Virus record (IMG/VR): IMGVR_UViG_3300033150_002936 | Coordinates: 1 to 34,296 of that record | Length of the DNA: 34,296 nucleotides | Strand: one strand, 5' to 3' | DNA from: a virus | In this document: in pieces, positions 1 to 34,296 of the stretch | How the letters are laid out: every line of letters begins with the position of its first letter | How positions within the stretch are numbered: the stretch's first letter is position 1 | Translations under genes and position numbers: made by a program | The notes under the pieces: generated by a model | Databases searched by the model: none | What the model saw: only the letters and a program-made list of their open reading frames with translations | What the model was told of the DNA's origin: nothing

Positions 1-227
1 GTTCCGCCTTCCTGTGATGGGGCTTGTGCTAATAAGTGTGTCATAACAAGTTTTACATTATTTACAACAAGGTTTTCTCCCAAATTTCTTACTTCTTTTA
101 CTTTTTTAGTTTTGGCGTCAATGATATTTACTTTTAAGTAACCACGAGGATTTTTCCCGAAGATTTTGTTGATTTGTATTCCATCGGATATTACGATTTT
201 TTCGGGATTATTTGATTTTGGAAACAT
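1..227 (-). CDS. Partial structural protein, probably tail-fibre related (C-terminus outside window)
   Basis: The reading frame opens with ATG at 225-227 and stays open for 75 codons to the window edge. A strong ribosome site (AAGGAGGG) lies about 8 bases before the start. The visible N-terminus begins MFPKSNNPEKIVISDGIQ and contains GYLKVNIIDAKTKKVKEV, then NLVVNNVKLVMTHLLAQ. A short beta-rich opening followed by an 'N-x-V...' segment is common in phage fibre or tail-tip proteins, but I do not recognise the family. It is the last visible gene of the minus-strand tail module, directly after the gpI-like gene, where fibre genes usually sit. The functional call is from position; the coding call is from frame and ribosome site. 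Confidence 0.6.
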   Translation of the reverse strand, partial: MFPKSNNPEKIVISDGIQINKIFGKNPRGYLKVNIIDAKTKKVKEVRNLGENLVVNNVKLVMTHLLAQAPSQEGG

Positions 228-253
228 AGACTTTTCCCTCCTTAAAAAATTTT

Positions 254-270
254 AATTTATATTTAACTTT
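254..270 (-). promoter_or_regulatory. Candidate late promoter element (AAAGTTAAATATAAA)
   Basis: Read on the minus strand, this site is AAAGTTAAATATAAATT. It lies in the gap after the start of the gpI-like gene's downstream neighbour region and about 28 bases before the start at 227. TATAAAT resembles the T4 late -10 box (TATAAATA). The AAAGTTAAA part recurs ahead of other minus-strand genes. Promoter function is inferred. Confidence 0.35.
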
Positions 271-301
271 ATTTAAAGCAATTTTAATCAATTGAAAAAT
301 A

Positions 302-2425
302 TTAAAGTAAAGGAGTTTTTGTATTTCCTTCTACGCTATAAGCCATAAAATATTCATCTATGTTGTAAATTTCTTCTGGTTCAAGATATTTTTTGCTTGT
401 TACATTTGTAAATTCTCCTGGTTCAATATTTTCTGCAAGAGGATATATTTTTATAATTGGTAAAAGGTCGTAAAACTCGTTAATCTCTTCAAATTTTCTT
501 CTACAAGTAAATAAATCTGTAATTCGCATATCTTCAAAACTTGAAGCTACAGCATAAAATAAATCTCCAGATAATCTCTCATAGCGGGTCATTCCTATGT
601 CAAGTTCATCCCAATAGTAATCAATTCTTGTTTCTGTTTTGCTAAATTCGCTTCTTTCAGTTGTTGTATCTTCTCCTCTTGTTCTATATTCTCTAAACAA
701 TTCATATTCCATACTTCTTCCATAGAAGAAGTCAGAGATAGTAAAATCATCTCTAAAAATCGGTCTGCTTATTATATCATCTTCTGTTGTTATTTCTTCT
801 ATTGTATAAGAAAAATTTTCTAATGTTGAGGGGTTAAGTTTTTGGATTTTTGCAAAATCTAAATATTCTACAATAAATGGAAAATATTGAGATATTGAAG
901 GATTTCTCCAAAAATCATATTCATCGGGTGTATAAAAATTAGTGCTGATAGAAATATCTCCAGAATAATTGAGATTTAAAGGTTGATTTTCATATTCAAA
1001 ATTTTTGTTATATGAAATGGGATTTCTTAAAGGTATAGCATATTTAGAATATCTTAATGAATATGGAGATTCAAAAAATTGTATTTTCATTACTTCAACA
1101 ATTCGGGACAGAAATTCATCTAAAATTGCCAAATCTTCATCTGAAATATATTGCAAATGATTAACTTCATAACTATAAAAGCCATCAAAAAGAGAAGGAA
1201 GAATATTGTTGTTTATAAGAGATTTAATTCTTTCTTTATTGTGGTCAATATCATATTTTAAAAGAAAATCTGCATAAAAATCTGTTTTTGAATAGCCATC
1301 ATTATAAGCATAATGGTCAAAATAATCATAAGATGGATGATAACTATTTTTATAAATATTTCTTTCATCGTGGAAATAGTAAAGATGAATATTTCTGTAT
1401 TTATCATATACAAAAGGATAACCTGTTAAATATTCTTCTGAAAAAATTCTTGGAACAGGTAAGGGAAAATCTAATATATTAATTTCTTCTTCTGTATGTG
1501 GTTTAGAATGAATTCTCCAAATGGCATAATGTGAATCCCAGCTTCTGATATAAAATTGTTCCAAAATTTCTGTGATAAGGTTAAGATTTAAAACATTTAT
1601 ATGAGAAGGTGTAAGGAAACTAATATAGTCTAAAGAAGCAGACAATTCTTCTTGTGTAAATCCTATCTCTTTTGTTTTTCTGGACAGTCTTAAACTAATG
1701 TAATTGGATTTATTTAATTTGTAAAATAAATCAGGATTATTATAATAATCCAAGACAGCATTTCTTTTAATTCTATTTTTAATTTCTTTTTTGCTTTCTT
1801 CTTTTAATTCTTCCCATCTTTTAAGATATAATATTTTTTGATTAGAATTGGCTATTTCTTGATTTGCATTTTCCCACCATAATTCTGCAACTTCAACATC
1901 AAATCCCAAAGCTCCAAAAAAAATTTCATAAGCAAAATTTGTTCCTTTAATTTTATAAATTTCTATTAAGTTTTTAATTAATTCTCTCATATTAAAGGAA
2001 GGAATATTGAAATCAATTACTTGATGTCCCAACAGATAGGCAAGATGTGGCAAAAACTCTTGGGGTATATTATCAACATCAATTAATTTTTCCAAATCTT
2101 TTACTTTGTCTGATAAAACATCAAATTCTCTCGCGATTGCCTGAATAAAATTTAATCGTCTTTCATCCGACAAGATTAATTTCCAATCATAAACAGAAAA
2201 ATATTTATTTATATTCTTAATAAAAAATGCTTCATTAGGGGGCAGAGATTCCAATTCTTCTCTTGAATGAATTATGAAACTATCTTCTCCCTGACTATTA
2301 AAATCAGAGAAAGAAATGTTTTCTTCTATTTTATATTCTTCATACTTGTTGGGTGTTTTTGTGTTTTGGTCCCACAAAGAAATAACATCGTGTCCTAAAT
2401 TTACTACTATTTTTTTGTATGCCAT
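302..2425 (-). CDS. P2 gpI-like tail/baseplate protein with long C-terminal extension
   Basis: Residues about 88-185 match the phage tail protein I family. They include a helix starting RRLNFIQAIAREFDVLS, the stretch IPQEFLPHLAYLLGHQV, then MRELI...IYKIKGTNFAYEIFFGALGF and an acidic-aromatic end (ELWW). In P2-like phages gpI acts at the baseplate edge and links it to the fibres. The protein is 707 residues, whereas classical gpI is under 200. About 520 residues rich in Tyr, Asp, Glu and Phe follow and have no recognised fold; they may be a fibre-anchoring arm. The start ATG sits one base after the stop of the J-like gene, indicating translational coupling; the ribosome site (AAAGAG) is weak. 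Family call is good; role of the extension is unknown. Confidence 0.8.
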   Translation of the reverse strand: MAYKKIVVNLGHDVISLWDQNTKTPNKYEEYKIEENISFSDFNSQGEDSFIIHSREELESLPPNEAFFIKNINKYFSVYDWKLILSDERRLNFIQAIAREFDVLSDKVKDLEKLIDVDNIPQEFLPHLAYLLGHQVIDFNIPSFNMRELIKNLIEIYKIKGTNFAYEIFFGALGFDVEVAELWWENANQEIANSNQKILYLKRWEELKEESKKEIKNRIKRNAVLDYYNNPDLFYKLNKSNYISLRLSRKTKEIGFTQEELSASLDYISFLTPSHINVLNLNLITEILEQFYIRSWDSHYAIWRIHSKPHTEEEINILDFPLPVPRIFSEEYLTGYPFVYDKYRNIHLYYFHDERNIYKNSYHPSYDYFDHYAYNDGYSKTDFYADFLLKYDIDHNKERIKSLINNNILPSLFDGFYSYEVNHLQYISDEDLAILDEFLSRIVEVMKIQFFESPYSLRYSKYAIPLRNPISYNKNFEYENQPLNLNYSGDISISTNFYTPDEYDFWRNPSISQYFPFIVEYLDFAKIQKLNPSTLENFSYTIEEITTEDDIISRPIFRDDFTISDFFYGRSMEYELFREYRTRGEDTTTERSEFSKTETRIDYYWDELDIGMTRYERLSGDLFYAVASSFEDMRITDLFTCRRKFEEINEFYDLLPIIKIYPLAENIEPGEFTNVTSKKYLEPEEIYNIDEYFMAYSVEGNTKTPLL

Positions 2426-2426
2426 T

Positions 2427-4193
2427 TTACTCTTTCATTAGATTAATTATAATATCGTATTCTGGTTGAATTTCAGACGGCAAAAAAGCAACAATACTTT
2501 TTGGAAGCAGAAAATAGATTTGATTTACATCTGCCAATATGTCAAACGTGGGATAAATCATTTTAAAATATGCAACTTCTTTAAAGCTATGTATTAGACC
2601 ATATAATTTAGATATTTTAACAGATTCTCCAAAATCTCTTTTTTCAATTGCATATTCTTCTCTTAATTTTTCTATTATTTTGTTCTTCAATTCTACGGCA
2701 TTAAATCCTGGTTTATAATATAATATTCCTTTAATTCTGAAAGGAGTAAATTTTGCAACTCTAAATACATTTTCTATTCCCGTTACTTTTTTATCTTTTA
2801 AATAAGAATACAAAAAATATGCTTCGCTTGGCTCTATGTATTCATCGGGATATTTTAATTCTTTTTCATTTGTATAACCTATTTCTCCTGTGTTTTCTAT
2901 TTCAACTTTTTTTGCCATACCTTTCAAATTTAAAAAGTTATTTAATCTTATTTCAAACCTTTTCTTATAGCTTTCTATGCTTTCTCCTTCATCTAATAAA
3001 GGAATTTTTTCTGAACGCGTTTCTATGCCTTCATCTCCCGTTTCTATAAAGAAGTTATCCCACGTTCTTTGAGGCAAAATGTAGATATAATTAAAAAGAT
3101 AGGGAACTCTATCTGGGTGTTCATAAGGACTATCAATAGTAGCCTGCCATATTCTAACGGAATTTTGTTGTCTCAGTAAGGTTATATAGTCTTCGGGGGT
3201 TACAGTTTTATTTACTGTTTTTGTTGTTAAGGGAGCAAAACGTTTTGCATCTTCAATCGTTTCTCCGTCTGTTCCGCCAATAGCTCCTTCAATATTATAG
3301 AATTTTAAATTATATCCTTCTATTCTTAAAGTAGTATCAATTGCACCAATAGTAATATTTGAATTTGCGCCTCCCCCAACCCTATAAACTATTCTTAAAG
3401 TTTGATAGGTTTCTTCTACCCCATCTATAACGTCTTCAAAAGCTCCGCCGAAGTTTCTTTTTCCAAACTGGATAGTAGCTGCAAAATTATGGTCGTATGA
3501 AAGGATATAACGAGGATGTTCTGTGTCTTCTCCTGCCGTTACAAGAGATGTTATTTGTTCTAGCTCTGCCTCTTCTGTGTCGCTTATCTTTAAATAAACT
3601 TTGATACTTCCATCTATTACGGGATAAGAACTTAATGTGTAAGAAAAATTTTCTTTTTTATTAACAGAAATCACTTCCTCAACTTTTCTTCCACTAAATG
3701 CCTTAAATATAGCAGCCGAAACATTTTCCATTTTTAATGGGGTATCGTAGTCATTTTCTTCATTCATTAATTCAAAAGTAATTGGCTTGCCTGACAAATC
3801 AATTGCAGAAATTTGTTGTCCAGCAGGAATATCCAAAAACACAGGTGTTCCGCTTGTGTTTTCAACAATAACATTAACAACGCTTGCCGTTGGAGGTTTT
3901 AAATTATAACCTATCAATTTGAATAAATTAATTATTGATTTGGGGTCTTTAGAAGTTGGCAAAAACAATTCATTTGCTATTAAATCGGCTCTTAAAATTA
4001 TTTTTGATGCTATATAGGCAAATGTCTCTAATAGCATTTGCCCAGCATTGCTTTCTAAAAAATCCTGCCATTCAAGTTTATATTTAGGATGGCTTTGTAT
4101 TATTGATTTTATGTCTTCAATAATTTGGTCATAGTCTAGTTTTGTATAATTAATTTTCGCCAAAGGATTTAACTTTTTTACTATCGCCGCCAT
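2427..4193 (-). CDS. Baseplate J-like / T4 gp6-like wedge protein
   Basis: This 588-residue protein shows the usual sequence of baseplate J proteins. An N-terminal helical region contains LLETFAYIASKIILRADLIANE (in parts at about 55-75) and a 'KLIGY' step near 92-96. A central beta domain carries YRVGGGANSNI near 270-280. GGTDGETIEDAKRFAP follows at about 306-321, and then VTPEDYITLLRQ near 331-341. In P2 gpJ and T4 gp6 this fold forms the wedge ring around the hub and moves on contraction. It lies between the gp25-like and gpI-like genes, the order typical of contractile tails. Its N-terminal coding region also contains one copy of the AAAGTTAAA string (4168-4176), probably by chance. Confidence 0.9.
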   Translation of the reverse strand: MAAIVKKLNPLAKINYTKLDYDQIIEDIKSIIQSHPKYKLEWQDFLESNAGQMLLETFAYIASKIILRADLIANELFLPTSKDPKSIINLFKLIGYNLKPPTASVVNVIVENTSGTPVFLDIPAGQQISAIDLSGKPITFELMNEENDYDTPLKMENVSAAIFKAFSGRKVEEVISVNKKENFSYTLSSYPVIDGSIKVYLKISDTEEAELEQITSLVTAGEDTEHPRYILSYDHNFAATIQFGKRNFGGAFEDVIDGVEETYQTLRIVYRVGGGANSNITIGAIDTTLRIEGYNLKFYNIEGAIGGTDGETIEDAKRFAPLTTKTVNKTVTPEDYITLLRQQNSVRIWQATIDSPYEHPDRVPYLFNYIYILPQRTWDNFFIETGDEGIETRSEKIPLLDEGESIESYKKRFEIRLNNFLNLKGMAKKVEIENTGEIGYTNEKELKYPDEYIEPSEAYFLYSYLKDKKVTGIENVFRVAKFTPFRIKGILYYKPGFNAVELKNKIIEKLREEYAIEKRDFGESVKISKLYGLIHSFKEVAYFKMIYPTFDILADVNQIYFLLPKSIVAFLPSEIQPEYDIIINLMKE

Positions 4194-4194
4194 T

Positions 4195-4545
4195 TTAAAC
4201 CCCTAAATTAATTTCTAAAGATTGATTTTCTAAATAATTTTCTCTTACCCTATAACTTATGATTATTTTAATGCCATTTTCTCCTTGTCTTTCAAACGAA
4301 ACTTTGTCTACTATTATTCTTGGCTCAAAAGTTTTTAATTGTTCTTTTATTTCATCTATTGCAAATTGTGATATGGAGGAAATATTTGAGAACAAAAATT
4401 TTTCTATGCCTATCCCAAAATTAGGGCGATTTGGTCTTTCAAACGGTCTTGTTAGCAATATTCTTTTAATGCTTTCTTTCACTAATTCCTCAGTATTTTT
4501 GACTTCTGCAAAAAATTTTTTACTGTCAATTCCTATTCCTTGCAT
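4195..4545 (-). CDS. Baseplate wedge protein, T4 gp25-like (GPW/gp25 family)
   Basis: The 116-residue length is typical of this family. ILLTRPFERPNRPNFGIGIEKFLF (given here as residues 30-52 in shortened form: LLTRP...RPNFG...FLF) matches the conserved 'L.T.pgeR...P.fG' region. EPR at 74-76 is the family's hallmark, and a beta-strand follows. gp25-like proteins join gp6/J subunits at the inner wedge and seed sheath assembly. The gene stops one base before the J-like gene begins. No Shine-Dalgarno is visible; the start is preceded by an AAAGTTAAA box at 4552-4560, which overlaps the stop of the gene upstream. Confidence 0.9.
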   Translation of the reverse strand: MQGIGIDSKKFFAEVKNTEELVKESIKRILLTRPFERPNRPNFGIGIEKFLFSNISSISQFAIDEIKEQLKTFEPRIIVDKVSFERQGENGIKIIISYRVRENYLENQSLEINLGV

Positions 4546-4559
4546 TTTAATTTTAACTT

Positions 4560-6086
4560 TTAAATTTTTTGTTTCTTTTTAAATTTGTATCTTTGTATCT
4601 TTCCTGTTTCCAATCCGAAAAGGTTGGCAAGTGGTTGAATAAATTTTGCTTCACCAACAATAAAGATTCCAAGATAGAAACCCTTTCCAAAATTCGGTCT
4701 ATTTTCTGCGGATAAAATATTATAAAGCATATTTTCTACGCCTTCTCCTTCAACATATAACCCGCAGATTCCATCAGAAGTTAAAAGGTCAGAAAGTTTT
4801 AAAAAATCATCTGTTATTTTTTTAATTTCATCTATATAATATTTAATTCCGTCAAGCCATATTTCAAATATTTTTACTATATCTTCAATTCCATCAAGAA
4901 TATTTTTTTTGGCTGAATAAAAAATGTTTTTGATTTCTTCAAGATAACTATATATTCTTCTTGCCCACGGACACAATCCTAACAAAGATAAAGAATAATA
5001 ATCGGGAGGTAGAGTCTCATAATTTTTAAATTTTTCAAGTAAATCAGCAGAAGGATTAAATCTTACGTTGTAAGGTATTAATAAACTGGCGTCTCTATAG
5101 GTATTTCCATATTTATCAACATAAACTGTTATAGATTTTTGGTAAGTTCCCTCTGGGAGCAGAACAGTTAAATAAAATGTATTGTTTTCTTTATCAACCA
5201 ATTTTAATTCTAAATAAGTTTCGGGATTAATAGTAAATGGAGAAAAACCAAGTCCTTCAATTACCAATTTTATAGGGTAAATTCCGTTTTCTTCTTCCTC
5301 TATATCTCCTCCAAAAAATATATTTTGAGGATAACTAACATAAGATAAATTTTTTTTATAAGTAGAATATCTTTTCTTTGAAAAAATAAATTTTGGATTT
5401 ACGAATCTAACTTCATACTCTATCTTTTTTTCATTTTTCTTTTCGGGCGGAATATTTAAAAAAAACATACTTTCTAATTTTTTATAAGAAAGAAATTTAG
5501 TTGACAATAAGATTGCTTCTTCCATATCAAGATTCTCAATAATTTCTTGACTTACAAAATTATAGATTTTTACTCCCAATTCAAATGCTCTTGAAAATAA
5601 TGAATCGTGAGCTACTAATAAAATTCCACCCACTTTTGTTGTTTCCTGATAAATAGGTCTGTTTATATCTCCTTCATCTAAAATAGTATGAAAATAAAGT
5701 TTATTAAAAAATTCATCAAATGTTAAAGTTACCAATTCTTTTTTTTCAGAAATAAAAAACGGGTTGTGAAAGCTAAAAGTTTCTAAAATATGTAAAGAAG
5801 GATATTTAAAGACATCTAATATATCATTTATTAAAGTTGTTAAATTTTTCATTGCTTCCGCTACTGGGTCTGTTCCATCTTCAAAAGGAAGAAATCCCAA
5901 ATTATTTAATGTATTTAATGTTTGTTTAATAGTAGAAAAAGTATTTTGAAAAAATGAAAAAACTGTTGAAGCAATATTATAAGCATTCTCTACATTTTTA
6001 GATATATCTTCAACTTTTTTATAAATTTTTTCTAATTCTTCGGGAGATGTTTCTGATGTAAATTTTTTCCATTTTCCTTCAGGCAT
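4560..6086 (-). CDS. Uncharacterised baseplate-region protein
   Basis: I do not recognise a family for this 508-residue protein. The N-terminal part (about 10-110) and the part at about 380-430 are amphipathic helices rich in Lys/Asp/Ile. A central beta-like section spans about 215-340. The C-terminal part has GICGLYVEGEGVENMLYNIL and then RPNFGKGFYLGIFIVGEAKF, with a very basic tail ending KFKKKQKI. The gene sits between the spike-related small genes and gp25, so a structural baseplate role is likely by position. Its ATG overlaps the stop of the 64-aa gene by 8 bases, so the two are translationally coupled. Confidence 0.6.
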   Translation of the reverse strand: MPEGKWKKFTSETSPEELEKIYKKVEDISKNVENAYNIASTVFSFFQNTFSTIKQTLNTLNNLGFLPFEDGTDPVAEAMKNLTTLINDILDVFKYPSLHILETFSFHNPFFISEKKELVTLTFDEFFNKLYFHTILDEGDINRPIYQETTKVGGILLVAHDSLFSRAFELGVKIYNFVSQEIIENLDMEEAILLSTKFLSYKKLESMFFLNIPPEKKNEKKIEYEVRFVNPKFIFSKKRYSTYKKNLSYVSYPQNIFFGGDIEEEENGIYPIKLVIEGLGFSPFTINPETYLELKLVDKENNTFYLTVLLPEGTYQKSITVYVDKYGNTYRDASLLIPYNVRFNPSADLLEKFKNYETLPPDYYSLSLLGLCPWARRIYSYLEEIKNIFYSAKKNILDGIEDIVKIFEIWLDGIKYYIDEIKKITDDFLKLSDLLTSDGICGLYVEGEGVENMLYNILSAENRPNFGKGFYLGIFIVGEAKFIQPLANLFGLETGKIQRYKFKKKQKI

Positions 6087-6273
6087 TTTCTTTAATTTTC
6101 TCCTCTATTTTTTTAATTGTATTTATTTTTCTTTCAAATTCTTGTATGTTTTTCTTAAGTGAAATTTCTATTATTTTTAAAAATTCTTCTAATAATAATT
6201 TTATAGAGCTATTGTTATAATCAAAAGCCGAATTTTTCCATTTATATTTTTCTTTTTTATTCAATTGCCCCAC
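6079..6273 (-). CDS. Small coiled-coil protein of the baseplate operon
   Basis: This 64-residue lysine-rich protein has a helical second half (about 25-62) with heptad-like Ile/Leu spacing. It overlaps the preceding gene by 17 bases and the next by 8 bases, typical of a genuine coupled gene. The start is unclear. The longest form begins at GTG inside a GGTGGGG run; a TTG three codons later would use that run as its ribosome site. Function unknown. It could be a small baseplate assembly factor, but this rests only on location. Confidence 0.5.
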   Translation of the reverse strand: MGQLNKKEKYKWKNSAFDYNNSSIKLLLEEFLKIIEISLKKNIQEFERKINTIKKIEEKIKENA

Positions 6274-6619
6274 CGTCTTTTACTCCCGTTCCGCTGCCAC
6301 TTCCTGGTGTAGGTTGAGGATATGTTGTAACAGTTGAATTATTTATACTTACGCTTACATCAACTGTTACTTTTGCTTTTTCTCTTAAATGTTCTATTAC
6401 TCCTTTTGCTATTGCATAACTTAATACTTTCATTTGTTTTTTCATTTCATTTATTGTTTTTTGGGCTTCGCTTTGTTTCATTCCTTTCCTAACCGCTTCA
6501 TTCATTTGTTGAATGGCAGGATTAATGAATTCTTCTTCTATTGTTTCATATATTTTTAAAGTCATTCCTTCTACCTGACTATCAGGAGATGTTGGTTTGC
6601 TTCCATAATTCATACTCAT
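6257..6619 (-). CDS. Small structural protein following the spike gene
   Basis: The 120-residue protein has three parts. An N-terminal helical part (about 20-60) contains IQQMNEAVRKGMKQSEAQ. A middle part (about 68-85) contains YAIAKGVIEHLREKAKV. The end is a Ser/Pro/Gly-rich tail (GSGSGTG near 107-113). The 'AIA.GVIEHL...A.V.V' pattern is reminiscent of small proteins encoded next to spike genes in several tailed phages. Two in-frame ATGs (residues 1 and 3) are possible starts. A GGAGG lies within the end of the spike gene, 12 bases upstream. A baseplate/spike accessory role is inferred from context. Confidence 0.6.
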   Translation of the reverse strand: MSMNYGSKPTSPDSQVEGMTLKIYETIEEEFINPAIQQMNEAVRKGMKQSEAQKTINEMKKQMKVLSYAIAKGVIEHLREKAKVTVDVSVSINNSTVTTYPQPTPGSGSGTGVKDGGAIE

Positions 6620-6621
6620 AG

Positions 6622-8148
6622 TTATGACGCCTCCAAATTATTTGTAAAAAATGTATTTGTCGGTGATGGAACTTTTGCTAAATTATCTATTAACTTTTGT
6701 TGAAGATTATTTTCTACATTGAAAGGTCTGGGATAAAGAGGCATAGAAGAAGGAGACCCTGGCGAACTTGATAAATGTTGATGGTTTGCTAAAAAATCTG
6801 CAATTTTATAAACAAATTCTTTTAATTTATCAAAAGCTTCTTTTTTTACAAGAATATCTGGGGAAGAAACTTTTGTTGAATTTTGAATTGTTAATTTTTG
6901 AGTTGGAATATTAAAAACTATTTCTCCTTTTCCCGTTCCCATATTAAGAGAACAATCTCCTTCCGCAATCATTGTTCCGCTTTTCCCGAAAATTATTATT
7001 TGGGAATTTCCCATTAATGTTTTTTTATAATCTCCTACAATTTTTTCTTCTTTATCTTTTAAAGTGGTTTCTGAAACCCCACCTATTATTTCTGTTTTTT
7101 TATTTCCAAATATTATTTTCTGCTCGGCAATTTTTTCTTCTCCTATTATTTTTTTAAAAGATTGAGAACTTAAAGATTTTAATCCGTTGTCTATTTTTAC
7201 ATTTATCAAATTGTTTATAAAGCTCTTGCTTCCTTTTAATTCTAAAACATTACACACAACAGACTTGTTTTCTACTGGAATTTCTTCTAATGCTTTTTGT
7301 AATTCTTTTTCTTCTGTTTCTCCTATAGATAAACCTAATAAATTTTCATATAAAGATTTATTTGGTCTATAACCTTCTCTTTTTATTATTTTGTTTATAA
7401 AATTATATAATTTTTCTCCAAACAAGTTTTTTGCATTTGAAGCATTAATATCTGTTCCTTCAGATATTTCTTTAAATATTCCAAACTCGGTTAAAATTTG
7501 CGAAGGAAGATTTTGAACCAAACCCCTTCCTATAACAGAAAGCTTTTTGTGTTGTATATATAAGGTATATGTTGATGAGGTTTCCAATGAAATGCCCGAA
7601 TTATTAAAGATTAAAAAATTAATATTGTCTCCCTTATTTTGCAGCAATCTAATTGAAAAGGGTGTTACTTGGAAAATAGAGTTTCCGTTTTCTCCCATAA
7701 AATCATATCCCTTTCCGATAATAAAAGAATTCTTTTTTGTTCCAATTTCTACTTTTTTGGTTAAAGAACTTATTCTTAAAATAGGGGCATCCCCTTTTCC
7801 GCTTTTAAAATAAAAAAGACTTTCATCTTTAACATCATAGTTTTTAGAATAATCTTCAAGGACTGGGTTGCTATACTTTCTCCAATATCCTACTATAAGT
7901 GGGTTTTCAACCCTTCCATTAACAAAACTTACCAAAACAGTAGATTTAAGAGGAGGAACATATAAGAAACTATTTGCTTCGCTTCCACCAAAGGGAATTA
8001 AAGGTTCTGCCCAGGGCAATTCTTCTACTGGAGTTTCGGGGAAGTGAATGCCCAATACTCTTACTTTACACCTTCCTCGATTAAGCGGGTCTTTATTGTC
8101 TTCAATAATTCCTTGATAGATTCCTGTTGCGTTAACTAACAATCTCAT
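6622..8148 (-). CDS. Baseplate hub/tail spike protein with gp5-type OB domain
   Basis: Residues about 8-95 form the gp5/gpV/VgrG OB-fold. They include GIYQGIIEDNKDPLNRGRCK, VRVLGIHFPE, LPWAEPLIPFGG, and then PPLKSTVLVSFVNG with NPLIVGYW. This domain sits at the tail tip, below the hub. The middle (about 100-300) is mixed. The C-terminal third has repeated short beta segments (EIIGGVSETTLKDKEEKIVG, SGTMIAEGDCSLNMGTGKG), as expected of the trimeric beta-helical needle. No lysozyme-type catalytic region like that of T4 gp5 is recognisable between them. The C-terminal tail includes 'HQHLSSSPGSPSSMP', a His/Ser/Pro-rich stretch. No good ribosome site is visible before the start. Confidence 0.85.
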   Translation of the reverse strand: MRLLVNATGIYQGIIEDNKDPLNRGRCKVRVLGIHFPETPVEELPWAEPLIPFGGSEANSFLYVPPLKSTVLVSFVNGRVENPLIVGYWRKYSNPVLEDYSKNYDVKDESLFYFKSGKGDAPILRISSLTKKVEIGTKKNSFIIGKGYDFMGENGNSIFQVTPFSIRLLQNKGDNINFLIFNNSGISLETSSTYTLYIQHKKLSVIGRGLVQNLPSQILTEFGIFKEISEGTDINASNAKNLFGEKLYNFINKIIKREGYRPNKSLYENLLGLSIGETEEKELQKALEEIPVENKSVVCNVLELKGSKSFINNLINVKIDNGLKSLSSQSFKKIIGEEKIAEQKIIFGNKKTEIIGGVSETTLKDKEEKIVGDYKKTLMGNSQIIIFGKSGTMIAEGDCSLNMGTGKGEIVFNIPTQKLTIQNSTKVSSPDILVKKEAFDKLKEFVYKIADFLANHQHLSSSPGSPSSMPLYPRPFNVENNLQQKLIDNLAKVPSPTNTFFTNNLEAS

Positions 8149-8156
8149 TTTAAGTT

Positions 8157-8519
8157 TTAAACGAAGGTATTAATAATATTTGCATTTCCTAGGGGCAAAG
8201 GAATTAACATTTCTGATATGTTTTCAGGGCTTGGAATAACTATTTTTTTTCCTGCTGTGAATTCTTTTAATGGGTCTTTTATATGATTAAAAATACAAAT
8301 AACCCAATCTAAATGAGGGGTCCCAAAAAATTTTTGGCTTATTATATCGGGTCTGTTTTCTTCTTCTGGTTTTATAATATAAAAAATGTCGTTTTCGCTT
8401 TCTTTTATTTTTTCGAAAAAAGCAATTCCAATTTTATATTTTTTTTCTTCTTCATCATAAATAATATTAGAATTATTTTTATAAATAGAGTAGTCACTAA
8501 AAATGCCTTTTATATCCAT
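8157..8519 (-). CDS. T4 gp53-like baseplate wedge protein (LysM-like C-terminus)
   Basis: The 120-residue protein contains NRPDIISQKFFGTPHLDWVI, then FNHIKDPLKEFTAGKKIVIP. This is the layout 'RPD.IA...yG....WW.I...N.i.dP...l..G..l.IP' of gp53-type wedge proteins, whose end resembles a LysM fold. T4 gp53 holds neighbouring wedges together around the hub. It begins with a ribosome site AAGGGG 6 bases before ATG and lies immediately before the OB-fold spike gene. Recognition rests on the conserved motif spacing. Confidence 0.75.
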   Translation of the reverse strand: MDIKGIFSDYSIYKNNSNIIYDEEEKKYKIGIAFFEKIKESENDIFYIIKPEEENRPDIISQKFFGTPHLDWVICIFNHIKDPLKEFTAGKKIVIPSPENISEMLIPLPLGNANIINTFV

Positions 8520-8521
8520 TT

Positions 8522-9286
8522 TTATCCCCTTCTTTTAACACCCTCTTCTAAATTCACAACTTTTTCGAAATCTATTTCTTCTTCCCATTTTAGACTATAA
8601 GATGAAATAAAAGTAACATCTAGTTTTTGATATTTTGGAAGAAAATGTTTTTTTGAATAGTATAAGCCCCCACAGAATCTATCATATACATTATAAAATT
8701 GTCCTATAGGAATTTCTCTTGATACATCTGATACAATACAAGGAATATTATTTACTAAATCTCCCAGTTTTAAATATACCCGTGGCGGAGGATAATAATT
8801 ATAATTGCCCGTATAAAAAGGCAAAACTAATGCTTTATATAAAGCAACCATTCTTTCTACCCATTCCTCATTATATATTTTAGGGTCGATAGCAACGTAA
8901 TATAATTCTAACGAAATTTGAAGAGCAGAATTTGATTGCCAAAGTCTTATTGGTTCAAATCGCGAAAAAATATTTTGAACATTATATTCTGGTTTTCTTT
9001 CTGTAATGCTAATATTTTGTATAAACTGAAAGGGAATTCTTATTATATCTGTTTGTTTAATTACACCATCAGGATATTTTACATTTTTAAGCAGAGACTT
9101 GGTTTGTTTAATAGATACATCTATAAAGAAATTATCTGTATCTAAAAATATATCGTTTGCTTTAGTCTCTAATTGAAATATACCCCTGTTTTTTGTCCAT
9201 TCACTCTTTTTTAAATAAGAACCCCTAAGTTGAAATCTTTCTCCATCAAAATAAAGGAATTGACTTTCTCTATAAGATAATGGCAT
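8522..9286 (-). CDS. Putative tail-tube/baseplate junction protein
   Basis: The protein has 254 residues, dominated by beta segments. Near the C-terminus are YYPPPRVYLKLGDLVNNIPC and IVSDVSREIPIG, a form ('PPp.v.l.lGdl......V..vs.......') recurrent in phage proteins at the tube-baseplate junction. Position just after the tape measure gene and before gp53-like agrees with a gp48/gp54-like or similar role, but sequence alone does not identify which. No Shine-Dalgarno precedes the ATG; instead the box AAAGTTAAATAT directly abuts it (9287-9298). Its stop is three bases before the gp53-like start. Family assignment is tentative. Confidence 0.5.
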   Translation of the reverse strand: MPLSYRESQFLYFDGERFQLRGSYLKKSEWTKNRGIFQLETKANDIFLDTDNFFIDVSIKQTKSLLKNVKYPDGVIKQTDIIRIPFQFIQNISITERKPEYNVQNIFSRFEPIRLWQSNSALQISLELYYVAIDPKIYNEEWVERMVALYKALVLPFYTGNYNYYPPPRVYLKLGDLVNNIPCIVSDVSREIPIGQFYNVYDRFCGGLYYSKKHFLPKYQKLDVTFISSYSLKWEEEIDFEKVVNLEEGVKRRG

Positions 9287-9336
9287 ATATTTAACTTTTT
9301 AAAGTTTCTTTTTAACAAGGTTTTCGAATTTAAAAT

Positions 9337-11832
9337 TTAAACTCCCACCTTGAATGTTTTTAATGTTCCCCCTTCTATTTCCGCCATTATTTCCGCCCAT
9401 TCAGAAGTCATTGGTTTGGCTTGTTGTCTTAACAATTCAATTGCATATCTTTCGGATTTGGTAATTTGGATTTCATTATTTTCTTCTAATAAATCTTTCT
9501 GTTTAATATTTACACCATTTAGTTTTTCAAGTTCTGTTTTTATTTCCTGGGTAATTTTTATATTTTGCCGTTGTTCTATCAAATCTTTTCTTTCTTTTTC
9601 AAGAGCATCTTCTTTTACTTTTTCCATACTTTTTTTTGTTTGTAAAGTTAATTTTTTAACACCCCCCAGAAAAACTTCCCCCGTTTCTTTATTTGTTTTA
9701 TATGTTTTAATTGTTAATTCTTTTAATCCCTGATTAATTCTTCTACTTTCTTCTACACTTCTTTCTGCTGCTTTCGCGCTTCTTTCTCCAGAAGAGCGAA
9801 TTGCTTGCCAAATTCCGCCAGCAGCAGCGCCTATTCCCGCACCTATTAATGCCCCAACAGGACCGAAAAGCATTCCTATTCCAGCCCCTATTTTTGCTCC
9901 TGTTCCTAAAGCCCCCAAATAATCTCCCTTCTTTCCTAAAATATGTCCTGTTTCTCTTACATTTTTATATATATCCGCCGCTCCCCAGGCTAACAATCCT
10001 GCTCCACCAATACCTCTAACTAAAGGAAGTTTTAAAAATCTTCCCGCAGCTTTAAAAGCAGAAGGAAATTGTTTAGTAACCAAATTCTTTAAGTTTTTAA
10101 AAAATCCGCCCTTGCTTAAACTTTCGTTTATACTATTTGCTATATTTCCACCACATAAAGAACATACATTGCCTGGCAATCCTTTTCCTAAAAAGAAATT
10201 TCTTATATTTTTTAAAGATTTTCCCCACAAAAAAATGCTTTTAATAAATTTCCCCGCTAATAATACCAATGCGCCTCCGCCTAATATATTAACAATCCAT
10301 CTGCCAATACCAGAATTAAAAAAGGGAATTATCACATTAGCAAATACGTGGTTCAATTGTCTAACAAACCACGTAAGAGGTCCGATTAAAGGCTTAATTG
10401 CCACTAACAGATTTTGAACAAGATTTTGAAGTTCTTTTCTTAATTGACCCAAGTCATCAGCAGCTTCCTTTCTTAATTTTACTAAAGAATCTTCTCCTTT
10501 AGAAAGAACTTCATTTGCTTGTCGGATAGCTGCTTCAAAATCTCCTGTCATTAATTTTGCCCACATATCTTCTGGAATTATTCCTTTATAGGCTCTTAAA
10601 AGAGCCAATCTTTGAAAAGCATTCATTCCCGCCAGTTGTTTTGCTATTCTTGGAAGGTTCATCAAAACTTTTCTTAAAACCACATCTTGCCTGTTAAATA
10701 AATCTTCTAATGTAATTCCAAATTGAGTAAGAGCAAACATATTTTCTTCTAGTCTGTCAATATCTGTAATATTTCGTATTATTTCTCCCACCCTTGAAGC
10801 TTCTATTCCCACTCTTGCAAAAACTGCTGTCATCTTATTTGCTTCTGCCGCAAATTTTTTCAAAACTTCTGGGCTAAAAGATTTTCCCAACAATTTAGCA
10901 AGATTTGGTAAAGCTCCTTGAAGATTTGCAAACATTGCTTCTATATCTTGTGCAGCAAGTCCCAATCTATCTCTATATTTATCAATATTTTTTATCATAA
11001 ATCCTAAAAACTTTTCAGCTTGACCTGTAGATTTTCCAAAAAATCCAACTAATTCTCTTCCTAAACTAATAGGAATATCTGCGCTTACTCCCAATAAGCG
11101 TTTATAATCAGCAATTAATTCTCCAATTGTCTTCCTACTTCCTTCTACTTGTCTAAATATATCCAATCGTGCAATAGCAGCTTTGCTTGCCATTTCTATA
11201 AATTCATCGGCTGATAAACGAGAATAACTTGCCATTCTTGTTAAAGCTTCTACAGAGGCTTGCAGACCTCTATCTCCTGCAAATTCTCTCATTTGTCTTC
11301 TTGTCATTGAAACTTTATGTTCCAATTCCGCATAAGCATTTATTCCTGCAATAATAGCAGAAATTCCAAGAAGTTTCTCAAAATCTATTCCTGTAAGTTC
11401 TTCCATTCTTCTTTTAATTCTTCCCCAACTTCCACTTATCCTTTCAGTTAATTTTCGGTGTCTCTCTAATGCTTCATTCATTCTTTCTTGCAAATCGTTA
11501 ATAATTAACCATTTTCTTTCTAATCTTTCTTGTGCTTTTGATGTAGACCATACATACTCAATTTCCGTTTTCCCAATTAATTTTGCAGTTCGCAATCTTT
11601 TCCATAAAAAATTAATTTGCTTTTTCTGAAAATTTTCCTGCCGCTTCTCCATCTCTTTAAGGATTTCGCTGGTTTCTCCAAATATTCTTTTTATTTTTTC
11701 TTGGGAAGTTCTAAATTTTGCATTAGAAGTTGCCAAATTTTCTACGGCACGATTAAGCTCCCTAATGCTTTCCATAGCAGCTCTTGCTTCACGAATAGTT
11801 TTAAGAGAAAAATTGTTTTTTTCTTCTGGCAT
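9337..11832 (-). CDS. Tape measure protein
   Basis: At 831 residues this is the largest protein of the module and sits where tape measure genes sit, ahead of the baseplate genes. The N-terminal 150 residues are charged coiled coil. A helical middle (about 150-500) contains many Ala/Leu/Arg. Two hydrophobic regions lie near 505-530 (IVNILGGGALVLLAGKFIK) and near 640-685, the latter a Gly/Ala-rich segment with GAGIGMLFGPVGALIGAGIG. The C-terminal 150 residues are again coiled coil. A CxxC pair (CSLCGG) occurs near 556-561. By the usual rule of about 0.15 nm per residue it would set a tail of roughly 120 nm. No clear ribosome site precedes the ATG. Confidence 0.85.
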   Translation of the reverse strand: MPEEKNNFSLKTIREARAAMESIRELNRAVENLATSNAKFRTSQEKIKRIFGETSEILKEMEKRQENFQKKQINFLWKRLRTAKLIGKTEIEYVWSTSKAQERLERKWLIINDLQERMNEALERHRKLTERISGSWGRIKRRMEELTGIDFEKLLGISAIIAGINAYAELEHKVSMTRRQMREFAGDRGLQASVEALTRMASYSRLSADEFIEMASKAAIARLDIFRQVEGSRKTIGELIADYKRLLGVSADIPISLGRELVGFFGKSTGQAEKFLGFMIKNIDKYRDRLGLAAQDIEAMFANLQGALPNLAKLLGKSFSPEVLKKFAAEANKMTAVFARVGIEASRVGEIIRNITDIDRLEENMFALTQFGITLEDLFNRQDVVLRKVLMNLPRIAKQLAGMNAFQRLALLRAYKGIIPEDMWAKLMTGDFEAAIRQANEVLSKGEDSLVKLRKEAADDLGQLRKELQNLVQNLLVAIKPLIGPLTWFVRQLNHVFANVIIPFFNSGIGRWIVNILGGGALVLLAGKFIKSIFLWGKSLKNIRNFFLGKGLPGNVCSLCGGNIANSINESLSKGGFFKNLKNLVTKQFPSAFKAAGRFLKLPLVRGIGGAGLLAWGAADIYKNVRETGHILGKKGDYLGALGTGAKIGAGIGMLFGPVGALIGAGIGAAAGGIWQAIRSSGERSAKAAERSVEESRRINQGLKELTIKTYKTNKETGEVFLGGVKKLTLQTKKSMEKVKEDALEKERKDLIEQRQNIKITQEIKTELEKLNGVNIKQKDLLEENNEIQITKSERYAIELLRQQAKPMTSEWAEIMAEIEGGTLKTFKVGV

Positions 11833-11858
11833 AGTTATATCTGGTTATAAACTAAATT

Positions 11859-12683
11859 TTAAGAATATTTTTTAATTTCTTGTTTTATTATTTCTCTTAC
11901 TTTCTTATTTTTCATTATATCTTTAATAAAATTTTTAATTTCACGTTCAGAAAAAAAGAAAAATTCATCTCCTAAAGTTTTTAAATCTATAAAAGATAGC
12001 GGTTCTTCTTCCTTGGTAACAAATTTGATATTTCCTTGAATTATTTTTGTAGAAGCGTTTATAATTTTTTCAATAAAACTGCTTTTTTCAACTATAGATT
12101 TTAAAATTTTAAAATCTTTTAATTCTTTAGAGGGATAAGAAAAAAAGTTTGCCAAAGCTATTTGAAGAGCTTTTTTAAGATATTCTTCTACTTCAGGAAT
12201 TCTGCTTTGTTTTCTTATTTTTTCTGTATAATCTATAGAAGAATAGTTTGAAGGATAGCCATAATTTCTGATAAATATTTTGTAGTCCATTTCTTCTCCA
12301 AAAATTTTATCTGCGGCTCTGAAACCCACTGTTTTTAATTTAGATAATGTTTTGTAAAAGAAAAAATAATCATTAATTTCTTTTGAAGAGGTGGCAATGT
12401 ATAATATTACCTTCTCATAAAATGGATTTTTTTCTATTTGATTGGTCTCGTTATTTAAAACATTTTTATTTTTATCAAAAACATAAAATCCATAAATATA
12501 AAAATCTATTTCAAAAGACAATGGTGAAATTGGATAAATGTCTTTTGGCATTGAAACTTCAAATTTATCTGAGAAAATTTTTCCTTTTGATTTTATAAGT
12601 GTTTTTTTTGCTTTATACCACGCGGGACTTACATATTGTTGTTCGTTTAAAAAATTTATTAATGTTTTTTTTCTCATTTTCAT
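11859..12683 (-). CDS. Uncharacterised protein between hub-like and tape measure genes
   Basis: I do not recognise this family. The product is about 272-274 residues, basic and Lys/Phe/Ile-rich. A segment starting NEQQYVSPAWYKAKKTLIKS follows the N-terminus and the C-terminal 60 residues are strongly helical. A longer frame begins at 12764, inside the preceding gene. I prefer the ATG at 12683 or the one two codons later (12677), because a GGAAAG lies 2 and 8 bases before them respectively and the extra 27 residues are low-complexity lysine. Two AAAGTTAAA boxes (12693-12701, 12702-12710) lie directly upstream. Position suggests a tail assembly or tape-measure chaperone role, but this is a guess. 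Confidence 0.55.
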   Translation of the reverse strand: MKMRKKTLINFLNEQQYVSPAWYKAKKTLIKSKGKIFSDKFEVSMPKDIYPISPLSFEIDFYIYGFYVFDKNKNVLNNETNQIEKNPFYEKVILYIATSSKEINDYFFFYKTLSKLKTVGFRAADKIFGEEMDYKIFIRNYGYPSNYSSIDYTEKIRKQSRIPEVEEYLKKALQIALANFFSYPSKELKDFKILKSIVEKSSFIEKIINASTKIIQGNIKFVTKEEEPLSFIDLKTLGDEFFFFSEREIKNFIKDIMKNKKVREIIKQEIKKYS

Positions 12684-12717
12684 TTCTTTCCTTTTAACTT
12701 TTTTAACTTTTATAATA

Positions 12718-14415
12718 TTATGCAACAGCTTCTGGACCAAATTTTTCTTCTTGAGGTGATACACTAGTTTTTTCTTTTAAAATATCTTTTATAGCATATA
12801 CCCGTGTTTGATAATTACCGAAAGAAATTTCGTGAGAAAATCCCACAATCATATACCTACCTGTCAGGAGAGGTGTTATTTGTCCATTAGGGCTATTAAC
12901 AATTACCTTTATTCTATCTTGAAGTCCAACAAAATTTTTTCCTTCCTTTGCGCCAATAATATATTTAGGGTCGCCAGGGATTGCAAGAGTAATAGAAGGA
13001 ATAGTTCGTGTCATAATTGTTTGATACAATCTTCTCAACAAAGCTTTTCCTGCCGTTGTTTCATCCCACCCTTCAGCCACAAGATTTATAGGAACTCCGA
13101 AAGGAAGATCTGTTGTTTGTTCTCCAAAATCTCCTAAATATTTTTCTCCATATATTTTTCCCATTAATTGTTGAGATTTTGTGCAATAATCTTTTTCTTT
13201 TTCAAATCTTATTTCATCCATTTCGCCTGTTTCTTTATCGAGAATAATTGAACGAATGTTACAGTCTAATAAGCGAGTAAAATATCCCATTGCGGGAGTC
13301 TTATCGGTATATTCTAAGGAATATACATTTGTTTTTTCTCCACATCTTACAAAATATGTTCTTTTTATAATATCTTCGGAATCCTCGGCTTCTATATTTA
13401 TGCCTCTTATAATTAATTTCCTTTTTATTACTTGTCCTTGTTTATTTTTACCTGGCGATGGGATTATCTCCCATTCATAACTCTTTAGCAGTTCTACATT
13501 TGCATTGTCTTTAGGATGAGAAGCAAAATAAAGAATCTGGTCTAATGCTTGTGCAAAGGTTTTTCCTGCGCACTGAAATCCTTCTAATGCCTCTGTTTTT
13601 TCTTCACTCTCTAATTCTTCACAGTTTTCAAATTTTGGGGTGGGGTCTATTTGATATGCGGGGTCTGTTATTCCCATATTGTAAAGAGCAATTAATCCTG
13701 CTATAACTTCTGCCACTGTATATTTCTTTACTTTGCTAAAGTATTGTAGTAATTTTTGCAATGCTCTGGGATCGGCTTTTACAAGTTTTTTTACATCGGG
13801 GTCACGAATTCCCCCCAGCCACACGTTAAGTCTATCCTTCAAACATTCACGATAAGCGGCTTCATATCCGTCTTTTTTCATTATAAATATATATTTGGGA
13901 GTTAAATACACTTCTTTTTTTATAGTATTTTGCCAGTTTAGAGCCTTTTTAACACTTGACCTTATATCCTTTAATCTTAAGTCAAAAGGAAACTGCGCAG
14001 CAATTAAATCTTCCCCCAATCCGCCTGTTACAAAACGAATACTTAATAATAATCCCGTGTCTGTTATTTTATAATCAACCTTATTTACTGTGCATTTATA
14101 AGAAGATGGGGTCTGGACCCCATTTGTCCAACCAAACCATATTTCTATTTGAGGATTTCTTCCCAAATTAAATAATTTTAACAAAAAATTATCTAAATCT
14201 CCCCAGGCGACAGATTTTCTTCCCATATTGTAACTATCATATAATTGAAGGATTCCATAAATTCCATTATTGAAACTATAATTTAAAGTAAAATTTAAAA
14301 TATGGTCATTTGGAATAATAAAAGTCGAGTCCGCGATATTTGATAGCTTTATTTTTAAATAGGGAGCAACGGTTTCTTTTAAACTTCCTATTCCCCAAAT
14401 GCCTTTTCTGGACAT
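12718..14415 (-). CDS. Putative baseplate hub protein (gp27/gpD-like role)
   Basis: The 565-residue protein starts with a beta-rich part (LKIKLSNIADSTFIIPND, then NFTLNYSFNNGIYGILQL). It later shows EIWFGWTNG and, near the end, YMIVGFSHEISFGNYQTRVY. Phage hub proteins of the gpD/gp27 type typically end in such 'GfsH.i......T...' segments and carry an early 'g..gel.l.D' strand. A helical insertion lies at about 150-250. The gene lies between the tube and tape measure genes, with a good ribosome site (AAGGAGAG) in the end of the upstream gene. The hub call is a combination of pattern and position and is not certain; a different structural role is possible. Confidence 0.5.
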   Translation of the reverse strand: MSRKGIWGIGSLKETVAPYLKIKLSNIADSTFIIPNDHILNFTLNYSFNNGIYGILQLYDSYNMGRKSVAWGDLDNFLLKLFNLGRNPQIEIWFGWTNGVQTPSSYKCTVNKVDYKITDTGLLLSIRFVTGGLGEDLIAAQFPFDLRLKDIRSSVKKALNWQNTIKKEVYLTPKYIFIMKKDGYEAAYRECLKDRLNVWLGGIRDPDVKKLVKADPRALQKLLQYFSKVKKYTVAEVIAGLIALYNMGITDPAYQIDPTPKFENCEELESEEKTEALEGFQCAGKTFAQALDQILYFASHPKDNANVELLKSYEWEIIPSPGKNKQGQVIKRKLIIRGINIEAEDSEDIIKRTYFVRCGEKTNVYSLEYTDKTPAMGYFTRLLDCNIRSIILDKETGEMDEIRFEKEKDYCTKSQQLMGKIYGEKYLGDFGEQTTDLPFGVPINLVAEGWDETTAGKALLRRLYQTIMTRTIPSITLAIPGDPKYIIGAKEGKNFVGLQDRIKVIVNSPNGQITPLLTGRYMIVGFSHEISFGNYQTRVYAIKDILKEKTSVSPQEEKFGPEAVA

Positions 14416-14420
14416 TTTAT

Positions 14421-14921
14421 CTACTCTCCTTCTTCTCTATAAGCTATTACTTGACCAAAATATCTTGTTGTTGGTTTTCCTGGAATTTTTTCCATTATTG
14501 CAGAACTTTTTAGATTTTCATTTATTGCTTTTGCCATTAAATCTCTATTATATAAATTTTTAGGTGTATATTTGGGAATATAAACCTTAACTGGTTGGGT
14601 TATTCCGTCATTTATCAAATATCCTGATAACAAAGAAGTTTTATAAGTTCTATAAGCGACTTTTGCCCAATTTGGATAATATTTTTTAATTATACGATAC
14701 AAAACTCTTCCAAAATTAGGAGTGGGCGGAATTGGAAATTTTTTATTAAATTTTTTTACAAATAAAATAAATTGAACCAACAAGGGTTGTGGAAAATAAT
14801 GAAGATTTAATGCGTGTGTTTTGTTTACATCAGAATATAAAACAAAAATCAAAGGGGTGGCATCGTGTTTCCAGTTCAAGTATCTCGTTGCATATATTTT
14901 TCCTTGATAAAAAAGCCCCAT
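14421..14921 (-). CDS. Uncharacterised virion-region protein whose start lies in a terminator hairpin
   Basis: The 166-residue protein opens MGLFYQGKIYATRYLNWKHD and continues with PLIFVLYSD and then HALNLHYFPQPLL. The 'N-L-H-Y' motif after a hydrophobic strand recurs in uncharacterised proteins of T4-like phages, though I cannot name the family. The rest is basic and Tyr-rich. The ATG lies inside one arm of a strong hairpin (14912-14948) and no Shine-Dalgarno is seen ahead of it, so expression is probably low or regulated by the fold. It follows the tube gene after a 66-base gap and precedes the hub-like gene by a few bases. Confidence 0.65.
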   Translation of the reverse strand: MGLFYQGKIYATRYLNWKHDATPLIFVLYSDVNKTHALNLHYFPQPLLVQFILFVKKFNKKFPIPPTPNFGRVLYRIIKKYYPNWAKVAYRTYKTSLLSGYLINDGITQPVKVYIPKYTPKNLYNRDLMAKAINENLKSSAIMEKIPGKPTTRYFGQVIAYREEGE

Positions 14922-14948
14922 TTACAATTAACTTGCAAATGGGGCTTT
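14909..14948 (-). terminator. Intrinsic terminator after the tail tube gene
   Basis: A perfect 12-base inverted repeat (AAAGCCCCATTT at 14912-14923, AAATGGGGCTTT at 14937-14948) encloses 13 bases. Within these, CAA/TTG can pair for 3 more base pairs after one mismatch. Read on the minus strand, the stem is followed by six U residues (14914-14909). This is the classic form of a rho-independent terminator and points the way the tube gene is transcribed. On the plus strand the T-run is too short. The start codon of the next gene is in the stem. Confidence 0.85.
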
Positions 14949-14987
14949 AAAAGACAAAGAAATAATTTATATAATTTATATTAAAAA

Positions 14988-15596
14988 TTAAGAGGGTGGA
15001 ATTTCTACTTCTTCTGTTTTTGTTTGAGCTCCTAAAGTTGTTGCCCCAACTCTATTTTGTGGAAAATCTGTTGAATCTACGCTTTCATCAAGGAAAGCTA
15101 TATCATAAGCAAATGTAACCTCAACAGTCATTTCATCTCCTGCTCCGTAAGACATATCACTCCAATTTGTTGAAGAAGGAAAAAGACCTTTAAAATCCCA
15201 TTTTTCTATTGGTTCTCCTAACGGGTCAAATACATATAAAGACCCGTCTGTTTTATATGCCGCAGCATATCCCATTGCTCCTGTTTTTCTATTGAAAATT
15301 ACTTTGTTCCAATAATAAAATATCCTTCCAAGATTTAACTGAACTGTATCTCTAAAAGTGACCGTTAGATTATGATCCATTGAAGGGGCTTGAGCAACTT
15401 TATATTTCATATTAAATCTTTCTAATACTAATGTGTTGTGTGTATAAGTTGGTCTTGAAGCAGATTTTAGGTCAATCTGAAGTTTCTCAATTACATCTGT
15501 TCCGTTAATACCTGGCACAGAATTTAAAACAAGAGTAAATAAATTTGTTCTTTTGGGTTCAAGTCTATAGTTGTTTGTCAAACTTAAAACATTCAT
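14988..15596 (-). CDS. Tail tube protein (T4 gp19-like)
   Basis: At 202 residues it has the usual size of a myovirus tube protein and lies immediately after the sheath gene. It starts MNVLSLTNNYRLEPKRTNLF. Typical tube strands follow, such as ERFNMKYKVAQAPSMDHNLTV with TFRDTV, then RIFYYWNKVIFNRKTGAMGY. The later GDEMTVEVTFAYDIAFLD matches the conserved 'v.v.fsyD' strand before the C-terminus. A strong AAGGAGGC ribosome site precedes the start, and a candidate promoter sits at 15622-15637. It is followed by a terminator, which favours high, separate production of tube. Confidence 0.88.
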   Translation of the reverse strand: MNVLSLTNNYRLEPKRTNLFTLVLNSVPGINGTDVIEKLQIDLKSASRPTYTHNTLVLERFNMKYKVAQAPSMDHNLTVTFRDTVQLNLGRIFYYWNKVIFNRKTGAMGYAAAYKTDGSLYVFDPLGEPIEKWDFKGLFPSSTNWSDMSYGAGDEMTVEVTFAYDIAFLDESVDSTDFPQNRVGATTLGAQTKTEEVEIPPS

Positions 15597-15621
15597 AATT
15601 ATGCCTCCTTAAACTATACAC

Positions 15622-15637
15622 TTTATATATTAACTTT
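15622..15637 (-). promoter_or_regulatory. Candidate late promoter element ahead of the tube gene
   Basis: On the minus strand it reads AAAGTTAATATATAAA. It has the same layout as the element ahead of the gene at 227: AAAGTTAA(A/T), then TATAAA, then about 26 bases to the start codon. It overlaps the stop codon of the sheath gene. Promoter activity is inferred. Confidence 0.35.
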
Positions 15638-17180
15638 CAGATATACTTACAGTTTGAGGGGTTGTTTCAATAGTAATTATTACATCTTCAGCAATTGCGG
15701 AAGGAGTTACTCTTATCTTTGCCGCAAATTTATTGTTTGCAACTATTTCAGGCGTATTTGTTGTTTCATCGCAAATTATTTCGTAGTTGTCCACTCCATT
15801 TTTCCCCTTGATATAACTTAGAACATTATCTGCTTCTGCAATAAATCTTTCCCATAAATATCTATTGTTTATATTGAATTGCAATCTTTTTGCTATTCTG
15901 TATAATTTTTGTTTTAGAAAATTTAACATCATTACAACATTTATTCTGTTTGTTGGTTTATTGCTTCTTTCAGTTGTTCTTTGACCCCACACACAAATAC
16001 CATCAACTTGAAATTTTACAATTGGGTTGACTGCATTTACTGCTCCATTTGGTTGTTCTCCGTAAAGAATATCTCTTTCTGCTTGACTTGGTGAATATTC
16101 AACATCTACTGTCATTAATTTTCCGTGGTCAATTCCCGCAACTGCATACCATCTTGCATATTCTTTTTCTAACCAAGCCAATTGACTTGCTATATAGATT
16201 GATGGAGGAAACCATTTATATGTTTTATCAATTTCATCTCTGTCTTTTTGCCAGTAAGAGAAAATGAATAGGTTTTTATTTTCTATTTTTACTGAATTTG
16301 CTGACACTCCATTATGAAAATCAACAACGCTCTGGATTGGGTCAGATGCGCTGCCCAGACCAAAAGGAGCATCAATAATAGCCACACAATCATTTCTATA
16401 AGTTACCACTTCGTTTAATTTCATAATAATATCTGGAGAAAATGAAAAATCGGGAACAACAATGACATCAAAAACATATTTGTCTTTATCTTTTAATTTT
16501 TCTAATATATTGATGATGCTTGTTTCTAAATTTTTATTTGCATTTTCAATATCTCCATTTTGTCCGCCGCTTAAAATATAAGTAATTGTTGAATCAGTTA
16601 TTAATGCGTCTGATGGAATGGTATCTTCTGCTGCAACTTCAATATAAGCAGAATTTCCATTTATTTTATTTTCTATAAAATTGTCAACATCATTTTCGTC
16701 TAATGTGCAATTGTTAAATGTATCAACTAAATCATTTCCCTTATAAACTTTTACACTATAAGAAACTGGCTGACCACTTTCAGTTTCTGCTTTCGTGAAA
16801 GAAACAGAAATTTCATTTCCCAGTTCTCCTGTATAAAGAGCAGAAATTGTAAGCAGAAGAGGATTTCCGCTTATATTGCTTGCAACTACTTGAGCAGTAG
16901 CCTTTTGAGCTTTATTTGGGTCAGAATCTGTTGTTACAGCCGCTCTTGCCACATACAAATTGCTTGAATAAAGCAAGAATTTTTTAATAGCAAAATATAA
17001 GAAACTTCTTTCTGTTTGAGTTCCATATAAAAGATTAAATCTGTCTAATGAATTTGCAAGTTGAATTTCTTCTATTTTTCCCCAATTTGTTGTTCCAATA
17101 TAAATAGCTGTTAAGCCTGGAGTTATAGCAGGCAAAGATTCAAAAACCTTTTCATTTATTGTAATTTTTGGACTTGCCAT
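15630..17180 (-). CDS. Tail sheath protein (contractile sheath, T4 gp18-like)
   Basis: The 516-residue protein opens with the sheath N-terminus (ITPGLTAIYIGTTNWGKIEE, then RFNLLYG). A variable domain lies in the middle. The conserved C-terminal part starts at about residue 380: PIVKFQVDGICVWGQRTTER, then NVVMMLNFLKQKLYRIAKR, then RYLWERFIAEADNVLSYIK. The final strand (KIRVTPSAIAEDVIITIE) is the arm exchanged between sheath subunits. It wraps the tube and contracts on infection. The ribosome site AGGAGG lies ahead of the ATG, and the tube gene follows after 33 bases. Confidence 0.93.
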   Translation of the reverse strand: MASPKITINEKVFESLPAITPGLTAIYIGTTNWGKIEEIQLANSLDRFNLLYGTQTERSFLYFAIKKFLLYSSNLYVARAAVTTDSDPNKAQKATAQVVASNISGNPLLLTISALYTGELGNEISVSFTKAETESGQPVSYSVKVYKGNDLVDTFNNCTLDENDVDNFIENKINGNSAYIEVAAEDTIPSDALITDSTITYILSGGQNGDIENANKNLETSIINILEKLKDKDKYVFDVIVVPDFSFSPDIIMKLNEVVTYRNDCVAIIDAPFGLGSASDPIQSVVDFHNGVSANSVKIENKNLFIFSYWQKDRDEIDKTYKWFPPSIYIASQLAWLEKEYARWYAVAGIDHGKLMTVDVEYSPSQAERDILYGEQPNGAVNAVNPIVKFQVDGICVWGQRTTERSNKPTNRINVVMMLNFLKQKLYRIAKRLQFNINNRYLWERFIAEADNVLSYIKGKNGVDNYEIICDETTNTPEIVANNKFAAKIRVTPSAIAEDVIITIETTPQTVSISES

Positions 17181-17209
17181 AATAATTCCTCCTATTTTTA
17201 TTTAATTGT

Positions 17210-17389
17210 TTAAGCGTTTTTAATTTTTACAAATTCTTGTTTTTTTAATCCTTCTATTTGTTTTGGAAGATTGTTAATATCCAAATTTTCTATCACTCTT
17301 TTTTCTCTTGCTTTTAGAACTATTATTCTTCCCAAATTATCCATTATTGGTAAGGGTTGATAAAGCTGATTTTTTATAATAACAGCCAT
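17210..17389 (-). CDS. Small protein encoded just upstream of sheath
   Basis: A 59-residue frame runs from ATG at 17387-17389 to TAA at 17210-17212, with an excellent ribosome site (AAGGAGGAT) before it. The product starts MAVIIKNQLYQPLPIMDNLG, continues RIIVLKAREKRVIENL and ends LKKQEFVKIKNA. Many contractile phages carry a small protein of this style ('n....pl.l..G..i.l..r....v.......l......G.i.i') next to the sheath gene, of unknown function. An AAAGTTAAAATAAAAG box lies about 33 bases upstream of the start. It is real by ribosome site, spacing and composition; its role is open. Confidence 0.78.
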   Translation of the reverse strand: MAVIIKNQLYQPLPIMDNLGRIIVLKAREKRVIENLDINNLPKQIEGLKKQEFVKIKNA

Positions 17390-17420
17390 TTTATCCTCCT
17401 TTTCTATATTTCAATTTTTG

Positions 17421-17436
17421 CTTTTATTTTAACTTT
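17421..17436 (-). promoter_or_regulatory. Candidate late promoter element ahead of the small-protein/sheath operon
   Basis: The minus strand reads AAAGTTAAAATAAAAG in the 91-base gap between the tail-completion gene and the 59-aa gene. It ends about 33 bases before the ATG. It shares AAAGTTAAA with other minus-strand upstream regions. Inferred function. Confidence 0.3.
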
Positions 17437-17480
17437 AAAAGTGATAAAAGTTGATTTTAAATTATAACAAATTTTTAAAT

Positions 17481-18194
17481 CTATATTTCAATTGCAATAA
17501 AAATCTTATCTTCAAATTCATTTTTATTTAATTTGCCTTCAATTTGAATATTTATTTCATTTATTAGTTGGGAATTTTCATATAACATTTCAATTGTTTC
17601 TGCGGGCAGAAAAGCATTTAAAACAGAAACTCCCATAGACCATCTGATTGCAATATCTGCGGCGTTTCCTGGTTCATAAGTGCTATTATCGGAAATATTA
17701 TTTAATTTTATAGGAATATACTGAAAATTTTCATTGCTTTTTAATATCAAATATCTAATTTCTCCATTATTAAATTCTCTTAATAAAGTATAAATTATAT
17801 AATCTATATCGCTTTTAAATTCTGCCCAAATGTCAATAGAATAATTTACAGAGTAAGCTTTTAATTTCGAAAAGTTATAAGACCTTAATAAATCTGGTTT
17901 TCCAGAAGGAAGGTAATAAAATTTATGAAATCGTAAAAAGGACGGAATATTCATTTCTGGCAAGGGGTCAATTCCTGTAATATATGCTCCTATTATAGGA
18001 ACATTAATTCTTTCATTGCTAGGCAAATAATTTATGCGAGCAAAAACTCTTTCAGGATTTCCATAGATAACATTTACTTTTTGAGCAGCGCTTTTTCTTC
18101 TGTATAAAGGGTCAAGAGTTTTTAGCCAAGTCAGAATTGCCTGTGAATAAATTTTAAATAAGCTATAATTTATTGTTCCATTTTCTTTTTCCAT
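17481..18194 (-). CDS. Putative tail completion / sheath terminator protein
   Basis: The 237-residue protein shows NVPIIGAYITGIDPLPEMNI near 64-83, then YSVNYSIDIWAEFKSDIDYI and IYTLLREFN near 115-143. C-terminal repeats of strands follow (AIRWSMGVSVLNAFLPAET). A 'pv.y.vdi.s....d...l...l..ef' core is what tail terminator proteins such as T4 gp15 and gp3 look like, and the gene sits just before sheath, where gp15 sits in T4. This is the first gene of the minus-strand tail module after the plus-strand island. The ribosome site is weak (AAAGG) and an AAAGTTAAATAAAG box lies within 20 bases of the start. Assignment is by pattern and order. Confidence 0.55.
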   Translation of the reverse strand: MEKENGTINYSLFKIYSQAILTWLKTLDPLYRRKSAAQKVNVIYGNPERVFARINYLPSNERINVPIIGAYITGIDPLPEMNIPSFLRFHKFYYLPSGKPDLLRSYNFSKLKAYSVNYSIDIWAEFKSDIDYIIYTLLREFNNGEIRYLILKSNENFQYIPIKLNNISDNSTYEPGNAADIAIRWSMGVSVLNAFLPAETIEMLYENSQLINEINIQIEGKLNKNEFEDKIFIAIEI

Positions 18195-18284
18195 TATACC
18201 TTTATTTAACTTTAATAATTTTGAAAATGGATTTTCATAAAAGCATATTATATTAAAGATAGAGTCTATTTTAAGGAGAATTAA
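18195..18284. promoter_or_regulatory. Divergent intergenic region with candidate promoters
   Basis: These 90 bases separate the divergently transcribed tail module and plus-strand island. On the plus strand TATATT (18249-18254) is preceded by GGATTTTC...GCAT, which resembles the two clearer island promoters, and by a TTGAAA at 18221-18226 at poor spacing. On the minus strand lie the AAAGTTAAATAAAG box (18201-18213) and a TATAAT (18247-18252). Exact elements are uncertain; that promoters exist here follows from gene orientation. Confidence 0.5.
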
Positions 18285-18596
18285 ATGATAACACTTTTAA
18301 TTATTCTTTTTGTAATTTCTTTAATTGTTTCAATTACTTCTTTTGTTATTAGTTTATCATTATATATTAAATTTGCATCATTAGAAAAATCAATTCTTGA
18401 CAATTTTCAACTTATTCAAAAAGTAAATGATTTAGCTCTTGGAAATATGGGGGCAATTAATCAGTTGTTTGAATTATTAAAATATAAAATAAATTCTATT
18501 GTTCAAAATCTTTTTAATTTCATAAGTGGAGAAGGAGATTTCTCCTTAACTTCTTTCTCTAAAAAGAAAAAGAAGAAAAAAAATGAAGTTAATTGA
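18285..18596 (+). CDS. Small membrane protein with lysine-rich tail
   Basis: The 103-residue protein begins with one long hydrophobic segment (residues 2-30, LLIILFVISLIVSITSFVIS in its core). A helical region follows, then a C-terminus with eight nearly continuous lysines (FSKKKKKKKNEVN). The design suggests an inner-membrane anchor with an exposed basic tail; it has no cleavage site typical of a secreted protein. The ribosome site AAGGAGAA is strong. It is the first gene of the plus-strand island, facing away from the tail module. Possible roles include a membrane-acting early protein, a spanin/holin-like factor or an exclusion protein; the sequence does not decide. Confidence 0.65.
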   Translation: MITLLIILFVISLIVSITSFVISLSLYIKFASLEKSILDNFQLIQKVNDLALGNMGAINQLFELLKYKINSIVQNLFNFISGEGDFSLTSFSKKKKKKKNEVN

Positions 18597-18607
18597 GGAA
18601 ATGAAAA

Positions 18608-19666
18608 ATGATAAAAATTAAAAAAAGAAAAGAAATATTAAATGTTAAATCTTTTATAGAGAAAAAAATTAATAAACTAATTAAAAAAGATGAAAAATTA
18701 ATTTTTCTAACTCTTTTCGGTTCTCATCTTTACGGAACTGCTACAAAAACATCAGATATAGATATTAAAGGAATTTTTCTTCCAAGCAAAAGAGATTTAA
18801 TTCTTAATAAAGCTTCTCATCATAAAAATTTTTCTACAAATACAGTAGATAAAAACACAAAAGAAGATGTTGATATAGAACTTTTTTCTATTCATAAATT
18901 TTTAGAAAAAATCTGCGCAGGAGATGCTGTTAACACAGATTTGTTTTTTGCTTTATTTTCAAGCTTTGCTTCTCTTGATTCTTTTTCTTTATATAAAAAT
19001 GAAAAAATCTGCAAGAAGATATTAGAAATTAAAGATTTTATTATTTCAACCAATATGAGAGGATATGTCGGTTTTTCTTTGTCTCAAATTCGCAGATATT
19101 CTCAAAAATCCGAAAAAGCATTTGTATTAAAAGAATTTATAAAAATATTAAATTCTCTTGATGGTGTAGATTTTGAAAAAATTGAAAATCTTCCTTATAA
19201 AAAATGGATTTATTGTCTTAAAACTACTTATCCTCAAATTAAAGAATATATCAATGAGAGAAAAATAAACGGAAGAATTTATATAGAAATTACTTCTAAA
19301 AAATATGATACAAATATTCGCTTAAAAGATTTTAAAATTTTAATTAACGATTTATATAACCGATTTGGGGAAAGAGCAAAGAAAAATATTACAGACTGGA
19401 AAAGTTTAACGCACGGATATAGAACAGTATGGCAATGTCTTTATATCTTGCAAAACAAACATCTTTTATTTCCTTTGCCAAAGAAAGTTTGTTCCCATCT
19501 TCTAATGATAAAAAACGGAAAAATTTCTAAAGAGAAAGTTGTCTCAGAAATAGAAAAAATAATTGAAAAAATAGACAAAATAATAGAAACTCGCAAATAC
19601 AAAATTGCAAAAAAACCAAAAATTTCAAAAGTAGAAGAATTAATTATAAAATTATATGAACATTAA
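18608..19666 (+). CDS. RlaP/YcgL-type nucleotidyltransferase (DNA polymerase beta superfamily)
   Basis: Residues 34-60 read LTLFGSHLYGTATKTSDIDI then KGIFLPS. The GS at 38-39 and the acidic pair D50/D52 are the metal-binding nucleotidyltransferase core, and GSHxYG...SDxDxKG is the signature of the COG3541/RlaP family. Members are thought to act in RNA repair or nucleotide transfer to RNA. A third acidic residue is probably in the stretch EDVDIELFSIHKF (near 80-92). The 352-residue length is usual. The remainder is helical and basic. The start ATG follows GAGG by about 9 bases. It overlaps the next gene by 11 bases, so the two are coupled. Confidence 0.8.
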   Translation: MIKIKKRKEILNVKSFIEKKINKLIKKDEKLIFLTLFGSHLYGTATKTSDIDIKGIFLPSKRDLILNKASHHKNFSTNTVDKNTKEDVDIELFSIHKFLEKICAGDAVNTDLFFALFSSFASLDSFSLYKNEKICKKILEIKDFIISTNMRGYVGFSLSQIRRYSQKSEKAFVLKEFIKILNSLDGVDFEKIENLPYKKWIYCLKTTYPQIKEYINERKINGRIYIEITSKKYDTNIRLKDFKILINDLYNRFGERAKKNITDWKSLTHGYRTVWQCLYILQNKHLLFPLPKKVCSHLLMIKNGKISKEKVVSEIEKIIEKIDKIIETRKYKIAKKPKISKVEELIIKLYEH

Positions 19667-20324
19667 TGTTGTAGAAAATGATGAGAGTTTTTTGAAACTT
19701 TTTGCTGAAAGAAAATTCTCCAGTTTAACAAAGAAAGAGAAAGAAGAATTAAATCAAAGAGTTAAAAAAGACATTTGTGAAATAATAAATGCTTATTTTT
19801 CTGCCTATGAGAAAAACTGGTTTTCTATGAATGTAAGAATTGGGAAAAATCTTCATTATTTTCGAGCATTTTGTAAAAAAGTTATTAGTCAAATTCCTCA
19901 ATTATTTTCTATTAAGATTCCTCAAACAAGATTTATAGACAGTTATCTTATAGTAAAAAATAAATTGATATGTTTTACAGAACACATATATAGATATAAT
20001 ATACTTTCCTATTCTCAAGCAAATATATTTTTGGGTATATTAGTTTCCCATTTTCTGGTAAGAGATAATTATGGAAATGCTAAATTAGAATATTCATTAT
20101 TTCCATATATTCCTGAAGATGATTTTTTAATCTACAAAATGTATAATAATTTTTTTATTGAACTTGTTAAACCCAACCCGCCAAAATTTTCTTCTTTTAA
20201 TCTTTCGTTTATTATTAAAACTATAAACTTCTTTCTTTATAATGGGTTTATTACTTTTAAAGATTTTATGGAAACTGGCAGACTAATACAAGATTTAATT
20301 GGATTGGGCAAAGAAATAATTTGA
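19656..20324 (+). CDS. Uncharacterised protein in the RlaP operon
   Basis: I do not recognise this 222-residue protein. It is rich in Phe, Ile, Asn and Tyr, with an N-terminal charged helix (about 20-50) and hydrophobic stretches such as YSQANIFLGILVSHFLV (about 122-138). None is long enough to be a clear membrane segment. It overlaps the nucleotidyltransferase gene by 11 bases at its start, suggesting shared translation and perhaps shared function. Its TGA stop is embedded in the -35-like TTGATT of the next candidate promoter. Other proteins of the family, if any, were not recognised. Confidence 0.6.
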   Translation: MNINVVENDESFLKLFAERKFSSLTKKEKEELNQRVKKDICEIINAYFSAYEKNWFSMNVRIGKNLHYFRAFCKKVISQIPQLFSIKIPQTRFIDSYLIVKNKLICFTEHIYRYNILSYSQANIFLGILVSHFLVRDNYGNAKLEYSLFPYIPEDDFLIYKMYNNFFIELVKPNPPKFSSFNLSFIIKTINFFLYNGFITFKDFMETGRLIQDLIGLGKEII

Positions 20325-20348
20325 TTTTCTTTTGCATTTTTCTATCTT
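20321..20348 (+). promoter_or_regulatory. Candidate promoter TTGATT-N16-TATCTT
   Basis: TTGATT at 20321-20326 and TATCTT at 20343-20348 are separated by 16 bases and sit 36 bases before the start at 20384. The same architecture with a shared GATTTTCTTTTGCAT core occurs at 22532-22559. The TTGATT includes the TGA stop of the gene before. Two near-identical copies at the same distance from a start make a promoter likely. Confidence 0.55.
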
Positions 20349-20383
20349 CTTCTACAGAAGAATTTCTAAAAAGGAATTTTAAA

Positions 20384-21817
20384 ATGAAAGCAAATAAAAT
20401 AAAAGAACAATTGGTCTTTATAAAAAATGATGAACAATATGAGAAATTAAAAAATAATGAATTATTTATTTCTGCAATTAAGAAATTAGAAAAATATCAT
20501 TATAATCTGAAAGTTTTAGATAAAAAAGAGCAGATGAGTATTTTGTCTTCTTTTAGAAAAATTAATGAAATAGTTAGAAATTACAAACTTGTAAAAGAAA
20601 AAATTGCTTATGGCGGTTCTCATTGTGATTTATGTGGAATAGAAATTATTTATGAATTTTACCTTCAAAATATTCATACAAAAAAACAAATTAAAGTTGG
20701 CTCGGAATGTATAATAAAATATCCAGTGAGAGTGAAAAATTATGATACATTAGAAGAGATAAAAAGATATATTTTAAGTAGAAAGCAAGAGATGACAGTT
20801 GTTTATAGATGGTATCTCTGGGAACAAACTCCTGAATATAAAAATTTAGATTTAGTTCAAAGATATTATTCTTTTCTTTCTTCTTTATGGAGAAATATTG
20901 ATTCTTACATTATAATAATTAAAGAAAAAGGATATACACTTGAAGAAATGGAAAGGATTCTAATTTCACATCTTATTTCAAATAATTACGAAACCAGAAA
21001 GATATTTGAAAAAGATTTTCCAAAAGTTGTTAGAGTTTTAAATCATTGGTCATCAGATAAAAAAAGAAAAGAAGAAGCAATTAATAGAATAATTGCTAAA
21101 TTAAAAGAAGATAATATTTCAAAGACACACAAATTTAACTTGTTCTATCCTTACAAAAAAGATTATAAGAAAATTTCTTTTGAAATATATCAAAATAATA
21201 TATCTTTATCAATTAAATGGGAAAATATAGAAAAAGAGACAATAAAAGAAAACCTTTGTTTCTCTTATTGGGATTTAATTGGCAAAAAAATTTATAATAG
21301 TTTAAAAACTATAAATTGGAAAATTAAAAATCTTGAAAAAGACAGAGACATTAATAAAATTCCACACATTAAAAAAATGGCAAGGATAATCCTAAAAAAT
21401 AAAGAAACAATTAATAAAATTATGTGCCTGATTTATTCTCACTATTTATCATTATACAACAATTTAATGGAAATTTTGCCAGAATTAGAAAAAGAAGAAA
21501 TTGAAAGAGAAAAGAAAAGACAAGAGAAAATATTACAAGAAATATCAAAAGAAGCGAAAGATAGAAAATGTGGTGTCTTAAAATTAGATAATGTTTACAT
21601 AGATAAAATTAAAAAAGAAGAAATAAGATATTCTAAAGAATATGAAACTTATAAAGCAATACTAATTAAAAAATATTTTATAGAAAAAAATTACTCAGTC
21701 TCTATCTGGTTGCCAAAATCTCAAATCAGAGAATATCCTGAATATAATGTGGTTTTAGTTCCTTATTGGCTTTTAAAGAAAAATGGAATAAGTTTAGAAC
21801 TGGCAAGAGAAAAATAA
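20384..21817 (+). CDS. Uncharacterised zinc-ribbon-like protein
   Basis: The 477-residue protein has HCDLCGIEIIYEFYLQN near 80-96 and VGSEC near 105-109. The spacing C81-x2-C84...C109 with preceding H80 resembles a 'CxxCG...vG..C' zinc module found in uncharacterised phage proteins. Residues about 230-400 are basic helices, and the stretch 370-410 is strongly charged coiled coil with ELEKEEIEREKKRQEKI. A reading frame begins with TTG at 20321, but I choose ATG at 20384. It has an AAAAGGAA ribosome site, and the 21 extra residues read like the promoter region. Zinc and nucleic-acid binding are inferred. Confidence 0.6.
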   Translation: MKANKIKEQLVFIKNDEQYEKLKNNELFISAIKKLEKYHYNLKVLDKKEQMSILSSFRKINEIVRNYKLVKEKIAYGGSHCDLCGIEIIYEFYLQNIHTKKQIKVGSECIIKYPVRVKNYDTLEEIKRYILSRKQEMTVVYRWYLWEQTPEYKNLDLVQRYYSFLSSLWRNIDSYIIIIKEKGYTLEEMERILISHLISNNYETRKIFEKDFPKVVRVLNHWSSDKKRKEEAINRIIAKLKEDNISKTHKFNLFYPYKKDYKKISFEIYQNNISLSIKWENIEKETIKENLCFSYWDLIGKKIYNSLKTINWKIKNLEKDRDINKIPHIKKMARIILKNKETINKIMCLIYSHYLSLYNNLMEILPELEKEEIEREKKRQEKILQEISKEAKDRKCGVLKLDNVYIDKIKKEEIRYSKEYETYKAILIKKYFIEKNYSVSIWLPKSQIREYPEYNVVLVPYWLLKKNGISLELAREK

Positions 21818-21818
21818 A

Positions 21819-22535
21819 ATGTCAAGTCTTAACAAAATATTACTATCCACTCTTATAAGAAACCTTTTTAATTATTACAAATCAATCGGAAGAGATATTA
21901 AAAAGAATGAGGAAAAAATCTGCATTTATATAAATTTAACATCACTTTTTTTGAAAAGAGTTAAAGAAAATGATTATAATTTCCTTGCAGAAATGATAAT
22001 GAAAGATATTATTTTTACTATACAATCTTATTTAAAAAAATATATAGATGATAAATATATTTTACAGGAAATAATTGACAAAACTTTTTTTATAGATGAA
22101 AAAGATATTAGCGATTTTTTAAAAAACAATCTTTTGCCTTTCAAAAGATTTTATTTCTATTATCAATATGACGAACATTCTTCTTTCGCCATAAAAAATC
22201 TGTTAATTTGTCGGAGATTTAAAAAAGAATTTGGCACAAATGACAATAAATATTATTTTGGGGGAATTCTTCAAAAAAAACTTCTTGAGGATTGGGGGTT
22301 TAAATATAAGTCTGTTTATAATAAAATACTAAATATTATTTTTGCGGAAGAATCAAACAAGAAAAAATCAATTCCTCAACATCTTTCTTTTAAAGAAATT
22401 ATATCATTAATCAAAAACGAAAACTCAAAAATTTTATCCGATAAAGAAAAAGAAGAAATGATTAAAGATTTAAAAGAAAATTATAGAGTATTTGATTTTA
22501 AAAAATTTGTTTTCGGAATTTTAGAGAACTATTGA
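21819..22535 (+). CDS. Uncharacterised helical protein
   Basis: The product has 238 residues, mostly helical, with no motif I recognise. It begins MSSLNKILLSTLIRNLFNYY and ends with a Lys/Glu-rich helix then FDFKKFVFGILENY. The start ATG is one base after the TAA of the preceding gene, so the pair is probably translationally coupled; the ribosome site is poor. Its TGA stop is embedded in the TTGATT of the next promoter. Codon use and composition are the same as its neighbours. No function can be proposed. Confidence 0.6.
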   Translation: MSSLNKILLSTLIRNLFNYYKSIGRDIKKNEEKICIYINLTSLFLKRVKENDYNFLAEMIMKDIIFTIQSYLKKYIDDKYILQEIIDKTFFIDEKDISDFLKNNLLPFKRFYFYYQYDEHSSFAIKNLLICRRFKKEFGTNDNKYYFGGILQKKLLEDWGFKYKSVYNKILNIIFAEESNKKKSIPQHLSFKEIISLIKNENSKILSDKEKEEMIKDLKENYRVFDFKKFVFGILENY

Positions 22536-22559
22536 TTTTCTTTTGCATTTTTTTATATT
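22532..22559 (+). promoter_or_regulatory. Candidate promoter TTGATT-N16-TATATT
   Basis: TTGATT at 22532-22537, 16 bases, then TATATT at 22554-22559, 39 bases before the AAA+ ATPase start. The spacer shares TTCTTTTGCATTTTT with the promoter at 20321. Close match to a sigma70-type promoter. The TGA of the previous gene lies in the -35 box. Confidence 0.6.
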
Positions 22560-22597
22560 TAATTGAATAAATTTTTAAAAGAAAGGAAAGAAAAAAA

Positions 22598-23851
22598 ATG
22601 AAAGAAAACTATCCTGTCTTAACCGTAAATGAATTAAAGGAAGTTTTAAAGAAATATTTTATAAATCCAAATTTGCCCCAAACAGAAACTCAGACAATTC
22701 CTTTAATTTGGGGTCTTCCTGGCATTGGGAAATCTTACATTATTTACGAAATTGCAAAAGAATTAAATGGAATAGTAATTCCTTATTTTGCATCGGGAGA
22801 AGATGAAACAGAGATAAGGGGAATTCCTGTTCCAGTAGAAAAAGAAAATGTTGTAAAATATATGCCATTAGAACACCAGAAATTTCCCAAAGATAAAATA
22901 GTAATTTGGTTCTGGGATGAAATAAATAGAGCCAGACCAGAAGTTATTCAGGCATTGTTTTCTATTCTCTCAACTTTTCCAAGAAGAATAGGAACACATA
23001 TAATTCCGCCAAATGTTTATATAGTATTATCTGCAAACGAGGGAGACGCTGATAGCACTCTTGTTACAGATTTTAACGACGCGAGTTTTTACAATAAACT
23101 TTCTCATATAAAAGTAAAGTTTAACAAAAAAGAATATTTAAGCTATCTCTCAATGAAATATAACTTACTTGATACAAAATCTAAAAAGACAAATCTTCAA
23201 ATAGCAGCAGAAAGAGTGGTTAATTTTCTTTCTTATAGAAACCAGAGCGATTTTCTGACTATACCTGATAATCCTTCCCGAAAAAAGTCCTATCCAACAC
23301 CAAGGACAATTGAAAGATTTATTCTTACATTTAGAGACCCTATCGCAAAATACAATCCCAATTCTTCTGATAGTGAAAAAATAAAAGAAGAAATTCTATT
23401 AGGAGCTTGTTTGGTGGGAAATAGCTGGGTTGCAGATTTTACAATTTGGATGAAAGAGAATTTAAATAAAAGCAGAGATGATATAAATATTTACGATATT
23501 TATAACAATTCATTAGATGACGATAATATATTCAATGAACTACAGGAAAGAATTAAAAAACTTGATTCTGATAGAGTATTAAAATTGTCTGCTGAAATAA
23601 AAGATTTATTTAATGATGAAGAATATGACGATTTAAGAAAAAACATAGATGAGAGAAAGCTATTAGTTTTCGCCAAGATAATTAATAGACTTCCTCTTGA
23701 TAGCAAGAAAGGATTGATTACCGAATTGGTAGAAATCCCACAGTTTGTAAATATTTCTGATGAATTAAGCTCTGATAAAGATTCAGAGCTTGCAAAATTG
23801 TTGGAAAGTTTTATACAAATTTTAACTCCTGTCAGCGAAAGTAATTCTTAA
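22598..23851 (+). CDS. MoxR-type AAA+ ATPase
   Basis: The 417-residue protein has Walker A GLPGIGKS at 39-46 and Walker B IVIWFWDEIN at 101-110 (D107, E108). A sensor-1-like NEG lies in VLSANEGDAD near 144-151, and 'F...NPSRKKSYPTPRTIERF' forms a later arginine-rich segment. This is the MoxR/RavA-type core that powers remodelling of partner proteins, usually together with a VWA-domain protein. Here such a VWA gene lies 1.2 kb downstream in the same operon. The ribosome site is GAAAGGAAAG. The C-terminal 120 residues are acidic helices. The partner substrate is unknown. Confidence 0.88.
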   Translation: MKENYPVLTVNELKEVLKKYFINPNLPQTETQTIPLIWGLPGIGKSYIIYEIAKELNGIVIPYFASGEDETEIRGIPVPVEKENVVKYMPLEHQKFPKDKIVIWFWDEINRARPEVIQALFSILSTFPRRIGTHIIPPNVYIVLSANEGDADSTLVTDFNDASFYNKLSHIKVKFNKKEYLSYLSMKYNLLDTKSKKTNLQIAAERVVNFLSYRNQSDFLTIPDNPSRKKSYPTPRTIERFILTFRDPIAKYNPNSSDSEKIKEEILLGACLVGNSWVADFTIWMKENLNKSRDDINIYDIYNNSLDDDNIFNELQERIKKLDSDRVLKLSAEIKDLFNDEEYDDLRKNIDERKLLVFAKIINRLPLDSKKGLITELVEIPQFVNISDELSSDKDSELAKLLESFIQILTPVSESNS

Positions 23852-23889
23852 AAAGACAGAAAATTATTAAAGAAAGGAGATAAAAAATT

Positions 23890-24372
23890 ATGAAAAAAGA
23901 AAAATTCAAAACACACGGAAAAAATAGAGAAATGTTAAAGAAATTAAAAAAAGATTTAAAAGAAACAATAGAAGAATTTTTAACAACTAAAAATGAAAAA
24001 AGAAAAGAAGAATTAAAGGAAAAGATTGGCAAATTGTTTTTAAAATTATCTGAATTGGCAACTATTAGATACAATTGGAACAAATATAATACCTATGCCA
24101 GATATGTAGATGTCGATGATATAAAGGGAGAGGTGGCTCTGGGATTGTGGACAATTATTGCAGAAAAGAAATTTGATTTGAAAAGATTGAAGACAGAAAA
24201 TTCCATTTATAACTTTTTAATGATGTCTGCAAATAATTTGGCAAAATATCAAATAAGAAAAATATTGACAAAAGAAAATAAAATTAGATTTATTTCTCTG
24301 GAAAGATTTAAAGAAATTTATCCCAATGGGTTTAAATGCACAGATATTTTTACACGAGAAGAATTTTCTTGA
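23890..24372 (+). CDS. Putative late sigma factor, T4 gp55-like (region-2-like)
   Basis: The 160-residue protein begins with a Lys/Glu coiled coil (1-50). It then shows the region-2-like core: YNWNKYNTY near 61-69, DVDDIKGEVALGLWTIIAE near 74-92, KKFDLKRLKTENSIYNFLMM near 93-112, and LAKYQIRKILTKEN to 130. T4 gp55 has the same order: aromatic/basic start, acidic 'D.i.dg', then 'FD..k..N...Y......af..rI.ke'. gp55 directs host RNA polymerase to TATAAATA late promoters. No region 4 is present, as in gp55. An AAAGGAGAT ribosome site precedes the start. It lies between the AAA+ and VWA genes. The call is by motif order and is not certain. Confidence 0.65.
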   Translation: MKKEKFKTHGKNREMLKKLKKDLKETIEEFLTTKNEKRKEELKEKIGKLFLKLSELATIRYNWNKYNTYARYVDVDDIKGEVALGLWTIIAEKKFDLKRLKTENSIYNFLMMSANNLAKYQIRKILTKENKIRFISLERFKEIYPNGFKCTDIFTREEFS

Positions 24373-24401
24373 TTTTAAATTGCAATTTATTTTTTTTTTT
24401 A
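24369..24401 (+). other. AT-palindrome and T11 run with promoter-like TTGATT
   Basis: TTGATT at 24369-24374 contains the TGA stop of the sigma-like gene, as at the other two sites. It is followed by the perfect palindrome TAAATTGCAATTTA (24376-24389) and a run of 11 T. No -10 box of the other promoters is present. It could be a weak terminator, an operator, or a decayed promoter 30-60 bases before the VWA gene. Confidence 0.35.
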
Positions 24402-24432
24402 AACAAAAAAGGAAGAGAAGAAAGGAAGAAAA

Positions 24433-25971
24433 ATGAAGAAAAAGAGAGAAAAGATAGATATTAAATCAGCAGAACAAAAATTAGAAAAAAATCTTGAAGA
24501 ACTTAGACAATGCTTCCGCAGCTTTAGAAGATTTACAAGAAATTGGGTATTTGAAGTTCAGCCCTTGCCATTAGGGAGATATGCAGGAGTTAAAAGAGAA
24601 AAAAATAGAGATGGAAAATGGAAAAACAATATAGTTGTGTATTTAACTCCGCAAGCACTAAAGGAATGTTCAAATGCAGAAATAAAAGGATTTTTAATTC
24701 ACGAAATTTTACATATCTACAATAAACACTTTGAAAGAGAAGAAAAAAATATTAAAGACGTTTCCGTTGCTATTCCAGAGATTGGAGTTTATCCTTCTCT
24801 TTGGAATGTTGCAACTGACCTTGCAATAAATTATATAATTCAACATCATTTTAAAACTTCAACTTCTAATTCTAAATGCAAAATAAAATTACATAAAAAT
24901 TCTCTTACAACAAGTCTTTTTCCTCAACATATCAGAGAAAAAATAGAAGATAAAGATGCCGAATATATTTTTGATGTTTTGAAAAAAGAATATGAGAAAG
25001 ATACCGAGAAATTTAAGAAAATGCTAAAAGATATTATAAAACAAATGATTAAAAATGGTTTTAATCCATCAGGGACGGGAAGTGGAAAAGGAGAAAAGGA
25101 TGATGAAAATAACAATGAAGAAGGAATACCTGTTCCTGTTAATATTAATTTTGACGACCATTCTGAAGTGATGGATATTGAATTAACGCCTGAAGAACAA
25201 AGAAAAATAGAAAAAGAAATGGAGAAAAAATCTAATACATTTGGAAATTCCTATGGAGATAGAGATGGCGAAGAAGAAAATGGCAATGAGATGAATGGCG
25301 GTTGGGCACACAATACTAATCCTGACCCTCTCAAATATAGCATAAATAAATTTTATGTTAAATATAAGAGACATTTAAAAACAAAGAAAATCCTTAAATC
25401 AATAAGGTCAACTCTTACTTCTCACTCATCAAGCCTTATTCCTACCATTCGCTATAATTATAAAAGAGTAAACAGAAAAAAAGATTATTTTAGAAGAAAA
25501 TATGGAACTATATATAAAGGAAAAAATAAAATCTTTAAAGCAAATGATTTGATAGTTGCTATTGACACATCAGGCTCTGTTTCAAACATAGAAATAAAAA
25601 TGGCATTAGAAATTATTAGAGGATTTATAGAAGATTGGAAAGTAAACATCTACTTAATCCAAGCTGATGATTATGTTAGAGATGTTCAATATATCACAAA
25701 AAGTTTTACAGATATTGATATAAAAGGGAGAGGGTGCACAAATTATCAACCTGTTTTTGATTATGTTAAAAAGAATTTTATAGATAAAGGCGAAAATCCT
25801 CGTCAAATTTTATTGGTATATATCGGAGATGGAGAAACAAGTTATGAGATAGAAAATTATGGAATAAATACTCTTTGGTTATTTGTTCCCACTTATGACG
25901 AAGAATTTTATGATAATATTTTTGGGCAAAAATATATAATTCCTTTTAATAGCGAAAATTTCGATAATTAA
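24433..25971 (+). CDS. VWA protein with N-terminal metallopeptidase-like domain (DUF2201 type)
   Basis: Residues 90-99 read HEILHIYNKH, an HExxH zinc site with a third His at 99. WNVATDLAINYI near 124-135 is the accompanying helix. The middle is acidic and Gly/Asn-rich (about 210-300). The VWA domain starts near residue 372 with DTSGS (D378, S380, S382), the metal-ion-dependent adhesion site. GRGCTNYQPVF and YIGDGETSY provide the later metal-site residues. This domain order matches the DUF2201 family, commonly partnered with MoxR ATPases, and a MoxR gene is in this operon. Its stop overlaps that of the convergent gene at 25968. Catalytic activity of the metallopeptidase part is possible but unproven. 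Confidence 0.85.
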   Translation: MKKKREKIDIKSAEQKLEKNLEELRQCFRSFRRFTRNWVFEVQPLPLGRYAGVKREKNRDGKWKNNIVVYLTPQALKECSNAEIKGFLIHEILHIYNKHFEREEKNIKDVSVAIPEIGVYPSLWNVATDLAINYIIQHHFKTSTSNSKCKIKLHKNSLTTSLFPQHIREKIEDKDAEYIFDVLKKEYEKDTEKFKKMLKDIIKQMIKNGFNPSGTGSGKGEKDDENNNEEGIPVPVNINFDDHSEVMDIELTPEEQRKIEKEMEKKSNTFGNSYGDRDGEEENGNEMNGGWAHNTNPDPLKYSINKFYVKYKRHLKTKKILKSIRSTLTSHSSSLIPTIRYNYKRVNRKKDYFRRKYGTIYKGKNKIFKANDLIVAIDTSGSVSNIEIKMALEIIRGFIEDWKVNIYLIQADDYVRDVQYITKSFTDIDIKGRGCTNYQPVFDYVKKNFIDKGENPRQILLVYIGDGETSYEIENYGINTLWLFVPTYDEEFYDNIFGQKYIIPFNSENFDN

Positions 25972-27113
25972 TAACTAATAAAATTTCGTTCCTTTAAATT
26001 TTCATAATCATTTAATATTTCTTCCGAACTTAATGCTTTTCCATATATTCGCAAATTTGACATCAAACCCTTATAGAAATATATATCACTACCGCTTTCT
26101 TCTCCTTTTCCTATTGAAAAACTTTCTGAATTTTGGATATTAAAAGAAGGCAAAGAATTTGAAGAGAGAGAAATTTCTTGGGCATTTTTATATAAAGAAA
26201 TTTTGCTTTCTTCTTTACTGCACACTAAAGATAAATAAATCCACTCATTGTTAGAAAAAAACGGTTGTAATGTCTCATATATATTTCCGTTTATTTCAAT
26301 TCTAATTCTATTATCATCTAACATAGTAATCTTAAAATCTTCTCCTTTTCTTATAATAGATTGATTTATTCCTTGACTAATATCTGGTTTTAAAAAGATA
26401 TTAAAAGAAAAAGAATTTGTTCCAAAATTATAATTATTTCCGAAATCTAAAAAATTATCAATTCCATTAAAAGCCCCCACTTCTATTTCATCATAATAAT
26501 CTCCATATTGCCAAAAATAATCTATATCTCCATTTATTTTATATGTTCGTTGTTCTAAATAAGCCTCTCTATCTTGTAAAAATTCTGTTTTCCAATGTTC
26601 AGAGAAAGGAATCCAAGTCATAATTTTATCTAATGTAAGATATGGTGGAATTACTAAACCACTTAATTCTTTTTTAACTGCTATAATCATCCATTGAACA
26701 TTTTTGAAAAGTCTTTCCCCTGCTGGATTGGGATAAGTATTCATTACAACATAAATTTGATGTCTTTGATGTGGTGGTTGAATTAAATCATATATCTGAA
26801 GAGGTCTTCCCAATTTTTCAATCATTTCTGATGTGTCAAAATATACAGAAATTTGTTCGGGCATATCTAATCCCATTTTAACCAATTCCTGGACCAAAGT
26901 GGGATTCTCAAAAAATCCTCTTAATTCCTTCCCCCTATCATATAATTTTTCTGTATATTCTCCATATATATTATCTGCTGAAAGTTGTTCATTTTCTGGT
27001 TTTAAAGGATAAATTATTAAAGGAGCAGAAGATAATTTTAGTATTTCTTTGTGGTGAAGCACAATTTTATCAAGGTCATTTTTCCAATTTCCATAAGCTC
27101 CCACTAATGACAT
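25968..27113 (-). CDS. Neck/head-completion-like protein fused to a LamG lectin domain
   Basis: The 381-residue protein has two parts. The first 200 residues include YFDTSEMIEKLGRPLQIYDL and HQIYVVMNTYPNPAGE, a 'GRp..iyDli......y.V..v.P' pattern as in phage head-closure/neck proteins. The second (about 210-375) is a concanavalin-like LamG jelly roll with NFGTNSFSFNIFLKP, IIRKGEDFKITM, EWIYLSLVCSKEES, ISLYKNAQEI and YFYKGLMSNLRIYGKALSSE. This is typical of a sugar-binding beta sandwich on the virion surface. It lies two genes downstream of the gp13-like gene, where T4 has gp14. Convergent with the VWA gene. The lectin call is solid, the neck call is inferred. Confidence 0.6.
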   Translation of the reverse strand: MSLVGAYGNWKNDLDKIVLHHKEILKLSSAPLIIYPLKPENEQLSADNIYGEYTEKLYDRGKELRGFFENPTLVQELVKMGLDMPEQISVYFDTSEMIEKLGRPLQIYDLIQPPHQRHQIYVVMNTYPNPAGERLFKNVQWMIIAVKKELSGLVIPPYLTLDKIMTWIPFSEHWKTEFLQDREAYLEQRTYKINGDIDYFWQYGDYYDEIEVGAFNGIDNFLDFGNNYNFGTNSFSFNIFLKPDISQGINQSIIRKGEDFKITMLDDNRIRIEINGNIYETLQPFFSNNEWIYLSLVCSKEESKISLYKNAQEISLSSNSLPSFNIQNSESFSIGKGEESGSDIYFYKGLMSNLRIYGKALSSEEILNDYENLKERNFISY

Positions 27114-27127
27114 AAAAAACTCCTTTT

Positions 27128-27156
27128 ATTATTAATTTAACTTTCAACCTGTGCAA
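27128..27156 (-). promoter_or_regulatory. Candidate promoter ahead of the LamG/neck gene
   Basis: On the minus strand TTGCAC (27156-27151), 17 bases, then AATAAT (27133-27128) precedes AAGGAGT and the ATG at 27113. The spacer includes AAAGTTAAA (27136-27144), the box seen ahead of other late genes. It sits in a 155-base gap which otherwise shows no coding potential. Function is inferred. Confidence 0.35.
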
Positions 27157-27268
27157 ATTTTTTACAAGTTAAAATAATTTTTAAAATCTGAAAAAAGAAG
27201 AAGTTTGATAAAAAATTCTAAGAGAAGTAAGATTAAAACTTAAAAACAAAGAGAGATTAAGAACGCAT

Positions 27269-27619
27269 TTATTCTTTTTCTATTAATCCCAAATTTGTAA
27301 ACTTTCCAATCATTTTATCTTTTACTTTTTCAAACTCATTTCTTAGTTCCTGATATTTTTCCCAATATAAATCATAACCTCTGTATTCTTCTTTATCTAA
27401 TTTTTTAACTATTTTATTAGCTTCTTCAAAACCATCAGAATCTTCTAAAGCAGATTTTAGTCTTGCATTGTCTCTGCTTTTCATTTCTCTGCCTTTAAAA
27501 TGATCTAACCATAATAAAAAGGCTTGATATTCTACTGGTTTATTTCTTACAGATGTTTTTTCATTTATAAAAGATTCTGATTCTTCATCTATTAAATTTA
27601 AAAGTTCATCAAGCCTCAT
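27269..27619 (-). CDS. Small acidic protein with capsid-targeting-like N-terminus
   Basis: The 116-residue product starts MRLDELLNLIDEESESF, resembling the N-termini of other genes in this cluster and carrying an I-D-E site near residue 12. The rest is charged helix (for example EEANKIVKKLDKEEYRGYDL). I do not recognise a family. A good ribosome site (GGGAGG) is present. It lies between the small basic gene at 27664 and the neck-like gene. A packaged internal head protein is a plausible but unproven role. Confidence 0.6.
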   Translation of the reverse strand: MRLDELLNLIDEESESFINEKTSVRNKPVEYQAFLLWLDHFKGREMKSRDNARLKSALEDSDGFEEANKIVKKLDKEEYRGYDLYWEKYQELRNEFEKVKDKMIGKFTNLGLIEKE

Positions 27620-27663
27620 TTTAATAACCTCCCTTTCTGCAAATTATATTATATCAATAAATC

Positions 27664-27984
27664 TTAACTCTCTTTTCTTTTTATACAAGTTGGAAAATCG
27701 GGGTATCGTTTACAAACCTTTCTTACAATGATTTCATATTCTTTTTTAGTAAGATTTCCTTTTTTCAATTGCTGTTTTGCTCTTGCTAATGCGTTTTGAG
27801 CGTGAGCTCTATCGTGAATAGGATATTTTCCTTTTCTTCCACCAGGCAGTTTTTTCTCTCTTTCAGTAAAGCGAGTTTTTGGTAAAGCAAAAGCAGATTT
27901 GGGAAGTCTTGCTTTTTCTTTAAAACTTAATCTTCTTTCATTTAGTTCATCTTCTAATGAATCTAAAAGTTCTGACAGTTTCAT
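27664..27984 (-). CDS. Small basic protein with 'YPI.D..HA.NAL' motif and capsid-targeting-like N-terminus
   Basis: The 106 residues open MKLSELLDSLEDELNERR. Next come LPKSAFALPKTR and GRKGKYPIHDRAHAQNALAR, a motif ('LP.s.FalP....kYPI.D..HA.nAl.r') that recurs in phage proteins of the head region. The end is basic, with CKRYPDFPTCIK. The N-terminus has an L-N-E site near 14-16. The ribosome site is AGAGAGGG. It follows the gp13-like gene after a 146-base gap. The motif is recognised; its biochemical function is not known to me. Confidence 0.65.
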   Translation of the reverse strand: MKLSELLDSLEDELNERRLSFKEKARLPKSAFALPKTRFTEREKKLPGGRKGKYPIHDRAHAQNALARAKQQLKKGNLTKKEYEIIVRKVCKRYPDFPTCIKRKES

Positions 27985-28010
27985 TTTCCCTCTCTCTTGC
28001 CAATTTTTAA

Positions 28011-28019
28011 TTTAACTTA
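28011..28019 (-). promoter_or_regulatory. Late-box variant (TAAGTTAAA)
   Basis: The minus strand reads TAAGTTAAA in the 146-base gap between the gp13-like gene and the gene at 27984, followed by TTAAAAATTGGC. It is one base from the AAAGTTAAA box found elsewhere. The rest of the gap shows no gene beyond a 13-codon frame overlapping the gp13 stop. Weak inference. Confidence 0.25.
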
Positions 28020-28130
28020 TCTATTTTATTTTTCCTTATCTTTTAATTATAAAAATTTTTTAATGTAATCGAAACAAGAAATTTCCGCATTAATTGCAAA
28101 ATTTCCAGACTTCAATTAAATATCTTTCCA

Positions 28131-28826
28131 TTAACCAATCAAAACACCCATAGGTTCTGCTTTTGATACCAATTCTTCTATTAATTCTTTTTCTTCTTCT
28201 TTCCCCTGAGCAACAAGTTCAGCTCCATTCAAATTTAGTTCTCCGCCTGTTGGTGAAGGAATAGTAAATTTGCTTCTTACAGTTCCAACAATTTGTTTTG
28301 CTTTTGCCAATGCAAATTTCCAAATCCATAAATTCTGGTCTAAATCACTATCTGGATGATTTAAACAATAAATAATTGCAGCATCTGTTGGTTCTTGTGG
28401 AATTGGAGCAATTCTTATTTTATTTCCTTCTATAATTTCCCAAGAAACATTCTGTCCTGTAATCCATTGAAAACTTTCTAAATTCATCCACATCATATAA
28501 ATATTTGCCAATCTAATGGGTTTATAATTATATAATACATATTGAAAAAAATATTGAAATTGTTCAAAATTTGAAGGTCTATATAAAACTCCTTTTATTT
28601 TTATGCCTTGTGGGGTTTGATGTAAAGCTTCTTGTGGAATTTCATAAATATCTTGTCCTGGTTGAACTTGGAAGTAATAATATTTTACTTTCGGAGTTCT
28701 ATATTCAAACCATCTTTCGCAAGCTTCACGAATACACATTTCCAACTGTTTCTCTGTAATTTCCACCGAAACAGTTGGATAGCCAAGCATTGACAAAACA
28801 TAATCTTTTGTTTGTTCCCAAGCCAT
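28131..28826 (-). CDS. Neck protein, T4 gp13-like
   Basis: The 231-residue protein begins YVLSMLGYPTVSVEITEKQL, then CIREACERWFEYRTPKVKY (an early helix followed by beta strands), then GQDIYEIPQEALHQTPQGIKI. The C-terminus has WIWKFALAKAKQIVGTVRSK and TGGELNLNGAELVAQGKEEE. A 'LG.p.v.vEl...ql......A...' start combined with 'AL.kA..i.G..RsKf..P.pgG...LnG..L' is the signature of T4 gp13-type neck proteins, which close the head before tail joining. The ribosome site is weak. It is preceded by the head cluster. Confidence 0.75.
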   Translation of the reverse strand: MAWEQTKDYVLSMLGYPTVSVEITEKQLEMCIREACERWFEYRTPKVKYYYFQVQPGQDIYEIPQEALHQTPQGIKIKGVLYRPSNFEQFQYFFQYVLYNYKPIRLANIYMMWMNLESFQWITGQNVSWEIIEGNKIRIAPIPQEPTDAAIIYCLNHPDSDLDQNLWIWKFALAKAKQIVGTVRSKFTIPSPTGGELNLNGAELVAQGKEEEKELIEELVSKAEPMGVLIG

Positions 28827-28834
28827 CTTTATCT

Positions 28835-30268
28835 TTAAAATCCAAATCTTTCTTTTCTTTTTTTAATTTCATCTATCATTTTTTCCATAAAAGAAATTGC
28901 TTTTGAAAAACCTTCTATAAAAGCTTTAGGATTTTTCTTGTATTGTTTTCTTTTTTCTCTAAATAATTTCTCGTAATATTTTATAGCATTATCTAATCCT
29001 TCTTTATAGGCTTTTACTATAAAATTATAAACAAAGGATATTGCATCTCGTGGAACATCTGGGTCAACATTAACCCAGAAATTAAATCCTTTTACTGTTC
29101 GTATTTCCCCAAAATTTCGGAAGATTTTATTTAATTTATTTTTTCGTTGAACAAGAGATTCTTCTGTTAAAAATTTTTCGCTTTCGCTTTCATTATCGCT
29201 TTCTTCTAATATTTTTGAAAGTAATTTATTATTTTTATAAACTTCTTTGCAAAATTTATCAGGATATTTCCATCTTATTACTTTTACTGCAAGAAATCCG
29301 TTTAATTTCTTTTTCAGTTCAAGTATTTCTCCTTTTAAAAGAGATTTTACTTTTTTGCCTGTAAAGTAAATATGGTAAATTTCTCCACATTTTTGAATAC
29401 AAACCAAATCAAAATCTTTTTCTTTTAGGATACTTTTAATTTCTTTTACATTATAATCTAAATCATCAGAGCGAACTTCTATTTTATAAAGATTTTTGTC
29501 TTCCACATCAATAGCTATATCTTTAGCTTCTTCGCTTATTTTTTCTTCATTTCTCTCTACTATTTTTTTAGCCAATTCTACAACTTCATCAACAGTAATA
29601 GGTGGTTGAAAGAAATTGTTTGCTAATCCACTCCATTTATTTTTTGGCGTTGTTGCTCTTATTAAACAACTTCCTTTATCTTTGCTTAAATCAACTTTTC
29701 CTGTATAATAAAAATCATAGACTAATGAAGAAATTTGTATATATATTCCTATCTTATCATTTTTCCACAGAAGTAAAATAACACTTCCAGAAACAGCAGG
29801 TCCGCCTTTATTTATATAAACTCCAAACTTACTTTTTGTATCTTTATCAGGTTTCCAACCTTCTGCTATTAATTTTTTTGCAACTTGTTTTAAAAAACTT
29901 CTTACTTCAGATAAAAATCTTTCTTTAGAAGGATATACTGTTTTTAATTTTTTAACAGATGAACTTTCATAAATTATTTCTTCATTCATAAAAACATCTA
30001 CTATTTCAAAAAACTTTTTCATTATTCTTTTTCTTTCTTGAGGGTCTTTGCATTCACTCCATACCACATTTCCAAAAGCAGACACATAATCTTTTGCTAA
30101 TTCTTTTTTGTTTACCTTTCCACTCCCAATTTCATCTAAAATATAAGATAGAGTTTTAACAAACAAATCTTTTCTTTCAGGAACAACACTTTTTACTTTT
30201 GCAATTTCTTTTTTTAAATCATCTGTTAAATTGGAAATTCCTTCTTGTAAAAATTCACTTAATTTCAT
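28835..30268 (-). CDS. Uncharacterised head-cluster protein, capsid-targeting-like N-terminus
   Basis: The product has 477 residues and starts MKLSEFLQEGISNLTDDLKK. This matches the T4 internal-protein leader (M-K-x-x-x-F-I-x-E) with an L-Q-E/G junction at 7-10. The body contains no recognised domain. About 130-220 seems beta-rich (SGSVILLLWKNDKIGIYIQI) and the C-terminal 110 residues are basic helices. The ribosome site AAAGGAGGAT is strong. It lies just before the gp13-like gene. A packaged internal protein is likely by leader, with unknown action after injection. Confidence 0.6.
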   Translation of the reverse strand: MKLSEFLQEGISNLTDDLKKEIAKVKSVVPERKDLFVKTLSYILDEIGSGKVNKKELAKDYVSAFGNVVWSECKDPQERKRIMKKFFEIVDVFMNEEIIYESSSVKKLKTVYPSKERFLSEVRSFLKQVAKKLIAEGWKPDKDTKSKFGVYINKGGPAVSGSVILLLWKNDKIGIYIQISSLVYDFYYTGKVDLSKDKGSCLIRATTPKNKWSGLANNFFQPPITVDEVVELAKKIVERNEEKISEEAKDIAIDVEDKNLYKIEVRSDDLDYNVKEIKSILKEKDFDLVCIQKCGEIYHIYFTGKKVKSLLKGEILELKKKLNGFLAVKVIRWKYPDKFCKEVYKNNKLLSKILEESDNESESEKFLTEESLVQRKNKLNKIFRNFGEIRTVKGFNFWVNVDPDVPRDAISFVYNFIVKAYKEGLDNAIKYYEKLFREKRKQYKKNPKAFIEGFSKAISFMEKMIDEIKKRKERFGF

Positions 30269-30312
30269 TTTTATCCTCCTTTAACGAATTTATATTTCTC
30301 TTTAGAATTGTT

Positions 30313-31584
30313 TCATTTATTAACATAATAAGCATAAGCATCATAGAACCAATGGTAAGATGGAATTCTTCCGCCACCATAACTTATGTCTTCTTCAGGA
30401 ATATCTTCTAAAAATCTTTTCTTTTCTATTTCTTCCTGTAAATAGGCAACAACCTTATCTCCTTTCCATATTTCAATATTTCCCGTTTTGTCAAAGCTCC
30501 AATCTAATTTTATTTTTACAGATTTTTCTTCACTAATTTTAAAATCTGCCCGCTTATCAAATTCTTTTCCTATTAATAATTTTTCATAAATATCTTCTTT
30601 TTTTTCTTTTTCTATAATTGACTCATTTTCTCCAACTTCTACTTCTTCTTTTTCTGGTGAAACAGAAACTTCTTCTTCTGGTTCTTCTTTTTCAGATTCT
30701 TTTTCTATTTCTGGTTTTTCTTTATTTAAAACGCCTTCTATAAATTTTTCAATTCCTTCATTTGCTACAATATATTTTCTAAAATTTGCTTCTATTATTT
30801 CTTTTAATTCATCATCTTCTATTTTATCAACCGCACTTAATATTATTGCTAATGCAGCCAAATTATTTTTAGTTGGGTCTTCATTGGCAATATTTCTTTT
30901 TATTTTTTGAGCTAATTTATTTATTTTTTCTTCTATATTTTCTGCCCAGTTTACATAATTTGTCAATTTAGACACGGCTTTTACTACATTAGAAATTAAC
31001 TGGCTTTTTTTCTTTGCTTTTTTCTTTTCTTCTTTAGGAATCTCTTTCTCTGGTTTTTCTTCTGGAGCTGGCTCTGGAGCTGGGGTTGGTTCTTTTGGTT
31101 CAGGAAGTGGTGGTTCGGCAGGAGCAGGTTCTCCAGCTGGCGGAGTTTCTGGCGCGGGTGTTTCAGTGGGAGTTTCTGTTGGCGGTTGTTCCATTAACAT
31201 TTTATATTTTTCTATTTTTTCGTTTATTTCTCTGTCAAAAGGTGTAGAAGCAGATAAGGGATTATTATAGCGAGAATTTCTTGGGTCTTTTTTAGCAGCT
31301 CTTAAAGATATTTCTCTCATTCTTTTAAAGAATTCTTTTTGAGAAACATCAATATTATTGTTTTCTACAAGCAAATTTTTTTCAGGCTTAGGTATTCCTG
31401 ATGATTTAATTTTTGGAGAGTTTTTTAAAAGATATTCTGTTAATAGATTGTCTCTTGCCATTCTTTTAACAAATGTATTTTCAAAGTGTGATAATTTAAC
31501 AGATGAATTAGAAGAAGTTTGAGAAACATTTTTGGTTCTTTTAGAGAGCCCCGCCAACTGTCTCATTCTTTCTTTAAAATCCAT
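30313..31584 (-). CDS. Head-cluster protein with Pro/Glu-rich linker
   Basis: The 423-residue protein begins MDFKERMRQLAGLSKRTKNV, a 'F.eRMr.LAGl' opening seen in many large-phage virion proteins. Residues about 132-186 are nearly all Pro, Glu, Thr and Ala (PPTETPTETPAPETPPAGEP and onward), an extended flexible linker. It is followed by a lysine run and helices (about 190-290), then a second acidic Glu/Val-rich linker (about 290-330). The last 80 residues look like a folded beta domain (KSVKIKLDWSFDKTGNIEIW). The layout suggests a scaffold, core or tethered protein of the head. Function not identified. Confidence 0.55.
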   Translation of the reverse strand: MDFKERMRQLAGLSKRTKNVSQTSSNSSVKLSHFENTFVKRMARDNLLTEYLLKNSPKIKSSGIPKPEKNLLVENNNIDVSQKEFFKRMREISLRAAKKDPRNSRYNNPLSASTPFDREINEKIEKYKMLMEQPPTETPTETPAPETPPAGEPAPAEPPLPEPKEPTPAPEPAPEEKPEKEIPKEEKKKAKKKSQLISNVVKAVSKLTNYVNWAENIEEKINKLAQKIKRNIANEDPTKNNLAALAIILSAVDKIEDDELKEIIEANFRKYIVANEGIEKFIEGVLNKEKPEIEKESEKEEPEEEVSVSPEKEEVEVGENESIIEKEKKEDIYEKLLIGKEFDKRADFKISEEKSVKIKLDWSFDKTGNIEIWKGDKVVAYLQEEIEKKRFLEDIPEEDISYGGGRIPSYHWFYDAYAYYVNK

Positions 31585-31603
31585 AACTAACTCCTTTTAT
31601 AAT

Positions 31604-32509
31604 TTATTTTTTAATTACTTTTTTAACTTCTTCTTTTATTCTTTGATGAAATTTATCTAATTGTTCGTTAAAGTTGTTTTCGCCTTTCAAGTCTAAAATA
31701 ATTTCAATACTTTTATTTATTTTAGTTAGCAAGTCATAATAAGAAGTAGGAGCTTTTTTATTTTTCTTTAAAAATTTTGCTAATTTTTCTCTCAAGGAGA
31801 TTATTTCTTTAAACTTTCTATTTCTAATTAAATCTCGTGCCTTATCATAATAATCTCTATTTCCAAAAGCATTTAAAAGAAAGTCCGCTGTTTCAGGATA
31901 ATTTCTTAAAGAACCACGTTCTTCTGATAATATCTCTTCTTTTAAATTACTTAAATCAAAATTTTCTGCCCATTCAATAAAATTGTCCATTAAAAAATTG
32001 GCTTCTTTGCTTTTTAACAATAAATCAAAATATTTGCTTTTTAGCAATCTTATTTCTTTTTGTCCAAAATTTTCCCACAAACCAGTTTTTTTTGTTTTTT
32101 TAATAAGTTTTTTCTTTATTTGAGAAATATCTTTTTTTAATTTTCTAATTTCTTCTTTATAATTTCCTTCTACCCATTCATTTATTTCTTCTTTTAGATA
32201 GGGTGGCAAATTCCTGATTGGACTTGAGTCTCCATCATATATAGTTTTATACTTTAATTCTTTTCCATATTTCTTTTTGTAAGCGTTCCAAAACTTAACC
32301 GCATCAGAATCTTCCTCTAAATAAACATAAGGATGGTCATAATATGAATAGACAGAAATTTTGTCTGTCAAATTTAATTCTTTTAAGTCATTAATATGAA
32401 CTTTTAACCAACCGTGCCCAGCATCGATATGAAATTCAAATATTTTCTCTTTTGCTTCTAATAAATTAATTTCTTCATCTAAAGCATCTAAAAAGTCTGA
32501 AAGTTTCAT
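31604..32509 (-). CDS. Head-cluster protein with GHGWLxV...YLEED domain and capsid-targeting-like N-terminus
   Basis: Of 301 residues, the first 20 read MKLSDFLDALDEEINLLEAK, with L-D-E near 10-12. Residues about 25-75 contain FHIDAGHGWLKVHINDLKEL, then DKISVYSYYDHPYVYLEED and AVKFWNAYKKKYG. This resembles a small domain ('GHGwlkV....l......IS.ySy...yLEEDsDa..F') seen in other phage and plasmid proteins of unknown function. The C-terminal 170 residues are charged helices. The ribosome site is AAGGAGGA. A packaged effector is conceivable. Confidence 0.6.
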   Translation of the reverse strand: MKLSDFLDALDEEINLLEAKEKIFEFHIDAGHGWLKVHINDLKELNLTDKISVYSYYDHPYVYLEEDSDAVKFWNAYKKKYGKELKYKTIYDGDSSPIRNLPPYLKEEINEWVEGNYKEEIRKLKKDISQIKKKLIKKTKKTGLWENFGQKEIRLLKSKYFDLLLKSKEANFLMDNFIEWAENFDLSNLKEEILSEERGSLRNYPETADFLLNAFGNRDYYDKARDLIRNRKFKEIISLREKLAKFLKKNKKAPTSYYDLLTKINKSIEIILDLKGENNFNEQLDKFHQRIKEEVKKVIKK

Positions 32510-32541
32510 TTTTAGAAATCCTCCTTTTTAATTAATTTTAA

Positions 32542-33000
32542 TTAATCTCCCGTAAAGGGGTCTTTTCTTCTTATTTTCTCTTCATAATATCGCGATGTTG
32601 CTATTTCTTCGGGCGTCATTTCTCTTTTTCTTTCTTCTTTTCTGGTAATATCTTTAAAAAAGTCGTTCATAGAATATATAATTTCTCTTAAAAGAAAAGT
32701 ATCGGGTGCTTTCCCATTTACTCTTACATTTGCGACGGTGTTTAAAAAGGCTATATAAAGCTGTCTGTCTTCTATAGGCATTACTTCTTTCTTTATTACT
32801 TTGCCAGTTTTTTTATCAATAACTTCCATATTAAACTTATATTGTCCTTTTTTGCCCCTACCTTTTATTATTAGTTCAATCTCTCCATCATCGTAAGTCC
32901 ATTCCTTCTCAAAGTTTTTATTTAAGATTCTAACAGGATATGTAACATAATATTTTTTTTCTTCCTCTAAAATTTCCAATGCTTCTGTTAATTTCAACAT
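32542..33000 (-). CDS. Small head-cluster protein
   Basis: The 152-residue protein opens MLKLTEALEILEEEKKYYVT, a leader-like N-terminus with I-L-E and L-E-E sites. It continues with a beta-rich section (about 18-75) and basic helices to the end. No family recognised. The ribosome site GAGGTGAAAG precedes the ATG. A role as an internal head protein is inferred only from the shared start and location. Confidence 0.55.
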   Translation of the reverse strand: MLKLTEALEILEEEKKYYVTYPVRILNKNFEKEWTYDDGEIELIIKGRGKKGQYKFNMEVIDKKTGKVIKKEVMPIEDRQLYIAFLNTVANVRVNGKAPDTFLLREIIYSMNDFFKDITRKEERKREMTPEEIATSRYYEEKIRRKDPFTGD

Positions 33001-33078
33001 TTTGCTTTCACCTCTAATCTTTAATATATTTAAAATAAAAATAATACGCCAGAATTGGCTCTGCTAATTTCATTTTTT

Positions 33079-33564
33079 CTATATTGATTTCGGAAAATAA
33101 ACATAAGGATTTATTGGCAATCCTTTTTTATCATATTTTCGTTTTCTTCTTTTAACTTTTAATTTATAAAATGCGGGATAATACCGTTTGATAAAATTTT
33201 CTTCATAGAAGTTGGCAGGTATTCCTAATACAGAAGCGTTTTTAATCATATTTTTCTTAACCTTAAAAATATCTAAAAGTTTCTGTTTTTCTTCTTCATT
33301 TAGCAAATCATTTTTTATAATATAAGTTTCTATTTCTTTAAATTGAATATCTTCTTTTATTTTCCTGAATCTTTCCATTCTTTTTAAAGCTCTTTCTGCG
33401 TCTTTTCTGGTTTTATATCTTCCTAATAGTTTTCCTGTTCTATGAGAATAAATTGCATAATAACATAACTCGCCTTTATAATTTCTTTGTGGCGGGGATA
33501 GTTTCTTGATTACTTCATTTAGTAAATTTTTATTTGTTTTCTTTTTCTTAAAAACAACTTTCAT
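33079..33564 (-). CDS. Basic head-cluster protein with 'SxxTGKxLGxYxTxxxAExxLKRME' motif
   Basis: The 161-residue protein has YYAIYSHRTGKLLGRYKTRK and DAERALKRMERFRK near 36-70. A similar motif ('v.sk.tGk.lg.f.t...A...l..ie.fk') is common in small phage proteins and looks like a short alpha/beta fold. The protein is very basic, with a C-terminal KRRKRKYDKK, so it may bind DNA. Near the N-terminus LLNE at 14-17 offers an L-x-E site, but the leader is not of the MKL type. The ribosome site is poor. Family not named. Confidence 0.55.
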   Translation of the reverse strand: MKVVFKKKKTNKNLLNEVIKKLSPPQRNYKGELCYYAIYSHRTGKLLGRYKTRKDAERALKRMERFRKIKEDIQFKEIETYIIKNDLLNEEEKQKLLDIFKVKKNMIKNASVLGIPANFYEENFIKRYYPAFYKLKVKRRKRKYDKKGLPINPYVYFPKSI

Positions 33565-33647
33565 TATCTCAACATCCCTATCTTTTTCTTCGTTTGTAAT
33601 GATATTTTTCTTTTATTATTTTCTATTTTTTATAAGCTCTTCATTAG

Positions 33648-34061
33648 TCATTTTCCAATTTCATATCCTGTTTTTCCGTATAGTTTTTTAACAAGATTTA
33701 AAAAATCTTGGATAGTCATATTAAATAATTTAAATTCTTGAGAGGTAGTTAGCCTTCCTGTTGAATAAATATATTTAACATACTGTGGTTTTATTATATC
33801 ATCTTCATAAATCCAATCTCCTTCATATTCTGGGTCTTTAATCAATTTTGCAAGCTGTCTACCCCATATTAAAGCGTTTTCTGGCGTTTCAGATAAATAA
33901 ATTCCAAATGGTCTTTCTTCTGTTGTTGACCACGCTTGAAAATCTTCTCCGCCAGCAACCAATCCTTTCTTTTTTATAGAAGGCAAAAAAACTTTAAATG
34001 TTGAATGATATAAATAATCTGGTTTTTGCCTTTCCTCACTTAAAAAATCTACTAATTTCAT
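33648..34061 (-). CDS. Putative ADP-ribosyltransferase-like protein with capsid-targeting-like N-terminus
   Basis: The 137-residue product starts MKLVDFLSEERQKPDYLYHS, with L-S-E at 7-9 as a protease site. LYHST at 17-21, then PSIKKKGLVAGG near 27-38, then GIYLSETPENALIWGRQLAK near 53-72 is the 'yHsT...l.sI...Gl....W........iYLs..pe.A..w' order. Small ADP-ribosyltransferase-fold proteins (KptA-, DarT- and phage ART-like) show it, with His and Tyr binding NAD. T4 injects a packaged ADP-ribosyltransferase (Alt) that modifies host RNA polymerase; the leader and context suggest the same idea. Catalytic Glu is not obvious. Tentative. Confidence 0.5.
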   Translation of the reverse strand: MKLVDFLSEERQKPDYLYHSTFKVFLPSIKKKGLVAGGEDFQAWSTTEERPFGIYLSETPENALIWGRQLAKLIKDPEYEGDWIYEDDIIKPQYVKYIYSTGRLTTSQEFKLFNMTIQDFLNLVKKLYGKTGYEIGK

Positions 34062-34065
34062 TTTT

Positions 34066-34296
34066 CTAAATTATGATGTTAAAATTATCTGGATTAATTA
34101 TTCTTTTTCCTCTTTCTTTAGGAAAATCTTTTAAAGTTCCAAACAATTCTAAATGTCTGGCTTTTCTTTCTTTGTCTGTTAATGGATGTCCTTTTCTTCC
34201 TCCCTTTCTGCCTATTCTTTTCTTAGGAAAATTTTTAAGCGTTCCAAACAATTCTAAATGTCTTTTCTTTCTTTCTTTTTCTGTCCTTGGTCTTCC
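34066..34296 (-). CDS. Partial basic protein made of tandem 35-residue repeats (N-terminus outside window)
   Basis: The frame is open at the window edge, so the first in-window TTG (34251) should not be taken as the start. The visible 76 residues contain two copies of a unit ERK(K/A)RHLELFGTLK followed by (N/D)FPK(K/E)R and a GRKGGRKGHP linker. The period is 35 residues (105 bases), and DNA identity between copies is high (GTTCCAAACAATTCTAAATG at 34136 and 34241). Gly-Arg-Pro/Lys clusters recall AT-hook-like DNA-binding segments. The upstream portion may hold more repeats. Probably a DNA-associated virion protein, but this is inference. Confidence 0.65.
   Translation of the reverse strand, partial: GRPRTEKERKKRHLELFGTLKNFPKKRIGRKGGRKGHPLTDKERKARHLELFGTLKDFPKERGKRIINPDNFNIII
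34134..34262 (-). repeat. Direct tandem repeat, 105-base period
   Basis: The string GTTCCAAACAATTCTAAATG (plus strand) begins at 34136 and again at 34241, exactly 105 bases apart, and encodes the repeated peptide unit of the partial protein. Flanking bases also align with modest differences. Further copies may lie beyond the window. Confidence 0.8.

Follow-up and report, generated by a model that had tools for sequence, protein, structure and literature searches.

Do a MoxR-type ATPase, a sigma-like protein and a VWA protein with a metallopeptidase site, encoded one after another in a viral operon, constitute a single machine, or do separate functional units share the operon? The DNA analyzed here (the window) is the whole of one IMG/VR viral record, 34,296 bases long with a GC content of ∼28%, and its source is a poorly known tailed phage. 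The recognisable protein families of the minus strand are contractile-tail proteins (sheath, tube, tape measure and baseplate wedge) and a head-tail adaptor-like protein. Between the minus-strand blocks sits a plus-strand block (18285-25971), on the strand opposite to the flanking tail genes. The first-pass annotation had placed the three genes in one same-strand operon; this arrangement was confirmed, and the operon proved to be longer, with eight genes and an extent of at least 18285-25971. The gaps are 38 bp between the ATPase and sigma-like genes and 60 bp between the sigma-like and VWA genes, a ribosome-binding-site-like sequence precedes each of the three open reading frames, and no convincing terminator or promoter that would split the three genes was found. 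Among the upstream products, those of 103, 222, 498 and 238 residues are hypothetical proteins; the remaining gene (18608-19666, plus strand) encodes an RlaP/T4 nrdC.11-like nucleotidyltransferase (PHROG 388, E = 6.5e-53). Adjoining the operon, the minus-strand gene at 25968-27113 encodes a product whose C-terminal domain is concanavalin-like (lectin); it may be an attachment protein of the virion.

Table 1. Features of the plus-strand operon. Coordinates refer to the window.
Feature	Coordinates	Strand	Residues	Basis
Five upstream operon genes (103 aa, nucleotidyltransferase, 222 aa, 498 aa, 238 aa)	18285..22535	+		
MoxR-type AAA+ ATPase, 417 aa	22598..23851	+		PHROG 1297, Pfam AAA_5
Walker A motif GLPGIGKS	22712..22735	+	39-46	sequence
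Walker B acidic pair (WFWDE)	22916..22921	+	D107-E108	sequence
Very likely gp55-type sigma factor, 160 aa, sigma-2-like region only	23890..24372	+		profiles, PHROG 234
Sigma region 2-like stretch (approximate bounds)	24019..24276	+	∼44-129	profile and inspection by eye
DUF2201 protein, 512 aa: N-terminal predicted metallopeptidase and C-terminal VWA domain	24433..25971	+		PF13203, PF09967, PHROG 1314
HEILHIYNKH with zinc-binding HExxH (HEILH, 90-94)	24700..24729	+	90-99	conservation, minigluzincin match
VWA MIDAS motif DTSGS	25564..25578	+	378-382	conservation, VWA fold

The VWA protein scored 35.0 bits against PF13203 (cut-off 23.2) and 37.1 bits against PF09967 (cut-off 26.4), and a match to PHROG 1314 covered nearly its entire length (E = 4e-33). 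With both domains in one protein and the HExxH and MIDAS motifs intact, it belongs to the DUF2201 metallopeptidase-VWA proteins (COG3864), in agreement with its first description as a VWA/metallopeptidase. Among 115 family members, the MIDAS residues D378, S380, S382, T436 and D466 were each retained in at least 111. In the peptidase domain, H90 and H94 were each found in 112 of the 115, E91 in 110 and Asp129 in 112, and N125 was nearly invariant; some of the loci had been retrieved with patterns requiring HE..H or WN.A.D, and the conservation of those columns thus partly reflects how the loci were chosen. An AlphaFold model computed from 39 sequences reached a pLDDT of 68.8 overall and of ∼80-95 for the greater part of each domain. 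Its C-terminal part aligned with VWA domains at Z scores of ∼11 (11.7), and a chain of the NorQD complex was present among the Foldseek VWA matches. The structural alignments span the VWA part only; the peptidase fold is assigned from sequence and one weak Foldseek match of the model (selecase at rank 21, E = 0.069).

The first-pass annotation had also pointed to an HExxHxxxxH site. Its HExxH portion is conserved, as described above; a metzincin reading was rejected because the spacing differs from HExxHxxGxxH and the third histidine, H99, varies (present in 102 of the 115 family members). By sequence, the peptidase domain is nearest to the minigluzincins (selecase MJ1213, profile E = 8e-7), followed by M48 peptidases, and on the strength of these relatives the third metal ligand is probably Asp129 rather than H99. 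We therefore predict a gluzincin-like zinc metallopeptidase; its nearest solved relatives are stand-alone peptidases of ∼110 residues, whereas the domain in the window is fused to a VWA domain. The HExxH glutamate is lost in two relatives (98PfluR60PP and MT837836), and peptidase activity would thus not be essential everywhere. Its loss at L006 7209-8432 (HLAMH) and L004 2054-3370 (HMVLH) suggests that some family members no longer cleave. RefSeq calls proteins of this family 'HNH endonuclease', apparently after the name of PHROG 1314; examples are PA5oct gp144 (L136 6001-7185), GAP32_211 (L137 5938-7293) and phiTE_060 (L138 5662-7212). In phiTE, the HNH-like gene phiTE_059 is inserted directly upstream of phiTE_060, and the name may stem from there.

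The upstream partner matched PHROG 1297 'ATPase' (E = 1e-32) and scored just over the cut-off of Pfam AAA_5 (22.9 bits; cut-off 22). Invariant across the aligned ATPase set are P41, G42, G44 and K45, the acidic pair D107 and E108, the sensor-1 asparagine N147, and R236. The Walker A, Walker B and sensor-1 elements together with the AAA_5 score place the protein among the MoxR AAA+ ATPases, as originally annotated. Its score for the bpMoxR family was 17 bits, under the cut-off of 27, and the nearest PDB sequence was RavA, at an insignificant E value of 0.5. A pattern search with WFWDEINRA returned one chance match, in a contig of 65% GC, and was discarded.

A pair of this type is already known and is ordinary for large phages: it is widespread, occurring in N4-like phages and at more than 90 loci. 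A 2007 study of phage 0305phi8-36 already named a MoxR-type pair (PMC2147016). For the jumbo phages of group 2.2, Iyer et al. (2021) described a MoxR ATPase neighbouring a vWA protein that bears a metallopeptidase at its N-terminus; drawing an analogy to the Acidianus two-tailed virus, they proposed that the pair acts in virion assembly and peptidolytic processing (PMC7824862). The window shares this pair; in contrast to the window, the relatives examined have no sigma gene between the two genes, and the proteins of the window are only ∼20-25% identical to relatives. The gp24-like ATPase and gp25-like protein of N4-like phages (Schitoviridae) likewise form such a pair. In Pseudomonas phage PAP02 (gp12-gp14) the gene order resembles that of the window, but the middle gene, encoding 171 residues between the ATPase and the DUF2201 metallopeptidase-VWA protein, is unrelated to the sigma-like gene. 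The bacterial RavA-ViaA and NorQ-NorD systems also combine a MoxR ATPase with a VWA partner, although they are not phage systems, and their VWA partners are described as lacking a fused HExxH peptidase domain. Bacterial MoxR-vWA ternary systems use a different third component (PMC7159879); with a sigma-like middle gene, the window does not belong to the VMAP, iSTAND, FtsH or beta-propeller types of these conflict systems.

We favour, as the probable reading, a MoxR-VWA chaperone-protease for virion assembly or protein processing that shares one operon with an independent late sigma factor. The reading of the two proteins as an ATPase/VWA remodelling pair is upheld and agrees with the virion-assembly proposal for jumbo phages. 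Alternatively, the pair might target host proteins, in takeover or counter-defence, instead of virion parts, with the sigma gene as a neighbour. The operon is non-structural and contains the nucleotidyltransferase and unknown genes, and in N4 the homologous gp24/gp25 region belongs to the middle genes (PMC4193335), both of which would suit such a role; middle expression as in N4 fits an assembly role only if a structural module is also made at that time. Against host targets stand the published assembly proposal for the phage pair (PMC7824862) and the result that PADLOC returned no defence-system match to the pair, and we consider this alternative rather unlikely.

The 160-residue protein was matched weakly by standard libraries (PHROG 234 'late sigma transcription factor', E = 0.008; TIGR02937, sigma70-ECF, E = 0.068). 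We built a combined profile from 14 phage late sigma factors, comprising eight gp55 proteins and six jumbo-phage late sigmas, which scored the protein at 20.9 bits (E = 6.8e-5), compared with 10.7 bits for the best of 20,000 residue shuffles and 8.4 bits for the next unrelated open reading frame. The gp55-only profile gave E = 0.0046, the profile of the six jumbo-phage sigmas alone lifted the protein only marginally over the shuffles, and a profile of four divergent marine sigma-like proteins did not lift it over them. The profile match covers residues 20-115; the bounds of the region 2-like stretch in Table 1 were extended by eye to IRKI.TKENK. T4 gp55 is a sigma factor pared down to domain 2 (residues ∼42-122; PMC2988020), and the protein in the window agrees with this domain in size and in the part aligned, being likewise very small, confined to sigma region 2 and without region 4. 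The two differ in that they share no pairwise BLAST similarity and in that an LDFLYE-like sliding-clamp motif was not evident, by eye only, in the C-terminus KCTDIFTREEFS of the protein; furthermore, the T4 gp55 gene does not adjoin any MoxR-VWA pair.

Could the protein be some other helical protein with a chance similarity to sigma factors? The weak library matches, BLAST searches without a match to phages or T4 gp55, an hhalign probability of 3.6% for the single sequence against gp55 and a poor single-sequence AlphaFold model (pLDDT 56) point in this direction, but three sources indicate sigma factors, and the combined profile separates the protein clearly from its shuffles. We regard a chance similarity as improbable and a remote gp55-type sigma factor, as the profiles predict, as very likely. 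The original call of a sigma-like protein is thus retained, on the purpose-built profile more than on the standard libraries. The T4-type late promoter TATAAATA was not enriched (11 occurrences in the window against 8.7 expected), with no match upstream of late genes, and a divergent sigma factor may use another sequence; no shared upstream motif tying the sigma factor to the tail genes rose above shuffles. Elsewhere, gp55 late sigma genes of ∼502-504 codons, in Synechococcus phage B23 (gp289; L038 1771-3285) and in the record of L012 (103597-104970), carry an in-frame, intein-looking insert within the sigma-2 region. Four large pair-bearing phage contigs (L141-L144) encode divergent sigma-like proteins of 234-253 residues, far from the pair.

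The gene order was surveyed in 109 IMG/VR loci from motif scans and in annotated phage loci. Both genes of the pair were present in 98 loci; two of these are the window and its copy (L001), which leaves 96 others, and these relatives are non-independent and all distant (∼20-25% identical to the window proteins). The ATPase gene precedes the VWA gene in 91 of the 96, the order also found in the window, and the two are directly adjacent in about half of the surveyed loci. None of the 96 has a sigma gene between the pair, and the combined profile scored only known gp55 genes and the protein of the window. The same holds for L151, in which the pair genes overlap, and for the annotated phages PAP02, 98PfluR60PP, MinM2, PA5oct, GAP32, phiTE, KLEP7 and Phosso. 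Among the relatives examined, the intervening sigma gene is unique to this phage.

What lies between the pair is not conserved. Unrelated genes, among them HNH and homing endonucleases, occupy the space in other phages, and from these sequences it is a permissive, variable insertion site. In 23 loci (L002 5291-6163 and loci within L050-L135) the pair is separated by a recurrent gene of ∼320 codons, the products of ∼290-340 residues being DUF3150-like (DUF3150 in phage MinM2), and this protein may be a true third partner in its branch. In L014, L020, L023 and L026 the MoxR and VWA genes are separated by a cassette of ∼6.6-6.9 kb that encodes, as judged by eye, halogenase-like, acyl-CoA ligase-like, two desaturase-like and ketoacyl-synthase-like proteins. 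A gp55-like sigma factor is encoded in 11 of 48 other records holding the pair or its VWA gene (one of them marginal, E = 0.06), at a distance from the pair of at least ∼34 kb in contig coordinates.

The three-gene order whose conservation the first-pass annotation had named as a check was accordingly absent from all detectable relatives, all of them very distant, and with unconserved content between the pair and a remote sigma gene elsewhere, a three-gene machine is unlikely. Searches with the VWA, MoxR, tail sheath and sigma proteins in viral contigs, and with the VWA protein in genome contigs, yielded no sister virus; the two ATPase/VWA family alignments were too diverse for use as scanning profiles. 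Since no sister genome was found, a link between sigma factor and pair specific to this lineage is possible but unsupported, and a functional link of any kind is a possible, minority view. That the pair assembles, activates or degrades the sigma factor or a sigma-RNA polymerase complex, and so times late transcription, would fit the position of the sigma gene, which lies exactly between the two on one strand and is separated from each by a short gap, and the known maturation of dedicated complexes by MoxR proteins (PMC3893208), but is highly improbable given the 0 of 96 loci, the large distances in the 11 records holding both, and the permissive nature of the site.

Most likely, then, the sigma gene is just an operon neighbour of the pair, and the favoured chaperone-protease and the late sigma factor would be two separate functional units in one early/middle-type operon. 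In the first unit, the MoxR ring would hydrolyse ATP, the MIDAS metal site of the VWA domain would bind a peptide or partner, which the domain would couple to the ring, and the gluzincin-like zinc peptidase domain would clip the substrate after remodelling. The substrate would most likely be a virion protein of the tail or head, acted on while virions are being assembled, in line with the proposal for jumbo phages. In the second unit, the small gp55-type sigma factor would bind the host RNA polymerase by its sigma-2 region and send it to late promoters, among them probably the promoters of the surrounding minus-strand tail genes. The late sigma gene would have come to occupy the variable slot between the pair genes.

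That the MoxR/VWA-peptidase pair in this lineage controls the late sigma factor, by releasing, activating or destroying it, is in our estimate highly improbable. If true, an ATP-driven protease checkpoint would be coupled to late transcription, and the phage would have its own counterpart of regulated sigma proteolysis. Large and N4-like phages commonly carry the pair itself; yet, as far as we found, it is experimentally unstudied, and no published experiment on the substrate or activity of any phage pair member came to light. Many public genomes name its peptidase-VWA protein 'HNH endonuclease'. Recognition of the variable middle slot, and of a near-unrecognisable, very likely gp55-type sigma factor hidden there, aids the annotation of divergent phages.
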